The notes beneath the pieces were generated by a model. It searched no databases and had not been told where the DNA came from. It saw nothing but the letters and a program-made list of their open reading frames with translations. Below, in pieces: positions 1 through 64,000 of a stretch of 64,000 bases of DNA (position 1 is the first letter of the stretch; the number at the start of each line of letters is the position of its first letter). The DNA is from Salegentibacter sediminis (lineage in GTDB: Bacteria; Bacteroidota; Bacteroidia; Flavobacteriales; Flavobacteriaceae): assembly GCF_002078605.1 (NCBI RefSeq), contig NZ_MSJR01000002.1:1-64000 (forward strand), in the 5' to 3' direction. A program made the translations under genes and the position numbers.

Positions 1-1420
1 TTGAATCTATTACTAAATCAGCCGGAGCTGTAATAGTTGGAATCTCATTATCCTCAACGGTAATGACCTGTGTTGCTTCAGCGGTATTTCCTGCATTATC
101 GGTAACCGTCCAGGTTACTGTAGTTTCCCCTAAAGGAAAAGTAGCCGGAGCATCATTTTCTACAGAAGCAACTCCGCAATTGTCACTTGTAGTAGAGTTT
201 CCAAGGCTTACATTGGTAGCATCACAGCTTCCAGGATCTGAATCTATAACTAAATCAGCCGGAGCTGTAATTGTTGGTGCCTCATTATCTTCAACTGTAA
301 TTTTTTGAGTGGCAGTAGCAGTATTTCCTGTATCATCGGTGACCGTCCAGGTTACCGCGGTTTCTCCTAATGGAAAAGTAGCCGGCGCATCATTTTCTAC
401 AGAAGCAACTCCGCAATTGTCACTTGTCGTGGAATTGCCAAGGCTTACATTAATAGCGTCACAGCTTCCTGTATCTGAATCTATAACTAAATCAGCCGGA
501 GCTGTAATTGTTGGTGCCTCATTATCTTCAACTGTAATTTTTTGAGTGGCAGTAGCAGTATTTCCTGTATCATCGGTGACCGTCCAGGTTACAGTGGTTT
601 CTCCTAATGGAAAAGTAGCGGGAGCATCATTTTCTATCGAAGCAACTCCGCAATTATCAGTTGTAGTAGAGCTTCCAAGGCTTACATTAGTAGCATCACA
701 GCTTCCAGGATTTGAATCTATAACTAAATCAGCCGGAGCGGTGATTGTCGGATTTTCGTTGTCTTGAACAATTACGTTAATAGATTCTGTAACCGAGTTA
801 TTTGCCGCATCGGTCACGGTGTAAGTAATCGTTGTAGTCCCAATGTTGAATGTTTTTGTACCTACCTGCCCGTTTCCACTTCCGGTGGTAACCCCGGTTA
901 ATTTCCAATTTAAACTTACGCCAGAACAATTGTCGCTGAAAGTAGCGTTAGGAATAGCAATAGAAGCAGAACATTGGCCTGCATCTGTGGTGTCAGAAAT
1001 TTCATTTCCGAGGGTGATTTTTGGATTCTCATTGTCTGAAATAATTACTAACTGGGTATCGGTAGCGGTATTTCCAGAATCATCGGTGACGGTCCAGGTA
1101 ACCGTGGTTTGACCTACTGGAAATTCGTTCGGTGCATTATTGGTGACACTACCACCTGATCCTCCAAGGCTTGGAGTACCTAAACTGATATTTGCTTTTA
1201 AAGAATAGCACTCACCGGAATCATTAACCTCATTGACGTCTTCAGGTGCAGTAATTGTAGGTTCATATAAATAGAAGCCTACGAAATAGGGGGTTAGCTC
1301 TCCTGAACTAATATTTATATTTTTCACAGGAAAGTCTGCAGCCAACAGAAAACTGCAGCTGAATAAAGTAAGGAGGAGACTGATTGAAAAAGATTTCAAC
1401 CGGAGAGTAATTTTACCCAT
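1..1420 (-). CDS. HYR-repeat surface protein (C-terminus beyond window)
   Basis: The reading frame is open from ATG at 1420 to the left edge, so only the N-terminal 473 codons are visible. It begins MGKITLRLKSFSISLLLTLF, a clear signal peptide. After that come successive domains of about 79 residues carrying the HYR (hyalin) signatures DNE(N/A)PTITAPADL and TTVTWTVTDDTGNTA, each with a conserved Cys pair around SCDA and DNCGVAS. HYR modules are Ig-like adhesive domains of secreted or surface proteins. The repeats toward the left edge are almost identical in DNA. The next gene upstream is another giant surface protein, 165 bp away on the same strand. A T9SS sorting domain would be expected past the left edge but cannot be seen. 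Exact ligand unknown. Confidence 0.9.
   Translation of the reverse strand, partial: MGKITLRLKSFSISLLLTLFSCSFLLAADFPVKNINISSGELTPYFVGFYLYEPTITAPEDVNEVNDSGECYSLKANISLGTPSLGGSGGSVTNNAPNEFPVGQTTVTWTVTDDSGNTATDTQLVIISDNENPKITLGNEISDTTDAGQCSASIAIPNATFSDNCSGVSLNWKLTGVTTGSGNGQVGTKTFNIGTTTITYTVTDAANNSVTESINVIVQDNENPTITAPADLVIDSNPGSCDATNVSLGSSTTTDNCGVASIENDAPATFPLGETTVTWTVTDDTGNTATATQKITVEDNEAPTITAPADLVIDSDTGSCDAINVSLGNSTTSDNCGVASVENDAPATFPLGETAVTWTVTDDTGNTATATQKITVEDNEAPTITAPADLVIDSDPGSCDATNVSLGNSTTSDNCGVASVENDAPATFPLGETTVTWTVTDNAGNTAEATQVITVEDNEIPTITAPADLVIDS
3..713 (-). repeat. 237-bp tandem repeats encoding HYR modules
   Basis: The motif gaatctat(a/t)actaaatcag recurs at 3, 240, 477 and 714, giving an exact period of 237 bp (79 codons). 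The units at 240-476 and 477-713 differ at only a few positions. The period keeps the frame, so copy number can change without disrupting the gene. Confidence 0.9.
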
Positions 1421-1585
1421 AGGCATTCTTCGTTAAAGAAAGAGTAAAATTACATATAAAAAGTTAAGTCCTACAAATTTTATAGCCTAAATTTTATATT
1501 TAAAGGCTTAAAAATCAGATAAAAGGCCTGATTAGGGATTAAAATTATTTTATTCGTAGGAATTATCTTTCAAAATAAATATTAA

Positions 1586-4500
1586 TTACTTCATCAGGAA
1601 CTTGATATTTTTCACTCCTGAGGGAGTAAGCAGTTTTACAATGTATACGCTGGAGCCTATTGGCCTGATATCCAAAATGATTTCTTTGGCCTGAGGTATT
1701 TCTTTAAAATCCTGGATTCGCTTACCAACCAGATCAAAGATCATTACTTCATTAATTTTTATAAGATCAGGGTTCATAATTATCAATTCTCTGTTGTCAT
1801 GATGGTAACGTATTTGGATATTGGTTAATTCTGCCTCCGGATTTGGTTCCTCAGGAATAATTTGATCAGGTTCTTTATGGAACACAATCTCAAAGCGGTC
1901 TAGTATTTCTCCGACTTCTGAAACTCCTTTATAATCAGCTTTTCTTAAATCGTGAATGCTGTCATTCATATTATCTTTCAAATATACCGGTTTATCAGCC
2001 GGCCAGTTTTCCAGGGTATCGATTTTAAATGTAAATTCTGATTGTCCTTTAATTCTTACTCCCAGCGGTAACACCTGGTCTTCATTAAAGTCGGGCACTG
2101 CCTGGATTACGTATTTATCTTCATCGATCATCCAAAACATATCTTCTACGCTGTTATCTCTTAAGAGTGCATCGTAACCCCAATCAAAACCATTAGTAGT
2201 TGTTGGAATTGCAGCCGCTAGGATCTGCCTGTGATACCCTGTAGGAGATCTGAAATTAAGCCTTATACGAGGCGGCTCTTCTTGCTGTTGTTTAGAAGTT
2301 TTTTCACGATTTTCGTGACTCAGAAATATAGAGGTGCCACTTCCTGTTTCTCTTTTATATACCCGTTGACTATTTTTAAATTTTATATCCCCGCCCAGGG
2401 CTCCAGTGGTATTTATCATAAATCCCTGGCCTACTGGAATATATTGTCCCGGTAATTTTTTGCCTGTACCTCCTTCTTCATTTATTCGGTCATCATTAGA
2501 AAATGCAGGAGTAGCTCCTGTTTTGGTTAAATAAGCATAACCTCCAATATACTCTGCCAGGATATGATCTACCTCGATAAAATGATCCCAGAAATATATA
2601 GTGCCATCGAAAACACCATTTCCTCCACCATTGTCATCAATAAACTGATGCCCATCAATTGCTGAGGGATAAGGGTTGCCGATAAGATAATTCTGTCCAG
2701 TAGCTATCGGTAACTCAAAATCTCCGTTATGAGGTTTACCTTTGAAAACATAGTTCTGATCGGCAGTAATGGAAGCCGTGCCATCGGAACCTTTCATAGT
2801 ATAGCCTTCCCCGGTTTTTAATAAACCCTCGGCTTCTACGTGATCCCATTCTGCATAAAGATTAGCAGTTGCAGGCGAGAAGCCCCAGATCCAGTAAGTG
2901 CTAATGGTGATAGGGTTAGATTTACCTCCATCAGCTGCCCAATAGGCCCCCTGAAAATTGATTGTTTGAGGATTAGAGGCTGTAGTACCATCCCACAAAA
3001 TATCTCCCACCGTATAGCCGGAATTATTTGCAGCATCCTGGATACTCACCGGTGATGACCAGTAATTATAAACAAAGCTGTTTCGTTTTCCTTGTTGATC
3101 GCGTTCCAGCCAGCCTGCACTTTCCTCTGCTAAGATGCTTCCGGAATCCTGCAGTAATTGTGATTCACCTACCAGATCTATGTTCCCATTAAGCAAGAGA
3201 TAATGGGTAACTCTTAACATTTGCCCAGGATTATACTCATCCTGAGTTCCTGATCGGGTTATGTTTAATAATTTGCCTGCAGTTTCAGATTTCAGGCCTA
3301 ATACTGTGATGTCTCTATCTCCTGAATCTATATTATGATTTATTCGGGCTATGTTCCAGTCTATTGGAGTTGTCCCATTAATTCCATAACTATTAGGTGC
3401 ATCCCAAACTGCAGGACGCAGCCAGGTATCAACTTCAGCCCAAATTTTTCCGTCAATAGCCGAAATATAAGGCAATGGTGCCGTATTTTCCTGGTTGGTT
3501 GTCATATTATGCAACCTACCGGGAATTTTATTGATTGCTAGATCCGGGGTTTCCCCATTTTGAGGCATTAAAGCAGCAGCAAAATTAACTCCCCATGGAG
3601 CACCTAAACCTGAAGGATCGGGTGCTTCAGAAATTAGTCTGTAATAGCCTGCTAAATCCCCCGCAGTTTGATCGTAAAATGGATCTTCTTGCCAATCCAG
3701 GTTATTTCCATTAAGGGTGTTGTAACTTCCGGCTACAGTTCTGTTAGGTATAATTTCTCCTTCTAAGGGTGTTATTACTGTTCCTGTGCCATCCAATTTC
3801 AATCTTTGATTCATCATGAAGCGAATTTCTTTCTGGGAAGGCGCATTATTCCAGATCCGAAGTTCTTCTATCCAACCTGAAAAATGGTTTGAAGTTGCTT
3901 TGGTATTGGCATTATATCTTGCTCCTATACTCGTATTATTAATACCTGAACCAGTAACCGTGATATTTCCCGATGGAATTCCATCAACCCAGAGATCCCC
4001 ATTATTGGCAACGGCTATATGATACCATCGGGTATTCTTTTGAATACCTGCAGGTAGATTTTCCATTCTTATCTCAAAACCTGAGCTGCTAAAAATAACA
4101 CCATTGGAGGCATCTGTAGTGCCAGAGCCATCTTCAAGAGGCCTGTCGAATGGACGTATCCAGGCTTCAATGAAATGGTTGCCATTATAATTATTTCCAA
4201 GATCCACATAATCATCGATTCCATCGAAATCGAGGGTGGTACAGGCAAGAATTGGTAATTCTACAGGGGTGTGAATAGGTGGGCACCCGGTATTTTCAAT
4301 TATCTCACCATTCTCATCTTTAATTGTTGGGGTTAGTTCCCAGCTAATGGTGTAGTCCCCAAAATTTTCCGCTTCAAAAATTATATTAGGATTATTGACA
4401 GGATCTAATTCACTTTCAGAGTCCTGATTGGTTAAAATATACTCTTCAGGTCCTTCAATAACCCAGGCGCCAATATAACCATCAATTGTAGGGTAGTCGG

Positions 4501-7500
4501 TAACTGGAATCTCGCCCTGGAAATCTCCGGTCGTTGTGGCATTCAATTTAGCGGTATAATTTCCGCAGGGTCCGGTTATAGCTTCAACTTCTGTGGTATA
4601 CTGATCAAAAACAAAAACCCTGATGGTTTCTGAGTTATCTAAACTCTCACAGGCATTCCCGTTACTGTCCAGTAGAATGGCAGTTTTAACTTCAAAATCG
4701 TTCCAACCGATTTTGCGGGGTACAAATGTGACCACTTTTTCGTTATCCTGGCCTATTTGTTCTAACACATTTTCAGAGTCGTTTATATCTTCATCATAGA
4801 ACCATTGCAGTAATACATCCTGGGGCCCCTCTGGCACTTTGATATTATCTACGGCCCAAATATCACCATTTCTTTCTCCCCTGAATTCAAATCGAATTTT
4901 CAGGCCTGTTTCACCGAGATAGCTGCCTAAATCAAAAGTCATATTATTTACACCTGGTGTTCCGTCTGCAAAGCCTTCATAATAGCCACTGCTTGCAGGT
5001 CCGGTGATTTTATACAATTCTTTGTATTCAGTACCATTCTTTAATAAAACCACTCTTATAGTAGCGTTGGCGGTAAGGTTAAATGCTTGATCAAAAGTTA
5101 AAACAGCCTCATCCATACCTGTAAGATTAAAGGTGGGAGTGTCCATATTAGAATCATAGGTACTTTGTGCTATAGCAAAATGCTCATTGGTTTTTCCATC
5201 GCTAAGAGGGTTCCACCACATTCCTGTGATTTCATTGGTATTAATGTCTGCAGTTTCAAATTTCCATTTAGGTTGTGTTTTGTGCCAGTGAATGGGGTTG
5301 CCGGAGTCTGCATTTGCATTATAATCAATTTCATTCCCATCAGGATCAGTGAAATTCCAACCCTTATTCTTTATACCGGCATCGGTAAAATCTCCACCCT
5401 CAAACTTTCCAAACTCTTCTCCATAACCTGTTTCAGAGCTAAGCTGAATTTCACTGCCAAAACACAGAACTTCAGGATCTACCTCTACAGGGGACGGCTT
5501 AATATTTGAAGGGATTACACTAACTATTGCTGTAGCAGAATACACTTTATTATCACAAGCTCCATTGGTGATTACGGCCCTGAAAACTGTAGAAACATTA
5601 TTTACATACATTTCAATGTCGGTTCCTTCAAGCTTATTAGTAGTGTTATTTATAGGGGTCCACTGGGTGCTATTCGAATTTCGGTATTCCCACTCAACAA
5701 TTTCTCCTTCATGACCCGATAAGATAAGGTCTTCAGCATAACCCGAAACGGCATTTTCACAGGTCATAAAGATACGCCCTGAAGAAAATTTTAGTTCTCC
5801 CCCTAGAGGAAGTGCATCTATAGTAATTTCAGAGGTTTCTATAGCATCTACACAAGCACCATCCCCTTCGACTGTGTAGGTAATTGTATGATTTCCAATA
5901 ATTCCACTATCATTAATCGTCCAGGTAATTTCCCCGGTTTCTGGATTCAGGCGGTTTCCTAAGGTAGTACTGCTGAAGCTGCCACCCGTTTGAAAACCTT
6001 CTTTAACAGTGGCTGAAGTTTGGGAAATACAGTAATCGGTTTGAGTATATTCAAAAGCCGCTTTTGGTTGTTTTGAAATGTTAATAGTGAATTCATGCGA
6101 TACCTCTCCACAGGAATCTTCGTTTTCCCCTGTAAGATCCACGGTATTGATTATGGTAAAGCTACCTGCATCGCTATTTGCCAGGTCGATATCACCCGTA
6201 GCGGAATCTAAAACTAAATTAGCTTCTGTTGGAGTAGCGGCATAAGTAAATTCGCCAATACTGCCGTTTTGACTTAAAACTGGAGAAATTGTGGTGGCCA
6301 TTTCCGGATCTGAACAAAATTCTGTGGCAGCATAAGTGAAATCAGGAATAGGTTTCTCGTTAATGGTAATGGTGAATTCTGCAGTAACCGGTTGACATCC
6401 ATCTTCATTTGTACCTGAATAATCTACAGTTCGGGTGATTATGTAGGTGCCGGCAGCACTGGTGCTGAGGTCAATTGCGCCTGTATCAGGGTCTAATTCA
6501 AGCCCGTTATTATCAACAACAAAACTGTCAAATTCGTCGTGTCCTTCATCAAAGGAAATAACCGGATCAGTATTTAAGGTATTATCCCTGGTATCTTTGC
6601 AATACACCTCTGTATCGTAGGAGAAATCGGCTATAGGTTTTTCACCAATGGTCACAGTAAACTCTTTTTTTGCCTCGGTACAACCGGCCTCTTCGGAATT
6701 GATGGTATAAGTATATGTTAGGATATAAACACCGGGGCTTGTGCCATTTGGCGTAAATTCACCGGTAGTGCTATTTAGGCTTAAATCATTCTTGTTTACT
6801 GAAAATTCTCCAGTCCCACTATTAAGGTAATCTCCGGCTGTATATGGTAGATAGCTGGTTTCATCGGTTTCGCAGAACTCACCAGATGTTGCTGAATTAT
6901 CGGTGGCGATATAACTGAATTCCGTAATTACCGGTTGAGGTATTATGGTGATTTCCCTGGTATCAACCGCCTCAGCACAAATCTGATCTTCACCAACCTC
7001 CAGAATAGCTGTTAAGGTGAATTCTATAGTTTCACCAATATCATCGGGATGAGGTTCGTAGGAGGCACCGTTTAAACTAGTAGCATTTGATATTACTCCC
7101 AGTCCATTCGACGTCCAGATGAGAGAAGTATGATTGGAAGCGGTGGCTCCATTACCAACATCAATGACAGTGGTTGTGCTGCATACTTCAAAATTGTTTC
7201 CTGCTTCAACAACAGGTGGTTCGTTAACACTGAGAACTGCGACACCAGAAGTGATGGTGGAACAGGAATATCCTGCCGGGCCTTCGATAAAGACGCTGTA
7301 TTCTGCAGCATCAGAGAGCTCCACGCTGGTTAGATTTAAAGTTGCATTGGTTGCACCTGAAATCTCTACTCCATCTTTTAACCATTGATACTGGACTTCT
7401 CCGCCTGTCGCAGATGCAGCTATAACGAATTCTACATCATCCCCAAGGCATACTACCTCGTCTTGGGGTGGGGTTTCAATTGTTATATTTTCATCTACAG

Positions 7501-10500
7501 TAAGGGTAACCAGATTTGAAGCCACACTGGCACATGGCCCTGCCCCGGAGACCTCCACATAATAAGTGCCGCTATTTGTTGAATTTGCTGAAGAAAATTC
7601 AAGGATTTCAGAGGTAGCACCTGGGACCTCAGTTCCGTCCTCAAAGTACCATTGATAGGAGAGGCCATCTCCTGTAGCTGAAACCTCAAAACTAACGTCT
7701 TCTCCCGAACAGGTCCCAATATCAAATGGCTGGGAGTTAATGCTAACCTCTTTAAATATCTCAATTTCCACCGTTGTGGTAACGGCTTCACAAGCTTCTG
7801 TGGCAGGAATGGTATAGGTGACCGTATGCACCCCGGCAGTACTTTCAGAAGGAATAATATTACCTTGAGAATCAATTTCCAAACCTGAAGTCCCGCTAAA
7901 ACTACCGGTATCATATGCTCCAACGGTTTCACTGAAAACCGGTGTTTGTGGGCTTGAATCAGATGTACAGAAAGGGGCATTTTCATAATTTATTGTTGCT
8001 CCTGGAACTGCGGTTATAATGACCGTTGTTTCTGAAATTTCAGATTCACATCCTCCTGAAGCAGGTATAGTATAAGTTATTGTATATTCTCCGGGATCAC
8101 TACCGGAAGGAGTAATGTCTCCTGTCGTTCCATCGATGCTAAGCCCGTCAGGGGTAGAGGTGAAACTTCCTCCTTCAAAGGCACCCACTTTATTAGTGAA
8201 TTCAACGGCTTTTTGTCCGGTGGTAGATGCACAGTATGGACCTGGATAAGATATGGTGACAGAAGGTATTTCTGTGATGGTTATTTCGGTTTGGGTAGTG
8301 ACCTCGTCGCATCCGTCACCCGCTGTGTCAAGAGTATATGTTATAATGTAAGTTCCCGGATTACTATTTGCTGGAGTAATTAGTCCGGATTCTGAATCAA
8401 TACTTAAGCCCGACGGAGCAGAAAAAATGCCCCCGGTAACTAAGCCGGTTCCTGAAAGCGTCGCCTGATAAGTATTTGTATCAGCTTCACAGATTTCGTT
8501 GGCTGTATAGGATATTTCAGGTTCAGGTTTTTCAGTAATAGTGATATCTGTGGTGGTTTCAACAAGCTCACAGCCTTCTGAAGCAGCAAGCGTGTAGGTT
8601 ACCGTATAATCTCCTGCTGTGGAATTTGTCGGATCGATTTGGCCTGTTTCAGGGTTAATATCCAATCCCGAAGTAGAAGTAAATGTTCCGCCCTGGTAAT
8701 TTCCACCTCCTGTAAGCGTTACATCGCCCGAAGCTACTGTTGAGCAAAATGGGCTTTCAGCATAGCTAATCTCCGGACTTGGTAATTCGGTAATGCTAAC
8801 TTCGGTAGTCGCAATTTCTGATTCACAGCCTCCTGAAGACGGAATGGTATAGGTTACAGTATAGGTGCCGGGATCAACTTCTGCTGGAATAAAAACACCG
8901 GTTTCATCATCGATATAATTGCCTAGGTCTCCTGTTGCTGTAAAACTGCCATTCTGGTATGAATGTTCCCCTTGCAGGTTGGGCTGATCAATAGTATTCG
9001 TTCCCGAATTGCAATAAGGCCCGGAATAGGAAATTGTAGCTGTTGGAATAGGTGTAACTTCAATTTCGATTGAATCGTTAAGCGTAGCTGGACAACCAGG
9101 ATCTCCGTCTGTATATTCTGATGAGACCAGGACAATGCTAGTGTTTTCGGTTAAAGTTCCTGTGGAAAGTGTTGTTGAAGCAGTGGTGCCGTCACCATTG
9201 CCAAGTTCTACCGTACTATTTACTCCTCCAAGACTGTAGGTTACTGTGGTATTTGGTGTGCCGCTAATGGAAAATTCGGTTTCAGTCCCGGTGCATATGG
9301 CTTCACTTGGGCCAATGATTTGTGCAGTGGGGTCGTCACGGAAATATAAGGTAACAGCATCTTCTCCTGCGTCACAAGCTCCGTTTGGCTTTTCGGTAAT
9401 TATAGTGATGGTGACAGAGCCGTTAGCTAAATCAGTACCAGAAGGGGTGTAATTAAATGATAAATCACTAATAGCACCAGAAGGAAAGTTAATATTTACG
9501 CCTGAAGAAGAACTAAGACTGGAAACCTTTAATTTCTTTCCACCAAAGTTTAATTGGGCATCCAGAGATACAGGATCATTGGTACTGCATAGAGTTAAAT
9601 CTTCTCCAAGATCTACAAATACATAATCGCTTATGGCAATGGCATTTGCATCATTTAGATTAGCTGGAGTCTCTCTTCTTGTACTATTACCACAAATATT
9701 AAAAGCCTCCACACCTATTACCACAGGATTGGAATATTGTGCTGAGGCACTAACATTCACCGTAATTGAATTGGTGTTTTTTTCTCCGGTTATATCCCAA
9801 CCAGAAGGTAAAAACCATTCATAACCTAATGCATTTGGATCATTCGGAACACTTAAACTAAGTGTAGCGGGTGGACATATCAAGTAAGAGGTTGAGGTGA
9901 TCGCACCGGGCTGTGCCGGAACACCATCGGTTACAACAATTTCAAATTCTTTGGCAGTACTTGCCCCACAATTATTAACTGCCTGAACGGAGAGATCCAG
10001 GGTTCCTGCAGAGGTGGCTGTGTATACTAATTCAGGTTCGGTGGTTGTTTGAGTTGTACTATCAGGCAATGTCCAAATATAAGAAGTAGCTGTTGGTACC
10101 GGAGCAATAGTGTAGGTGCCGGCTGTTCCCAAACACACTTTATTGTCTTCCCCATCTCCGGAATTAGGATAGGTGATGGCTCCGGGCATCGCGGGTGCCG
10201 GGTCTTCAATATTTAGCGTTTCTGTGTCTGCGGTACTGTCCCCACAGGAATTGCTTGCAAAAACTGAAAGCGTTCCCCCGTTAGTGCCGGGAAGCACATT
10301 AACCGAAGTTGTTCCGGCAGCTACAGTTACAATATTCGAGTTGGTGTTATTTACATTCCATCCTGAAGGAAACTCCCAGGTATATTCTTCAGCAAAATCG
10401 ATTTCGGAAATAGTGTAAATTTCTTCGGTGCCGGTACAGGCATTTAATACTCCTGAAATTTCAGGTTGGGCGGGAATACCTGGTTTAACTTCAACAGAAA

Positions 10501-11908
10501 GTGTTTGTGGAGCATTATTCCCACAATCATTTTTTGCAATTACACTAATCTGGCCATTTTGATTATAATTTCCGGCCGTTACTTCAATTTCATTACCATT
10601 ATTAATCGTGAGGGTCCAGCCAGAGGGGAGGCTCCATTCATAATTTGTTACGGTATTATCATTGGTTACCGAGTAGGTTATCATCTCGCCGGGGCAAACT
10701 TCAGTAGGACCATTAATTACTGCTGGAGTTGATGGTATTCCATCATTCACGGTTATACTTAAAGTTTCTTCGATACCGGTGCCGCATTCGTTACGAGCAG
10801 CAACTGAAATATTGTATTGTCCGGAGTTATTGAAGGTCCATTTTATTTCTGGAGAGCTGGTGGTTTGGTTACTTCCATCGGGCAAAGTCCATATATAATC
10901 ATCGGCATCGGAAACAGGGCTAATCGAATAGGTTTCTTCAATGCCTGGACATACCAGTACCGGTGCAGAAATAGGACCGGGTTTATCCGGTATTCCGGTA
11001 TTTACCGTTAAGGCAATAGTTTCTTTTGGGCTTGTTCCACATTCATTAACCGCCTGAACCGAAAGCGTATGACTACCCGGGGTATTTATGCTTAACAGAA
11101 GTTTTGTTGAAGCAGTGGTTTCGGTAGTGCCATCGGGCAGGGTCCAGAGGTATTCGGTGGCATTGGTAACCGCCGAAATGTTATATTCTTCCTCCACGCC
11201 CGGGCAAATCAAGGCCGGTGCCTGTATTGCTGTGGGTTGATTAGGTGTGCCAGGTTTAAGCTTAACTGTGATTCCTGAGCTTGTAAAATCATCAACACAG
11301 GGAGTCCCGGAATTTACCCTTAGGGAGATCACATCAGAGCCCGTTGGACTATATTTTAAGGTTGTGGTCGCCTCAGCAGGAGAAAATGGCTGATTATTTA
11401 AAAGCCATTCATACTGGGCACTGCTTCCGCCGTGATTATTGATGTTGGTAATAGAGTAAACAACCTCCTCCCCGGGGCATATTTCGGTTTTATCGGCTTG
11501 AATGCTTACATTTCCCGTTTGTTCCTTGTAAACAGTGATGATCCCGCTTGCCGGACTAATAACAGTTTTTTCATCTGTAGTACCGCTACAGTAAGTAACG
11601 ATCAACTGAAATCTGTTATTTCCAATCGCTGGAGCGTAATTATTGAGATCTTTACCGGTTGCACCAGAAATATCAGTATAAGCATTATTACCAACTTTCA
11701 CTTGCCATTGGTAAGTATATGCTTCTGTTTGGGAAGATGGACTTATAGTTGATGTAAAAGAAATAGTCTCACTTTCACACAAAATAGCTCCCGAAGTTGT
11801 AGAAATTGTAACGCTTGGTGCATTATCTGTACACTGCCCAAATCCATTTCTGGAATTCAGCAGAAACAAGGAAAATATAAAGAATATAACGAGTAATTTT
11901 TTTCCCAT
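1586..11908 (-). CDS. Giant T9SS-type surface adhesin-like protein (3440 aa)
   Basis: A signal peptide (residues 1-24, ending NGFGQ) is followed by long repeat arrays. Residues about 210-770 hold PKD-like domains with motifs such as CPG.E..Y.I and Y.W.LP.G. About 950-1385 hold five Cys-containing repeats starting ISYSGPYC or similar, ending in variants of GTYTVTYTI. About 1390-1565 hold two Ig-like domains (YQWLKDGVEISGATNATL), and about 1655-2000 hold four FSY...C repeats. About 2220-2360 looks like a MAM or jelly-roll module. About 2558-2700 is a LamG-like fold (LDFDGIDDYVDLG). The last 80 residues match a type A T9SS sorting domain (VMIFDLVGKRI ... GVKNIKFLMK), which predicts outer-membrane passage by the type IX system and surface attachment. 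No catalytic motif is visible. Role in adhesion is inferred. Confidence 0.92.
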   Translation of the reverse strand: MGKKLLVIFFIFSLFLLNSRNGFGQCTDNAPSVTISTTSGAILCESETISFTSTISPSSQTEAYTYQWQVKVGNNAYTDISGATGKDLNNYAPAIGNNRFQLIVTYCSGTTDEKTVISPASGIITVYKEQTGNVSIQADKTEICPGEEVVYSITNINNHGGSSAQYEWLLNNQPFSPAEATTTLKYSPTGSDVISLRVNSGTPCVDDFTSSGITVKLKPGTPNQPTAIQAPALICPGVEEEYNISAVTNATEYLWTLPDGTTETTASTKLLLSINTPGSHTLSVQAVNECGTSPKETIALTVNTGIPDKPGPISAPVLVCPGIEETYSISPVSDADDYIWTLPDGSNQTTSSPEIKWTFNNSGQYNISVAARNECGTGIEETLSITVNDGIPSTPAVINGPTEVCPGEMITYSVTNDNTVTNYEWSLPSGWTLTINNGNEIEVTAGNYNQNGQISVIAKNDCGNNAPQTLSVEVKPGIPAQPEISGVLNACTGTEEIYTISEIDFAEEYTWEFPSGWNVNNTNSNIVTVAAGTTSVNVLPGTNGGTLSVFASNSCGDSTADTETLNIEDPAPAMPGAITYPNSGDGEDNKVCLGTAGTYTIAPVPTATSYIWTLPDSTTQTTTEPELVYTATSAGTLDLSVQAVNNCGASTAKEFEIVVTDGVPAQPGAITSTSYLICPPATLSLSVPNDPNALGYEWFLPSGWDITGEKNTNSITVNVSASAQYSNPVVIGVEAFNICGNSTRRETPANLNDANAIAISDYVFVDLGEDLTLCSTNDPVSLDAQLNFGGKKLKVSSLSSSSGVNINFPSGAISDLSFNYTPSGTDLANGSVTITIITEKPNGACDAGEDAVTLYFRDDPTAQIIGPSEAICTGTETEFSISGTPNTTVTYSLGGVNSTVELGNGDGTTASTTLSTGTLTENTSIVLVSSEYTDGDPGCPATLNDSIEIEVTPIPTATISYSGPYCNSGTNTIDQPNLQGEHSYQNGSFTATGDLGNYIDDETGVFIPAEVDPGTYTVTYTIPSSGGCESEIATTEVSITELPSPEISYAESPFCSTVASGDVTLTGGGNYQGGTFTSTSGLDINPETGQIDPTNSTAGDYTVTYTLAASEGCELVETTTDITITEKPEPEISYTANEICEADTNTYQATLSGTGLVTGGIFSAPSGLSIDSESGLITPANSNPGTYIITYTLDTAGDGCDEVTTQTEITITEIPSVTISYPGPYCASTTGQKAVEFTNKVGAFEGGSFTSTPDGLSIDGTTGDITPSGSDPGEYTITYTIPASGGCESEISETTVIITAVPGATINYENAPFCTSDSSPQTPVFSETVGAYDTGSFSGTSGLEIDSQGNIIPSESTAGVHTVTYTIPATEACEAVTTTVEIEIFKEVSINSQPFDIGTCSGEDVSFEVSATGDGLSYQWYFEDGTEVPGATSEILEFSSANSTNSGTYYVEVSGAGPCASVASNLVTLTVDENITIETPPQDEVVCLGDDVEFVIAASATGGEVQYQWLKDGVEISGATNATLNLTSVELSDAAEYSVFIEGPAGYSCSTITSGVAVLSVNEPPVVEAGNNFEVCSTTTVIDVGNGATASNHTSLIWTSNGLGVISNATSLNGASYEPHPDDIGETIEFTLTAILEVGEDQICAEAVDTREITIIPQPVITEFSYIATDNSATSGEFCETDETSYLPYTAGDYLNSGTGEFSVNKNDLSLNSTTGEFTPNGTSPGVYILTYTYTINSEEAGCTEAKKEFTVTIGEKPIADFSYDTEVYCKDTRDNTLNTDPVISFDEGHDEFDSFVVDNNGLELDPDTGAIDLSTSAAGTYIITRTVDYSGTNEDGCQPVTAEFTITINEKPIPDFTYAATEFCSDPEMATTISPVLSQNGSIGEFTYAATPTEANLVLDSATGDIDLANSDAGSFTIINTVDLTGENEDSCGEVSHEFTINISKQPKAAFEYTQTDYCISQTSATVKEGFQTGGSFSSTTLGNRLNPETGEITWTINDSGIIGNHTITYTVEGDGACVDAIETSEITIDALPLGGELKFSSGRIFMTCENAVSGYAEDLILSGHEGEIVEWEYRNSNSTQWTPINNTTNKLEGTDIEMYVNNVSTVFRAVITNGACDNKVYSATAIVSVIPSNIKPSPVEVDPEVLCFGSEIQLSSETGYGEEFGKFEGGDFTDAGIKNKGWNFTDPDGNEIDYNANADSGNPIHWHKTQPKWKFETADINTNEITGMWWNPLSDGKTNEHFAIAQSTYDSNMDTPTFNLTGMDEAVLTFDQAFNLTANATIRVVLLKNGTEYKELYKITGPASSGYYEGFADGTPGVNNMTFDLGSYLGETGLKIRFEFRGERNGDIWAVDNIKVPEGPQDVLLQWFYDEDINDSENVLEQIGQDNEKVVTFVPRKIGWNDFEVKTAILLDSNGNACESLDNSETIRVFVFDQYTTEVEAITGPCGNYTAKLNATTTGDFQGEIPVTDYPTIDGYIGAWVIEGPEEYILTNQDSESELDPVNNPNIIFEAENFGDYTISWELTPTIKDENGEIIENTGCPPIHTPVELPILACTTLDFDGIDDYVDLGNNYNGNHFIEAWIRPFDRPLEDGSGTTDASNGVIFSSSGFEIRMENLPAGIQKNTRWYHIAVANNGDLWVDGIPSGNITVTGSGINNTSIGARYNANTKATSNHFSGWIEELRIWNNAPSQKEIRFMMNQRLKLDGTGTVITPLEGEIIPNRTVAGSYNTLNGNNLDWQEDPFYDQTAGDLAGYYRLISEAPDPSGLGAPWGVNFAAALMPQNGETPDLAINKIPGRLHNMTTNQENTAPLPYISAIDGKIWAEVDTWLRPAVWDAPNSYGINGTTPIDWNIARINHNIDSGDRDITVLGLKSETAGKLLNITRSGTQDEYNPGQMLRVTHYLLLNGNIDLVGESQLLQDSGSILAEESAGWLERDQQGKRNSFVYNYWSSPVSIQDAANNSGYTVGDILWDGTTASNPQTINFQGAYWAADGGKSNPITISTYWIWGFSPATANLYAEWDHVEAEGLLKTGEGYTMKGSDGTASITADQNYVFKGKPHNGDFELPIATGQNYLIGNPYPSAIDGHQFIDDNGGGNGVFDGTIYFWDHFIEVDHILAEYIGGYAYLTKTGATPAFSNDDRINEEGGTGKKLPGQYIPVGQGFMINTTGALGGDIKFKNSQRVYKRETGSGTSIFLSHENREKTSKQQQEEPPRIRLNFRSPTGYHRQILAAAIPTTTNGFDWGYDALLRDNSVEDMFWMIDEDKYVIQAVPDFNEDQVLPLGVRIKGQSEFTFKIDTLENWPADKPVYLKDNMNDSIHDLRKADYKGVSEVGEILDRFEIVFHKEPDQIIPEEPNPEAELTNIQIRYHHDNRELIIMNPDLIKINEVMIFDLVGKRIQDFKEIPQAKEIILDIRPIGSSVYIVKLLTPSGVKNIKFLMK

Positions 11909-12255
11909 AATTGTAATGCATTAGGTGGAACAATAAATTACGTAGGGATAATTTTATGCTAACTGAGGTCTGGCTGGGTAAACCATTGGGGCGAAGACAA
12001 TTAACATTTAAAAATAAGGAATTTTAAGAAGTAAGAATGTTTTTTTCGTTGAATGGGTTGATTAATCGTTTAAAATGCACGCGGTTTTAAATTTTCCTAT
12101 TATAAAAAAGTTATAGTTAATTGGAATACAGCTTTTTGAAGTTTAAATATGCTGGGTTGGGGTGAATTAAAGAATGCTGAGGAATACCTTAAAAACAAAA
12201 AAAGCCACAGCTTTTTTAAGGCTGTGACTTTTTGTAAGATAAATTCTTACAAAAA
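11909..12255. other. Intergenic region upstream of the giant adhesin gene
   Basis: This 347-bp stretch separates two minus-strand genes. Its right end holds the pruA terminator. The remainder should contain the adhesin promoter, but I find no TAnnTTTG box on the minus strand. No small ORF or RNA gene is evident. Confidence 0.5.
12191..12229 (-). terminator. Intrinsic terminator of pruA
   Basis: Read on the minus strand, 12229-12221 pairs with 12211-12203 over 9 bp with one G-U wobble. A T-rich tract (12203-12191) follows. The hairpin begins about 26 nt past the pruA stop codon. Confidence 0.85.
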
Positions 12256-13899
12256 CTATTCTCCCAGGAATGGGTATCTATAATCTGTAGGAGTTACAAA
12301 GGTTTCCTTAATTAATCTTGGGGAAATCCAACGTAGGAGATTTTGTTTAGAACCTGCTTTATCATTAGTTCCACTGGCACGGGCTCCACCAAAAGGTTGT
12401 TGTCCAACCACAGCACCTGTGGGCTTATCGTTAATGTAGAAGTTTCCGGCAGCGTTTTGCAACATTTTAGTGGCTTTGGCCGCTGCATAACGATCTCCAG
12501 ACATAATTGCTCCGGTTAGTCCATAGATACTGGTATTATCTACAAGCTCAAGCAAATCTTCCCATTTTTTCTCAGAGAAATTTTTATCATCATATACATA
12601 AATAGTAACTACGGGACCGAAGAGTTCGGTTTCCATAGTGACGTATTTGGGATCGGTAGTTAGAATAACTGTAGGTTCTATGAAATAACCTTTAGATTTA
12701 TCGTAATTACCACCAATTACAACCTCAGCATCCTTGTCTTTTTTCGCACGGTCAATATAGCCTGCTAATTTATCGAAGGCTCCTTCGTGAATAACGGCGT
12801 TAATGAAATTGCCCATATCTTCGGGAGATCCCATTTTAAAAGAACTTACATCTTCCGCTACATAATTTTTAACTTCAGGCCAAATACTCTTTGGAATATA
12901 AACTCTGGAGGCGGCACTACATTTTTGTCCCTGGAATTCAAAAGCTCCGCGGGAAATGGCAGTGGCCACTTGTTTTGGGTTTGCGGTAGGGTGTGCAACA
13001 ATGAAATCCTTACCACCGGTTTCCCCAACTATGCGTGGGTAAGTTTTATATTTTTCTATCCTTGTTCCAATTTTACCCCAAATATCTTTGAATACAGTGG
13101 TACTACCGGTAAAGTGTATCCCGGCAAAATCTGGACTGTCCAGAAGAATATCGGTGATCATTACCGGATCTCCCATTATCATGTTGATAACCCCATCGGG
13201 CAATCCTGCTTCACGGAACACTTCCATGATAATTTGTGCTGAAAATACCTGGCTGTCACTGGGTTTCCAGATTGCTACATTCCCCATTAAAGCCGCACTT
13301 GAAGGTAGGTTTCCTGCAATAGCGGTAAAGTTAAATGGAGTAATGGCATATACAAATCCTTCCAGTGGGCGGTACTCTACCCTGTTCCAGTTGCCTTCAG
13401 AAGATTCGGGTTGCTCATCATAGATCTGGGACATATACTCTACGTTGAAGCGTAAAAAGTCACACAACTCACAAGCCGAATCGATTTCAGCCTGAAAAAT
13501 ATTTTTTGACTGGCCAATCATAGTAGCGGCATTGATCCTGGAGCGGTAAGGCCCCGCAATAAGATCGGCGGCTTTTAAAAATACAGCAGCACGCTGTTCC
13601 CATTCTAAATTTGCCCATTCCTTACGTGCTTCCAGAGCAGAGTCTATAGCCTGTTGAACGTGTTTTTTGTCTGCTTTATGATAAACACCAAGATCATGTT
13701 TGTGATCGTGAGGAGGATGCATGGTAGCCGTGTCTCCTGTCTTAATTTGTTCTTTGCCAATATATAAAGGCACCTCCATTTTTGTGTTATATAGATCTTT
13801 GTAAGTAAGCAATACTTCTTCTCTTTCCGGTGATCCCGGTTCGTACGATTTCACTGGCTCATTTACAGCCACAGGAACGTGAAAAAATCCTTTTCCCAT
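12256..13899 (-). CDS. pruA: L-glutamate gamma-semialdehyde dehydrogenase (1-pyrroline-5-carboxylate dehydrogenase)
   Basis: A 547-residue aldehyde dehydrogenase of the stand-alone P5CDH type (ALDH4-like). It oxidises glutamate semialdehyde, in equilibrium with pyrroline-5-carboxylate, to glutamate with NAD+ in proline and arginine breakdown. Visible signatures are the substrate and cofactor region PLEGFVYAITPFNFTAIAGN, the general-base glutamate in VGETGGKDF (about residue 295), the catalytic cysteine in FQGQKCSAASR (about residue 326) and the C-terminal QPFGGARASGTNDKAG. Length is as expected for this subfamily and there is no fused proline dehydrogenase. It is transcribed alone with its own terminator, and no other proline gene lies beside it. 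Confidence 0.95.
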   Translation of the reverse strand: MGKGFFHVPVAVNEPVKSYEPGSPEREEVLLTYKDLYNTKMEVPLYIGKEQIKTGDTATMHPPHDHKHDLGVYHKADKKHVQQAIDSALEARKEWANLEWEQRAAVFLKAADLIAGPYRSRINAATMIGQSKNIFQAEIDSACELCDFLRFNVEYMSQIYDEQPESSEGNWNRVEYRPLEGFVYAITPFNFTAIAGNLPSSAALMGNVAIWKPSDSQVFSAQIIMEVFREAGLPDGVINMIMGDPVMITDILLDSPDFAGIHFTGSTTVFKDIWGKIGTRIEKYKTYPRIVGETGGKDFIVAHPTANPKQVATAISRGAFEFQGQKCSAASRVYIPKSIWPEVKNYVAEDVSSFKMGSPEDMGNFINAVIHEGAFDKLAGYIDRAKKDKDAEVVIGGNYDKSKGYFIEPTVILTTDPKYVTMETELFGPVVTIYVYDDKNFSEKKWEDLLELVDNTSIYGLTGAIMSGDRYAAAKATKMLQNAAGNFYINDKPTGAVVGQQPFGGARASGTNDKAGSKQNLLRWISPRLIKETFVTPTDYRYPFLGE

Positions 13900-14039
13900 A
13901 ATAATTTATTTAAGTTTTTCTGATTATTAATTCTTGCTGTTAAAGGTAAAAAAATTAAGCGATTTTAGGCAATAACGAGATCGACTTCACGAAAGCTTAA
14001 CTATTTTAGTATTTTGAGGTAATTTTTTAAGAAAATTCT

Positions 14040-14747
14040 ATGTGCACCATCAGTTTGGCTCCTTTAAGTATTCAGCAAAATAGCTTTGTTTTAACCTTCA
14101 ACAGAGATGAAATCGTGGAAAGGCAAACTTTGCCCCCTGACTATGAAAATATAAATGGCTCCAATTTAATTATGCCTAAAGATAAGAGGGCCGGAGGTAC
14201 CTGGATAGGGGGGAGTTCAAAAAAAAGAGTGGTTTGCCTTATGAATGGAGAGTTCAAGCCCCACCAGAGAAATTTGCCTTATCGATTAAGTAGAGGGTTG
14301 GTTGTGAAAGAATTTCTTGCTGCTGAAAATGCTATTGACAGTCTGGAAAAATATAATTTTGATGGCGTGGAAGCTTTCACTTTAATTTTAGCCGACTGGA
14401 AAACAGAACTGGAGTTCTTTGAATTGGTTTGGGACGAAAAAAGAAAACATATTAAACAATTGGAGTTAGTCCCGCATATTTGGTCTTCTTCTCCTTTATA
14501 TTCTGAAGTGGTTAAAACAAGGAGGGAGGAGTGGTTCGCAGAAATAAGGGGTAGCCTAAACCCGGAAAATATTTTGAATTTTCATCATAACGCAGGAATT
14601 GGGGATAAAGAACAGGACCTGGTAATGGACCGGGGTTTTTTAAAAACCCAAAGTATTTCTCAAATAATCGCGAAACCATCCCATATAAATTTCTGGTACA
14701 GGGATCTGAATACTTCCCAAATAACAGAGAAAAAACTGAAACTCTAA
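14040..14747 (+). CDS. TANGO2/NRDE-family protein
   Basis: The 235-residue protein starts MCTISLAPL and has the family hallmark FNRDE at residues 20-24, followed by GGTWIGGS and LMNGEF. In this family the Cys after the initiator Met resembles the nucleophile of N-terminal nucleophile hydrolases. The biochemical function is not settled; the eukaryotic homolog TANGO2 has been linked to lipid and heme handling. It lies 140 bp from the divergent pruA gene. Its stop codon overlaps that of the convergent apaG gene. Confidence 0.85.
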   Translation: MCTISLAPLSIQQNSFVLTFNRDEIVERQTLPPDYENINGSNLIMPKDKRAGGTWIGGSSKKRVVCLMNGEFKPHQRNLPYRLSRGLVVKEFLAAENAIDSLEKYNFDGVEAFTLILADWKTELEFFELVWDEKRKHIKQLELVPHIWSSSPLYSEVVKTRREEWFAEIRGSLNPENILNFHHNAGIGDKEQDLVMDRGFLKTQSISQIIAKPSHINFWYRDLNTSQITEKKLKL

Positions 14748-15130
14748 TTTAAAGCAAAGGGAACACTTAGTTTAAAAGAAGGAATTTGAACCTTAAATTT
14801 TCGGGTGGTGGTGAAATTAACCATATTGTAATATCCGCTCATAGCCCCAAAAGGTGAAGTTAACAGGCAACCGCTACTATAGGAATGAGATTCCCCTGGC
14901 TTTATTACCGGCTTTTTGCCAATTACTCCATCTCCTTTTACAATTTCGGTATTATTCAAGGCATCTTTAATCCTCCAGTATCGGGAGGTTAATTGCACCG
15001 AATCGTTGCTTTGATTTTCAATAGTAATTCGATAAGCAAAGGCAAATAATTTCCTGTAGCTTCTGAAAACAGAACCTTCAAAACTGGTCTCAACAGAGAT
15101 CTTAATTCCTCTTGTAACTTGTTGAATCAT
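14744..15130 (-). CDS. apaG: ApaG domain protein
   Basis: A 128-residue single-domain protein that matches ApaG (DUF525) along its whole length. It has the N-terminal strand GIKISVETSF, the core FAYRITIENQS and SRYWRIKDALN, the G-rich VKGDGVIGKKPVIKPGESHS and the SGCLLTSPFGAMSGYY segment. ApaG is a small fibronectin-like beta sandwich. Enterobacterial relatives are linked to Co2+ resistance and Ap4A metabolism, but the molecular role is unclear. It is the last gene of a minus-strand cluster, 13 bp after the DUF3667 gene. Confidence 0.9.
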   Translation of the reverse strand: MIQQVTRGIKISVETSFEGSVFRSYRKLFAFAYRITIENQSNDSVQLTSRYWRIKDALNNTEIVKGDGVIGKKPVIKPGESHSYSSGCLLTSPFGAMSGYYNMVNFTTTRKFKVQIPSFKLSVPFALN

Positions 15131-15143
15131 ATTGAATTATCTC

Positions 15144-16229
15144 TTAGTATAGTGCGAAAGATGCGATTATGGATACCACCCCTGCGATAATTGCTAAGGT
15201 AAAAAATATAATATTGAGCAACATAAACTTTACAATGGTTTTAACACGATTTTGCCCGTAGAATTTTCGCATAGCTTTATAGAGGTAAAAGATGAAAATT
15301 AAGGTTGCCAGTGTGATTCCTAACTCGGTATTGAATATGTAATCCACAAGAATTGCAAGACCATAGAGGACAAAAAATGTGGTTTGCACGTGAAAGGTAA
15401 AAATAAGATGTTCCATATAATTAAATGCTCGGCGTAGGTAAAGCAGCCAGATAAAAAAGGCAAAAACCGGGAGGTAGAAAAAGATGATAAATGGCAACTT
15501 ATTGATAAAATAATTGAGGAACAATTGTGGGTTGCTTTTTAGTATATTCCAATCGGCAGCTTTTTTGTAGAGCCAGTGATTAAAATTGCTTTGGGGATGC
15601 CTTAAGCTGTCCATAGCTTGTGAGGAGGATAGTATCTTTGTTTGTTTGTAAAATTTTGAATAAATATTAAATTTATTACTGTTAGCCTCAAAAAACCTCA
15701 TACTGTCTAAGGCGACAGAATCGAGATACACCTCCTGGTAAGTTGCTCTTTCTTTGGCTTGCTGAGTTCTTATAAGGGAATCTAACTTAATTTCTCTACC
15801 ATTTATTTCAGGATTAGGGATATCAAGAGAATCAGTGGCTTGTTGGGCAGTGGTGATCTCGTCAGCATCCAGGTTTGAAGGAACTGGATCTAACTCAAAG
15901 CTATTTACAAACCCCCAGATTAGAAAGAATATAATAGAAGCGCTAAGGTAAAACCTGAATGGGTTAGCATAGCGCATTCGCTTTCCTAAAATATAATCTT
16001 TCGAAATCTTACCGGGCCTGAAAAGTAATGCTTTGATAGTTCGCCGAAACCGGGAATCGTAGGCAAAGATGCCTGCAAAGAATTCATTGAAGAAATCGTC
16101 TAGAGCGAGCTTTTTTGTGCTGTTCAGCTGTCCGCAGGCAGGACAATATTTATCGCTTCTGTCAAGTTCGTGATCACAGTTAAGACAGCGCTTACCACGA
16201 TATTTTAAATGGCTTCTTTCTTTTTCCAT
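15144..16229 (-). CDS. DUF3667 zinc-ribbon membrane protein
   Basis: The 361-residue protein opens with a zinc-ribbon-like CLNCDHELDRSDKYCPACGQ motif (two CxxC pairs). The DUF3667 signature follows: FRRTIKALLFRPGKISKDYI then GKRMRYANPFRFYLSASI. A transmembrane helix follows directly (about residues 91-110). A polar, probably extracytoplasmic or cytoplasmic, linker (about 115-230) leads into three or four further C-terminal membrane helices. The function is unknown. The gene sits between the T9SS plug gene (15 bp) and apaG (13 bp), which suggests cotranscription. Confidence 0.85.
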   Translation of the reverse strand: MEKERSHLKYRGKRCLNCDHELDRSDKYCPACGQLNSTKKLALDDFFNEFFAGIFAYDSRFRRTIKALLFRPGKISKDYILGKRMRYANPFRFYLSASIIFFLIWGFVNSFELDPVPSNLDADEITTAQQATDSLDIPNPEINGREIKLDSLIRTQQAKERATYQEVYLDSVALDSMRFFEANSNKFNIYSKFYKQTKILSSSQAMDSLRHPQSNFNHWLYKKAADWNILKSNPQLFLNYFINKLPFIIFFYLPVFAFFIWLLYLRRAFNYMEHLIFTFHVQTTFFVLYGLAILVDYIFNTELGITLATLIFIFYLYKAMRKFYGQNRVKTIVKFMLLNIIFFTLAIIAGVVSIIASFALY

Positions 16230-16244
16230 TTAAGTCTAAGTTGA

Positions 16245-17495
16245 TTAGTTGGTGATGCTGGTGGAGTTGGCGCTGCCTACCCCGATAAGCCTATCGTAAC
16301 GAGCTCCCGGACTTCGGTAATAAACCAGCACCTGGTATTCATTTTCAGTTTCATAGAAGTTGCCGCTAAAGAAACCTTCGTCAATACTTCCATCTGGTTT
16401 CTTTAATACATATTTATAATTGTAAAAGCCTTGCTTAAACAGTCGGGCAGCCTCGTAAACATCAGTTTCTTTATTCAAAATTAATTTGGTGGTGTGATCG
16501 GTTTGAAAATTATTGAAATTACCATAGATGTGAATTTCTCCACCCTCCAGGACGCTGTAATTTTGGAGCCTGAAATGTACCCAGGAATATTCAGCTTCTA
16601 TCTCTGGTTCCCGGCCCTGTAGACTTCGTACTACAAACCCACCATTAATATCGGGTTGGTAAGTGTAAGGCTCATTAGCCCTGCTTCTGTCTGGAAATAA
16701 GTGATGATGATAAAGTTCGTTTAATTCGATATAATTAATGTCTACGGTACTCGCTCGAAGGTCTTTATTGTCAAACTGAAGATACTCATTTCCACCAAAG
16801 AATGCGGTTTCCTGGTCGTAGCGGTAAACCAGCTCATTGCCAATAGTGTATTGGGGTTTGATGTTTTTTATTGCAGTTTTTAAATTCTGATTCTGTAGAA
16901 TAAGAACCTTAATTGTTTCATTTGGATTCTTCAGAATTAAATCGGGGCTTTCTACTGAAAAATTTACTACCTGCTTTTCCGAAATTAATTTGAGGTCGCG
17001 CGAGCGCCTTATGTTTACCGAGACCTGGGCAATAGGTTCGTAAAGCATGAATTTTCGGGAAAATACAAGTTCTTTTGCTGCATTGAAGATCTTCAGCATA
17101 TAATTTCCCGAAACTTTTAGGCCACGGGTGTTGGAGTTAGGTATCTCCAGTTCATAATGGGAATAGCCCTGCAGGGTATTATAGGAATTTTTGTAATTAA
17201 AAATCCTGATGTCGTCAAAGCCTTCCATGTACTCTGATTTTGAGAGTTGGGAAGGGCTCCAGTCGTAATTGTAATGTTCGATAGTGTAATAATAATCGGC
17301 TTCATCTCCTATAATATCATCAAAACTCAATTTAAGTTTCTCTCCCTGTTGAATTATCGGGTTTCCATTTTGAATGGAACTCCCATCAAACTGAATTGTA
17401 TAAATATAATTTGGAGGTAAGGTTTCTTTTTCACTTTGTGCCTTAAGGCTAAAAAATGTAAAAATAACGGGAATTATGACGAGGATCATTTTCAT
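16245..17495 (-). CDS. Type IX secretion system plug protein (DUF5103)
   Basis: A 416-residue protein with a signal peptide (about residues 1-19, ending SLKAQ). The N-terminal half carries the T9SS plug domain pattern YIYTIQFDG, YYYTIEHYNYDW, SEYMEGFDD and FNYKNSYNTLQGYSHYELE. In the T9SS, Plug closes the lateral exit of the SprA translocon when cargo is absent. The C-terminal part resembles a carbohydrate-binding or AMPK-like beta fold (VYEAARLFKQGFYNYKYVL). This gene and the giant T9SS cargo in the same window fit a gliding or surface-secretion lifestyle. Confidence 0.87.
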   Translation of the reverse strand: MKMILVIIPVIFTFFSLKAQSEKETLPPNYIYTIQFDGSSIQNGNPIIQQGEKLKLSFDDIIGDEADYYYTIEHYNYDWSPSQLSKSEYMEGFDDIRIFNYKNSYNTLQGYSHYELEIPNSNTRGLKVSGNYMLKIFNAAKELVFSRKFMLYEPIAQVSVNIRRSRDLKLISEKQVVNFSVESPDLILKNPNETIKVLILQNQNLKTAIKNIKPQYTIGNELVYRYDQETAFFGGNEYLQFDNKDLRASTVDINYIELNELYHHHLFPDRSRANEPYTYQPDINGGFVVRSLQGREPEIEAEYSWVHFRLQNYSVLEGGEIHIYGNFNNFQTDHTTKLILNKETDVYEAARLFKQGFYNYKYVLKKPDGSIDEGFFSGNFYETENEYQVLVYYRSPGARYDRLIGVGSANSTSITN

Positions 17496-17511
17496 TGTGA
17501 GGAAATATATT

Positions 17512-17519
17512 CAAAGATA
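17512..17519 (-). promoter_or_regulatory. Putative -7 box of the T9SS plug gene
   Basis: On the minus strand the sequence is TATCTTTG, a full match to the Bacteroidota -7 consensus TAnnTTTG. It ends 17 nt before the ATG at 17495, giving a very short leader. No convincing upstream TTG box at the usual spacing was found. Confidence 0.5.
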
Positions 17520-17591
17520 ATTACAATTCTCATACCGAAGTTTTTAACATTTCAATTTAACAGATTAAAAGACTGAAAATTCTTGTTTTTA

Positions 17592-17624
17592 TTGGGATTT
17601 GTGGGTTTAAAATTCCTAAATTTG
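17592..17624 (+). promoter_or_regulatory. Putative nqr operon promoter
   Basis: TTG at 17592-17594 and TAAATTTG at 17617-17624 are separated by 22 nt, which matches the flavobacterial TTG/TAnnTTTG pattern. Transcription would start near 17631, about 35 nt upstream of nqrA. Confidence 0.6.
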
Positions 17625-17664
17625 CCTGACTTTAAAAAAAATTTTTTAACATACACTCCATCCT

Positions 17665-19008
17665 ATGTCAAAAGACATTCGAATTAAAAGAGGATTATCT
17701 CTACGATTAGAAGGGGAGGCGGAAAAAGAGCTGGTAAAAGCTCCAAGGTCTAAGACCTATGCCATTAAACCGCCAGATTTTCATACTGTAGTACCCAAAA
17801 TGGTTGTAAAGGAAGGTGCGAAACTGCTAGCCGGTGACGAACTTTTCTACTCAAAATACACCGAAGAGGTGCGTTTTACCAGTCCTGTTAGCGGGACGCT
17901 TAAGGAAATTAAGCGTGGTGATAAACGCCGCATTATGGAAATAATTATAGAAGCAGATCCCGAAGATGCTTATAAAGAATTTGGAAAAATGGACGCTTCG
18001 TCAGCCGATGCTGAAGCCGTTAAATCCAGGATACTTGAGAGCGGTTGCGGGGCGTTTATCAATCAAAGGCCTTACGACATTATAGCCGATCCTAAAGATA
18101 GCCCAAAAGCTATTTTTATTTCGGCGGTAAGTACTGCTCCTTTGGCTCCAGACTGGGGCTTCATTCTAAAAGATAAGCAGGCGGAATTCCAGGAAGGAAT
18201 TAACGCCCTTCAAAAACTAACTTCAGGAAAAGTTCATCTTTCATTAGACGATTCTTCGGCAGCCGCCCTAAAAGGGATAAAAGGTGCCGAGCTTCATAAT
18301 GTAGATGGGCCGCACCCAGCGGGAAATGTTGGGGTGCAAATCCATAAGATCGATCCTATTAACCAGGGAGAAAGAGTTTGGACTCTTAATCCGGAAGATG
18401 TGGCTATAATAGGTAAGCTCTTTTTAACCGGGCGATTCGAAGCCGATCGTACCATTGCAGTAACCGGTAGTGAAGCAAAAGACCGCAAATACTACAGTTC
18501 AAAAATTGGTGCAAATGTTTCGGAATTTATAGGGGAGGTTAGCGACGATATTCGTGTAATTTCTGGAAACGTATTAACCGGAACCAAGATATCCAATAAT
18601 CAGTACCTCGGTTTTCTGGAAAACGAACTAACATTAATCCCGGAAGGAAATCAATACAGGGCTTTTGGTTGGATGCCTTTCACCTATAATAATATTCACT
18701 CAAATTCCAGAACTTCCCTTTCGTGGTTGTTTCCTAACCGAAAATATAAGCCTACCACCAATCTCAATGGAGAAGAGCGGGCTTTAGTGGTTACCGGTGA
18801 AATGGAAGAGGTTTTACCAATGGATATTTACCCTATGCAGCTAATAAAAGCTTGTATGGCCGGTGATATTGAAAAAATGGAGAACCTGGGGATTTATGAA
18901 GTTGCTCCTGAAGATTTCGCTTTGGTAGAATATGTAAACACCTCGAAGATTGAAATTCAGGAAGTAATTCGTTTAGGCCTTGATCTAATGATTACTGAAG
19001 TAGGTTAA
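17665..19008 (+). CDS. nqrA: Na+-translocating NADH:quinone reductase subunit A
   Basis: The 447-residue protein has the NqrA N-terminus IRIKRGLSLRLEGEAEK and the internal segments KEGAKLLAGDELFYSK, SPVSGTLKEIKRGDKR and FGWMPFTYNN. NqrA is the peripheral subunit of the Nqr complex that contributes to ubiquinone or menaquinone handling. The complex oxidises NADH, reduces quinone and exports Na+. It is the first gene of a six-gene operon in the usual order A-F with gaps of 2-19 bp. Length is typical. Confidence 0.97.
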   Translation: MSKDIRIKRGLSLRLEGEAEKELVKAPRSKTYAIKPPDFHTVVPKMVVKEGAKLLAGDELFYSKYTEEVRFTSPVSGTLKEIKRGDKRRIMEIIIEADPEDAYKEFGKMDASSADAEAVKSRILESGCGAFINQRPYDIIADPKDSPKAIFISAVSTAPLAPDWGFILKDKQAEFQEGINALQKLTSGKVHLSLDDSSAAALKGIKGAELHNVDGPHPAGNVGVQIHKIDPINQGERVWTLNPEDVAIIGKLFLTGRFEADRTIAVTGSEAKDRKYYSSKIGANVSEFIGEVSDDIRVISGNVLTGTKISNNQYLGFLENELTLIPEGNQYRAFGWMPFTYNNIHSNSRTSLSWLFPNRKYKPTTNLNGEERALVVTGEMEEVLPMDIYPMQLIKACMAGDIEKMENLGIYEVAPEDFALVEYVNTSKIEIQEVIRLGLDLMITEVG

Positions 19009-19022
19009 AAAGCAGGAAAAAT

Positions 19023-20204
19023 ATGGAATGGATTAGACAAAAATTAGATAAAATAGGAGAGCCTTTTGGTAAGGGTAAGAAATATGAGAAGTATGCGCCC
19101 GCTTTAAATGCGATAGATACTTTTCTGTTTACACCAAATCACACTACCAAAAAAGGAGCACATATTAGGGATGCGGTAGATTTGAAAAGGGTGATGATTA
19201 CTGTGGTAATCGCTTTAATACCAGCGCTTCTCTTCGGAATGTGGAATGCAGGCTATCAATACTACAGCCAATTAGGGGAAGCCTTTACTTTTTGGGATGC
19301 GCTTGGGCACGGAGCCTTAAAGATCGTTCCTATGATCGTGGTGTCATACGCGGTTGGACTGGGAATTGAATTTGCATTTGCGATCTTTAGAGGCCACGAA
19401 GTTAACGAGGGTTACCTGGTCACCGGCTTGCTTATCCCTATGATTATGCCAATTGATCTTCCCTTATGGATGTTGGCTCTTTCGGTAGTATTCGCAGTAT
19501 TAATAGGTAAAGAAGCTTTTGGGGGAACAGGGATGAATATCCTGAACCCGGCTTTAACGGCAAGGGCCTTCGCCTTTTTTGCCTATCCTACCTATATGTC
19601 GGGTAACCAGGTTTGGGTTAGTGAGGCGAGTAATGTAGAAGCGGTTTCTGGAGAAACAATTCTTGGTTCGCTTGCGGCCGGAGACAATGTGTCTTACAGT
19701 ATGTGGGATATGTTCTACGGGGTAATCCCGGGATCGGTTGCAGAAACTTCCACCTTGTTCATCCTTGCTGGAGCACTTCTTCTAATTCTTACAAAAGTTG
19801 GAAACTGGAGAATTATCCTGAGTGGATTTGTAGGAGCTGCCGTGATGGCCTTGATTTTTAATGCTCTTCCTTCCCTGGGAGTTGCAGGAAATGAGTTGAC
19901 AAATTTCTATTGGGCAAATCATCTACTAATTGGAGGTTTAGCCTTCGGAATTGTGTTTATGGCTACCGATCCGGTATCTGCTGCACAAACCCAAAGGGGA
20001 ATGTGGATCTACGGATTCCTTATCGGATTCTTCTCGATAATGATTAGGGTATTTAACCCGGCTTATCCCGAAGGAGTGATGCTGGCAATTCTGTTGATGA
20101 ACGTGTTTGCACCTACCATAGACCACTATGTAATTCAGGCTAACATTAAACGCAGAAGAAAAAGAATTAAAACTGCCACCGGGCAGGTTAAAACAGCAGT
20201 TTAG
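19023..20204 (+). CDS. nqrB: Na+-translocating NADH:quinone reductase subunit B
   Basis: A 393-residue polytopic membrane subunit. Family signatures are the N-terminal segment FLFTPNHTTKKGAHIRDAVD, GTGMNILNPALTARAF and FMATDPVSAAQTQ. The motif GSVAETSTLF (Thr near residue 241) matches the site where FMN is attached covalently through a phosphoester to Thr in characterised NqrB. NqrB carries riboflavin and FMN cofactors and forms part of the sodium path. It starts 14 bp after nqrA. The flavin transferase needed for FMN attachment, apbE, is encoded just after the operon. Confidence 0.97.
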   Translation: MEWIRQKLDKIGEPFGKGKKYEKYAPALNAIDTFLFTPNHTTKKGAHIRDAVDLKRVMITVVIALIPALLFGMWNAGYQYYSQLGEAFTFWDALGHGALKIVPMIVVSYAVGLGIEFAFAIFRGHEVNEGYLVTGLLIPMIMPIDLPLWMLALSVVFAVLIGKEAFGGTGMNILNPALTARAFAFFAYPTYMSGNQVWVSEASNVEAVSGETILGSLAAGDNVSYSMWDMFYGVIPGSVAETSTLFILAGALLLILTKVGNWRIILSGFVGAAVMALIFNALPSLGVAGNELTNFYWANHLLIGGLAFGIVFMATDPVSAAQTQRGMWIYGFLIGFFSIMIRVFNPAYPEGVMLAILLMNVFAPTIDHYVIQANIKRRRKRIKTATGQVKTAV

Positions 20205-20206
20205 TT

Positions 20207-20950
20207 ATGGAAGAGAAATCAGTAAATAAGACTAACAGTAACGGCTATACTTTTATGTTCGCTATTATTATGGTAGTAATAGTAGCAAGCGTTTTAGCCT
20301 TTACCGCGACTTCCCTGCAGCCTACGCAAAGAGAAAACGTAAGACAGGAAAAGATGCAGAGTATTCTTGCTACTATTGGTGTTGAAACCGATAGGGCGGG
20401 AGCTGAAGAACTATATAATCAATACATCACCGAGGAGATTAGTCTTCGCGAAGATGGATCTGTAGATGAGGAGGTAGATGCTTTCCAGGTAGACCTGGCC
20501 AAGGAGCTTAAAAAGCCCGCCTCAGAGCAAGTTTTTCCTTTATATATAGCCGAAGTAGATGGAGAAAAATTCTATATCGTTCCCCTAAGAGGTAACGGAT
20601 TATGGAATGCGATCTTTGGATATATTTCATTGCGGGATGATGTGAACACCATTGCCGGTGCCACTTTTGACCACCTGGGAGAAACACCTGGACTTGGAGC
20701 CGAGATCACTAAAGAATTTTTTAGAGAAAGATTTACCGACGAGAAGATTTTTGATGAAAGCGGAAATCTTGTAGGAGTATCTGTTGTGAAAGGAGATATA
20801 GATCCTTCCGATAAAGCCGATAACCAGGTAGATGCAATATCAGGAGCCACTATTACCGGTGACGGGGTTTCAGATATGATCTCTGAAAGGCTTAAGCGTT
20901 ATCTCCCTTATTTTGAAAAGGAAAAGGATATTAAAGTAGCAATTCAATAA
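20207..20950 (+). CDS. nqrC: Na+-translocating NADH:quinone reductase subunit C
   Basis: The 247-residue protein has one N-terminal membrane helix (about residues 12-32) and a periplasmic FMN-binding domain. The motif SGATITGDG (Thr near residue 215) is the known covalent FMN site of NqrC, and [12 protein letters not shown] and [12 protein letters not shown] are family segments. Flavinylation is done by ApbE. It begins 2 bp after the nqrB stop codon. Confidence 0.97.
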
Positions 20951-20952
20951 TT

Positions 20953-21702
20953 ATGGCTAACGAGAAAAAATATACTTCCGAAGAAAAGGAAGCCAAGAAA
21001 AAAGAAATGATTCTCTTCATGTCTAATTCAGAAGAGAAGGAACATTTTCTATCGAAGGCGAACAGAAAATTATTATCTGATCCATTAGACGATAATAACC
21101 CTATCACCGTTCAGGTTTTAGGTATTTGTTCGGCCCTGGCGATCACCGTGCAGTTAGAGCCGGCTGTGGTAATGGCAATTGCGGTTGTGGCGGTAATGGC
21201 GTTTAGTAACATGATTATATCTATGTTGCGTAATATGATTCCAAGCCGAATCAGGATTATTGTACAACTTGTTGTAGTGGCTTCCCTGGTGGTTTTGGTA
21301 GACCAGATATTAAAGGCATATGCTTATGATGTAAGTAAACAGCTTTCGGTATTTATCGGTCTTATTATTACTAACTGTATTGTGATGGGACGTCTTGAAG
21401 CGTTTGCCCTTGGTAACGGAGTTTACAAGTCTTTTCTGGATGGTGTTGGAAATGCCGCCGGTTATGGACTTATCTTAATAATCGTGGCTTTCTTCAGAGA
21501 ACTCTTAGGTTCTGGTAAATTATTTGGTTTTGAGGTTTTGGGCCATAAAGGCGCAACCCTTGCCGAATCCACCGGCCTGTATGCATTCGGATACGAAAAC
21601 AACGGATTGATGCTGCTTTCTCCAATGGCTCTTATTGTTGTAGGACTTATAATTTGGGTACAGCGAGCACGCAACCGCAAACTGATTGAAGAAACCAACT
21701 AA
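20953..21702 (+). CDS. nqrD: Na+-translocating NADH:quinone reductase subunit D
   Basis: A 249-residue integral membrane subunit, with the core beginning [20 protein letters not shown] and family segments [18 protein letters not shown] and [17 protein letters not shown]. NqrD and NqrE together bind an iron centre in the membrane. The first 35 or so residues form a Lys/Glu-rich extension not present in typical NqrD of about 210 residues. The ATG at 20953 lies 2 bp after nqrC; an internal ATG at 21007 (Met19) is possible but would still leave an extension. Confidence 0.95.
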
Positions 21703-21721
21703 CAGCTAAAAAATAATTATA

Positions 21722-22336
21722 ATGGAATATGTAAACTTATTTGTAAGAAGTATTTTCATAGAAAATATGGTTTTTGCTTACTTCCTCGGGATGTGTTCAT
21801 ACCTGGCGGTATCCAAAACCGTGAAAACAGCTGTTGGTTTAGGTGCTGCTGTAATATTTGTACTTACAATCACAGTGCCTATTAACTTCTTGCTGGACAA
21901 TTACCTGTTAAGACCCGGTGCCCTGCAATGGCTAGGAGCTGAATATGCCGATGTAGACCTTAGCTTTTTGAGCTTTATTATGTTTATTGCGGTAATCGCT
22001 TCTATGGTACAACTGGTAGAAATGATCGTAGAGAAATTTGCTCCTGCCCTCTATGGTGCTTTGGGTATTTTTCTTCCGCTTATTGCGGTAAACTGTGCCA
22101 TCCTTGGTGGTTCATTATTTATGCAGCAAAAAGACTTTGGCGCCATAACCGAAGCCGTTACTTATGGATTTGGAAGTGGTATTGGTTGGTTCCTGGCTAT
22201 TCTGGGAATTGCAGCCATCCGTGAAAAAATTGCGTACTCAAACATACCGGCTCCGTTAAAAGGCCTGGGAATAACTTTTATTATTACCGGACTAATGGCT
22301 CTTGGATTTATGAGTTTTATGGGAATTAAAATATAA
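21722..22336 (+). CDS. nqrE: Na+-translocating NADH:quinone reductase subunit E
   Basis: A 204-residue polytopic membrane protein of typical NqrE length, homologous to NqrD. Characteristic segments are [37 protein letters not shown] and [19 protein letters not shown]. The cysteines in GMCS and VNCAILGG are in the positions used to coordinate the membrane iron centre in characterised Nqr. It starts 19 bp after nqrD. Confidence 0.97.
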
Positions 22337-22352
22337 TCGAAAAAGTAGGATT

Positions 22353-23642
22353 ATGACAGTTGTAATAGCAAGTGTAGTAGTATTTTTAGTATTGATCCTG
22401 TTATTGGTTTCCATTTTGCTTGGAGCCAAAGCTAAACTGGCACCGTCAGGACCGGTAACAATTAATATTAACGGAGAAAAAGATATGGAGGTAGGTTCCG
22501 GAGGAACCTTGCTTTCTACCTTAGGGGATAATAAATTATTTTTACCATCGGCCTGTGGGGGTGGGGGTACCTGTGTTCAGTGTAAGTGTATTGTTTCTGA
22601 AGGAGGAGGAGCTATTCTTCCTACCGAGGAGCCACATTTTACCCGTAAAGAGATTGCACAGGGATGGCGCCTTGGATGCCAGGTAAAAGTAAAGGAAGAT
22701 ATGAAGATCCAGATTCCGGAAGAAGTGTTCGGAATTAAGAAATGGGAGGCAACGGTAGTAAGAAACTACAATGTGGCCTCTTTTATCAAGGAATTCGTTG
22801 TCGAAATTCCTGAAGATATGGATTATAAGGCCGGTGGTTATATCCAAATCGAGATTCCTAAATGTGAAGTAAAGTTCAGCGATATGGATATCACAGCCCA
22901 CCCCGATGAACACCCGGGTGAGCCTGAGAAATTTAAGGAAGAATGGGATAAATTTCAACTATGGCCTCTGGTAATGAAAAACACTGAGACCGTAGAGAGA
23001 GCCTATTCTATGGCTTCTTACCCTGCTGAAGGCCGTGAAATTATGCTTAATGTTCGTGTGGCCACGCCACCATGGGATAGGGCGAAAGATGCTTGGATGA
23101 ATGTTAACCCAGGTATTGCTTCTTCTTATATTTTCTCAAGGAAAAAAGGTGATAAGGTAATCATTTCAGGACCTTATGGTGAATTCTTTATCAACCCTAG
23201 TGAAGCAGAAATGCTTTATGTTGGGGGTGGTGCCGGAATGGCTCCAATGCGTTCTCATCTTTACCACCTTTTCCGCACCCTTAAAACCGGCAGAAAAGTG
23301 ACGTACTGGTACGGTGGACGTTCGAAACGAGAGTTGTTCTATACAGAACACTTTAGAGCTCTGGAAAGGGACTTCCCTAACTTTAGATTCTACCTGGCGC
23401 TTTCTGAACCAATGGAAGAAGATAACTGGAAAGTGAAAAAAGATCTCGATGATGAAGGAGATGGATTCGTAGGATTCATCCACCAGGTGGTTATCGATAA
23501 CTATTTGAGTAAACACGAAGAGCCTGAGGAAATCGAATTATATTTCTGTGGACCTCCATTGATGAACAAGGCCGTTCAGAAAATGGGTGAAGACTTCGGT
23601 ATTCCTGATGAGAATATCAGATTTGATGACTTTGGGGGTTAA
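22353..23642 (+). CDS. nqrF: Na+-translocating NADH:quinone reductase subunit F
   Basis: The 429-residue electron-input subunit has an N-terminal membrane helix (about residues 4-24). A 2Fe-2S ferredoxin domain follows with ligands Cys68, Cys74, Cys77 and Cys109 ([14 protein letters not shown] and LGCQ). The ferredoxin-reductase module has the FAD motif RAYSMASYP, the nucleotide region [16 protein letters not shown] and the ending RFDDFGG. It accepts hydride from NADH and passes electrons to the membrane subunits. It is the last nqr gene and is followed by a strong terminator. Confidence 0.97.
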
Positions 23643-23660
23643 TCTTCCTATAAATATGCT

Positions 23661-23695
23661 AAAAAGACCGTCTGGGAAGACGGTCTTTTTTATTT
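23661..23695 (+). terminator. Terminator after nqrF
   Basis: A perfect 13-bp stem (23661-23673 with 23678-23690, loop ggga) ends in a T-rich tract. It lies 18 nt past the nqrF stop codon and immediately before the next promoter box. Confidence 0.93.
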
Positions 23696-23698
23696 TTG
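23691..23698 (+). promoter_or_regulatory. Putative -7 box, 4 nt before the start of the 118-aa gene
   Basis: TATTTTTG fits TAnnTTTG exactly. It overlaps the T-tract of the nqrF terminator and ends only 4 nt before ATG 23703, so the transcript would be leaderless or almost so. Confidence 0.45.
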
Positions 23699-23702
23699 CA
23701 TT

Positions 23703-24059
23703 ATGGCAAAATTAAACGACCAGGAACTGCATAATCTTGCAATGAATATTGTAGGAAAAGACCTCGAGGAAAAAGGCTATGAATTTTTGGGGGTGAATAG
23801 TGAAATTCAAAAGGATCCACAGTTTGTAGCTCTTAAGGATAAGAAGCTACATTTTGTAATTGTTCGTGCGATAGAATATCCTCATGATCCTAAAATCTTA
23901 GAAGGACAATTTCTGCAGACCATAAAAGATCACGCCTTAAAATTTAAAGCTCGCACCTTTTATGCAGGCGTTGGCCTGGCCAATTCTGAAGATTACGAGA
24001 AACCTGTTTCCCATGGGGAAGCTTATGTGGTAAATTATGATGGCTGGCAAGAAATTTAA
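23703..24059 (+). CDS. Small conserved-looking protein between nqrF and apbE
   Basis: A 118-residue soluble protein with no signal peptide, membrane helix or recognisable motif. It has alternating strand and helix pattern (LHFVIVRAIEYP, ARTFYAGVGLAN, GEAYVVNYDGW). I do not recognise a characterised family. Such small proteins beside nqr are sometimes labelled as an Nqr subunit F by position only; it has none of the NqrF Cys, FAD or NADH motifs. It lies after the nqr terminator and ends 4 bp before the preferred apbE start, so it probably shares a transcript with apbE. Confidence 0.8.
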   Translation: MAKLNDQELHNLAMNIVGKDLEEKGYEFLGVNSEIQKDPQFVALKDKKLHFVIVRAIEYPHDPKILEGQFLQTIKDHALKFKARTFYAGVGLANSEDYEKPVSHGEAYVVNYDGWQEI

Positions 24060-24063
24060 ATCG

Positions 24064-25065
24064 ATGAATAAACATATACTTTTATTGCTTTTGCTGACGC
24101 TTTTCATGGCCTGTCAACCTGAAAATTCTGCTAAAAGTATTTCCGGCAATGCACTGGGAACCACTTATAATATCAAATATTTTTCAGACGAAGAATTAAA
24201 AGTGGAAACTGCTCTTGACTCTATATTCGAGATTATAAATACATCGATGAGCACATATCAGCAGGATTCTCATATTTCTCGGATTAACCGGGGCGATACC
24301 AGTATTGTGGTAGATGAACATTTCGTGAAAGTATTCCGTGCCTCAGAAAAGATCTATAAGGAGAGCGAAGGCTTTTTTGATCCTACGGTTGGTAATTTGG
24401 TAAATGCATATGGTTTTGGACCTAAAAAGGGGCTTAAACAACCTGATGAAGCTTGTCTTGACTCCCTTCATCGGCTTGTGGGCTTTGATAAACTTGAGTT
24501 AGATCCTGATAATAGAATTAGAAAAGCCGAACCCGGAATTTATATCGATTTTAATGCTATTGCTAAAGGTTATGCCATTGATGTTATTGCTGAATATTTT
24601 GATGAAAAAAATGTTTCAGATTATCTTATCGAGTTAGGGGGCGAGCTTGTGGCTAAAGGAAGAAATAAACAAAAAGACTCCGATTGGATTGTAGCTATAG
24701 ATGACCCTAAACAGGTAGAAGGAGAGCGAACTTTTCAAACCATTCTTGCCTTAAAAGACAGGGCGATGGCAACTTCTGGAAATTATCGGAAATTCAAAAC
24801 AGATTCCTCGGGGAATACCTTTGTACATACCATTAACCCCCTCACCGGTTTGGCCGAAAAAAACGATCTTCTTAGCGCTTCGGTTTTAGCTGAAAACTGT
24901 ACCCTTGCCGATGCTTATGCCTCGGCATTTATGGCTATGGGATTTGAAAAGGCTTCAGCCTTACTGGGAAAGCTTGATAATGTTGATGCTTATTTTATCT
25001 ATGTGAAGAAGGGAGAGCCTGTTGTATATGCTTCAGAGGGCTTTAAAAAGACGCTGAGAGATTAA
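24064..25065 (+). CDS. apbE: FAD:protein FMN transferase, lipoprotein
   Basis: From ATG 24064 the protein is 333 residues and begins with a lipoprotein signal peptide MNKHILLLLLLTLFMACQ, with lipobox Cys17. This start is preferred over ATG 24037, which lies inside the previous gene and would put nine polar residues before the signal. ApbE-family segments are GTTYNIKYF, FDPTVGNLVNAYGFG, YIDFNAIAKGYAID, LIELGGELVAKG and MATSGNYRKF. ApbE moves FMN from FAD to Thr of target proteins with Mg2+, and NqrB and NqrC just upstream are its classic substrates. Confidence 0.95.
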   Translation: MNKHILLLLLLTLFMACQPENSAKSISGNALGTTYNIKYFSDEELKVETALDSIFEIINTSMSTYQQDSHISRINRGDTSIVVDEHFVKVFRASEKIYKESEGFFDPTVGNLVNAYGFGPKKGLKQPDEACLDSLHRLVGFDKLELDPDNRIRKAEPGIYIDFNAIAKGYAIDVIAEYFDEKNVSDYLIELGGELVAKGRNKQKDSDWIVAIDDPKQVEGERTFQTILALKDRAMATSGNYRKFKTDSSGNTFVHTINPLTGLAEKNDLLSASVLAENCTLADAYASAFMAMGFEKASALLGKLDNVDAYFIYVKKGEPVVYASEGFKKTLRD

Positions 25066-25830
25066 TTATTTGTGGCAAACGGGAATTATTTCCCCTTCTG
25101 CCAGACGGTATTTATTTATTTCTTCTGAAGTTAATTCATTACTATAATCAATTTCTTCCACCCTGAATCCGATACTTCTAAGTTTATCAAAATAATCCCT
25201 GCCATAAACTCTCACATGGTCATACTGCCCAAAGATTCTCTCCCGGGTTTTTCTATCGGTAATGGAATCATCCTCGAATGTTTTCTCCCGGTTCAGGTCC
25301 TGCGGGATTTGCACAATAGCCGTCCCGCCGGGTTTTAATATCCGGTGAATCTCCTGCATAGCCTTGGTGTCATTGGGAATATGTTCCAGCACGTGATTGC
25401 AAAGAATAAAATCGAATTCGTTATCTGAAAATGGCAAATCGCAGATATCTGCCTTTACATCGGCCAATGGAGAATTAAGATCTGTTGTGGTGTAATCGAG
25501 GTTTTTTAATTTTCTGAATCGCTTGTAAAAGGCCTGTTCCGGTGCGAAATGAAGAACTTTTAAGGGGCGGGTGAAGAAGTCTGTTTCATTTTTTAAATAT
25601 AGCCAGAGCAAACGGTGCCGTTCCAGGGAAAGGGTAGAAGGGGAGAGTACATTCTCCCGCTGCTTTACATAACCGTAGGGAAGAAATTTTCTAAAGCTAC
25701 TACCATCAATGGGATCTGTATAATTATTTCCGCGCAGCGCCAACTTCAGCAGTGGTCTGGCGAGATAACTGAAACGAATTAGCAATGGCCTGGGAAAAGC
25801 ATTGAGGATTAGCTTAAAAACTTTCTTCAT
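25066..25830 (-). CDS. Class I SAM-dependent methyltransferase
   Basis: The 254-residue protein has a Methyltransf_11-type Rossmann core. Motif I is the divergent VLHFAPEQ, followed by the acidic motif II YTTTDLNS, then DICDLPFSDNEFDFILCNHV and LEHIPNDTKAMQEIHRILKP. The first 60 or so residues are basic and hydrophobic. The substrate is unknown. It is the last gene of the minus-strand gpmI-map operon, 31 bp after the HNH gene. Its stop codon abuts that of convergent apbE. Confidence 0.85.
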   Translation of the reverse strand: MKKVFKLILNAFPRPLLIRFSYLARPLLKLALRGNNYTDPIDGSSFRKFLPYGYVKQRENVLSPSTLSLERHRLLWLYLKNETDFFTRPLKVLHFAPEQAFYKRFRKLKNLDYTTTDLNSPLADVKADICDLPFSDNEFDFILCNHVLEHIPNDTKAMQEIHRILKPGGTAIVQIPQDLNREKTFEDDSITDRKTRERIFGQYDHVRVYGRDYFDKLRSIGFRVEEIDYSNELTSEEINKYRLAEGEIIPVCHK

Positions 25831-25861
25831 CTAATTTACAATTCTGCTTGATGTGTATACA

Positions 25862-26425
25862 TCAAACTTCAATATCTCCCCAGTTTTCTCCCGATTTGAT
25901 GCGGTACAGTTGCATTTCAGAAACTCCAAATTGCTTGGCCAGCACTCTTATTCGGGTTTTTCGGTTAGGGTCCAGTAATTTCTTTTTAAGGATAACCGCC
26001 TGGGCATAGGTGAGTTTTGAATAAGAAACCACTTTACGTAATTTCCTCTTGTGCTTATTTTCCTTAACCTTGGGGCTGTTATATTGATGTTTCACCCATT
26101 CTTCCTGGGTCATCCAGGCAAGATTTGACACCCGGTTGTCGTCTTTCTGAAAGTTCTTGTGAACCACGTACTTATCACCCTCTTTTTTCTTCAGAAATAG
26201 CTCGGCAACGATTCGGTGAATATAATAGCTTTTGGATTTTCCGGTTTTTAATTTAACCGAGAAATTGAGGTAGCCTCCTATTTTGCCTCCCTTAACAAGT
26301 TCTCCTTCAGGATTTCTAAGAAAACTGATCATACGACCAAAATTGGAAACTTTATAGATAAATCTCTCCTGCCATTCTTCCTTATGCAAGGTTTCCCACC
26401 GTTCCTGTCTAAAATTTTTAATCAT
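25862..26425 (-). CDS. NUMOD4-HNH endonuclease-like protein with C-terminal HTH
   Basis: A 187-residue protein. Residues about 8-60 match NUMOD4 (W..L...EW..RFIYKVSNFGRM, GGYLNFSV). Residues 66-104 match an HNH core (YYIHRIVAELFL then VHKNFQKDDNRVSNLAW, His89 and Asn97 in the usual places). Residues about 138-182 look like a helix-turn-helix (LAKQFGVSEMQLYRIKSG). This architecture is typical of mobile HNH nucleases and some phage proteins. Here it overlaps map by 8 bp within a housekeeping operon, and no intron or other mobile element is near, so it may be domesticated. Nuclease activity is not proven. Confidence 0.8.
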   Translation of the reverse strand: MIKNFRQERWETLHKEEWQERFIYKVSNFGRMISFLRNPEGELVKGGKIGGYLNFSVKLKTGKSKSYYIHRIVAELFLKKKEGDKYVVHKNFQKDDNRVSNLAWMTQEEWVKHQYNSPKVKENKHKRKLRKVVSYSKLTYAQAVILKKKLLDPNRKTRIRVLAKQFGVSEMQLYRIKSGENWGDIEV

Positions 26426-27233
26426 ATACCTGTGCTCTAAATTCTACCTCCTCATCACTCTCTATTCCTAAAGCCTCATAAATATATTTAAAGGTAGATA
26501 ACAATTCTGGTTTTCCGTTCACCAGGGCCACATCATGTTCAAAATGTGCGCTGGGTTTGTTATCTGCCGTCAAAATTGTCCAGCCATCAGGCAACTGTTT
26601 AATTCTTCTGGTTCCGAGATTAATCATAGGCTCTATGGCCACTACCATTCCTTCCACGAACTTTTTTCCTCTTCCGCGTTTACCGTAATTTGGCATTTCT
26701 GGATCCTCGTGCATCTTTTTTCCAAGACCATGGCCTACAAGTTCCCTTACCACACCATAACCGCGACTCTCGGTATATTGCTGAATGGCGTATCCAACAT
26801 CCCCGACGCGATTTCCTGCTTTAAATTCTCTAATTCCTACATATAAAGATTCTTTGGTTACTTTTAGCAGTTCCTTTATTTCTGGTAAAACTTCTCCTAC
26901 CTCAAAAGTGTAGGCATGATCACCATAGAATTCATTTTTAAGTGCTCCACAATCTATAGAAATAATATCTCCTTCCTGTAAAGGTATGTCATTCGGTATT
27001 CCGTGTACTACCTGGGCGTTGGGGCTCATACAAAGAGAATTTGGGAAATCATACATTCCCAGGAAGCCCGGTTCTGCACCGTGGTCCCTTATGAACTCTT
27101 CAGCCATTTTATCCAAATGAAGGGTAGTGATGCCGGGTTTTATTTCAGCAGCTAACATACCAAGGGTTTTTGAAACTATAAGGGCGCTTTCCCTTAGTAA
27201 TTCTATCTCTTCTTTAGTTTTAGGTATAATCAT
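26418..27233 (-). CDS. map: Methionine aminopeptidase, type I
   Basis: The 271-residue enzyme removes the initiator Met from nascent proteins. All five metal ligands are visible: Asp94 (IDCGAL), Asp105 (GDHAYT), His168 (GHGLGKKMHEDP), Glu201 (AIEPM) and Glu232 (FEHD). There is no N-terminal zinc-finger extension. It starts 2 bp after the HAD-like gene stop codon and overlaps the HNH gene by 8 bp. Confidence 0.96.
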   Translation of the reverse strand: MIIPKTKEEIELLRESALIVSKTLGMLAAEIKPGITTLHLDKMAEEFIRDHGAEPGFLGMYDFPNSLCMSPNAQVVHGIPNDIPLQEGDIISIDCGALKNEFYGDHAYTFEVGEVLPEIKELLKVTKESLYVGIREFKAGNRVGDVGYAIQQYTESRGYGVVRELVGHGLGKKMHEDPEMPNYGKRGRGKKFVEGMVVAIEPMINLGTRRIKQLPDGWTILTADNKPSAHFEHDVALVNGKPELLSTFKYIYEALGIESDEEVEFRAQVYD

Positions 27234-27235
27234 TT

Positions 27236-27637
27236 TTATTTTTTAAAAGCGGTTAAAAAACCGTAGCGCTTTTTCTGCGGTCTTTCGTTTCCGTTGGTAA
27301 GTTTCTGATATATTTCTCCCCAACCTAACATTCCTCCTAAATTTCTGTCATCAATAAAAATATCGGCAAGGATTTTTCTGCTAATCCCTTCATCGAAATC
27401 TTCTTCAGGATAACTTTTATTTACAGCGTAAAACTCGATCCCTCGCATTTTACAGAACTCAACTGCCTCTTCTAATTTCTCGCCGTACCTGTAGGTCCAG
27501 AGGATTAACAAGTGGCCTTCTTCCTGTAGCTTCTGTAAGGATTCAAAAGCAAAAAGCATAGGTTTGCCAATCTCGGGATATTTGTTCTCTACAATAGTGC
27601 CATCAAAATCTACTGCTATTGTAAGGGATTTTGGCAT
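27236..27637 (-). CDS. HAD-superfamily phosphatase-like protein (BT0820 type)
   Basis: A 133-residue minimal HAD fold with no cap domain. Motif I is VDFDGTIVENKYPEIG (nucleophile Asp and acid Asp). Motif II is probably the Thr in LILWTYR. The C-terminal acidic motif is DIFIDDRNLGG. Substrate unknown. It lies in the operon between the thioredoxin-like gene (43 bp) and map (2 bp). Confidence 0.8.
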   Translation of the reverse strand: MPKSLTIAVDFDGTIVENKYPEIGKPMLFAFESLQKLQEEGHLLILWTYRYGEKLEEAVEFCKMRGIEFYAVNKSYPEEDFDEGISRKILADIFIDDRNLGGMLGWGEIYQKLTNGNERPQKKRYGFLTAFKK

Positions 27638-27641
27638 AATA

Positions 27642-27649
27642 CAAAATTA
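27642..27649 (-). promoter_or_regulatory. Possible internal -7 box before the HAD-like gene
   Basis: On the minus strand TAATTTTG matches TAnnTTTG and ends 4 nt before ATG 27637. If active it would give a leaderless transcript for HAD-map-HNH. The gap is AT-rich, so a chance match is possible. Confidence 0.3.
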
Positions 27650-27680
27650 GAAAGATTAAACTTAAATTATGTTTCTGGTT

Positions 27681-28220
27681 TTAAAAATCGGCATATGGAT
27701 TTTTGTAAGCTTTTTGGCTTACAATATCTGCCACGTCTTCTTCAAATGTCTCTAATGAAAATTCTACGAACCGGTTTACTTCTACGCCATCTTTGCAAAA
27801 GATAATCGTGGGTACCAGGTTAACCTCATAATTTTCTTCAATATGATTGGGGGTTTCCTTATTGGGATCAACAGCTATATTAGTTAATTTGGAATAATCA
27901 TAACCGGCCTGGTCCAGGATTTTATAGAGTTTGGGAACTTCCAATTGGCTATCGGCACACCAGGTACCCATAAATAGAACAATTTCATAATCAGAGATGT
28001 TTTCTTTTATAACCTTCATATGTTTTTCTTCCGGCTGATAATTGCTGTAGCCACTGTTGAACCAATATGAATACGGATTTTGTTCCAGTTCTTTTCGCTG
28101 AAACTCCCCCACAAGAAAGTCCTCCTGAAGTTCTTCTTCCGATTGCTTGTTAGTTTCTTCTTCTGAAAAATTCCCGCTTAAAAACAAGCTGAGAATAATT
28201 AGTAATATCTTACTCGTCAT
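27681..28220 (-). CDS. Thioredoxin-like protein with CxxS site
   Basis: The 179-residue protein has an N-terminal signal-like segment (MTSKILLIILSLFLSGNFS). The thioredoxin fold follows (about 65-165). The active-site loop reads FMGTWCADSQ, so Cys88 is followed by Ser91 instead of the second Cys. The cis-Pro motif is intact in NLVPTIIF. Such CxxS proteins cannot do a full dithiol exchange alone; family members may act as monothiol isomerases or binding proteins. It begins 4 bp after gpmI. Confidence 0.82.
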   Translation of the reverse strand: MTSKILLIILSLFLSGNFSEEETNKQSEEELQEDFLVGEFQRKELEQNPYSYWFNSGYSNYQPEEKHMKVIKENISDYEIVLFMGTWCADSQLEVPKLYKILDQAGYDYSKLTNIAVDPNKETPNHIEENYEVNLVPTIIFCKDGVEVNRFVEFSLETFEEDVADIVSQKAYKNPYADF

Positions 28221-28224
28221 TGTT

Positions 28225-29742
28225 TTAAATTAAAGGGTCCTGGGTCATTAAATCGGGTTGATCTATACCCATAAGTTTTAATATGGTCGGGGCAATATCT
28301 CCAAGTTTTCCACTTTTGATTTCTTTTACGTCGCTGTCCATTAAAATAAGGGGCACCGGGTTGGTGGTGTGAGCTGTATTTGGACTTCCGTCTGGATTGA
28401 TCATAGTTTCACTATTCCCGTGATCGGCAATTATTATTACTGAATAATCATTCTCGCGGGCTGCTTCAGCTACATCTTTAGCACAGGAATCTACAGTTTC
28501 ACAGGCTTTCACGGCGGCTTCGAATACTCCGGTATGGCCTACCATATCGGGATTTGCAAAATTCAGACAAATAAAATCGGCTGAATGTTCCCTGATTTCC
28601 GGAATGATCTTATCTCTTAACTCATAAGCGCTCATCTCCGGTTGCAGATCGTAGGTAGCTACTTTTGGAGAATTGCACATAATTCTTTTTTCCCCTTTAA
28701 AGGGTTTTTCGCGTCCTCCTGAAAAGAAAAAAGTAACGTGAGGATATTTCTCGGTCTCAGCTATCCTGATTTGTTTTTTCCCGGTGTATTCTAAAACTTC
28801 TCCCAGAGTGGATTTGATATTGTCTTTTTTGAAAACTACATTAATCCCCTGAAAGCTATCGTCATATTTGGTGATGGTCACATAATATAACAGCATTTTT
28901 TTCATATCATATTCAGGAAAATCCTCCTGGGTAAGGGCTTGAGTAAGTTGTCTCCCGCGATCTGTTCGAAAATTGAAGAAAATAACAACGTCTTTCTCAT
29001 TCAATTTGGCAACTGGTTCCCCGGCCTCGTCGGTAAGAACAATAGGCTCTATAAATTCATCGCTTATATTATTCTTGTAACTGTTTTCCACCTCTTCAAC
29101 GGCATTGGTGGTTTTATAACCTTCGCCCTTGGTAATAAGGTCGTAGGCTTTTTTTACCCGTTCCCAGCGTTTATCACGGTCCATAGCAAAATACCTTCCT
29201 ATTACCGAAGCTAGTTTCCCATTGGTTTTCTTTAGGTGCTCTTCAATCTCTGTTATGAATCCTTTTCCCGAATGTGGATCTACATCACGGCCATCGGTAA
29301 AGGCGTGAACATATTTTTCCTTCACCCCAAATTCTTCGGCAGCCGAGAGAAGACCTTTGAGGTGATTGATGTGGGAGTGGACCCCGCCATCGCTTAATAA
29401 GCCCATAAAATGGATGGGTTTATTGTTTTTAATGGCGTAGGTAAAGGCTTCTTCAAGTACCGGCTCGTCTTTTAAGGTATTTTTTTCTACTGCCATGTTT
29501 ATCTTTACCAGGTCCTGATATACAATTCTACCAGCGCCCAAATTCATATGTCCTACTTCACTGTTTCCCATTTGGCCTTCAGGCAAACCTACATTCATCC
29601 CGTCGGTGCGTAATTCGGCATGGGGATATTCCTTTATAACCGAATCCATAAACGGGGTATTAGCCTGTGCGATTGCAGAGACTTTAGGGTCCTGGGTAAT
29701 TCCCCATCCGTCCAGGATCATCAGTAAAACTTTCTTATTCAT
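28225..29742 (-). CDS. gpmI: 2,3-bisphosphoglycerate-independent phosphoglycerate mutase
   Basis: A 505-residue enzyme that interconverts 3- and 2-phosphoglycerate with two Mn2+ ions. Visible motifs are the metal site MILDGWG (Asp11), the phosphorylated Ser61 in QMGNSEVGHMNLGAGR, GLLSDGGVHSHINHLKG, HAFTDGRDVDP, NFRTDRGRQLTQ and the C-terminal IIADHGNSETM. It heads the six-gene minus-strand operon. No clear TAnnTTTG box was found upstream. Confidence 0.96.
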   Translation of the reverse strand: MNKKVLLMILDGWGITQDPKVSAIAQANTPFMDSVIKEYPHAELRTDGMNVGLPEGQMGNSEVGHMNLGAGRIVYQDLVKINMAVEKNTLKDEPVLEEAFTYAIKNNKPIHFMGLLSDGGVHSHINHLKGLLSAAEEFGVKEKYVHAFTDGRDVDPHSGKGFITEIEEHLKKTNGKLASVIGRYFAMDRDKRWERVKKAYDLITKGEGYKTTNAVEEVENSYKNNISDEFIEPIVLTDEAGEPVAKLNEKDVVIFFNFRTDRGRQLTQALTQEDFPEYDMKKMLLYYVTITKYDDSFQGINVVFKKDNIKSTLGEVLEYTGKKQIRIAETEKYPHVTFFFSGGREKPFKGEKRIMCNSPKVATYDLQPEMSAYELRDKIIPEIREHSADFICLNFANPDMVGHTGVFEAAVKACETVDSCAKDVAEAARENDYSVIIIADHGNSETMINPDGSPNTAHTTNPVPLILMDSDVKEIKSGKLGDIAPTILKLMGIDQPDLMTQDPLI

Positions 29743-30202
29743 AACACAATTAAATTTTGGCTATAAAGATAAAAACAAATTTTAGCCTTCACTAAGCATC
29801 TCCGACTAATGTTTTATTAAATCTATGTTGTTATGGCTTCTCTTGTCTTTTTCATCCTAGCTCGTGACCGGATAGCCAGAATTTCCCCAGAGCCAAAATT
29901 ATAATCCCAGTTCAATAAGGAATCTTAAAAAAAGGATACTATTTTTTCTCATTATTTTATATCGTGTAAATTAAAATTTTAACAAAAATTCTTCCCGAAT
30001 TGTATACTACATCTGTTTAATTTGCGTTTTAGAAAACCCAGCTTTAATGATATAATTGGTTGAAAATAAGCCTGATATTGCTTGATTATGTTAAAATTTG
30101 CCTTTTTAAGCGGGGTGTGTCTCAATTAAAGTCAAAATTGGGCGGATTGGCATATCCTTTGGAATAAATTAACAGAACAACAAAAAACTTTAAAATTTGC
30201 CT
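29743..30202. other. Divergent intergenic region gpmI / L,D-transpeptidase
   Basis: This 460-bp AT-rich stretch should hold promoters for both flanking genes. I find no exact TAnnTTTG box, only near-matches such as TATCCTTTG near 30153. The 13-mer TTAAAATTTGCCT occurs at 30091-30103 and again at 30190-30202. No convincing small ORF or RNA gene is seen. Confidence 0.5.
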
Positions 30203-30958
30203 ATGATTTATAAGATCTTAACCATTACTGGAATCCTTATTTTTTCCTTCGCATTTACAACTTCCTCTAAACTTCCTAAAACTTTAAACTCAAAGCTTGA
30301 AGCCTCTGCTGCCCCCGCATTGGTTTCCGAAGAAATTGAAACTTTTTCTGAAAAAGTTGCAACAGTTTATGGTGAATTTGCTGAAAACAGCGCCAGTATG
30401 CCGACTTTAAAGGTATTTGAAAGAGCAATGACAGGTTACTCTAAACTTGATGCAAAAGGTAAAGTAGGAAATCAACTCTTAACCGTTATCGATTTTGGTC
30501 TTTCTTCTACTACCAAAAGAATGTGGATTCTAGATATGAATACCAAAAATGTTTTATTTCACACCTACGTTTCCCACGGAAAAAATACCGGCGGCGAGTT
30601 TGCCACTAAATTTTCAAATACGGTTAATTCTTTGCAAAGTTCCCTTGGGTTTTATGTAACCGGAAAAACTTATTATGGTAAAAACGGGCTTTCTCTTTAT
30701 TTAGACGGACAGGAGAAAGGTTTTAATCACAACGCCAGAAAACGTTATGTAGTGGTGCACGGAGCAGATTATGCTGAGCCATCTTTTATAGATAGAATTG
30801 GGCGTTTAGGTAGAAGTTATGGCTGCCCTGCAGTTCCAAATTCTATAGCTAAAGACCTTATTGAAAAGATAAAAGGAAGATCTGTGATTTATATCCACAA
30901 AGAAGACAAAAATTACCTTAAAAACTCCAAGCTGCTTAATTCAGTAACAGCTGCATAA
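30203..30958 (+). CDS. Murein L,D-transpeptidase catalytic-domain protein (YkuD_2 type)
   Basis: From ATG 30203 the protein has 251 residues; a TTG two codons earlier is less likely. It has a signal peptide (about 1-22). The catalytic domain has VVVHGADYAEPSF (His186) and GRLGRSYGCPAVPN (Cys208), the Cys-His pair of the L,D-transpeptidase fold. GKNTGG and LGFYVTGKTY are typical of the YkuD_2 branch. It probably acts on peptidoglycan in the periplasm; the exact reaction is not assigned. Its 3' end overlaps the convergent L,D-transpeptidase gene by 23 bp. Confidence 0.87.
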   Translation: MIYKILTITGILIFSFAFTTSSKLPKTLNSKLEASAAPALVSEEIETFSEKVATVYGEFAENSASMPTLKVFERAMTGYSKLDAKGKVGNQLLTVIDFGLSSTTKRMWILDMNTKNVLFHTYVSHGKNTGGEFATKFSNTVNSLQSSLGFYVTGKTYYGKNGLSLYLDGQEKGFNHNARKRYVVVHGADYAEPSFIDRIGRLGRSYGCPAVPNSIAKDLIEKIKGRSVIYIHKEDKNYLKNSKLLNSVTAA

Positions 30959-32576
30959 TTTCTTTATCCTGCTTGTAAATGTCTTCGGCAAATCGGGTTT
31001 CATCGCCCTCACGCCAGGCCGTCCAATAAAAATGATGAACCCTAACATCTTTGGTAATCTTGATGGTAGTAGTTCTACCTGAATCCAGAATTTCCTGAAT
31101 TTTTTCTGAAGTATATTTTTCCTGGTCGTTTAATAAATATTCGGCCAGGTCTAACACCCCTTCAACTCTTACACAGCCCGAGCTCTGAGCCCTGGAGTTT
31201 TTCTCGAAAAGCTTTTTAGAGGGGGTGTCATGGAGGTAAATAGAATACCTGTTAGGGTAAATTATCTTTACCTTTCCCAATGGGTTGGCGGGACCTGCTT
31301 CCTGGCGGTAGGTGTAATTTACCACCTCTGGGTTATTCCAGTTTATTTCTGAAGGATTTAATCTTTGGCCGCTACCATCAAAAACTGCCATATTCCTGCT
31401 GGTAAGATAAGAGCTATTCCTTTTTGCTGCCGGAATAACATCATTCTTTTTAATGGTTGGAGGGATCGTCCAGGTAGGGTTGTAGACAATATGTTCAATT
31501 TTATCTGAAAAAACAGGTGTTTTTCGGGCTTCAGTTCCTACCATCACCCGGTTACTGCTAATGGTATCTTTTTCTTTAACCAGATGCAATCTGTAATTAG
31601 GGATATTAACGATAATATAGTGATCGCCCAGATCCTGAGGATGCCATCTCCAACGCTCCATATTAACTAATATTTGCTTGTAACGTTCTTCGTAGGTACT
31701 ATTAAGCTCAGAGATAGTTCCTTCGCCTATTACCGCATCGGTTTCTATCCCGTGGTGTTCCTGGAATTTCCGGATGGCTTCCTGTAAATTCTGGTTATAC
31801 TTATGGGTTGAATTTGGCGGAATACTGTCTATAAAATTCAATTCATTAAGCCTCAGGGCAATCATCGCCATTCTTGAACTGGTATCACCCGGTTTAATAC
31901 TTTCTCCTTGCGGGACCTGGGTTGGATTTTCCTCCTTTTCCTTTAAGACCCGATACTCCTTAAGTGATTTTTGTAGCCCTTTATACACTATATGATTTGG
32001 GGCCAGGTCTTCCAGTGTGGCAGAAATTTTATTTTCTGAAATGGCCTTTTCGAACAGCGGGAGTAAATCGGTTGTATTGCTGTCTATATCCCAAATAGAG
32101 TAAAGTTTTTTAGGGTCTAACTTACCTGAATTCAGATGTCTTCCGTAGGTGAAGAAAGCATCGGTGAGCACGAGTTCTAATAAGTCTTTTTCTTCCTGGT
32201 CAAGATTAGCTAAATTAGATAAGGCCATTTCCAGGTAATCCCCATGATAATCCTTAAACTGGAGTCCGTGGTTGGGGGCATTCTCAATACTACGGTAAAG
32301 ATCTTCCCGTAATTCCCTATTGCTCCATACCGGTTGGTATTCCCGCTGGGAATAAAAACTATCTACCAGGCGTATGTTTTCTAACTGAATCCCTGAATTA
32401 GCGGATTCTTTTTGCCATTGCTGAATTTTTTCTTCAACATTTGCTGCAGAAGAAAGTTTTTTAACTTCTTCGATATCCGGAGCATTTTTTGTTTCAATTC
32501 CGGATTCCTTGTTGTTATTATTACAGGCAAAAATTGCAACGAGAGATAAGTAAAGGGAAAATCTAATTATTTTCAT
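30936..32576 (-). CDS. L,D-transpeptidase, YcbB/LdtD-like lipoprotein
   Basis: The 546-residue protein has a lipoprotein signal MKIIRFSLYLSLVAIFAC (Cys18). A large N-terminal scaffold region follows (about 60-220), then a peptidoglycan-binding repeat (about 235-290, LRLNELNFIDS and IRKFQEHHGIETDAVIG). The YkuD catalytic domain (about 310-490) carries IYLHDTPSKKLFE (His near 446) and RAQSSGCVRVEG (Cys near 468). This layout matches LdtD/YcbB enzymes that form 3-3 crosslinks in peptidoglycan. It converges on a second, unrelated-subfamily L,D-transpeptidase gene. Confidence 0.9.
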   Translation of the reverse strand: MKIIRFSLYLSLVAIFACNNNNKESGIETKNAPDIEEVKKLSSAANVEEKIQQWQKESANSGIQLENIRLVDSFYSQREYQPVWSNRELREDLYRSIENAPNHGLQFKDYHGDYLEMALSNLANLDQEEKDLLELVLTDAFFTYGRHLNSGKLDPKKLYSIWDIDSNTTDLLPLFEKAISENKISATLEDLAPNHIVYKGLQKSLKEYRVLKEKEENPTQVPQGESIKPGDTSSRMAMIALRLNELNFIDSIPPNSTHKYNQNLQEAIRKFQEHHGIETDAVIGEGTISELNSTYEERYKQILVNMERWRWHPQDLGDHYIIVNIPNYRLHLVKEKDTISSNRVMVGTEARKTPVFSDKIEHIVYNPTWTIPPTIKKNDVIPAAKRNSSYLTSRNMAVFDGSGQRLNPSEINWNNPEVVNYTYRQEAGPANPLGKVKIIYPNRYSIYLHDTPSKKLFEKNSRAQSSGCVRVEGVLDLAEYLLNDQEKYTSEKIQEILDSGRTTTIKITKDVRVHHFYWTAWREGDETRFAEDIYKQDKEIMQLLLN

Positions 32577-32627
32577 GTAGGTTATTTTGGAGCGGTAAAA
32601 CAGGAACTGGGAGAGAGGCTTCCCCGC

Positions 32628-32912
32628 CTATTTTACTTTTACATCCTGGTAAGATTCATTTCGTTCAAACTGTACTTCAGCATAAGGGCAAAGCGGATCT
32701 ATTTTGAGTCCCTGGTTGCGGGCATATTCTACGGCTCTTTTAAGCAATTTCCCTGCAATACCCTGTCCTTCCAGATCCTCATTAACTTCAGTATGGTCTA
32801 TGGTGAGAATATCATTATCTTTATGAGTATAGGTGAGTTCAGCGTATACTCCTTCATTGTTTTCCAGATAGAACATTCCCCGGGTTTCGGTTTCTTTATG
32901 TTTAATATCCAT
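32628..32912 (-). CDS. Small GNAT-like N-acetyltransferase
   Basis: A 94-residue protein of the short acetyltransferase group. The acetyl-CoA pyrophosphate loop is recognisable in EVNEDLEGQGIAGKLLKRAV, and the ending LKIDPLCPYAEVQFERNESY has the Cys-Pro-Tyr segment usual in this family. Substrates of these small GNAT proteins are mostly unknown. It starts 1 bp after clpP and is likely cotranscribed with it. Confidence 0.85.
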   Translation of the reverse strand: MDIKHKETETRGMFYLENNEGVYAELTYTHKDNDILTIDHTEVNEDLEGQGIAGKLLKRAVEYARNQGLKIDPLCPYAEVQFERNESYQDVKVK

Positions 32913-32913
32913 G

Positions 32914-33465
32914 TTACTTCTTTAAAATATCATCCACGATTCCGTATTCAATAGATTCTTCAGCGTTCATCCAGTAATCGCGATTAAAATCTTTCATTAC
33001 TTTTTCTATAGGCTGTTCACAGTTTTCTGAAAGGATGCGCGCACTCAGTTCTTTTATTTTAAGGATTTCGGCCGCCTGAATTTCAATATTGGAAGCCTGG
33101 CCTCTGGCTCCACCCATTGGTTGATGAATCATTACTTTACCGTGAGGTTGGATAAGCCTTCTTCCTTTGGTGCCTCCAGATAAAAGTATAGATCCCATAG
33201 ATGCTGCCAGGCCTGAACAAATAGTAGAAACCGGACTTCTAAGACTCTGCATGGTATCATAAATGGCAAATCCATCGGTTACAAAACCTCCGGGACTATT
33301 TATAAAAAATTGAATTTCCTTATCACTTTCCATGTCCAGGTACAAAAGACGATCAATCACGTGTTTAGCGGTTTTATCGTTTACATCGCCCCAAAGAAAT
33401 ATTTTACGTTTCTCTAAGAATTTTGCATCTATTAGATCCTGGGTTTTTCCGGGTTTATCTTTCAT
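32914..33465 (-). CDS. ClpP-family serine peptidase (paralog lacking the N-terminal axial segment)
   Basis: The 183-residue protein has the complete ClpP catalytic triad: Ser89 (CSGLAASMGS), His114 (VMIHQPMGGARGQ) and Asp163 (NRDYWM). The motif FFINSPGGFVTDG is also intact. It forms the proteolytic chamber in ClpXP/ClpAP-type proteases. However, it starts directly before the handle region and lacks the usual N-terminal segment with ERAYDIYSRLL, which forms the axial loops that meet ClpX or ClpA. No clpX gene is adjacent. It may be a second ClpP of the genome rather than the main one; this is inference. Confidence 0.85.
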   Translation of the reverse strand: MKDKPGKTQDLIDAKFLEKRKIFLWGDVNDKTAKHVIDRLLYLDMESDKEIQFFINSPGGFVTDGFAIYDTMQSLRSPVSTICSGLAASMGSILLSGGTKGRRLIQPHGKVMIHQPMGGARGQASNIEIQAAEILKIKELSARILSENCEQPIEKVMKDFNRDYWMNAEESIEYGIVDDILKK

Positions 33466-33671
33466 AATAATGAATACTGTTTTTTATTTATTAAGCTAAA
33501 AATAAGCTTATTTTGATAGAAAAACTCCTTTTTTTAGGGGCATTTAACAAGACTTTATAGAAGTTTGCCATCTATATGAATGAAACAAAAAACTATAGAC
33601 CCTGGGAGGGGATTTAAATAGTAATATCCTGGAAGACTTTTATGAATATTTGAATCTTTATTTATAAACAT

Positions 33672-33705
33672 AAAAAAACCTCCGCAAAAAATGCAGAGGT
33701 TTTTA
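33672..33705 (-). terminator. Duplicate copy of the tRNA-Gly terminator
   Basis: Read on the minus strand: cctctgc, a T-rich loop, gcggagg, then a T-tract. It is the downstream copy of the repeated block and could act as a second-chance terminator. Confidence 0.75.
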
Positions 33706-33706
33706 G

Positions 33707-33723
33707 AGCGGGAGACCGGGTTC
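33707..33723 (-). pseudogene. tRNA-Gly 3'-end fragment
   Basis: Seventeen bases identical to the last 17 of the intact tRNA-Gly at 33825-33841 (T-arm part, acceptor 3' strand, discriminator). The rest of the tRNA is missing, so it cannot fold as a tRNA. Confidence 0.85.
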
Positions 33724-33789
33724 CCTTCGGTTCGCTTTTCAAGCTCACTCAGGACAGGCTTCTCACCCGGTCCTGAATTTTTTTAAATA

Positions 33790-33821
33790 AAAAAAACCTC
33801 CACAAAAAATGCAGAGGTCTT
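33790..33821 (-). terminator. Terminator of tRNA-Gly
   Basis: On the minus strand cctctgc and gtggagg pair through wobbles around a T-rich loop. A run of T follows, a few bases past the tRNA 3' end. Confidence 0.8.
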
Positions 33822-33824
33822 TAG

Positions 33825-33897
33825 AGCGGGAGACCGGGTTCGAACCGGCGACATTCAGCTTGGAAGGCTGACGCTCTACCAACTGAGCTACTCCCGC
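33825..33897 (-). tRNA. tRNA-Gly (anticodon TCC)
   Basis: A full 73-nt cloverleaf on the minus strand. The acceptor stem is GCGGGAG/CTCCCGC with discriminator T. D-arm AGCTCAGTTGGTAGAGC, anticodon stem-loop CAGCCTTCCAAGCTG (anticodon TCC) and T-arm GCCGGTTCGAACCCGGT are intact. CCA is not encoded. The gene has a matching promoter upstream. Confidence 0.97.
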
Positions 33898-33907
33898 AAT
33901 ACAGGTA

Positions 33908-33940
33908 CAAATATAATCTTAATGGAATTCATTTTCCAAA
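33908..33940 (-). promoter_or_regulatory. Promoter of tRNA-Gly
   Basis: On the minus strand TTTG (33940-33937), 21 nt, TATATTTG (33915-33908). This is a full match to the Bacteroidota promoter, ending 10 nt before the tRNA 5' base. Confidence 0.75.
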
Positions 33941-33984
33941 TAAATTTGAAATTTTAGTGCTGAATTTTCTTCAGCAGAAAACAA

Positions 33985-34015
33985 AAAACCGGGATCCTTT
34001 AAGGAACCCGGTTTT
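33985..34015 (-). terminator. Terminator of rho
   Basis: Arms AAAACCGGG (33985-33993) and CCCGGTTTT (34007-34015) with an inner TCC/GGA pairing. A T-rich tract follows on the minus strand. It lies 24 nt past the rho stop codon. Confidence 0.88.
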
Positions 34016-34039
34016 CTTGTGATTATAACTTTCTGAAGA

Positions 34040-35689
34040 TTAGGCATTCATCGAAATGAGGAATTCTTCGTTGTTCCTGGTTTGTTTGAAACGCTCTTCA
34101 ATAAATTCCATAGCTTCAATAGGGTTCATATCTGCAAGATATTTACGCAGTACCCACATACGCTGTATGGTATTTTCATCCAGTAAAAGATCGTCACGAC
34201 GTGTGCTGGAGGAAGTAAGGTCTATTGCAGGGAAAATTCTTCTGTTAGCGATCTTTCTGTCCAGTTGTAGCTCCATATTACCGGTTCCTTTAAATTCTTC
34301 AAAGATAACTTCGTCCATCTTGGAACCTGTGTCGGTAAGTGCCGTTGCGATAATGGATAGAGAACCACCATTTTCGATATTACGCGCAGCACCAAAGAAA
34401 CGCTTTGGTTTGTGAAGGGCATTTGCATCAACACCACCACTAAGTACCTTCCCACTGGCAGGCTGTACGGTGTTGTAAGCTCGCGCAAGCCTGGTAATAG
34501 AATCCAGAAGTATTACTACGTCGTGGCCACATTCTACCAGGCGCTTAGCCTTTTCTAATACGATATTTGCAACACGTACATGTTCGTGAGCTTCCTTATC
34601 AAAGGTTGAAGCCACTACTTCCCCGCGAACATTCCGTTGCATATCGGTAACCTCTTCGGGACGTTCATCGATAAGGAGAACGATTTGGTATACTTCAGGA
34701 TGATTCGCTGCAATTGCATTAGCGATATCCTTTAGCAACATGGTTTTACCGGTTTTAGGTTGAGAAACGATCATTCCACGTTGTCCTTTTCCAATAGGGG
34801 AGAAGAGGTCCATGATCCTGGTTGAAATAGAACTTTGTTTATCGGCGATATTGAATTTTTCCTTTGGGAAAAGTGGAGTGAGGTGTTCAAAAGAAACCCT
34901 GTCTCTTACTACTTGCGGATCCAGGCCGTTGATCTTGTTGATCTTTATTAAAGGAAAATATTTTTCTCCTTCTTTTGGCGGACGGATTTGACCCAGAACC
35001 GTATCTCCGGTTTTAAGGCCGAATAATCTTATCTGCGATTGTGATACATAAATATCATCTGGGGAAGTAAGGTAGTTGTAGTCTGAAGACCTTAAGAAAC
35101 CATAGTTGTCCTGCATGATATCGAGTACCCCTTCACTTTCAATTATCGCATCAAACTCATAATCGGGCTCGCGATAGCGATTCCGACTGTCACGGTTTCC
35201 TCCGTCACGGTTATTATTGTTGTTATCACGATTTCCGTTGTCACGGCTCGAAGTATTTTTACTACGGCTCTCCTGTTTCTCTCTTTGATTACCACGGTTA
35301 TCATCCCTGGAATCTCTTGAGTCTTTGGAAGAACGTTTTTCCGGTCTTTTGTTTTCCCTGGCCTGAGGTTTTTCTTTTGCAGGCTGGGCTTTAGCTCGTG
35401 GTTTTTCTTCTTTTTGAGGAGAATCCGATTGTTTTTGTCTTGGTGGTTTTTTATCGCTGCCTATTTTTCCGGTTTTTTTCTTCTGTGGTTTTTCTGAAGC
35501 TTCGGAGCTTTTTGGGCGCTCCTCGGCCAGAACTTCCTTCGCGATGGCAGGGTTGGCAGCCTGGTGATCTAAGATTTGATAAACCAGATCTGATTTTTTA
35601 AGGCTTCTGAATTTAGGAACATTTAATGACTTTGCGATTTCCTGAAGTTCAGGTAGCTTTTTAGCTTTTAATTCTGAAATTTCAAACAT
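34040..35689 (-). CDS. rho: Transcription termination factor Rho with long disordered insert
   Basis: The 549-residue protein starts with the Rho_N helical domain (1-50, [19 protein letters not shown]). A low-complexity region (about 51-177) is rich in Lys, Arg, Asn, Asp and Gln. The cold-shock RNA-binding domain (181-255, [15 protein letters not shown]) follows, then the RecA-like motor with Walker A QPKTGKT (near 311) and Walker [17 protein letters not shown]. Rho is a hexameric RNA helicase that ends transcription. A comparable insert in Bacteroides Rho has been reported to drive phase separation; whether this one does is unknown. Two terminator-like or palindromic hairpins flank the gene. 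Confidence 0.97.
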
Positions 35690-35768
35690 GAATAAATAAG
35701 AATAAAATTTTGTGTTTGGGTTGATTAAAACTTCTCGTGGAAGAATCGAAAAAAATTTGGAGACTTAA

Positions 35769-35791
35769 GTAACCTGTTTAGAACAGGTTAC
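35769..35791. promoter_or_regulatory. Perfect 10-bp inverted repeat upstream of rho
   Basis: GTAACCTGTT, three bases, AACAGGTTAC. It lies 80 bp upstream of rho and about 66 bp upstream of the divergent DUF4293 promoter box. No T-tract follows on either strand, so it is more likely an operator or a leader hairpin than a terminator. Confidence 0.6.
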
Positions 35792-35856
35792 GAATTGTTT
35801 ATGCAATGATACGACTTTATTTTAATATTTAAAGTGGAATTTTCTAAAGAATCTGT

Positions 35857-35864
35857 TATTTTTG
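35857..35864 (+). promoter_or_regulatory. Putative -7 box of the DUF4293 gene
   Basis: TATTTTTG matches TAnnTTTG. It lies between an upstream in-frame GTG (35834) and ATG 35885, so it argues for the ATG as the true start. Confidence 0.55.
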
Positions 35865-35884
35865 TGGCGAATTGTAACCCCGAT

Positions 35885-36295
35885 ATGCTACAAAGAATAC
35901 AGACTGTTTACTTGTTACTGGCTGCTATTATTAGCGGTGGATTGATTTTTTTATTTCCGCTTTGGGAAAATTCAGCAGGTGCTCCCGTATATGCGAATAA
36001 TGAACTTATGATTTTTATCATGTTTATTTCTTCGGCATTGCTTTCATTGGTGAGTATTTTTATGTTCAAAAACAGAAAGCTTCAGTTTGTGCTGGGGCGT
36101 TTAAATATACTGTTAAACTTTTTTTTACTAGGAGTGTTTGTTTATTGGTCGCTAAGCTTATCCGGAGAGGTGATAATCTCAAAGAAGGATATTGGGATGT
36201 TTCTTCCAATCATTTCTATCGTTTTTCTTGTTTTGGCCAATAAGGCTATTAAAAAGGACGAAGATCTCGTAAAATCTGTGGACCGATTACGATAA
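35885..36295 (+). CDS. DUF4293 membrane protein
   Basis: From ATG 35885 the protein has 136 residues and starts MLQRIQTVYLLLAAIISGG, the usual DUF4293 opening. Four transmembrane helices are apparent (about 6-26, 40-60, 70-92 and 105-122). The tail is charged (KKDEDLVKSVDRLR). The function is unknown; the family is found in Bacteroidota, often near rho as here. A GTG 51 bp upstream would add a polar stretch before the first helix and would lie upstream of the promoter box, so it is rejected. Confidence 0.85.
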   Translation: MLQRIQTVYLLLAAIISGGLIFLFPLWENSAGAPVYANNELMIFIMFISSALLSLVSIFMFKNRKLQFVLGRLNILLNFFLLGVFVYWSLSLSGEVIISKKDIGMFLPIISIVFLVLANKAIKKDEDLVKSVDRLR

Positions 36296-36324
36296 GCCTA
36301 TCATCTTAGTAGTATTAGTGCGTG

Positions 36325-36354
36325 AAAACCCGAAGTGAAAGCTTCGGGTTTTTT
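36325..36354 (+). terminator. Terminator after the DUF4293 gene
   Basis: AAAACCCGAAG (36325-36335) pairs perfectly with CTTCGGGTTTT (36342-36352), followed by further T. It lies 30 nt past the stop codon. Confidence 0.92.
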
Positions 36355-36435
36355 AGTTTTTGTAAGTGAAGCGGAATCAATTTGGTATATCTTGATGAAC
36401 TCTGAATGTTTGGAATTGAGGATATTAATTCTTTC

Positions 36436-36525
36436 CGTCATTACAAGCGAGGTAGTCTTTAAATCAAAAGCTTTTCGTGAAATTATTAGAGCAGATTGCT
36501 TCAGTCGTGCCTCCATCGCAAAGAC
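36436..36525. repeat. Degenerate REP/MITE-like inverted element
   Basis: The left part cgtcattacaagcgaggtag and the right part agattgcttcagtcgtgcct / ccatcgcaaagac are imperfect inverse copies of each other. They resemble the common bacterial intergenic repeat with core gtcattgcgaggaacgaagc. The element is decayed and has no coding capacity. It fills most of the gap between the DUF4293 and phosphoesterase genes. Confidence 0.55.
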
Positions 36526-36562
36526 ACAAACTTTCTAATTGTATACTGCTTACTAAGCCTTC

Positions 36563-37057
36563 CTACTTACTTTTTAACTCTATCACTTCTAAATCCTTGA
36601 TTTCCGCAGCCTCAATTTTAAATCTAAGCATAGTGCGTTTTTTATGAAAACCCTGTTTTCCAGCTGCGCCCGGATTCATATGGAGCAGGTTTAATTGTTT
36701 ATCGTTTATCACCTTCAAAATATGAGAATGGCCACATATAAAAAGTTTAGGAGGGTTTTTTCTGATTTCTTCCCTTATTGCCGGCGAATATTTTCCCGGG
36801 TAACCACCAATATGGGTAATCCAAACATCTACGCCTTCACATATAAAGCGTTGGTGAAGCGGAAACTCTCTTCTTATTTCAGCTCCATCAATATTTCCAT
36901 ATACTGCTTTTAAGGGTTTAAGCTTTTGTAAAGCATCGGTTACTGAAAGATTACCAATATCGCCGGCGTGCCATATTTCGTCGGCCTGGGCGGCATAGTG
37001 AAGGATTCTTTCGTCAATATAGGTATGGGTGTCGCTTAAAAGCAGGATCTTTTTCAA
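36563..37057 (-). CDS. Metallophosphoesterase, YfcE/MJ0936 family
   Basis: The 164-residue protein has the calcineurin-like metal motifs LLSDTH (Asp9, His11), WHAGDIGN, YGNIDG, THIGGYPGKY and ICGHSHI. Family members hydrolyse phosphodiesters in vitro. The start codon is TTG at 37057; no in-frame ATG, GTG or other TTG gives the usual MKKILLLSDTH opening. It diverges from truA, which also starts with TTG. Confidence 0.9.
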   Translation of the reverse strand: MKKILLLSDTHTYIDERILHYAAQADEIWHAGDIGNLSVTDALQKLKPLKAVYGNIDGAEIRREFPLHQRFICEGVDVWITHIGGYPGKYSPAIREEIRKNPPKLFICGHSHILKVINDKQLNLLHMNPGAAGKQGFHKKRTMLRFKIEAAEIKDLEVIELKSK

Positions 37058-37127
37058 AACTATTTCTTCTGGTTTAGACTTATTTAATTCCCCCGATGGG
37101 TATGATTTCAGCTTGTGATAATTGCCT

Positions 37128-37135
37128 TATCTTTG
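37128..37135 (+). promoter_or_regulatory. Putative -7 box of truA
   Basis: TATCTTTG, a full match to TAnnTTTG, 34 nt before the truA start. No upstream TTG at the ideal spacing was found. Confidence 0.55.
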
Positions 37136-37169
37136 CAGTTCGAAAATATAGAAAAATAATCGCATTCAC

Positions 37170-37919
37170 TTGAGGTATTTTATAGAACTGGCATATTTTG
37201 GAAAGAATTATCACGGTTGGCAAAACCAACCAGATGCGGTTTCGGTGCAGGAAAAAATTGAAACGGCCCTTGGAAAATTATTTCAGAAAACCATAGAAAT
37301 AACAGGGGCTGGCAGGACAGATGCCGGGGTGCACGCAAAGCAGATCTTTGCACACTTCGATATTCAGGAAAAAATAGATACAGAACAGCTTCAGTATAAA
37401 CTCAACTCTATGCTGCCAAAAGACATTGCTGTTTATGATATCTTTGAGGTAGAACCCCTTGCTCACGCCCGGTTTGATGCCTTGAGCCGAAGCTATGAAT
37501 ACCATATAATTAATAAAAAAGACCCATTTTTGATAGACCGGGCCTACTTTATTAAGAAGTGTCTGGATGTAGATAAAATGAATCAAGCCGCAGAGATCTT
37601 GAAAACTTATACTAACTTTAAGTGTTTTTCAAAGTCGAGAACCGATGTAAAAACCTATAATTGCAAAATTGAAGAGGCCCGGTGGGAGTGGGATGGGGAT
37701 ATTTTAAAATTCAGCATCACAGCCAACAGGTTTCTGCGGAATATGGTGCGTGCTATTGTTGGGAGTTTAATTGAAATTGGATTGGGAAAAACTTCGGTAG
37801 AAAGCTTGCACGAAATAATTAAAAGTGAAGACAGGAGTAAGGCAGGAACTTCGGTGCCGGCAAGAGCGCTGTACCTCACAAAAATCACATATCCAAAAAT
37901 AAAAATAGCAGTAGAGTAA
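37170..37919 (+). CDS. truA: tRNA pseudouridine synthase A
   Basis: A 249-residue enzyme that makes pseudouridine at positions 38-40 of tRNA anticodon arms. The catalytic Asp51 is in GAGRTDAGVHA. Other family segments are MRYFIELAYFGKNYHGWQNQ, FDALSRSYEYHI and FLRNMVRAIVGSLIEIG. The start is TTG at 37170: an in-frame stop lies 21 nt upstream and no ATG intervenes, and the family normally begins exactly with MRYFIEL. The downstream exporter gene starts at the next base after the stop codon. Confidence 0.95.
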   Translation: MRYFIELAYFGKNYHGWQNQPDAVSVQEKIETALGKLFQKTIEITGAGRTDAGVHAKQIFAHFDIQEKIDTEQLQYKLNSMLPKDIAVYDIFEVEPLAHARFDALSRSYEYHIINKKDPFLIDRAYFIKKCLDVDKMNQAAEILKTYTNFKCFSKSRTDVKTYNCKIEEARWEWDGDILKFSITANRFLRNMVRAIVGSLIEIGLGKTSVESLHEIIKSEDRSKAGTSVPARALYLTKITYPKIKIAVE

Positions 37920-39689
37920 ATGGCATCTAAATCTGGAAATGCATTCGATTTTAATTTATTTAAGCGCCTGCTTAAATATACCAGGCCTTATAAAATCACT
38001 TTTTATTTTGTAGGAGTTGCCGCTGTTTTGCTATCCTTTTTTGCGGTACTGAGGCCCTATTTGCTTAGGGTTACCATAGATGATGCAATTATGCCGGCCG
38101 ATTATGAGAACCTGGTGTTTTTTGTAGCGCTTATGGCCGGGATACTTCTTCTGGAAGTTATTTTTCAGTTTCTCTTTATCTATTACGCCAACTGGCTGGG
38201 GCAGGAGGTTGTTCGGGACCTTAGGGTGAATCTTTTCAGGCATATGCTGCGGTTTAAAATGGCGTATTACGATAAATCTGCGGTAGGACGACTCGTTACG
38301 CGAGCGGTAAGCGATATTGAAACCATTGCCAGTATTTTTAGCCAGGGGCTTTTTATGATAATTAGCGATATTCTTAAAATGCTGGTGGTCGTTGCTTTTA
38401 TGTTTTATCAGAGCTGGCAGTTAACCCTATTGGTGTTAACTGTTTTACCTTTAATTATGTACGCCACCAGGGTGTTTCAGCGTAAGATGAAGGTTGCTTT
38501 TGAAGAAGTGCGTACAGAGGTGGCAAACCTGAATACCTTCGTACAGGAACGCATTACCGGGATGAAGATCGTACAGCTTTTTACCCGCGAAAAAGCCGAA
38601 TATGAAAATTTTAAAAAAATTAATGATAAGCACCGAAATGCCTGGGTGAAAACGGTATGGTATAACTCTATTTTCTTTCCAATTGCTGAAATGGCTACTT
38701 CTATTACCATTGGACTTATTGTTTGGTTTGGAGGTTTAAGGGCAGTAGAAGGTGGGGAGATTACCCTGGGGATTATCGTGGCTTTTATTGAACTTTCCCA
38801 GATGCTATTCAGGCCGTTACGTCAAATCGCCGACAAATTTAATACCCTGCAAATGGGTATGGTTGCCGCTAATCGTGTCTTCGGAATTTTGGATACGGAA
38901 TCCTCTATTAAAGATGAGGGAAAAATAGAGGTAACAAACCTTAAAGGCGAGATCGAATTTAAAGATGTTCGCTTTAGTTATGTTGATGATGAAGAAGTGC
39001 TGAAAGGAATATCCTTCCGGGCCGAACCCGGAGAAACAATTGCGATTGTAGGTGCCACCGGTGCCGGAAAATCTACTATTATCAATCTTCTAAACAGATT
39101 TTACGAAATAAACAGCGGGAAGATTCTAATTGACGGCACCGACATTCGGGATATAAATCTCCAGTCGCTGCGATCACAAATTGCGGTAGTGCTTCAGAAT
39201 GTATTTTTATTTGCAGATACGATTTTGCACAACATCACCCTGAACGATCCCGAAATTTCTGAAGAAGATGTAGTGACCGCCGCAAAACAAATCGGGATTC
39301 ATGAATTCATTAATACCCTGCCGGGTGGCTATCACTACAACGTAAAAGAAAGAGGAGCAATGCTTTCTTCCGGGCAGCGCCAATTAATATCTTTTCTAAG
39401 AGCGTATATGAGCAACCCAAGTATCCTGGTCTTAGATGAGGCTACTTCTTCGGTAGATACCTATAGCGAGTTGCTCATCCAGGAGGCTACCGATAAGATT
39501 ACCCAGGGTCGTACCTCAATTGTGATCGCACACAGGCTGGCCACAATTAAAAAAGCCGATAAGATTATCGTGATGGATGAAGGTAAAATCATGGAAATAG
39601 GGACTCACGCTGAATTGCTTAAAAAAGAAAAGGGTTATTACCGCAATCTCTATGAGGTACAATTTATGGCTGAAGAACCGCTTGGTTAA
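37920..39689 (+). CDS. ABC exporter, MsbA/MDR type (fused permease and ATPase)
   Basis: The 589-residue half-transporter has six membrane helices (about 20-310) with the coupling region LFTREKAEYENFKKIN. The ATPase domain has Walker A GATGAGKST (near 378), Q-loop VLQNVFLFADTI, signature LSSGQRQLISF (near 481), Walker B ILVLDEATSS (near 502) and the switch IVIAHRLATI. The signature is LSSGQ instead of LSGGQ, a tolerated variant. It probably exports lipid or drug; the substrate is not determined. It abuts truA and converges with cdaA, overlapping by 4 bp. Confidence 0.92.
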   Translation: MASKSGNAFDFNLFKRLLKYTRPYKITFYFVGVAAVLLSFFAVLRPYLLRVTIDDAIMPADYENLVFFVALMAGILLLEVIFQFLFIYYANWLGQEVVRDLRVNLFRHMLRFKMAYYDKSAVGRLVTRAVSDIETIASIFSQGLFMIISDILKMLVVVAFMFYQSWQLTLLVLTVLPLIMYATRVFQRKMKVAFEEVRTEVANLNTFVQERITGMKIVQLFTREKAEYENFKKINDKHRNAWVKTVWYNSIFFPIAEMATSITIGLIVWFGGLRAVEGGEITLGIIVAFIELSQMLFRPLRQIADKFNTLQMGMVAANRVFGILDTESSIKDEGKIEVTNLKGEIEFKDVRFSYVDDEEVLKGISFRAEPGETIAIVGATGAGKSTIINLLNRFYEINSGKILIDGTDIRDINLQSLRSQIAVVLQNVFLFADTILHNITLNDPEISEEDVVTAAKQIGIHEFINTLPGGYHYNVKERGAMLSSGQRQLISFLRAYMSNPSILVLDEATSSVDTYSELLIQEATDKITQGRTSIVIAHRLATIKKADKIIVMDEGKIMEIGTHAELLKKEKGYYRNLYEVQFMAEEPLG

Positions 39690-40459
39690 CTGAGGTCTTC
39701 TTTAATTTTTTCTATAAGTTCTTTGGTGTTTTCAAACATCACAAATTCCCCGTCTTTTATATAAGAGATTTGGCCGGTTTCTTCGCTAACCACCAGGGCC
39801 AGGGCATCTGTTTTTTCGGTAATGCCTACTGCTGCCCGGTGCCTTAAACCAAAACGCAGGGGGATTGCCCTATCATTGGATACAGGTAAAATAACCCGGG
39901 TTGCAGTTATCCTGTTGTCCTCAATAATCATTGCACCATCGTGCAGGGGAGAATTCTTGTAAAAAATAGATTCAATAATGGGTTGGTTGAGCTCAATATA
40001 CATGTCATCCCCCGAATTCTTTACAAAATCAAGGTTGGTGCTTTTCTGAATTACCATTAGGGCCCCGGTATAAGTGCGCCCCATACTTTCGCACGCATTT
40101 ACTATGGCTTCTACATTGGTAGTAGTTTCGAGATCATCCTTGATAAACCGCAAATTCTTAAAAAATTTTCCTCTTTGGGTAAAATTTGTGGAACCTATCA
40201 TTAAAAGAAATTTCCTGATCTCCTGCTGAAAAACCACAATCAGGGCGAACATCCCCAACCCTATAAACTCTCCCAGCACACTACTTAGGAGTTCCATTTG
40301 CAATAATTGGGTAAGCATCCCAAAAAGCAGCACGATTACAATGCCTATAAAGATGTTTACTGCTACAGTTCCCTTAATAAGCTTGTAAAGATAGTACAGC
40401 AGAAGTGCGACAAGAACGATATCTACTATATCAAGAATGCGCAGATTTAGAATATCCAA
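39686..40459 (-). CDS. cdaA: Diadenylate cyclase CdaA
   Basis: A 257-residue membrane enzyme that joins two ATP into c-di-AMP. Three transmembrane helices (about 10-80) precede the DAC domain, with the catalytic DGA at 174-176 (SPLHDGAMII) and RHR at 206-208 (LRHRAAVG). C-di-AMP controls potassium and osmotic balance in many bacteria. It follows folP by 40 bp on the same strand and is probably cotranscribed. No cdaR partner gene is nearby; the window instead shows folP in that place. Confidence 0.95.
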   Translation of the reverse strand: MDILNLRILDIVDIVLVALLLYYLYKLIKGTVAVNIFIGIVIVLLFGMLTQLLQMELLSSVLGEFIGLGMFALIVVFQQEIRKFLLMIGSTNFTQRGKFFKNLRFIKDDLETTTNVEAIVNACESMGRTYTGALMVIQKSTNLDFVKNSGDDMYIELNQPIIESIFYKNSPLHDGAMIIEDNRITATRVILPVSNDRAIPLRFGLRHRAAVGITEKTDALALVVSEETGQISYIKDGEFVMFENTKELIEKIKEDLS

Positions 40460-40499
40460 ATTAAAGGGCTTTTGTGTAAAAATAGAAAATTAAGGAGTA

Positions 40500-41321
40500 T
40501 TAGCACACCTGTGAGTATAATTTTACACATTCCACGGCTTCCTTGACATCGTGAACCCGTAAAATAGAAGCTCCATGGGATAATGCCAGGCTATTAAGAA
40601 CAGTAGTTCCATTGAGAGCTTCCTCTGCACTTATCCCCAGCTGTTTATAGATCATTGATTTTCTGGAAACACCTACAAGGAAAGGCAGCTCGAGATTTTT
40701 AAAGAGTTCAAGGTTTTTAAAGAGTTCAAAGTTTTGTGTGGTGGTTTTTGCAAAACCAAAGCCGGGGTCGGTGATGATATCGTTTATGCCGTATGCGCGG
40801 GCGAGTTTAATTTTTTCTGAAAAATAATACATGATATCCCGCGGCAGGTCCTGGTATTCGGTTATGCTTTGCATCGTCTTAGGAGTCCCCCGCATATGCA
40901 TCATAATATAAGGTACCTGATGCTTTCCAACAATAGACATCATTTTATCGTCCAGACTGCCTGCAGAAATATCATTAATGAGGGCCGCCCCGGCTTGAAT
41001 GCTTTTATCTGCCACTTCTGCCCTAAAAGTATCTACGGAAATTATGATCTCCGGAAAATTTTTAACCAGAAGTTCGATCGCCGGTATAATCCTGTTTAGT
41101 TCTTCTTCCTGCGAAACGTCCTTAGCATTCGGGCGGCTACTGTAACCCCCAATATCAATAAAAGTGGCACCTTCTTTCAACATTTTTTCTGCCTTTTTCT
41201 GAAGGACGGATTCGCTGGAAATTCTGCTATCAGCATAGAAAGAGTTGGGAGTAATGTTGAGAATTCCCATCACCTTTGGCCGGGAAAGATCTATGAGGTT
41301 TCCTTTGCAGTTTATCGTCAT
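40500..41321 (-). CDS. folP: Dihydropteroate synthase
   Basis: The 273-residue TIM-barrel enzyme condenses p-aminobenzoate with the pterin diphosphate in folate synthesis and is the sulfonamide target. Signatures are GILNITPNSFYADSR, DIGGYSSRPNA, VDTFRAEVADKS, ALINDISAG, MMHMRGTP, DPGFGFAKT and LVGVSRKSM. A tandem duplication ELFKNLELFKNLEL precedes the last of these. The typical family sequence has one copy, so the loop is six residues longer than usual. Catalytic motifs are intact. cdaA follows by 40 bp. Confidence 0.95.
   Translation of the reverse strand: MTINCKGNLIDLSRPKVMGILNITPNSFYADSRISSESVLQKKAEKMLKEGATFIDIGGYSSRPNAKDVSQEEELNRIIPAIELLVKNFPEIIISVDTFRAEVADKSIQAGAALINDISAGSLDDKMMSIVGKHQVPYIMMHMRGTPKTMQSITEYQDLPRDIMYYFSEKIKLARAYGINDIITDPGFGFAKTTTQNFELFKNLELFKNLELPFLVGVSRKSMIYKQLGISAEEALNGTTVLNSLALSHGASILRVHDVKEAVECVKLYSQVC
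40696..40731. repeat. 18-bp in-frame tandem duplication in folP
   Basis: tttttaaagagttcaagg (40696-40713) is followed by tttttaaagagttcaaag (40714-40731), 17 of 18 identical. It adds six residues and keeps the frame. Confidence 0.9.
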
Positions 41322-41430
41322 TAATTATTAAGTTTTTAGGACATTCATACTTACACTCTGTCCGGAGGTATTCATTAAATTTTGACTATCTGAATTATTT
41401 GTCGAAATTTACGCAAATTAGAACTTCTAA

Positions 41431-41979
41431 ATGCAGCATACCTTAAAACAATACGACGCGGTTGTGGATACCTGCCGCGCGTTGTTTGCCAATAAGATGA
41501 AAGATTACGGGAGCGCCTGGCGTATCCTGAGGCTTCCGTCACTTACCGACCAGATATTTATCAAAGCACAGCGAATTCGCCAGCTTCAGGAATCGAATAT
41601 CAAGAAAGTAGATGAAGATGAAAAGTCTGAGTTTATAGGCATCATCAATTATTCTGTGATGGCTTTAATTCAATTGGAAAAGGGAGTGGCAGATCAGCCC
41701 GATCTTGATACAGAAACTGCTGTAAAGCTTTATGACGAAAAAATTGCCGAAACCCGCCAGCTTATGCAGGATAAGAACCACGATTACGGGGAGGCCTGGC
41801 GCGATATGCGTATTAGTTCCCTTACTGATCTCATTATCCAGAAGCTCCTTCGGGTCAAGCAAATTGAGAATAATAAAGGCAAAACGCTCGTTAGCGAAGG
41901 CATAGATGCCAATTACCAGGATATGATTAATTATTCGGTTTTTGCACTTATCCTGTTTACTGAAGCCGGAGAGGAATAA
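41431..41979 (+). CDS. DUF1599 protein with internal duplication
   Basis: The 182-residue soluble protein has two similar halves. KDYGSAWRILRLPSLTDQIFIKAQRIRQL (in the first) parallels HDYGEAWRDMRISSLTDLIIQKLLRVKQI (in the second), each followed by a helix with NYSVMALIQL or NYSVFALILF. The pattern fits DUF1599, an all-helical family that could resemble nucleotide pyrophosphohydrolases, but no EExxE motif is obvious. Function unknown. It diverges from folP and is followed after 20 bp by the DoxX-like gene. Confidence 0.85.
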   Translation: MQHTLKQYDAVVDTCRALFANKMKDYGSAWRILRLPSLTDQIFIKAQRIRQLQESNIKKVDEDEKSEFIGIINYSVMALIQLEKGVADQPDLDTETAVKLYDEKIAETRQLMQDKNHDYGEAWRDMRISSLTDLIIQKLLRVKQIENNKGKTLVSEGIDANYQDMINYSVFALILFTEAGEE

Positions 41980-41999
41980 AGCAATTAAAACAATTCGAT

Positions 42000-43094
42000 A
42001 TGAAATTACTAGTTGGAATCGCCAGGGTGCTGGTTGGGGTTTTATTTATTTTTTCAGGATTTATCAAACTCAATGATCCCGTTGGTTTTTCATTTAAACT
42101 TCAGGAGTATTTTGGGGAGAAAGTGCTCAATCTCGAGTTTCTTATTCCTTTTGCGCTCGTTTTAGCTATTATCCTTGTGGTTTTTGAACTGGTATTAGGG
42201 ATTATGCTGCTTATTGGCTACCTGCCTAAATTTACGATGTGGAGCCTCTTGCTAATGATCCTTTTCTTTACTTTTCTAACCTTTTATTCGGCGTATTTTA
42301 ATAAGGTTACCGATTGCGGTTGCTTTGGAGATGCGATTCCGCTTACGCCCTGGCAATCCTTTTATAAAGATGTGTTCCTGCTGGTGCTTATAGTTTTTCT
42401 TTTCGTAAAAATAAAGTATATCACGCCTGTATTCGCCCCGGTTTCGCACCGGTGGATTATCTTCCTGTTTTTTATGCTGAGTTTTATGTTTGCCTATTAT
42501 GTGCTTATGCATCTACCCGTTTTCGATTTCAGGGCCTATAAAGTAGGTAACAATATCAAGGAACAGATGGTAGTACCCGAGGATGCTCCAAAAGCTGTTT
42601 TTGAATATAAATGGAAATTCGAGCAAGACGGGGAAGAGGTCATAATAACAAATAATGGGGAGTATCCTCAGATTGACGGTGAATATATAGATGTGGAAAC
42701 AAAACAACTTAGCGAAGGTTATGTGCCACCGGTTACCGATTTTCAAATAGAAGATAATGGAGAGGATGTTACCGAAGAGATCCTGGCTGAAGACAAAGTC
42801 CTGCTTATAATAGCTTACGATCTTCTGAAAACGGAACAAGAGGGTTACAAAGCGGTGAAAAATCTTAGCGAAGAAGCATTAAATAAAGGTTATCGCGTAG
42901 TGGGACTTACTGCTTCAGGAAAAGATGAACGCCGTAGTTTGATCGAAAGATACGATCTCAACTTTGATTTTTATCAAACCGACGAAACTGCGCTCAAAGC
43001 AATTGTGCGTTCCAATCCCGGAATTCTTACTCTGGAGAAGGGGACGATCACCCAAAAGAAGCATTGGTATGATGCTGCCGATATAAAATTATAA
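42000..43094 (+). CDS. DoxX-like/BT_3928-family membrane protein
   Basis: A 364-residue protein. The first half has four or five membrane helices in a DoxX/MauE-like arrangement, starting LVGIARVLVGVLFIFSGFIKLNDP and including DCGCFGDAIPLTPWQSFYKD. The CxC pair in this segment resembles the redox-active Cys of MauE and VKOR-like relatives. The second half (about 175-364) is soluble and ends in a thioredoxin-fold-like region (KVLLIIAYDLLKTEQEG, YRVVGLTASGKDERRSLI) without a CxxC. A role in redox or envelope maintenance is a guess. Confidence 0.82.
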   Translation: MKLLVGIARVLVGVLFIFSGFIKLNDPVGFSFKLQEYFGEKVLNLEFLIPFALVLAIILVVFELVLGIMLLIGYLPKFTMWSLLLMILFFTFLTFYSAYFNKVTDCGCFGDAIPLTPWQSFYKDVFLLVLIVFLFVKIKYITPVFAPVSHRWIIFLFFMLSFMFAYYVLMHLPVFDFRAYKVGNNIKEQMVVPEDAPKAVFEYKWKFEQDGEEVIITNNGEYPQIDGEYIDVETKQLSEGYVPPVTDFQIEDNGEDVTEEILAEDKVLLIIAYDLLKTEQEGYKAVKNLSEEALNKGYRVVGLTASGKDERRSLIERYDLNFDFYQTDETALKAIVRSNPGILTLEKGTITQKKHWYDAADIKL

Positions 43095-43175
43095 GTCATT
43101 TCTAATAATCTTTAAGGAAATGGTAAAAACATCTCTTTAAGCCAGGTGCATAACTCCTATGTGCTGTGTATTAAA

Positions 43176-43183
43176 TATATTTG
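43176..43183 (+). promoter_or_regulatory. Putative -7 box of tpiA
   Basis: TATATTTG, exact fit to TAnnTTTG, 69 nt before the tpiA ATG. Confidence 0.55.
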
Positions 43184-43189
43184 TAAGTG

Positions 43190-43208
43190 CCGGAGGTTTT
43201 GCTTCCGG
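43190..43208 (+). promoter_or_regulatory. Hairpin at the 5' end of the tpiA leader
   Basis: CCGGAGG (43190-43196) pairs with CTTCCGG (43202-43208) with one G-U pair and a five-base loop. It begins right where transcription from the box at 43176 would start. No T-tract follows, so it is not a terminator. It may protect the mRNA 5' end. Confidence 0.5.
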
Positions 43209-43252
43209 AGAAATTAAATGTAAAATATCCCTCTGCGGAAAAATAAAGAATT

Positions 43253-44005
43253 ATGAGAAAGAATATAGTAGCCGGAAACTGGAAAATGAATAATGACCTT
43301 GCTGAAACGGAAGAGCTTTTAGGTCACCTGAAAATGCAATTGGTGAAAGAGCCTGAAGCAGAAGTAATGGTGGCTCCGGCATTCACTAATTTATATACGG
43401 CTTTTAGAGTATTAAAGGATACACCTGTGCTCGTGGCTGCCCAGAATATGCACGAGGCCGAAAGCGGAGCCTTTACCGGCGAAGTTTCAGCAAAAATGCT
43501 TAAAAGCATTGGTGTTAATACCGTAATTCTTGGCCATAGCGAACGCCGCGCACATTTCCATGAAACAAATGAGATACTTGCAAATAAGGTGAACGCCGCC
43601 ATGGAACAGGATATGCGGGTGATCTTTTGTTTTGGGGAAGAATTGGAAGATCGTAAAAACGGAAATCATTTTGATTTGGTTGCAAAGCAGCTTAAAGAAA
43701 GTCTTTACCAGATTTCTGAAGAGAATTGGAAGAATATCGTCCTGGCTTACGAACCGGTATGGGCCATCGGAACAGGAGAAACAGCCAGCCCTGAACAGGC
43801 TCAGGAAATGCATGCGTTTATCAGAAAAAATATTGCAGAAGCCTTTAACGAAGAGATCGCTGAAAATGTTTCTATCTTATACGGTGGAAGCGTAAAGCCG
43901 GCCAATGCCGCAGAGATCTTCGCTAAGAAAGACGTGGACGGTGGACTAATAGGAGGTGCCAGTCTTAAAGCGGTAGATTTTCTTGAGATTGTAAATTCGT
44001 TTTAA
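43253..44005 (+). CDS. tpiA: Triosephosphate isomerase
   Basis: A 250-residue TIM barrel that interconverts dihydroxyacetone phosphate and glyceraldehyde 3-phosphate. Catalytic Lys11 (GNWKMN), His95 (ILGHSERR) and Glu167 (AYEPVWAIGTG) are present, as are the phosphate-binding segments ILYGGSVKP and GGLIGGASL. It is followed by prmA after one base. Confidence 0.97.
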   Translation: MRKNIVAGNWKMNNDLAETEELLGHLKMQLVKEPEAEVMVAPAFTNLYTAFRVLKDTPVLVAAQNMHEAESGAFTGEVSAKMLKSIGVNTVILGHSERRAHFHETNEILANKVNAAMEQDMRVIFCFGEELEDRKNGNHFDLVAKQLKESLYQISEENWKNIVLAYEPVWAIGTGETASPEQAQEMHAFIRKNIAEAFNEEIAENVSILYGGSVKPANAAEIFAKKDVDGGLIGGASLKAVDFLEIVNSF

Positions 44006-44006
44006 G

Positions 44007-44840
44007 ATGGTTGGGAATTACTTCGAATTCAGGTTTAAAATTGAGCCACTACAGCCGGGTTCAGAGATTCTTATTGCCGAATTGGGTTACCTGGGTTTTG
44101 AGAGTTTTGTAGAAGAAGAAGATGGCGTAACGGCTTATATTCCGGTGGAAGAATATGAAGAAGACCTGCTTGCCCAGGTGCATATCCTGCAATCTGATGA
44201 GGTGGAGATTTCATACTCAAAGAGCGAGATCGAGAAAGTAAACTGGAACGAAGAGTGGGAGAAAAATTTCAGTCCCATCGTGGTAGACGATCGTTGCAGC
44301 ATCCGGGCGACTTTTCATCCTTCGGCTGAAACCGAATATGAAATCGTGATAGATCCCAAGATGTCCTTCGGAACTGGTCATCATGCAACTACACATTTGA
44401 TGATTCAGCATATTCTGAAGAACGACTTTATCGATAAGAATGTGCTGGATATGGGCTGTGGCACTGGGGTTCTGGCTATTCTTGCCAGTATGAGAGGCGC
44501 ACATTTTGTGGATGCCATAGATATCGATAACTGGTGTTATCAGAATTCTTTGGAAAATGTAGAGCGCAATAATTGCGATAATGTAAGTGTAGAAGAAGGG
44601 GGTGCTGAACTGCTGGAAGGGCGTAAATACAATATTATCCTGGCCAATATTAACCGGAATATTTTGTTGCGTGACCTTCCCGTCTATGCAGCTTCCCTTG
44701 AAGAGAAGGGGGAGTTATATCTAAGCGGATTTTATGAAGAGGATATTTCGGCTATCCGCAAAGCCTGTGAAGAGCTAGGTTTAAAATATGTGGAACATTT
44801 CGAAAGAAATAACTGGGTAGCGGTAAAGTTTTCTAAATGA
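44007..44840 (+). CDS. prmA: Ribosomal protein L11 methyltransferase
   Basis: The 277-residue enzyme trimethylates ribosomal protein L11 with SAM. The N-terminal substrate-binding part (1-95) precedes the methyltransferase domain with DPKMSFGTGHHATT, motif I VLDMGCGTGVLAILAS, DAIDIDNWC and the NANINRNILL-type motif (ILANINRNILL). It begins one base after tpiA, which implies translational coupling. Confidence 0.95.
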   Translation: MVGNYFEFRFKIEPLQPGSEILIAELGYLGFESFVEEEDGVTAYIPVEEYEEDLLAQVHILQSDEVEISYSKSEIEKVNWNEEWEKNFSPIVVDDRCSIRATFHPSAETEYEIVIDPKMSFGTGHHATTHLMIQHILKNDFIDKNVLDMGCGTGVLAILASMRGAHFVDAIDIDNWCYQNSLENVERNNCDNVSVEEGGAELLEGRKYNIILANINRNILLRDLPVYAASLEEKGELYLSGFYEEDISAIRKACEELGLKYVEHFERNNWVAVKFSK

Positions 44841-44849
44841 GTTTTTTAT

Positions 44850-44857
44850 TACCTTTG
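44850..44857 (+). promoter_or_regulatory. Putative -7 box of clpS
   Basis: TACCTTTG fits TAnnTTTG and ends 15 nt before the first clpS ATG. Confidence 0.5.
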
Positions 44858-44872
44858 AGGTCCTAAAATTTG

Positions 44873-45154
44873 ATGATGATGAGTACTAAGGAAGAAGTTT
44901 TAGAAAAAGTTGTTAAAAAAACGGAAAAGAAAAAGCAAAACGAGATCATATTATATAATGATGATTATAATACTTTCGATCACGTTATAGAAACCCTTAT
45001 TTATGCCTGCGATCATACGCCGGAACAGGCCGAGCAATGTTCTCTGCTTGTTCACTACAAAGGGAAATGCACCGTAAAAACAGGGCCGTATGAAGATCTC
45101 AAGCCGCGTTGCTCAAAATTACTTGATGCCGGTTTAAGTGCAGAAATAGTTTAA
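44873..45154 (+). CDS. clpS: ClpS adaptor protein
   Basis: The protein has about 93 residues with a Lys/Glu-rich N-terminal tail. The ClpS core has IILYNDDYNTFDHVIETLI (the N-degron and ClpA contact region), HTPEQAEQCSLLVHYKGKC and the ending AGLSAEIV. ClpS brings N-end-rule substrates to the Clp unfoldase. Three consecutive ATG codons (44873, 44876, 44879) make the exact start uncertain; the difference is two residues. The gene has its own promoter box 32 nt after prmA. Confidence 0.94.
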   Translation: MMMSTKEEVLEKVVKKTEKKKQNEIILYNDDYNTFDHVIETLIYACDHTPEQAEQCSLLVHYKGKCTVKTGPYEDLKPRCSKLLDAGLSAEIV

Positions 45155-45199
45155 TAGAAAAAAATTTCAAGTTTCTTTTTCAGAATTTAAAATAAACAA

Positions 45200-45207
45200 T
45201 ATATTTG
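45200..45207 (+). promoter_or_regulatory. Putative -7 box of tRNA-Arg
   Basis: TATATTTG, full consensus, 36 nt before the tRNA 5' base. A leader of about 30 nt would be removed during processing. Confidence 0.6.
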
Positions 45208-45243
45208 CAGCCGCTTAACCGCTTAGGAAAAGCGATATTTAAT

Positions 45244-45317
45244 GGCCTTGTGGCGCAACTGAATAGCGCACCTGATTACGGCTCAGGAGGTTCCAGGTTT
45301 GAATCCTGGCAAGGTCA
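45244..45317 (+). tRNA. tRNA-Arg (anticodon ACG)
   Basis: A 74-nt cloverleaf with acceptor stem GGCCTTG/CAAGGTC (one G-U), discriminator A, D-arm GGCGCAACTGAATAGCGC, anticodon arm CCTGATTACGGCTCAGG (anticodon ACG) and T-arm CCAGGTTTGAATCCTGG. CCA is not encoded. A34 is expected to be edited to inosine by TadA, as is general for this tRNA. Confidence 0.96.
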
Positions 45318-45328
45318 CTTAAAACCAG

Positions 45329-45358
45329 AAAGTCTGCAGCTTTTGCTGCAGACTTTTT
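45329..45358 (+). terminator. Terminator of tRNA-Arg
   Basis: A perfect 12-bp stem AAAGTCTGCAGC / GCTGCAGACTTT with a TTTT loop and following T, 12 nt after the tRNA. Confidence 0.95.
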
Positions 45359-45411
45359 AATTTTCCGGAAAAGCTAAAGCTTGGGGAAACAATAAAATTT
45401 TACGCTATTCT

Positions 45412-45786
45412 TTACTCATACACCGAGTGCTCTTTCCAATATGAAATTTCGGGTGGGCCGGCTAGAAATTCCTCAGATTCAGCTTTAAACTGTTGGAGAT
45501 GCTCCGTTTCCATGTGCTGGTTCTTGTAGTAGTTTTCATCGTTCCATACCTCGTAAAGCAAAATATTGGAATTATCTTCTTTGTCTACGTGAAGTTTGAT
45601 CTTTACGAAATGGTCTTCCTTCTCAACTTCTTCTATGAGGCGTTCCATGCTTGCCAGGGCGTCTATATTTTTGTTGGGAAGAGTCTTGTATTTTACGATT
45701 ACGATAATCTCTTCACCCGTTTCCGTGTTACAGGCGGTGAAACTTGCCATCAGGCTTATGAGTAATAAGAGTACAATTTTTTTCAT
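45412..45786 (-). CDS. Antibiotic biosynthesis monooxygenase-like lipoprotein
   Basis: A 124-residue protein with lipoprotein signal MKKIVLLLLISLMASFTAC (Cys19). The mature part matches the ABM ferredoxin-like dimeric fold: IVIVKYKTLPNKN, DNSNILLYEVWNDENYYKNQ with the family Glu-x-Trp, and HLQQFKAE. Cytoplasmic relatives act on quinols or heme. A lipid-anchored, exported version is less usual and its substrate is unknown. Confidence 0.82.
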   Translation of the reverse strand: MKKIVLLLLISLMASFTACNTETGEEIIVIVKYKTLPNKNIDALASMERLIEEVEKEDHFVKIKLHVDKEDNSNILLYEVWNDENYYKNQHMETEHLQQFKAESEEFLAGPPEISYWKEHSVYE

Positions 45787-46494
45787 AATTCTTTTATTTT
45801 AATCTGAAGTGGATAGCCAATCAAAAATACAGCTTTCTACTTAAATTATAAGTTTTTCTGCACTTTCCCTGTAGGAAGCCTCACTTTCCCAGAACCACTG
45901 CAATACATTTCGGTTTCTACCAGCCCGATTTGGGAATATTTGTTAATAAAAATAAAGCCCTTAGGAGGCAGTCTTATCGATGCTAATATTTCTTGGCATG
46001 CCTATAACTTGTATGTTAAAAACACTATAAATGAGAGAATAGGATTTGTGAATATAGATTTTACTCTTAAATTACCTCGCATTTCCTAACCTTAGCTTTT
46101 TTAGATTAAGTTACTTAAGCTTTGATTATGAGAAATGTATCGCCGCAATGTAAAAAAAAGATACAGATACTTTTTTTGCCCCAAAACATTGCAGCTCTTT
46201 AAACCGGTGGTCTCCCCTGGAAATTCTTCCGGGGAGTTACCGGTGAAGAAGTAAAGTCTTATTATTTTATCTTTTCTATGGTAATTACAGGCTTTATTTT
46301 CGCTGGAATAAGCTTTCATTTTAAGTTTTAGCTGAAATCGCTCTCCTGTTAACCAAAGTTATTCTGACCTTTGAAACATTTCAAAGGAATGGATTTGATT
46401 AATATTTGTAGCTCACCAGACTCAGTTCGGCAACGGGCTTTCCGTATAATTTATTATCTTAGGGCAAGTTTTTATTTACTGAAATTAGCTGTCC
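45787..46494. other. 708-bp intergenic region with two strong inverted repeats
   Basis: No ORF here looks like a real protein. Two nested or adjacent inverted repeats stand out. The first has outer arms GCAATGT (46145-46151) / ACATTGC (46186-46192) and inner arms AAAAAAAG / CTTTTTTT. The second, at 46203-46244, pairs ACCGGT/ACCGGT, CTCCCC/GGGGAG and GGAA/TTCC around an ATTC loop. Neither is followed by a T-tract on the appropriate side. The right end should hold the promoter of the MscS gene, but no exact box is found. Confidence 0.6.
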
Positions 46495-48276
46495 ATGCAT
46501 TATTGTCTTTCCAGAATTTCAACTTTAAAATCTTTTCTATTTTTTCTGCTTTTATTTTCTTTTATGTCTTTCAATGCAGAGGCTCAAATTTTGGGTGCTC
46601 CGGCTGAAAATGAAGAGAAAGAAGAGGAAATTCCCGAAGACGCCCTGGGCCGGAGAAGCCCACGAGGAACGGTAATTGGTTTTATTGATGCTATGGCAGA
46701 CCGAAATTATTCCCGGGCCGCCAGGTACCTTGAATTTTCCAATGCTTCTAATCAAAAGGAACGCGAAGAAATTGTAAAGGTGCTACTGAACTTATTAGAC
46801 CAGGGAGGAGATATTCTGCCTTATTCCCTCATCAGTAACAACCCCGAGGGACGCACCGATGATAACCTGGATCAGGACACAGATAGAATTGGGAGCGTTT
46901 CGGCCGATGGCGAGGTGATAGACATTCTCCTGGTTCAAACAAAAGATGAAAATGCTTACCCTGTTTGGTTATTTTCGGAAGAAAGTTTAAGTGAGATTGC
47001 TTCTTTAACGCTGGATAAAACTGTTTTTGTTAACCGTATTATGCCAGGGTTTCTACAGAATCGTATCTGGGGAGGTGTGCCCGCCGGCCAATGGATAATT
47101 GCTGTATTGCTTATTATTCTAAGTTATGCTTTGGCCTGGGCTGTTATAAGCTTTATCAGTTTCCTTTTACCAAGGATAGTGAAAGCTGCAAAAAAAGATC
47201 CGGTTTCAGGTATTATTGGTGCCCTTAAACTGCCTTTAATGCTTTATGCTGCGGTTTGGGTCTTCGTGATTTTCTCCAGAAATATGGGCTTATCTATTAT
47301 CATAAGACAAAAATTTAGTGTACTCATCATTCTAACTGGTATAGCGGCCTTGCTTATACTTTTGTGGCGATTGTCTGATTTCCTGGGGAAGTATTCTCAA
47401 CAAAAGATGATTCTAAGAGGTAATCCTGCAGGAGTATCCATAGTCCTGTTTCTACAGAGAGCGGCGAAGATAGCTATAGTGATCTTTGGGGTTATTGCCA
47501 TTTTAGGAATACTGGGTATTGATGTTACTACCGGGCTGGCGGCACTGGGAATTGGTGGTATAGCTCTGGCCCTGGGAGCGCAAAAAACCATTGAAAATTT
47601 TGTAGGCAGTGTTACCCTTATCGCCGACAGACCAATACGGGTAGGCGATTTTTGCCGGGTAGGGGAGATCACCGGGACGGTAGAGAAAATAGGGGTGAGA
47701 TCTACCCGAATCCGTACCCTGGATCGTACCCTGGTGACCATCCCCAATGGCGCATTTTCTTCAGATACCATTGAGAATTATGCTTACCGTGATAAATTTC
47801 GGTTTAACAGCATTATTAATTTCCGTTATGAAACAAGTCCCGACCAGCTGAGATTTCTCTTAGCCGAATTAAGGAAAGTTCTTTATTCTCATCCCAAGGT
47901 TTTTGATGACCCTGCAAGAATTAGATTTATTGGGTTTGGGGCCAGCTCCCTGGATATTGAAATCTTTGCATATCTAAATGCCTTAGATTATAATGACTTT
48001 TTGGAAATAAGGGAAGACCTGATGCTTTTAATGATGGACGTGGTAGAACGCAGTGGCACCGATTTCGCTTTCCCTTCTCAAACACTTTACTTCGCTAAAG
48101 ATGCCGGGCTCTCCCGGGAAAAAGGCGAAATTGCAGAAAACCAGGTGAAAAAATGGCGGGAAAAAGGCGAAATGCCTATTCCTAAATACAGCGAAGAGCA
48201 AATCGAAGCGCTGCGATCATCGCTCGATTATCCGCCGGAAGGCTCTGTGACCAGGAAAGGTACACCTGAAAATTAA
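46495..48276 (+). CDS. MscS-family mechanosensitive ion channel
   Basis: The 593-residue protein has a signal peptide (about 1-30, ending FNAEA). An extracytoplasmic domain (about 31-195) precedes four or five membrane helices and the MscS pore and beta domain (about 345-520). The pore helix is LAALGIGGIALALGAQKTIENF, with the Gly/Ala packing of TM3. The beta domain begins DRPIRVGDFCRVGEITGTVE, and RTLDRTLVTIPNGAF is typical. It opens under membrane tension to release solutes on osmotic downshift. The N-terminal sensor domain is of unknown type. Confidence 0.92.
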   Translation: MHYCLSRISTLKSFLFFLLLFSFMSFNAEAQILGAPAENEEKEEEIPEDALGRRSPRGTVIGFIDAMADRNYSRAARYLEFSNASNQKEREEIVKVLLNLLDQGGDILPYSLISNNPEGRTDDNLDQDTDRIGSVSADGEVIDILLVQTKDENAYPVWLFSEESLSEIASLTLDKTVFVNRIMPGFLQNRIWGGVPAGQWIIAVLLIILSYALAWAVISFISFLLPRIVKAAKKDPVSGIIGALKLPLMLYAAVWVFVIFSRNMGLSIIIRQKFSVLIILTGIAALLILLWRLSDFLGKYSQQKMILRGNPAGVSIVLFLQRAAKIAIVIFGVIAILGILGIDVTTGLAALGIGGIALALGAQKTIENFVGSVTLIADRPIRVGDFCRVGEITGTVEKIGVRSTRIRTLDRTLVTIPNGAFSSDTIENYAYRDKFRFNSIINFRYETSPDQLRFLLAELRKVLYSHPKVFDDPARIRFIGFGASSLDIEIFAYLNALDYNDFLEIREDLMLLMMDVVERSGTDFAFPSQTLYFAKDAGLSREKGEIAENQVKKWREKGEMPIPKYSEEQIEALRSSLDYPPEGSVTRKGTPEN

Positions 48277-48286
48277 CTAAAATCCA

Positions 48287-49444
48287 TTAAGTATTTTCGG
48301 AAGAAACCTGAGACTCCCTGAATTTTAAGACTTGTCTCGAGATTGGGATAAGCATTAATCCGGCGAGAAGGAAAAGTCCAAAGGAAACTCTCAAATTAAA
48401 AAGATGAGCGATGTAACCAACAATGGGCGGGCCCAGCAACATTCCCGCAATGGCATAGGTAGTCACTATAGAAATAGCCATTCCGGGAGAATATTTTTCC
48501 GAAGAACCCGCAAGTAGAAAGCTCATAGGCACTACAGCAGCCACGCCGAGACCAACCAGGCAAAATCCAACCAGCGCCGCCCAGAAATTAGGGAAAAGGG
48601 TCATCAATAGAATCCCCGAGATGATAAACATCGAACTTATCATATAGGTTTTCTGCATTCCGAGCCGTTCCATTATCTTATCTGAATAAAACCTGGAAAG
48701 TGCCATAAAAATCATAAAGATGAGGTAACCCAGGGTGAAAATATCCTCGTTCACTACATCTCTAAAGTACACGCCACTCCAGTCGAACATGCCGCCTTCG
48801 CATAATGCCGCAAAAAATACAAGCAGGCCCAGGTAGAGGATGAATTTATCGGGTTTTCCGAGTCTTAATTTATTTCCTGCCGTAGATCTGTCTTTTTTCA
48901 GCAGAAATGAAAAGCTTGCTGCTGCCGCCAGGATTCCTGCGATAACGATTATAAGTATATGGCTAAATATAGGTATTTCCAGTTTTATCATTAAAGTGGA
49001 AACTGCAACCCCGGCTACACCGCCAGTACTCCATAGGCCGTGAAAAGATCCTATTATCTTTCGCTCAAATTTTTTCTGAAGGCTTAGGGATTGGGTGTTT
49101 ATGGCTATATTGAAAATTCGCATTGAAAAAGCGAAGAGGGAGATTGATATCACCAGGGTGAATATATTGTAGGTAAATCCTATTCCCAGCAAGCCCAATG
49201 CCAGCAAAACAAAGGAGGCCAGCAAGGGGAATCGGCTTTCGAATTTGGAAACAAGCCAGCCAGAAATTGGCAGTCCTATCATAGAACTTACGGGCATTGT
49301 GATGAGTAAATTTCCCAATTCTGCCTCATTCAGGTCAAAGAATGTCTTCAGGCTGGGTATGCGGGAAGCCCAGGTCGAAAAGAAAAAACCCGAGATAAAA
49401 AAGTAGGTGCTTAAAGCTATGCGTTGTTTCTTCCTGCTTTCCAT
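48287..49444 (-). CDS. MFS transporter (YbjJ-like)
   Basis: From ATG 49444 the protein has 385 residues; a TTG six codons upstream is less likely. Twelve membrane helices are predicted. The region FFISGFFFSTWASRIPSLK and SFHGLWSTGGVAG are typical of the YbjJ-like group of the major facilitator superfamily. The central loop is short (LKKDRSTAGNKLRLGKPDK). Substrate unknown. It converges with the MscS gene with a 10-bp gap. Confidence 0.87.
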   Translation of the reverse strand: MESRKKQRIALSTYFFISGFFFSTWASRIPSLKTFFDLNEAELGNLLITMPVSSMIGLPISGWLVSKFESRFPLLASFVLLALGLLGIGFTYNIFTLVISISLFAFSMRIFNIAINTQSLSLQKKFERKIIGSFHGLWSTGGVAGVAVSTLMIKLEIPIFSHILIIVIAGILAAAASFSFLLKKDRSTAGNKLRLGKPDKFILYLGLLVFFAALCEGGMFDWSGVYFRDVVNEDIFTLGYLIFMIFMALSRFYSDKIMERLGMQKTYMISSMFIISGILLMTLFPNFWAALVGFCLVGLGVAAVVPMSFLLAGSSEKYSPGMAISIVTTYAIAGMLLGPPIVGYIAHLFNLRVSFGLFLLAGLMLIPISRQVLKFRESQVSSENT

Positions 49445-49560
49445 GGTGACTGCAAGCTGCAAATATCTTTGCTATTTCCTATTCCTGAAGAGAATTATTT
49501 TTGAATGGATTATTTTTGCTCAAGTGTAATCTTCAGGTTAACTATAGCAAAATAAAATGA

Positions 49561-50292
49561 CTAACTTTTTCCGGTAGGCTTTATTAATAGCTCGTTCACG
49601 TTTACCGAAGCCGGCTGGGTTAATGCATAATAGACGGCATCGGCGATATTTTCGGGCTTTAGTTTGGGCTCCTTGCCACCATATTCTTTATCTCCTAAAA
49701 GCTCTTCATCACTAATATCTTTCCGAAGATCTGTTTCTACGGTTCCCGGTTCAATGGAAGTGACCCTGATATTAAATTCAGGAGAAAGCTCCATGCGCAT
49801 TGCTCTGGAAAGCTCAATAACCGCCGCTTTAGAAGCTCCGTAAACCGCACCACCTTCAAAGATCTCTTTCCCGTCAACCGAAGCGATATTGATTATATGT
49901 CCGCTTTTTTGCTTTTTCATAGCCGGAAGAACCTCGTGAATGCAACGCAGTGTTCCTTTTACATTTACTTCAATCGTTTGCAGCCATTCCTCCAAATGAC
50001 GGTTTTTTAAGTAGGTGAGGGGCATGACCCCGGCAGAATTTACCAGGATGTCTATTTTCCCGAATTCATTCCTTATTTTCTCAAAGGCACCATTCACACT
50101 TGCGGTACTGCTTACATCCATTCCAGCGATAAAACTTTCCGTTGGGAGTTTCTTTTTAATCTCTGCCAGTTTTTCCAGGCTGCGGCTGGCCAGGGCAACT
50201 TTGCAACCTTCGGCCGAGAGTTTTGTTGCAATTGCTCTTCCTATTCCGCTGCTCGCGCCAGTTACTACGGCAACTTTCCCTTTTAAATCCAT
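49561..50292 (-). CDS. SDR-family oxidoreductase
   Basis: From ATG 50292 the protein has 243 residues and starts MDLKGKVAVVTGASSGIGRA; a TTG ten codons upstream is rejected because it adds an Arg/Lys-rich tail. The classical SDR features are the NAD(P) motif TGASSGIG (11-18), NSAGVM, Ser138 (NIASVDG), Tyr151 and Lys155 (YGASK). ASRS after the second strand suggests NADP preference. Substrate unknown. Confidence 0.9.
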   Translation of the reverse strand: MDLKGKVAVVTGASSGIGRAIATKLSAEGCKVALASRSLEKLAEIKKKLPTESFIAGMDVSSTASVNGAFEKIRNEFGKIDILVNSAGVMPLTYLKNRHLEEWLQTIEVNVKGTLRCIHEVLPAMKKQKSGHIINIASVDGKEIFEGGAVYGASKAAVIELSRAMRMELSPEFNIRVTSIEPGTVETDLRKDISDEELLGDKEYGGKEPKLKPENIADAVYYALTQPASVNVNELLIKPTGKS

Positions 50293-50487
50293 AATTTTTC
50301 TTTTCCTTAAATATCGCTTCAATTTTTCGGTTTAGACGTTAAGGAGATTTTAAATAACAGAGATTTAAGTTTCTTTGGAAAATCTTCCGCTTAATATTTA
50401 TAATTCTCCTAAGCCTTCTTTAACCCTGTTTTAACGGGCTTATGCTTTCATTTTTAATAAGTTGCAGGGAGAACCAAAAAAATAAAT

Positions 50488-51138
50488 ATGAAACTGAAAG
50501 CCTTATTTTTGAATTGCACCTTAAAAAAATCACCCAAAACCTCTAACACCGAAGCCTTTATTGAACAGGCCGAAAAAGTTTTTAATGACCTGGAGGTTAC
50601 TACTGAAATCCTTCGTGTGGTAGACCATGAGGTAGCCTTCGGTAACACTTCTGATGAAGGAAAAGGAGATGAATGGCCAGATATTCTTAAAAAAGTAAAA
50701 CAAGCCGATATTTTAATCCTTGCGACCCCAATTTGGCGTGGAGATCGCAGTGCCGTAGCCAAATTGGTAGGAGAGCGTTTTGACGGCATTATGGAAGAAG
50801 GAAGCGATAAGAACGGGCAATACCCTACCTATAATAAAGTTGCCGGGGTAATGGTAGATGGTAATGAAGACGGAGCCAAAAAAGCCATTTCCAGTATGCT
50901 TTTCGATCTTTCTGAACAAGGTTTCAGCATTCCTGTAAACGCATTTAGCTATTACGTTGGAGAAGCCGGCCCTGGCCCCAGCTATATTGAAGCCGAAGCT
51001 GATAATCATGAATTCACCAATAATATGATCTTGCTTATGGCTAATAACCTGGTGCACCTTGCCAAAAGCTTAAAAGAAAATCCCTATCCTACCAATGTGA
51101 AAAAATTGGAGAAAGAAGCCGAAAAAATGAGCAAGTAG
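50488..51138 (+). CDS. Flavodoxin-family NAD(P)H-dependent reductase
   Basis: The 216-residue protein has a flavodoxin-like fold. The FMN phosphate loop is LFLNCTLKKSPKTSNTEAFI, ILATPIWRGDRSAVAKLV forms the second flavin-binding loop, and FSYYVGEAGPGPSYIEA the third. It resembles NADPH-dependent FMN reductases and WrbA-like proteins. Substrate unknown. It is followed after 38 bp by apt. Confidence 0.88.
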   Translation: MKLKALFLNCTLKKSPKTSNTEAFIEQAEKVFNDLEVTTEILRVVDHEVAFGNTSDEGKGDEWPDILKKVKQADILILATPIWRGDRSAVAKLVGERFDGIMEEGSDKNGQYPTYNKVAGVMVDGNEDGAKKAISSMLFDLSEQGFSIPVNAFSYYVGEAGPGPSYIEAEADNHEFTNNMILLMANNLVHLAKSLKENPYPTNVKKLEKEAEKMSK

Positions 51139-51176
51139 GCTTTCTTCTAATTAGGGAGGTTTCTTATCTTGCGCTT

Positions 51177-51692
51177 ATGATAAATCTTGAGCAATATATA
51201 AGAGACATCCCTGATTTTCCTAAAAAAGGGGTTGTTTATAAAGATATTTCCCCAATGCTTCAAAGTCCGGAGGCCATGCGCTTTGCGGTAGCCTCTTTTA
51301 TTGAAAAATTAAATGGTGAAAAAATCGATAAAGTTATTGGAGTGGAATCCCGCGGATTTTTTTTCGCAACCCTTTTAGCTGAAAAGCTTAATGCAGGTTT
51401 TATTCCAATTAGAAAACCGGGAAAGCTTCCCTATAAAACCCACACCGAAGCTTACGAGCTGGAATACGGCACCGATTCTTTGGAGATCCATCAGGATGCT
51501 ATAAAAAAAGGGGAGAGGGTATTGATTCATGACGATGTATTGGCCACCGGTGGTACGGCGCTGGCCGCCTGTAACCTGGTTGAAAAACTAGGCGGAGAGA
51601 TCGTGCAATGTAATTTTCTGGTGGAAATTAGCTTCTTGAAAGGCCGGGAAAAACTAAAGAATTACCCCGTAGAATCTTTGTTGAGATATTAA
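51177..51692 (+). CDS. apt: Adenine phosphoribosyltransferase
   Basis: A 171-residue purine-salvage enzyme that makes AMP from adenine and PRPP. Signatures are DIPDFPKKGVVYKDISPML, GVESRGFFFATLLAEKL, RKPGKLPYKT and the PRPP loop VLIHDDVLATGGTALAA (116-131). A near-consensus box TATCTTG lies just before the ATG. The stop codon overlaps that of the convergent 50-residue gene. Confidence 0.96.
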   Translation: MINLEQYIRDIPDFPKKGVVYKDISPMLQSPEAMRFAVASFIEKLNGEKIDKVIGVESRGFFFATLLAEKLNAGFIPIRKPGKLPYKTHTEAYELEYGTDSLEIHQDAIKKGERVLIHDDVLATGGTALAACNLVEKLGGEIVQCNFLVEISFLKGREKLKNYPVESLLRY

Positions 51693-51841
51693 TCGAGGGC
51701 ATTCTTGGTGACCCAGAGCTTCCAACCTATAATTGCCATCTGTAGCTTGCTGGCTTTCTGTAAGTCAAGCTGTTTTTTTGAATAGCTGGGTAAAACTTTT
51801 TTGTTCATTTTCGCCAGAAATTTAAAGAACTTCTTTTTCAT
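51689..51841 (-). CDS. 50-residue basic small protein
   Basis: An ORF of 50 codons on the minus strand, ATG at 51841 and TAA at 51691-51689. It opens MKKKFFKFLAKMNKKVLPSY and ends IIGWKLWVTKNALD. It is rich in Lys and aromatic residues, amphipathic, and lacks a signal peptide. I believe similar short proteins occur beside apt or elsewhere in Flavobacteriaceae, but the function is unknown. The compact fit against apt, whose stop codon it overlaps, supports it as a real gene. Confidence 0.72.
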   Translation of the reverse strand: MKKKFFKFLAKMNKKVLPSYSKKQLDLQKASKLQMAIIGWKLWVTKNALD

Positions 51842-51995
51842 AGGTCTGTTAGTTTCAACCAAAGATATTGAAAATCAAAGAATAGTGATAGGATAAAAGT
51901 AATGAGTCGGAAGATGGATTTTACTTTTTAAGAAATTTTAAAATTTTGTTTTAATCCCAGGCCACAGTTTCTTTTATCTTCGCAAAAAAATATTG

Positions 51996-52943
51996 ATGAG
52001 CATACTTTTTATTTTAATAGGGCTGGCGCTTTTAGTAGTTGGAGGTGAGTTTTTGGTGAGGGCGGCAGTTGCTTTATCTTTTAAATTGAGTGTCTCCCGC
52101 ATGGTGATAGGGCTCACGGTAGTTTCTTTTGCTACATCTGCACCCGAACTAATTGTGAGTCTGCAGGCCGCCCTCGATGGGTTTTCAGATATTTCCCTGG
52201 GTAATGTAATAGGTTCCAATGTCGCTAATATAGGCCTGGTTTTAGGAATCACGGCTATTATTTCGTCTCTCGCCGTAGATCGTGAGTTTTACCGTTTCAA
52301 CTGGCCAGTAATGATGCTTTTTTCAATTGCTCTTTATTATTTCCTGGCTTCAGGAGAAAACATCTCTCGCCTGGAAGGCTTAGCTCTCATTATTGGGCTG
52401 GTGATCTATCTTATCCTACTTATCTATCGCTCGAGAAAAAAAGCTGAATTGCCTGTAGAAGGGATTGATGATTCTTTAAAGGAAACCACCAATTTTAAAA
52501 TGATAATCTGGCTTTTAATTGGCGGTGGTACCCTGTGGGGCGGTTCAGAATTATTGGTTTCCGGGGCGGTCGACCTGGCAACAAACTTAGGAGTGAGCGA
52601 ACGCGTTATCTCAGTTACTATGATCGCCATAGGGACAAGTGTACCCGAACTGGCAGCCTCGGTAATTGCGGCTTTAAAAAAGGAGAAAGCAATTTCTCTG
52701 GGGAATCTTATTGGCTCTAATATTTTCAATATCGCTTCGGTTTTGGGTCTAACAGCACTTATTCAACCTATTTACTTACAGTCTGATAAAATTCTTTCCA
52801 GCGATATATTCTGGATGATCGCTATCTCTTTTGTATTAATTCCCCTGGCATTTTTGCCTAAACAATATATTATAAGCCGATATAAAGGTATGATATTGTT
52901 TGTAGGATATGTAATTTTTATCGGTCTTGCATTTTTGGGATAA
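51996..52943 (+). CDS. Calcium/sodium antiporter (CaCA family, YrbG-like)
   Basis: From ATG 51996 the protein has 315 residues; the preceding TTG is not needed. Ten membrane helices form two inverted halves. The alpha-1 repeat is FATSAPELIVSLQAAL with GNVIGSNVANIGLVLG, and the alpha-2 repeat is IGTSVPELAASVIAAL with GNLIGSNIFNIASVLG. The Glu in each PEL motif is the ion ligand in the family. It exchanges Na+ for Ca2+ or related cations across the inner membrane. Confidence 0.93.
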   Translation: MSILFILIGLALLVVGGEFLVRAAVALSFKLSVSRMVIGLTVVSFATSAPELIVSLQAALDGFSDISLGNVIGSNVANIGLVLGITAIISSLAVDREFYRFNWPVMMLFSIALYYFLASGENISRLEGLALIIGLVIYLILLIYRSRKKAELPVEGIDDSLKETTNFKMIIWLLIGGGTLWGGSELLVSGAVDLATNLGVSERVISVTMIAIGTSVPELAASVIAALKKEKAISLGNLIGSNIFNIASVLGLTALIQPIYLQSDKILSSDIFWMIAISFVLIPLAFLPKQYIISRYKGMILFVGYVIFIGLAFLG

Positions 52944-52996
52944 AATTAGGGGGTTGTATTAATAAAAGTTAAAAAATTAAATCTTATACCCTATTA

Positions 52997-53030
52997 TTTG
53001 GAGGGGGTACGATTAAAATACCTACATTTG
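52997..53030 (+). promoter_or_regulatory. Promoter of glnN
   Basis: TTTG (52997-53000), 22 nt, TACATTTG (53023-53030). Both boxes and spacing fit the flavobacterial consensus. The leader would be about 25 nt. Confidence 0.68.
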
Positions 53031-53061
53031 ATGCTGAAATTTAAAATTCAAACAGCACAAT

Positions 53062-55248
53062 ATGTCAACTTTACGATTTGAAGCAATAAAACAAACTTTT
53101 AACCGTAAGCCGGTAAAGGTGGATGAGCCTCCAAGAAGATCTGAGATCTACGCTACCCATGTTTTTAATGAAGATGTAATGCGTCAGTTTCTTACTAAAG
53201 AAGCTTACCAGAATGTGAAAGATGCAATAGAGACAGGAGCCAAGATAAGCCGCGGTGTTTCCGATCATATTTCAACAGGAATGAAAGAGTGGGCAATCTC
53301 CAAAGGTGTGACTCACTATACGCACTGGTTTCAGCCTTTAACCGGGACTACCGCAGAAAAGCACGATGCTTTTTTTGAGACCGATGGACCTACCCGGGCA
53401 ATTGAAAAATTTGGGGGTGGACAACTCGTTCAGCAAGAACCTGATGCCTCCAGTTTCCCAAGTGGTGGTATTAGAAATACCTTTGAAGCACGTGGATATA
53501 CCGCCTGGGACCCAACGTCTCCTGCTTTTATCTGGGGAACTACCCTATGTATCCCCACTGTTTTTGTAAGTTATACCGGAGAGGCTTTGGACTATAAAAC
53601 TCCGTTACTTCGTGCCTTGCAGGCGGTGGACAATGCAGCTACAAAAGTGGCTAAATACTTTGATAAGAACGTAACCAAGGTACATGCTACCCTGGGTTGG
53701 GAACAGGAATATTTTCTAATTGATTCTGCTCTCTATAATACCAGGCCAGATCTACAACTGGCGGGAAGAACTCTTTTAGGGCATTCCCCTGCAAAAGGAC
53801 AGCAGCTGGACGACCATTATTTTGGTTCAATTCCTTCCAGAGTGCTTTCTTTTATGAAAGAACTGGAAATAGAATGTATGAAATTGGGAATTCCCGTGAA
53901 GACGCGCCACAATGAGGTAGCGCCAAACCAATTCGAACTGGCTCCTATTTTTGAGGAAGCTAACCTGGCGGTAGACCACAATTCTTTGCTAATGGATGTG
54001 ATGTCTAAAGTAGCCGAGAGACACGACTTCAAAGTTTTATTCCATGAGAAACCATTTGCAGGTATTAACGGAAGTGGAAAGCATAACAACTGGTCCCTTA
54101 GTACCAATACCGGAACAAACCTGTTAGGACCTGGTTCAACTCCAATGAAAAGCCTTCAGTTTTTAACTTTCTTTATCAATACCATTAAAGCGGTACACGA
54201 TAACGAGGAGCTATTAAGAGGAGCTATCGCAAGTGCATCTAACGACTACAGGCTTGGGGCCAATGAAGCGCCACCTGCAATTATTTCAACCTTTATCGGC
54301 TCGCAACTTACCAAGGTTCTTGATGAACTGGAAAAAGTTACCGACGGTAAGCTTTCTCCTCAAGAGAAAACCGACCTGAAACTGAATGTTGTTGGAAAGA
54401 TCCCGGAGATTCTTCTGGATAATACCGATAGAAACCGTACCTCACCTTTTGCCTTCACGGGTAACAAATTTGAATTCAGAGCGGTAGGATCAACTGCCAA
54501 TTGTGCGAATCCTATGACCGTGCTCAATACTATTGTTGCCAAGCAGCTTAAAGATTTCAAAAAGGAAGTTGATGAGCTGATTAAGAACAAAAAAATGAAG
54601 AAGGATGATGCCATTTTCAATGTGCTTAGGGAGTACATCAAGAAATCAAAGAAAATTCGTTTCGAAGGAGATGGTTATGGTGAGGCCTGGGAAAAAGAGG
54701 CTGCAAAACGTGGTTTGAGTAATAACCGCTCTACACCTGAAGCTCTTAAGATAATGAGTTCTAAAAAGACTATAGATCTTTACAAGGAAATGGGAGTGAT
54801 GAACAAGGTAGAGATCGAAGCACGTCATGAGATCGAGCTGGAAGAATATTCAATGAGAATCCAGATTGAGGGAAGAATTCTGGGTGATATAGCCCGGAAC
54901 CATGTGATTCCTACTGCTATTCGTTATCAGAATCTACTTATTGAGAATGTAGAAGGCCTTAAGCATATTTACAACGAAGGTTTCAAAGAACATTCCAGAG
55001 AACAATTGGATATTATTGAGAAAATCTCGGCACACATCGCTAAGATCAATAGCAAAGTGAATGAGATGATTGAGGCAAGAAAAGTCGCCAATAAGATAGA
55101 AGACCCGGAGAAGCGTGCCTTTGAGTATTGCAATGAGATAAAACCTTTCTTTGAGGAGATAAGATACCACTGTGATAAACTGGAGCTAATGGTAGACGAT
55201 GAGCTTTGGCCATTAACCAAATACCGCGAACTCCTGTTCACCAGGTAA
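53062..55248 (+). CDS. glnN: Glutamine synthetase, type III
   Basis: The 728-residue length and sequence fit GSIII, the large dodecameric form common in Bacteroidota and cyanobacteria. It makes glutamine from glutamate, ammonia and ATP. Visible motifs are GVTHYTHWFQPLTGTTAEKH (substrate-side His), FIWGTTLCIPTVFVSYTGE, GWEQEYFLID (metal Glu near 213), KTRHNEVAPNQFELAP, FHEKPFAGINGSGKHNNWS and NRTSPFAFTGNKFEFRAVGS. The gene stands alone between a consensus promoter and a strong terminator. No PII or amt gene is adjacent. Confidence 0.97.
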   Translation: MSTLRFEAIKQTFNRKPVKVDEPPRRSEIYATHVFNEDVMRQFLTKEAYQNVKDAIETGAKISRGVSDHISTGMKEWAISKGVTHYTHWFQPLTGTTAEKHDAFFETDGPTRAIEKFGGGQLVQQEPDASSFPSGGIRNTFEARGYTAWDPTSPAFIWGTTLCIPTVFVSYTGEALDYKTPLLRALQAVDNAATKVAKYFDKNVTKVHATLGWEQEYFLIDSALYNTRPDLQLAGRTLLGHSPAKGQQLDDHYFGSIPSRVLSFMKELEIECMKLGIPVKTRHNEVAPNQFELAPIFEEANLAVDHNSLLMDVMSKVAERHDFKVLFHEKPFAGINGSGKHNNWSLSTNTGTNLLGPGSTPMKSLQFLTFFINTIKAVHDNEELLRGAIASASNDYRLGANEAPPAIISTFIGSQLTKVLDELEKVTDGKLSPQEKTDLKLNVVGKIPEILLDNTDRNRTSPFAFTGNKFEFRAVGSTANCANPMTVLNTIVAKQLKDFKKEVDELIKNKKMKKDDAIFNVLREYIKKSKKIRFEGDGYGEAWEKEAAKRGLSNNRSTPEALKIMSSKKTIDLYKEMGVMNKVEIEARHEIELEEYSMRIQIEGRILGDIARNHVIPTAIRYQNLLIENVEGLKHIYNEGFKEHSREQLDIIEKISAHIAKINSKVNEMIEARKVANKIEDPEKRAFEYCNEIKPFFEEIRYHCDKLELMVDDELWPLTKYRELLFTR

Positions 55249-55272
55249 TATAGATTGGATTAAATCTGTTAG

Positions 55273-55307
55273 AAACCACGTGCTTTTAGGAGTACGTGGT
55301 TTTTTTG
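55273..55307 (+). terminator. Terminator of glnN
   Basis: AAACCACGT (55273-55281) pairs with ACGTGGTTT (55294-55302), followed by T. It lies 24 nt after the stop codon. Confidence 0.9.
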
Positions 55308-55628
55308 TGCCTGTCTTTAACACTTGTAAGAAATAACTTTAGGTGGTTTTCCCCTTTTTACCTCAATATGAGTAATTTATATAAAAAAAGATGCTTTGGT
55401 CGAAAACCCGAACATTCCCTAAAAAAGTTCTAAAATAATTTGATACTTTAGTTTCCAGATTGAAACAGTGACATCCTACCTAACTGTTTCGAATATATCC
55501 CCCAAATTAATTTACCCTACAAAACCCTGTAAAATTTCTTAGGCTTACCCCCCAAGCCGGAATCACTATTGCCCCAACTGAAATTGTAGTTTATTAATTA
55601 ATTTTTTAACCATTTAAATCTTTTTATT
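55308..55628 (+). other. Regulatory region of the curli operon
   Basis: This 321-bp stretch should contain the curli promoter and leader. I find no exact TAnnTTTG box; the closest is TACTTTAG near 55444. Notable are the inverted repeat at 55462-55490 and a short hairpin GGCTT/AAGCC at 55542-55558. The last 70 bases are AT-rich with no clear Shine-Dalgarno, as is common in this phylum. Confidence 0.5.
55462..55490 (+). promoter_or_regulatory. Spaced inverted repeat, candidate operator of the curli operon
   Basis: GAAACAGT (55462-55469) and ACTGTTTC (55483-55490) are perfect inverse copies, 13 nt apart. The half-site centres are 21 bp apart, two helical turns, as expected for a dimeric regulator. 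It lies 139 bp upstream of the first curli ATG. Confidence 0.5.
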
Positions 55629-57113
55629 ATGAAAAAAGTGATTTTAAGCGCTGCGGCGCTAATGATTGGGGCGATTGGGTTTGCCCAGGTGAGCGGGGCA
55701 CCTACAGCTCAATCCCAAACTACTGTGCCTAATAACAGTAGTAATGTTAATGCCAACAAAGGTAAATCTGAGCAATTTGGTGACGATCACAGGGTAAGGG
55801 TTAGACAGGCAGGAACCAAACAATCGGTTTACACCTATCAGGCTAACGGTGTTGGAACTATTGGCGGGAACAGGGCCGAGATACTTCAATCCGGGGATAT
55901 TAATGCTAACAGTGGTCGATTAAATGCGGCAGATGTATTACAAACCGGGGATGAAAACCTATCACTTACCATTCAGGAAGGCAACAGAAACAATGCTATA
56001 ACCAGACAGGGACAAACTGATCTTAACGTTCTAAGTTCAGGTAACCAGGCATACATACGCCAGGGAAACAATGGTAATGCAGAAGATAATTACGCTGCTA
56101 TAGACCAGGACGGTTTGAACAACCAGGCGAAAACCATTCAAACCTATGATAATAACGATGCTTATACCGATCAGGATGGAGATAATTTGAGGTCAAGAAT
56201 ACGACAGATAGCTGCGCCAGACGGATCTAGTGGACATTGGGCTTTTGTTGATCAACAAGGGGATGATAATGAATCCTGGGTGCTTCAGGAAGGTGCAGGT
56301 GCCAGAAACTATGCACATACCGCTCAGGATGGGGAAGGTAACTATGCCGACCAATATCAAACAACTCAGGCCACATCAGGTGATGCAAACCGTGCTCGTC
56401 TTGCCCAAGGTATTAATCCTTCTTACAGTATAGTAGGATTTAATAATGAAATGGATGATTTACGAGATGATACTTATGATGTTGATGGGACACCAAATAA
56501 TACTTCTCTTTTCTCGAAAGGTGCTCAGGCTTTTCAAAAACAGAATGGAGATGATAACCAAGCTAATATAGGTCAATATGGGGTTGAAGCTTTTGGTAGA
56601 GGAAATTATGCCTATCAGAATCAGGAAGGAGATGACAATAACTCTTTTATTGTACAGGATTTATTTGGACCATCTAACGGTGGAGGTAATAAGGCGCAAC
56701 AAATGCAGGATGGAGATGATAACAATGCCGGGATAGTGCAAAGTGGTAAAGGTCATAAAGCCGGACAATTTCAGTATGGTGATGACAACATAGCGCTAAC
56801 TTCACAAAAAGGTAACAGAAATAAAGCATTTACCTTTCAGTATGGCGATGATAACTGGGTAAGTACTGCTCAAAGAGGTCACGACAATAAAATAGTTATT
56901 TCTCAATATGATGGACAAAGCTATATTGCTGAGCAAAACCTTTATCCACATCCACAAGCGGGAGGTAACCAGATTGATGTTGTTCAAACAGATGGTAGCC
57001 AGTCTATTAATGATTGGTTAGCTGAGGAATGTGAAATCGATATGTTGACTCCACAGACCTGGACTGGTACTCCAGTTCCATCTACTCCAGATATTTGTCA
57101 GGATTGCAATTAA
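55629..57113 (+). CDS. Major curlin-like amyloid subunit (CsgA-like)
   Basis: The 494-residue protein has a signal peptide (MKKVILSAAALMIGAIGFAQ). About 18 imperfect curlin-type repeats follow, built on alternating polar and aliphatic residues with Gln and Asn at fixed places, for example NKAFTFQYGDDNWVSTAQRG and NNAGIVQSGKGHKAGQFQYG. Each repeat is a strand-turn-strand of the amyloid stack. E. coli CsgA has five repeats, so this subunit is several times longer. The C-terminus is atypical: a Pro/Thr linker and Cys468, Cys490 and Cys493 (ending DICQDCN). First gene of the operon. Confidence 0.88.
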   Translation: MKKVILSAAALMIGAIGFAQVSGAPTAQSQTTVPNNSSNVNANKGKSEQFGDDHRVRVRQAGTKQSVYTYQANGVGTIGGNRAEILQSGDINANSGRLNAADVLQTGDENLSLTIQEGNRNNAITRQGQTDLNVLSSGNQAYIRQGNNGNAEDNYAAIDQDGLNNQAKTIQTYDNNDAYTDQDGDNLRSRIRQIAAPDGSSGHWAFVDQQGDDNESWVLQEGAGARNYAHTAQDGEGNYADQYQTTQATSGDANRARLAQGINPSYSIVGFNNEMDDLRDDTYDVDGTPNNTSLFSKGAQAFQKQNGDDNQANIGQYGVEAFGRGNYAYQNQEGDDNNSFIVQDLFGPSNGGGNKAQQMQDGDDNNAGIVQSGKGHKAGQFQYGDDNIALTSQKGNRNKAFTFQYGDDNWVSTAQRGHDNKIVISQYDGQSYIAEQNLYPHPQAGGNQIDVVQTDGSQSINDWLAEECEIDMLTPQTWTGTPVPSTPDICQDCN

Positions 57114-57135
57114 TTTAAGGTTAGTAATCCAAATT

Positions 57136-57170
57136 GGGGAGAGTGATTTAAATTTCTCTCCCCTCTTTTA
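57136..57170 (+). terminator. Hairpin between the two curlin genes, candidate attenuator
   Basis: GGGGAGAG (57136-57143) pairs perfectly with CTCTCCCC (57156-57163) around a 12-nt loop, followed by TCTTTT. It lies within the 70-bp gap between the major and minor curlin genes. The T-tract is weak, so partial termination or 3' end protection is more likely than full termination. Confidence 0.7.
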
Positions 57171-57183
57171 AATATATAAAACT

Positions 57184-57705
57184 ATGAGAATTCTAATTTA
57201 TATTTTAATAGTTGGTTTTATCTTGTATTCTTCTCAATCTACGGCTCAAACCTATATAGAGACTACAGATGAAGAATTGGTGGAGGAAGGAAAAGAACTC
57301 ACCCCGGAAACCTTATCCTATTTGGGAATTTTTACAAGCTTAAATCCCCGTGTTCAGGAAATCACCGGCAACTCGGTTTTCCTTGAACAAATTGGGGAAA
57401 TGAATCAAGTAAATGTCATGACCCGAACAGAAGCCAGTGAAATTAATATTCGCCAGGAGGGTAATAATAACAATACCAGCTTGAAATATATTGCCAAAAC
57501 TGCTTATACAGATGTTTTTCAGCTCGGGAATTATAATTCAATAAAGGACTTTGTAAATGCTCCTACTGAAGAAATCTCATTAGAACTGCAACAAACGGGG
57601 AATGATCAAATATTTGAGAGAAATGGGATAAATGAGCTTACTAAATCCATAAGGTTTAATCAAACAGAAGCCACTCCGGTTTTGATTATCAATAGTTATA
57701 ATTGA
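57184..57705 (+). CDS. Minor curlin-like protein (CsgB-like candidate)
   Basis: A 173-residue protein with a signal peptide (1-22, ending QSTAQ). An acidic N-terminal segment (about 23-60) precedes three or four curlin-like repeats (FLEQIGEMNQVNVMTRTE, INIRQEGNNNNTSLKYIA, TDVFQLGNYNSIKDF, LELQQTGNDQIFERNG). In E. coli, CsgB is the short curlin that nucleates CsgA on the surface; this protein's place and size suggest the same role, which is inference. It ends INSYN and its TGA overlaps the csgE ATG by one base. Confidence 0.75.
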   Translation: MRILIYILIVGFILYSSQSTAQTYIETTDEELVEEGKELTPETLSYLGIFTSLNPRVQEITGNSVFLEQIGEMNQVNVMTRTEASEINIRQEGNNNNTSLKYIAKTAYTDVFQLGNYNSIKDFVNAPTEEISLELQQTGNDQIFERNGINELTKSIRFNQTEATPVLIINSYN

Positions 57706-58475
57706 TGGGTTTTCATAGAAACATAGGATTAGTGGTGTTTTTCTGCTTTGCGCTTGTCTTTCAGGTAAAAAGCCAGATCCTGAACCAGGTGATAAAAGCC
57801 TCTATTCAGGTTGAAGACAAAGGCGAATTTCTAAATTTCAAGGCCGTCGCAGAAAACCTGAATTCCGCCGATCGCAATCTGGAGTATGAATTTATTGTGA
57901 TAAAAAAGGATTCCCAGGGGAATACCTCCAGAACAAGTCAGGGAGATAGATTCTTTATAAAAGCTTATGAAAAAATAATTTTATCGTCTACCCAGGTTAA
58001 TAGAGCCTTAAATGGAAGTATTATCGTGATGCATCTTATATATGATAAAGATCGTAAACCGGTAGGCCGTGATAAGCTCGAATTTGAATTTACAGAAGAA
58101 GGTATTAAAGAAGTTTCGGAAAGGAAGGAAATAAAAATAAGTACTGATGAAGCAAAACCCCAGGATGGATTTGTAATCAATGGGTTAGTAATTGAAAATA
58201 CTATCACTAAAGCGGGTAGGGATTTCTATCGCTTTTTTTATTCCGATTATTATAACCGGCAAATCACCACTCCTTTTAATATTAAGATTGAAGAAGACCC
58301 GGGAAGAGGGAGAATGACTCGAATTTCGGTATATGTGCAGGACGAGTTAATTATGAGATTTTTTGCACAACCCCGGCGGGATTATTTAAAACAGATGGCA
58401 GAAATCGCCATGCAACGAAGTATAAATCAACTTAGAAAGTTAGAACAACAAACCACCACCGTAAAACATTATTAA
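57705..58475 (+). CDS. csgE: CsgE with N-terminal CsgH-like domain
   Basis: From ATG 57705 (one base into the preceding TGA) the protein has 256 residues and a signal peptide (1-23). Residues 155-245 match CsgE: FVINGLVIENTITKAGRDFY, FNIKIEEDPGRGRMTRISVY and FFAQPRRDYLKQMAEIA. CsgE caps the CsgG channel and targets curlin to it. Residues about 25-128 are an additional beta-rich domain (IQVEDKGEFLNFKAVAE, LEYEFIVIKKDSQGNTSRTS, QVNRALNGSIIVMHLIYDKD) that looks like CsgH, the small periplasmic inhibitor of curlin aggregation known from alphaproteobacteria. The CsgE part is secure; the CsgH match is my reading of the sequence pattern. Confidence 0.9.
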   Translation: MGFHRNIGLVVFFCFALVFQVKSQILNQVIKASIQVEDKGEFLNFKAVAENLNSADRNLEYEFIVIKKDSQGNTSRTSQGDRFFIKAYEKIILSSTQVNRALNGSIIVMHLIYDKDRKPVGRDKLEFEFTEEGIKEVSERKEIKISTDEAKPQDGFVINGLVIENTITKAGRDFYRFFYSDYYNRQITTPFNIKIEEDPGRGRMTRISVYVQDELIMRFFAQPRRDYLKQMAEIAMQRSINQLRKLEQQTTTVKHY

Positions 58476-58883
58476 ATGAAAAAGCTAGTCTTATTGATTA
58501 TTTTAGGATTTTTTGCCTATCCGTTAACGGCCCAGCAGTTAACATACACTCCTATTAATCCGGCATTTGGGGGAAACCCTTATAATTACTCGTGGATGTT
58601 GAGTTCGGCAACTGCACAAAACCAGCACAAAGCGCCGGTAGACCCCAGGGAAGAGAAATCAGAGTTAGAGCGTCTTAACGAAAATATAAATAGACAACTT
58701 CTTAGCCAGATCTCCCGCTCTTTATTAGCCGACCAACTGGAAGGTTTTAATTTTGATGAGGAAGGAACCTTTACTTATGGAACCCTGAATATGGAAATTT
58801 ACAGAAGTCTGGAAGGGATAGTTATCAATATCCTGGACACTTCTACCGGAGAGGAAACCCAAATAATAATCCCTTATACATAA
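58476..58883 (+). CDS. csgF: Curli assembly factor CsgF
   Basis: The 135-residue protein has a signal peptide (1-19). The mature N-terminus QLTYTPINPAFGGNPYNYSW matches the CsgF segment that inserts into the CsgG pore and forms a second constriction. The C-terminal half has a helix (LERLNENINRQLLSQISRSL) and strands that in E. coli contact the nucleator. It starts at the base after the csgE stop codon. Confidence 0.93.
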   Translation: MKKLVLLIILGFFAYPLTAQQLTYTPINPAFGGNPYNYSWMLSSATAQNQHKAPVDPREEKSELERLNENINRQLLSQISRSLLADQLEGFNFDEEGTFTYGTLNMEIYRSLEGIVINILDTSTGEETQIIIPYT

Positions 58884-58903
58884 TATTTAAATCCCCCCTC
58901 GTT

Positions 58904-60286
58904 ATGTTTAAAATTCTAAAATTATGCTGTGCCATAATCGTCATAGGTTCATTTAGTTCCTGCGCTGCTTATTTCAATCAGCCATTTCAAAAAAGTTCAT
59001 CCCGAACCGGGGAATTAACAACCAGTAGTAAACCTTTATTAGATTTACCCCCAGCGAGTGACCCGGTGGAGGTTGCGGTTTATAACTTCAGTGATCAAAC
59101 CGGCCAATACAAAGCAGTAGAGAATGGTTCTACTTTTAGTACTGCTGTAACCCAGGGTGGGACAACTATCTTAATAAAAGCCCTGGAGGACTCTGGTTGG
59201 TTCATTCCCATAGAAAGGGAAAATCTAAGTAATCTTTCTACCGAGAGAAATATAATTCGTAATACAAAACAGGAATATATTAAGAACCTGAACCCTAATG
59301 AACCGCCATTACCGGCATTACTTTATGCGGGATTAATATTGGAAGGAGGGATTATCTCCTATGATACCAATATTATCACCGGAGGCATTGGAGCCCGGTA
59401 TTTTGGTGTAGGTGGTTCTGCCAAATACAGGCAGGATAGGATTACCGTTTATTTAAGGGCTGTCTCTACCAGCAGCGGGGAAATTTTAAAAACCGTCTAT
59501 GTATCCAAGACCATCCTTTCCCAGGCCTTAGATGGAAATATCTTTCGTTTTGTGAAATTCCAGAGGTTACTGGAGGCCGAAACCGGAATTACCCACAATG
59601 AACCGGTTCAAATGGCTATTCAGGATGCTATAGAAAAGGCAGTGCATGATCTTATAGTAGAAGGAGTACAGGATAGGCTGTGGTCTGCACGTGGAGGTGA
59701 CGAAGTTAATCACCAGTTGGTTTCCAATTACCTAAAAAATAAAGAGGAGGATGATAATACGGAACTGTATGAAAGATTGTTGGTAGATCGTTCTTACAAA
59801 AACAATTTAAGTTTTTCTGGCGGAATAGCTTTAATAGATGGAGATTATCAAAAAAAGCAACCGGGAATTTTAGCCAGGTTAGAATACCAGCACGATATTT
59901 TCCCTCATTTTAGTTTAGGGGCTTCCCTAAATTATTTTCAATTAGATAATAAGAACGCCTTTAAGAATGATTATGGAAGCTTCGATCTTAATGCTCAATT
60001 GAACCTGCTCCCCAATGATGATCTTGCCCCTTATGTGTATGCGGGTTCAGGTTTTCTTAAAGCTTTAGATAGTTTCAATAATGAAAATAATGCCGAAGAT
60101 ATAAAGTCCGATTTTCTAAAAATGCAATATGGTGCCGGACTGCGGTATTTATTATCACCAAAGATAGGCATTAAAATTTTTGGAGAACATCATCTGCTTT
60201 TTGATGATAAACTGGATTATATAGAACAAGGTAAGCGGAATGATTACTACTATAATTTCGGAATAGGCATTAATTTTTATTACTAA
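58904..60286 (+). CDS. csgG: CsgG curli secretion channel with C-terminal beta-barrel-like extension
   Basis: A 460-residue lipoprotein (lipobox FSSC, Cys20). Residues 20-262 are CsgG: VEVAVYNFSDQTGQYKA, ALEDSGWFIPIEREN, ALLYAGLILEGGIISYDTN, GGIGARYFGVGGSAKYRQDR and KTVYVSKTI. E. coli CsgG, a nine-fold outer-membrane channel, ends near residue 277. Here an acidic linker (about 265-297) is followed by about 160 residues of alternating strands ending in aromatic GINFYY. This looks like an eight-stranded outer-membrane barrel (FSGGIALIDGDY, GILARLEYQHD, FSLGASLNYFQLD, YVYAGSGFL, MQYGAGLRYLL, IKIFGEHHLLF, YYYNFGIGINFYY). The role of the extension is unknown. Confidence 0.93.
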   Translation: MFKILKLCCAIIVIGSFSSCAAYFNQPFQKSSSRTGELTTSSKPLLDLPPASDPVEVAVYNFSDQTGQYKAVENGSTFSTAVTQGGTTILIKALEDSGWFIPIERENLSNLSTERNIIRNTKQEYIKNLNPNEPPLPALLYAGLILEGGIISYDTNIITGGIGARYFGVGGSAKYRQDRITVYLRAVSTSSGEILKTVYVSKTILSQALDGNIFRFVKFQRLLEAETGITHNEPVQMAIQDAIEKAVHDLIVEGVQDRLWSARGGDEVNHQLVSNYLKNKEEDDNTELYERLLVDRSYKNNLSFSGGIALIDGDYQKKQPGILARLEYQHDIFPHFSLGASLNYFQLDNKNAFKNDYGSFDLNAQLNLLPNDDLAPYVYAGSGFLKALDSFNNENNAEDIKSDFLKMQYGAGLRYLLSPKIGIKIFGEHHLLFDDKLDYIEQGKRNDYYYNFGIGINFYY

Positions 60287-60306
60287 CCCATCAAATATTA
60301 TCGAAA

Positions 60307-61803
60307 ATGAAAACCATATATAAATTATTACTTCTTTCGGTTTTAGGAATCTTTCAGGCCTGTTCCGAAGACACGATTGGTGAAGAATTAACAGGATCGG
60401 TTACCGGGCTGGTAATTTCTAAAGCTACCGGAGAGCCTATAGAGGAAGTCGAAATTACTACCACTCCGGCATCTACAACGGTATTTACCGATGAAAATGG
60501 AGAATTTCTCCTCGAAAATATTTTGGTGAATTCTTATTCTGTTAAAGCAGAGGCAGACGGCTACGTTACGAGTTTTAAAGGGGTGGCTGTTACCACAGGA
60601 GCCACTTCTAACGTAGTAATTGAAATGGCAGAAGGAACCGGAAACAACCGGGCTCCAAATCCACCAAAATTGATTACTCCTGAAGATAATGCTGAAGGTC
60701 AATCTCTTGAATTAGATTTAATCTGGGAGGCTAGTGACCCCGATACCGACAGTTTAACTTATGAATTAGAAATCCGTAATAACCGGGATGACGACATTCT
60801 TAAATATGACAATATCCAGGATACTATCTTTAGGCTGGAAGGCCTTAATTATGGATATAAATATTTCTGGCAGGTGAAAGTGAGTGATAGCGTTAATAAC
60901 CCTGTGATGAGTGAGGTTAAATCCTTTACTACCTTAGAACATCCCGAGTCCAGAATTTTTTATGTAAAATCGGTTAATGGCAATAATGTGATTTATGCCA
61001 TGGACCCAAATGAGAACGAATATCAACTCACTTCTTCTGAAGTAAACAGTTTTAGACCGAGAAAAAATCTCCGAACCAATAAAATAGCATATTTAAAAAC
61101 TGAATCAAACCAAACTCACCTCTATACGATGAACCTGGATGGTTCACAGCAAACCCGCGTTACCGGTAATATTCCGGTTAACGGATTTAATCTGGAACAA
61201 CTTGATTTTTCCTGGGCTGATGATGGAGCAAGTTTGGTTTATCCTAATTTTTCGAAACTTTATAAAGTAAACGTGAACGGAAACGATACTGAACTAATTT
61301 ACCAGGAACCAAAAGGTAAATTTATCACTGAAGTGGATGTAAGCGAAAAAAATGGAAATATGGCTCTTCTGGTAAATAATGCCAGCGGCTATGAGGCCGA
61401 GATTTATATAATTGATCCGCAAGGTAATAAGGTCAAAACCGTACTTTCAAATGTAGATGGGGCAGTAGGAGGCCTGGATCTTTCTGTAGATAATAAACTG
61501 CTGTTATTTACCAGAGATATTTCCGGATATGAAAGTTCAGATTATAGAAGGTTAGATTCTCATATTTTTATTTACAATTTAGAAAGCTCATCAGTCCAGA
61601 ATTACAGTAGAGGTAAACTGGAAGGCACAAACGACCTAGATCCGCGGTTTTCGCCTAATGAAGCAGAGATAATTTTCGTCAACACCTCTAATGATGGCGT
61701 GTCTCAAAACAATATATATACCGCGTATTTGGAAGATCAGGATTCTGATGGTTCTCATAGGTTTGAGTTGATTGAGGGAGCAAAAATGCCCGATTGGGAA
61801 TAA
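60307..61803 (+). CDS. Curli-operon surface lipoprotein: CarboxypepD_reg, Fn3-like and beta-propeller domains
   Basis: The 498-residue protein has lipobox Cys19 (SVLGIFQAC). Domains in order are: a carboxypeptidase regulatory-like Ig fold (about 28-112, GSVTGLVISKATGEPIEEVE); an Fn3-like domain (about 118-210, TPEDNAEGQSLELDLIWEAS, KYFWQVKVSD); and a TolB/WD40-like propeller (about 215-495, LYTMNLDGSQQTRVTG, YIIDPQGNKVKTVLSNVDG, DPRFSPNEAEIIFV). It starts 20 bp after csgG and is followed by the operon terminator. No enterobacterial curli operon has such a gene. It could anchor or bind the fibre at the surface; this is inference from position. Confidence 0.87.
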   Translation: MKTIYKLLLLSVLGIFQACSEDTIGEELTGSVTGLVISKATGEPIEEVEITTTPASTTVFTDENGEFLLENILVNSYSVKAEADGYVTSFKGVAVTTGATSNVVIEMAEGTGNNRAPNPPKLITPEDNAEGQSLELDLIWEASDPDTDSLTYELEIRNNRDDDILKYDNIQDTIFRLEGLNYGYKYFWQVKVSDSVNNPVMSEVKSFTTLEHPESRIFYVKSVNGNNVIYAMDPNENEYQLTSSEVNSFRPRKNLRTNKIAYLKTESNQTHLYTMNLDGSQQTRVTGNIPVNGFNLEQLDFSWADDGASLVYPNFSKLYKVNVNGNDTELIYQEPKGKFITEVDVSEKNGNMALLVNNASGYEAEIYIIDPQGNKVKTVLSNVDGAVGGLDLSVDNKLLLFTRDISGYESSDYRRLDSHIFIYNLESSSVQNYSRGKLEGTNDLDPRFSPNEAEIIFVNTSNDGVSQNNIYTAYLEDQDSDGSHRFELIEGAKMPDWE

Positions 61804-61820
61804 ATGAATTTTACGGGGGG

Positions 61821-61857
61821 AGCGGTAGTCTGTTTAACGGGCTGCCGCTTTTTTATT
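61821..61857 (+). terminator. Terminator of the curli operon
   Basis: AGCGGTAG (61821-61828) pairs with CTGCCGCT (61842-61849), one G-U, followed by a long T-rich tract. It lies 17 nt after the lipoprotein stop codon. Confidence 0.92.
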
Positions 61858-61869
61858 TTAATTAGTTTT

Positions 61870-61896
61870 TTGGAAGATTTAAACTGTTTATCTTTG
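61870..61896 (+). promoter_or_regulatory. Promoter of purM
   Basis: TTG (61870-61872), 16 nt, TATCTTTG (61889-61896). The -7 box is a full match and the spacing is slightly short. The leader is about 13 nt. Confidence 0.6.
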
Positions 61897-61915
61897 ATGT
61901 CTTCAACACAACAAC

Positions 61916-63094
61916 ATGAGTCAGGAAACCAGTAAACGCTATGCCCAAAGAGGGGTTTCAGCCGGAAAAGAGGATGTTCACAACGCAATTAAGAATGTAG
62001 ACAAAGGTTTGTTTCCGCAGGCCTTCTGCAAGATAGTCCCAGACCATCTCACCGGGGATAAAGATTACTGCCTCATCATGCATGCCGATGGCGCCGGAAC
62101 CAAATCTTCGCTCGCATATATGTATTGGAAAGAAACCGGAGATCTTTCGGTATGGAAAGGTATCGCCCAGGATGCGCTCATCATGAATATCGATGATTTG
62201 TTGTGTGTTGGGGCAATTGATAATATCCTGCTTTCTTCCACAATCGGGAGAAACAAAAACCTGGTTCCCGGAGAAGTGATCTCTGCTATAATTAACGGGA
62301 CCGAAGAACTGCTTACAGATTTAAAAGAATTTGGTGTGGAAATCCATTCCACAGGGGGCGAAACCGCCGATGTAGGTGACCTCGTGCGTACAATCATTGT
62401 AGATTCTACCGTAACCGCACGTATGAAACGCAGCGAGGTGATCGATAACGCCAATATTAAACCCGGGAATGTGATCGTTGGCCTTTCTTCCTTTGGACAG
62501 GCAAGCTATGAAAAAGAGTATAACGGCGGAATGGGGAGTAATGGGCTCACCTCGGCGCGACACGATGTCTTCGCCAAGATTTTAGCCGAGAAATATCCGG
62601 AAAGTTTCGATAATGGAATTCCCGAAGATTTGATCTACTCCGGATCAAAGAAACTTACCGATAAGGTGGAAAATTCTCCGCTTGATGCGGGGAAACTGGT
62701 GCTTTCACCTACCCGTACTTATGCTCCTGTAATCAAAAAGATCCTTTTAAAATTCAACAATAAGGAAATTCACGGGATGGTGCATTGCAGTGGCGGAGCA
62801 CAAACCAAGATCCTCCATTTTGTTGAAAACCTACATATTATTAAAGATAACCTGTTTGAGGTACCACCGCTGTTTAAGCTCATTCAGCAGGAAAGCAAAA
62901 CCGACTGGAAAGAGATGTACCAGGTATTCAATATGGGCCACCGGATGGAGCTTTATGTGGATGAGGCTATTGCTTCAGAAATTATAGAAATCTCCAAATC
63001 CTTCAATGTAGATGCGCAAATTGTAGGTAGGGTAGAAGCTTCCGAAGAGAAAAAACTAACCATACAAAGTGAATTCGGGAAATTTGAGTATTAA
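61916..63094 (+). CDS. purM: Phosphoribosylformylglycinamidine cyclo-ligase (AIR synthase)
   Basis: The 392-residue enzyme closes the imidazole ring of AIR with ATP in purine synthesis. PurM-type motifs are YAQRGVSAGKEDV, HADGAGTKSSLAYMYW, DALIMNIDDLLCVGA, STGGETADVGDLV, NVIVGLSSFGQASY and VFNMGHRMELYV. It is longer than E. coli PurM (about 345 residues), with extra sequence around 195-260; this long form appears usual for Bacteroidota. No other pur gene is adjacent. Confidence 0.93.
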   Translation: MSQETSKRYAQRGVSAGKEDVHNAIKNVDKGLFPQAFCKIVPDHLTGDKDYCLIMHADGAGTKSSLAYMYWKETGDLSVWKGIAQDALIMNIDDLLCVGAIDNILLSSTIGRNKNLVPGEVISAIINGTEELLTDLKEFGVEIHSTGGETADVGDLVRTIIVDSTVTARMKRSEVIDNANIKPGNVIVGLSSFGQASYEKEYNGGMGSNGLTSARHDVFAKILAEKYPESFDNGIPEDLIYSGSKKLTDKVENSPLDAGKLVLSPTRTYAPVIKKILLKFNNKEIHGMVHCSGGAQTKILHFVENLHIIKDNLFEVPPLFKLIQQESKTDWKEMYQVFNMGHRMELYVDEAIASEIIEISKSFNVDAQIVGRVEASEEKKLTIQSEFGKFEY

Positions 63095-63102
63095 AATAAC
63101 TT

Positions 63103-63765
63103 TTAATTTAAATGATCTGGGTTGATATAACCCAGTTCCTCCAAATGGCCTGAATTTTTGACAAGTTGGGTGCAGCCTTTTTGTAAAAAATAAAGCTCAT
63201 CGGCAATTTCCTGGATTTCTCTAAAAAGATGATCTGTGATCACAAAGGCTTTATGCTGCTTTTCCCGATATATTTCCTTTTTTATAATTTCAATATACAC
63301 CGGAGCCAGGTGCGTGAACGGCTCATCGAGTAGTACCAGTTTTGCATTAGATTTTATGATCAACCAGGTTTCTACCAGTCTTTTTTCACCCCCTGAAAGT
63401 TCGCCTATCTTTTGTTTTTGCTTTGAAGCCAGTTCCGGGAAAGTTTTAGCAAATTCAATCCAGTTAACTTCAAAAAAATTAAAGAGCTTTTTTAATCTGA
63501 TATGTGATGGCAGATAGTTTTTCTGTGAGAGAAATTTTACCATCCCCGTTCGGTAAAATTTTTTGAGATAGCCCTTTCCATCTACTCTCACCAGCTGATT
63601 GTTAGCAGTGAGATTTCCGAAGAAAACTTTAAGCATCGAAGTCTTTCCGCAACCGTTAGTACCCAAAAGGCCGGTTACTTTCCCCGTCTCGGCCTTTAGG
63701 TAAACTCCGTAGAGGATGTTCTTTTCTCCAAAACTCAGTTCTATGTTTTCCAGTTCAAAAACCAT
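63103..63765 (-). CDS. ABC transporter ATP-binding protein
   Basis: A 220-residue stand-alone ATPase. Walker A is LLGTNGCGKTSML (33-45), the Q-loop FLSQKNYLPSH, the signature GELSGGEKRLVE (121-132), Walker B LVLLDEPFTHLAP (143-155) and the switch VITDHLFREI. It must pair with a separate permease; the overlapping upstream gene encodes a small membrane protein and may be that partner or part of it. Substrate unknown. Confidence 0.9.
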   Translation of the reverse strand: MVFELENIELSFGEKNILYGVYLKAETGKVTGLLGTNGCGKTSMLKVFFGNLTANNQLVRVDGKGYLKKFYRTGMVKFLSQKNYLPSHIRLKKLFNFFEVNWIEFAKTFPELASKQKQKIGELSGGEKRLVETWLIIKSNAKLVLLDEPFTHLAPVYIEIIKKEIYREKQHKAFVITDHLFREIQEIADELYFLQKGCTQLVKNSGHLEELGYINPDHLN

Positions 63766-64000
63766 AAAGCAGTCTGAAAAATTTGTAAGAAAAGGCGGTT
63801 AGTAAAAATTCTGAAATAAAACAACCGGCCAAAAGAAACCGCGGACTAATTCCAAAATTTCTATAAAATATAAGTTGATCCTCTTCTGGAGTAAATCTAA
63901 ACCAGGCAAACAAACCTGCAAAAAGAAAAAATTTGAGAAGTAATGTGACCTCTGCCGGATTTCCCAAAAAAACCAGGAAAGCATTCAAAATTATACTCAC
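63755..64000 (-). CDS. Small membrane protein, possibly truncated by the window edge
   Basis: The frame is open to the right edge and gives 81 codons, ending RLLYGF. The last three bases of the window read GTG on this strand and could be a start, giving a short complete protein, or an internal Val of a longer one. Two hydrophobic segments are visible (about 13-34 and 53-76). The gene overlaps the ATP-binding protein gene by 11 bp, so it may encode or belong to the cognate membrane part. I do not recognise the family. Confidence 0.6.
   Translation of the reverse strand: MSIILNAFLVFLGNPAEVTLLLKFFLFAGLFAWFRFTPEEDQLIFYRNFGISPRFLLAGCFISEFLLTAFSYKFFRLLYGF

Follow-up and report, generated by a model that had tools for sequence, protein, structure and literature searches.

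A curli gene of Salegentibacter sediminis joins a CsgC/CsgH-like domain to the secretion cap protein CsgE, and related genes are split between two frames at an A10-G run

The curli operon of Salegentibacter sediminis contains a gene in which a domain homologous to CsgC and CsgH is joined to CsgE; this architecture is conserved in relatives, and no separate csgH was found in the genome. We propose that the product is a tethered two-stage amyloid chaperone, a reading to which we assign a probability of roughly two thirds. According to this proposal, the fusion protein would be exported by Sec, and its N-terminal domain would make weak and transient contacts with unfolded acidic curlin, by which nucleation would be blocked. 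The C-terminal CsgE domain would join a nine-fold CsgE cap at the periplasmic mouth of CsgG, with up to nine chaperone domains per cap at the place where curlin enters the pore. The cap geometry, the curlin binding and the inhibition of nucleation assumed here are carried over from published work on CsgC, CsgE and CsgG of E. coli and on CsgH: CsgC and CsgH are described as keeping curlin disordered (PMC4838910, PMC5135000), and E. coli CsgE as capping the periplasmic entrance of CsgG with nine-fold symmetry (PMC6957492).

The analysed stretch of DNA, referred to below as the window, comprises 64,000 nt. In it, the open reading frame at positions 57705-58475 of the plus strand, which also carries all other features listed here for the operon, encodes a protein of 256 aa. 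By inspection, its hydrophobic N-terminus is a signal peptide (residues 1-24, 57705..57776) ending at a Gln which is nearly invariant in 14 homologues. It is followed by the cysteine-free CsgC/CsgH-like domain (approximately residues 25-130, 57777..58094; NF041112, E 2.1e-6, under the cut-off, with family-profile matches to CsgC and CsgH structures), a linker (approximately residues 131-157, 58095..58175) and the CsgE domain (residues 158-252, 58176..58460). The latter matches PF10627 with an E value of 8.3e-19 and 68.3 bits, where the Pfam cut-off is 25, and the solved CsgE structure 2na4 was the sole significant PDB match to the single sequence (8.5e-5; the next was at 0.16). The original prediction had placed CsgE at residues 155-245, close to these boundaries. 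A match to MtxA_C at residues 144-198 (E 0.0053) was rejected; it lies under the cut-off and overlaps CsgE.

In the operon, genes for a curlin of 494 aa and a curlin-like protein of 173 aa precede the fusion gene, after which come csgF, csgG and the gene of a propeller protein of 498 aa. The large curlin subunit (55629..57113; PF07012, E 9.7e-21) has eight curlin-repeat stretches at a lax search threshold, and the second, small subunit (57184..57705) matches the NCBIfam CsgA model with E 1.5e-6, under the cut-off, and the Pfam repeat with E 0.13. The ATG of the fusion gene shares one base with the stop codon of this small curlin gene, and csgF (58476..58883; PF10614, E 2.8e-32) starts at the base right after the stop codon of the fusion gene. 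The csgG gene follows at 58904..60286 (PF03783, E 1.2e-63, residues 55-262). As had been predicted, the operon was found to lack csgC and a separate csgH: at E 0.01, the CsgH model matched no gene of the genome other than the fusion gene, and NCBIfam and Pfam scans of the five other operon products revealed no CsgC or CsgH.

Three further observations concern the surroundings of the gene. The CsgG of the window (58904-60286) has an extra C-terminal domain resembling an outer-membrane beta-barrel (PF13505, residues 306-456, E 1e-7). The propeller protein encoded after csgG (60307-61803) contains a carboxypeptidase-regulatory-like domain and, by eye, a lipoprotein-like start; among the loci that span 8 kb or more, homologues are located beside csgG in 13 of 13 fused and 2 of 2 split ones, and it is possibly an unrecognised curli component. 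Finally, the same large gene of 728-729 aa, which we take to be glutamine-synthetase-like, precedes the curli operon both in the window (53062-55248) and in two relatives (L049, 2443-4632; L050, 8801-10990), so the site of the operon looks conserved.

The assignment of the N-terminal domain relies on profiles. The original prediction had seen a separate, CsgH-like domain in residues 25-128, and a search with the CsgH and CsgC models indeed led to CsgH, at a level below the cut-off: the NCBIfam model NF041112 matched residues 32-99 of the whole protein (E 1.2e-5, 25.3 bits) and scored 27.7 bits on the domain alone, with a curated threshold of 35 bits. Scanned by itself, the window domain matched neither a Pfam family at E 0.01 nor the CsgC model. 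The threshold was passed by five other in-frame fusions (from G281, G265, G277, G375 and G331; 36.5-46.2 bits). We aligned 14 fused homologues, namely the window protein, 12 proteins from other Bacteroidota genomes (G068 was left out) and the one named relative found, L032 from a Salegentibacter metagenome-assembled genome, whose protein is 91% identical. A contig scan with the single window protein found one locus, and a scan of viral contigs for further homologues found none. When the 14 N-terminal domains were scanned singly against NCBIfam at E 0.01, all matched the CsgH model, ten the CsgC model and none any other family; the Pfam CsgC model matched eight.

Comparison with solved structures gave the same picture. 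With the profile of the 14 domains, hmmsearch of the PDB returned CsgC (2xsk and 2y2t, approximately 3e-6) as the only significant match, the next being at 0.09. A profile of 11 of the 14 fused domains and five separate CsgH proteins matched CsgC (4.7e-7) and CsgH (2n59, 1.8e-5) and nothing else at E <0.5, and the separate CsgH of G387 as lone query reached CsgC at 9e-5 and 2n59 at 0.0058. A phmmer search of the PDB with the window domain alone returned nothing relevant; CsgC and CsgH were reached only by the profiles or by the separate CsgH. Among 2834 ORFs of the fetched loci, the profile made from fused domains only recovered the separate csgH of G387 (5.1e-15) and G166 (1.3e-14), those of G195, G344 and G309 (3.7e-11 to 1.1e-8), and also that of G231 (5e-4) and a second one of G344 (2e-3). 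In hhalign, the 14 fused and seven separate sequences were aligned over 97 columns with 98.9% probability and E 2.9e-17, an E value for one comparison. Based on these two results, the fused domain and the separate CsgH constitute one family. The CsgH-like motifs pointed out in the original prediction also align with CsgH, SRTSQGDRF of the window being placed over SRIKQAGAF of 2n59 in an alignment whose window row was placed by hand. Taken together, sequence-profile homology supports membership of the N-terminal domain in the CsgC/CsgH superfamily, as had been suspected from its strand pattern.

The distribution of the fusion was analysed in 395 Bacteroidota genomes, 41 of which have CsgE. Among these 41, the CsgH-like domain is fused in frame in 14, frame-split in two, encoded by a separate csgH in six, and neither form was detected in 19. 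No genome of the 41 has both a fused and a separate csgH; since there are only six separate cases, this lack of overlap is purely descriptive. In total, 27 of the 395 genomes matched the CsgH model at E 0.01 (13 in-frame fusions, two frame-split, six separate and six other); the fusion of G130 was missed in this whole-genome search, and its domain is among the 14 aligned. The six other matches (17.7-23 bits) are in ORFs of 771-3818 aa of genomes without CsgE and were treated as noise, a level which is exceeded by the 27 bits of the window domain within its curli operon. Among 14 control genomes E. coli alone was matched, under the cut-off and presumably through its CsgC. The six genomes with a separate csgH hold seven such genes, located approximately 3.7-6.6 kb away from csgE; G344 harbours two csgH-like genes in tandem (L067, 1345-2244; 61.4 and 37.3 bits), and the extracted CsgE sequence L013 from this genome was excluded for its wrong reading frame. 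The CsgE extensions of G037 and G158 looked possibly CsgH-like by eye, were recognised by no profile and were counted among the 19.

The first frame-split cases, with the CsgH and CsgE parts in different frames, were found in G316 and G324 of one genus (g2), which is probably Flavobacterium. A search of 299 genomes of this genus yielded 73 with a match and 72 true carriers, of which 37 have the in-frame and 35 the split form; the only match of G599, a 563-aa ORF, was excluded, and likewise the third match of G652. We examined 36 split loci, namely L049 (6479-7209, plus strand), L050 (6228-6958, minus strand; from G324, found in the phylum draw) and 34 more (L124-L157), together with the in-frame loci of 36 of the 37 carriers (including L094-L123; G562 was left out). 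In all 36 split loci, CsgE lies in the -1 frame relative to CsgH. A hydrophobic signal-like stretch is present near the start of the CsgH frame in 32 loci, the remaining four having a longer open frame, and is present in the CsgE frame of none of the 36. In addition, the CsgE frame contains no ATG, GTG or TTG ahead of the domain in 28 loci and one or two such codons in eight. There are no internal stop codons in either half. Synonymous differences have reached saturation (median pS of 0.71 in CsgH and 0.68 in CsgE), and the median dN/dS is approximately 0.09 for both halves, with 78 and 149 measurable pairs of 630 and maxima of 0.34 and 0.42. Judged by these substitution patterns, both halves of the split loci are under purifying selection.

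Several features separate the fused domain from CsgH in the strict sense. CsgH is defined by two cysteines far apart in sequence (Taylor 2016, PMC4838910), and neither the window domain nor the other 13 fused domains contain any cysteine; thus, the CsgH disulphide is absent. The potency of CsgH is described as reduced in the 'Quad' mutant K32/D36/R45/K47, and, with the window row placed by hand, R45 is kept as R76, K32 is replaced by E62, D36 by I66 and K47 by S78. Without the cysteine pair, with one of the four Quad charges kept and with a score of 25.3-27.7 bits where strict CsgH requires 35, the window domain was filed under the CsgC/CsgH superfamily and not under CsgH in the strict sense. 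The pI values of the window curlin (4.29) and of the chaperone domain (8.16) fit the pI rule of Taylor 2016 (PMC4838910); that of the CsgE domain is 9.69. Across the 14 domains the pI ranges from 4.66 to 9.43 and the net charge from -7 to +5. Since the pI is 5.37 in L032 and three of the 14 domains have a net charge of -3 or lower, the basic charge is not fixed.

The absence of the cysteines and of three of the four potency-linked charged residues, together with the variable net charge, speaks for an alternative in which a descendant of CsgC/CsgH has lost its anti-amyloid activity and serves now as a spacer, an oligomerisation aid or a docking module of the cap. In other lineages the same end of CsgE carries LysM, which suggests that this end takes up unrelated modules. 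Against a loss of activity, the domain makes up the entire zero-frame product in 36 of 36 split loci and could thus be made free, like CsgH; most of these products have the signal-like stretch mentioned above, and the dN/dS is approximately 0.09. In six separate Bacteroidota CsgH, likewise placed by hand, Lys is absent at the positions of K32 and K47, with Arg at the former in one of them, so conservation of these two residues does not extend across the family. We consider a domain without anti-amyloid activity unlikely, and prefer the tethered chaperone.

A second alternative concerns the split form itself, which could reflect phase variation, with the A-run changing in length by slippage during replication, or sequencing errors at the homopolymer. 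A-runs are prone to insertions and deletions, and long runs occur in in-frame genes as well. A linker A-run of at least eight is absent in 29 of the 36 in-frame relatives; in the other seven its length varies, with A10-G in three, A9-G in two, A11-G in one and A10-T in one, and in each of them the -1 frame meets a stop codon 1-6 codons after the run. Only the split genes show a constant length: their junction is exactly A10-G in 36 of 36 loci, phased xAA AAA AAA AAG and never of another length, and the zero-frame stop codon follows 1-31 bases past the run. All 11 junction positions have a conservation of 2.0 bits, in comparison to at most 1.5 bits over 45 downstream positions; of the 30 positions upstream, one has 2.0 bits and the others at most 1.82. 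Of 30 other columns that show an invariant residue across the two halves, a single codon is used in two only, and the third junction lysine is AAG in all 36 loci, with lysine codons elsewhere being 602 AAA and 122 AAG. Elsewhere in the loci of the split relatives, A or T runs of at least nine occur 15 times in 93,936 bp. Such constancy amid saturated synonymous sites, with both halves conserved and free of stop codons, argues against phase variation and against errors, as do four split assemblies in 100-170 contigs, which look like short-read assemblies. In the tree, the split form falls mainly into one group, with L148 elsewhere on a longish branch; four changes between the in-frame and split forms are needed, two of them forced by well-supported branches (L117, L118 and L121, with linker A-runs of 9-10, are labelled plain in-frame). 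RNA structure past the A-run, with a mean z of -1.25 relative to mononucleotide shuffles, was not used as evidence. Overall, phase variation or sequencing error appears distinctly improbable.

The likeliest account of the split relatives is that programmed slippage at the A10-G run would yield two products, a free CsgH and a CsgH-CsgE protein; either RNA polymerase or the ribosome may slip. We are not aware of recoding elsewhere in amyloid secretion, and none appeared among the literature matches listed. The window gene itself contains no slippery run, its longest A-run being six in the gene and five in the linker, and is a fixed in-frame fusion. Based on these observations, it seems quite probable that Flavobacteriales produce inhibitor and cap from one gene, with the ratio of free to tethered inhibitor set by programmed A10-G slippage in about half (35 of 72) of the carriers in the one large genus and with the lineage of the window being fully fused.

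That the domain is instead an unrelated Ig-like or other beta-sandwich, for example of the DUF1425 type, and resembles CsgH by composition and strand pattern only, is highly improbable: PF07233 (DUF1425) matched residues 24-98 with E 0.0037 and 17.6 bits (cut-off 28.3), one of the 14 domains matched a fibronectin-type-III family at 0.005, and the weak structure model resembles generic beta-sandwiches, but DUF1425 matched none of the 14 domains alone at E 0.01, compared with 14 for CsgH and eight for Pfam CsgC, and the PDB profile searches singled out CsgC and CsgH. The AlphaFold models, built from alignments of two sequences only (window and L032), were of low confidence: the full protein had a pLDDT of 37.7, the domain alone one of 51.9. 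Foldseek with this low-pLDDT domain model gave no match at E <= 0.001 and was set aside as carrying no information on the seven-stranded Ig-like sandwich of the CsgC/CsgH superfamily.

The fusion bears on earlier descriptions of Bacteroidota curli systems. Bacteroidetes curli operons were reported without csgC (Dueholm 2012, PMC3521004), in a paper whose main text does not contain the word 'fusion'. CsgH sub-families were reported to occur in Bacteroidetes (Taylor 2016, PMC4838910); 'fused' and 'domain' are absent from the main text, and fused domains may be among the sequences of that study. A survey from 2023 is described as counting CsgC or CsgH by genome. Among the matches listed for the open-licence literature, none dealt with a fusion of CsgH and CsgE or with csg frameshifting, which does not prove that no such paper exists. 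The reported absence of csgC leaves the question of how Bacteroidota curlins stay unfolded, and a chaperone wired into the cap would be a direct answer. If our reading is true, the frame-split relatives provide a natural titration of free versus tethered inhibitor from one mRNA, and the respective contributions of CsgC/CsgH and CsgE become measurable. Last, surveys that look for separate csgC or csgH genes may overlook the fused form.

Of the known systems, E. coli CsgE (PF10627; 2na4) is resembled by residues 158-252, which score over the cut-off, and by the adjoining csgF and csgG. To our knowledge, however, a chaperone domain at the N-terminus is absent from E. coli CsgE. An extra N-terminal module on CsgE is also present in other Bacteroidota, but there the module is LysM, which exceeds the Pfam cut-off in six of 11 other CsgE extensions scanned and is just under it in one. 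Such LysM-CsgE proteins (L002, L005, L008, L014, L015 and L016) are possibly a peptidoglycan tether for the curli cap. With CsgH of Alphaproteobacteria (NF041112; 2n59), the window protein shares a homologous domain with the core Y.L.V...G..G.S...Q.G.F, the vicinity of curlin genes and secretion. In contrast to CsgH, which has its own gene, the window version is fused to CsgE, is free of cysteines, keeps one of four potency charges and scores below the cut-off. CsgC of Enterobacteriaceae (PF10610; 2xsk, 2y2t) provides the top PDB matches of the family profile, and the ten fused domains matched by the CsgC model do not include that of the window; CsgC is described as a separate gene product carrying CxC (PMC4838910), and the fused domain has neither trait. 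Finally, the split relatives within the genus can be compared to dnaX-type A-run frameshift genes, as covered by the GeneTack survey (PMC3711429), whose main text contains neither 'curli' nor 'csg'. That work, on other genes, gives reporter frameshifting of 10%, 40% and 63% where the run has 7, 9 and 11 A, respectively. Common to both are the A10 run, a continuation in another frame and two expected products; what differs from the dnaX-type genes is that in the split relatives the run joins two curli chaperones.
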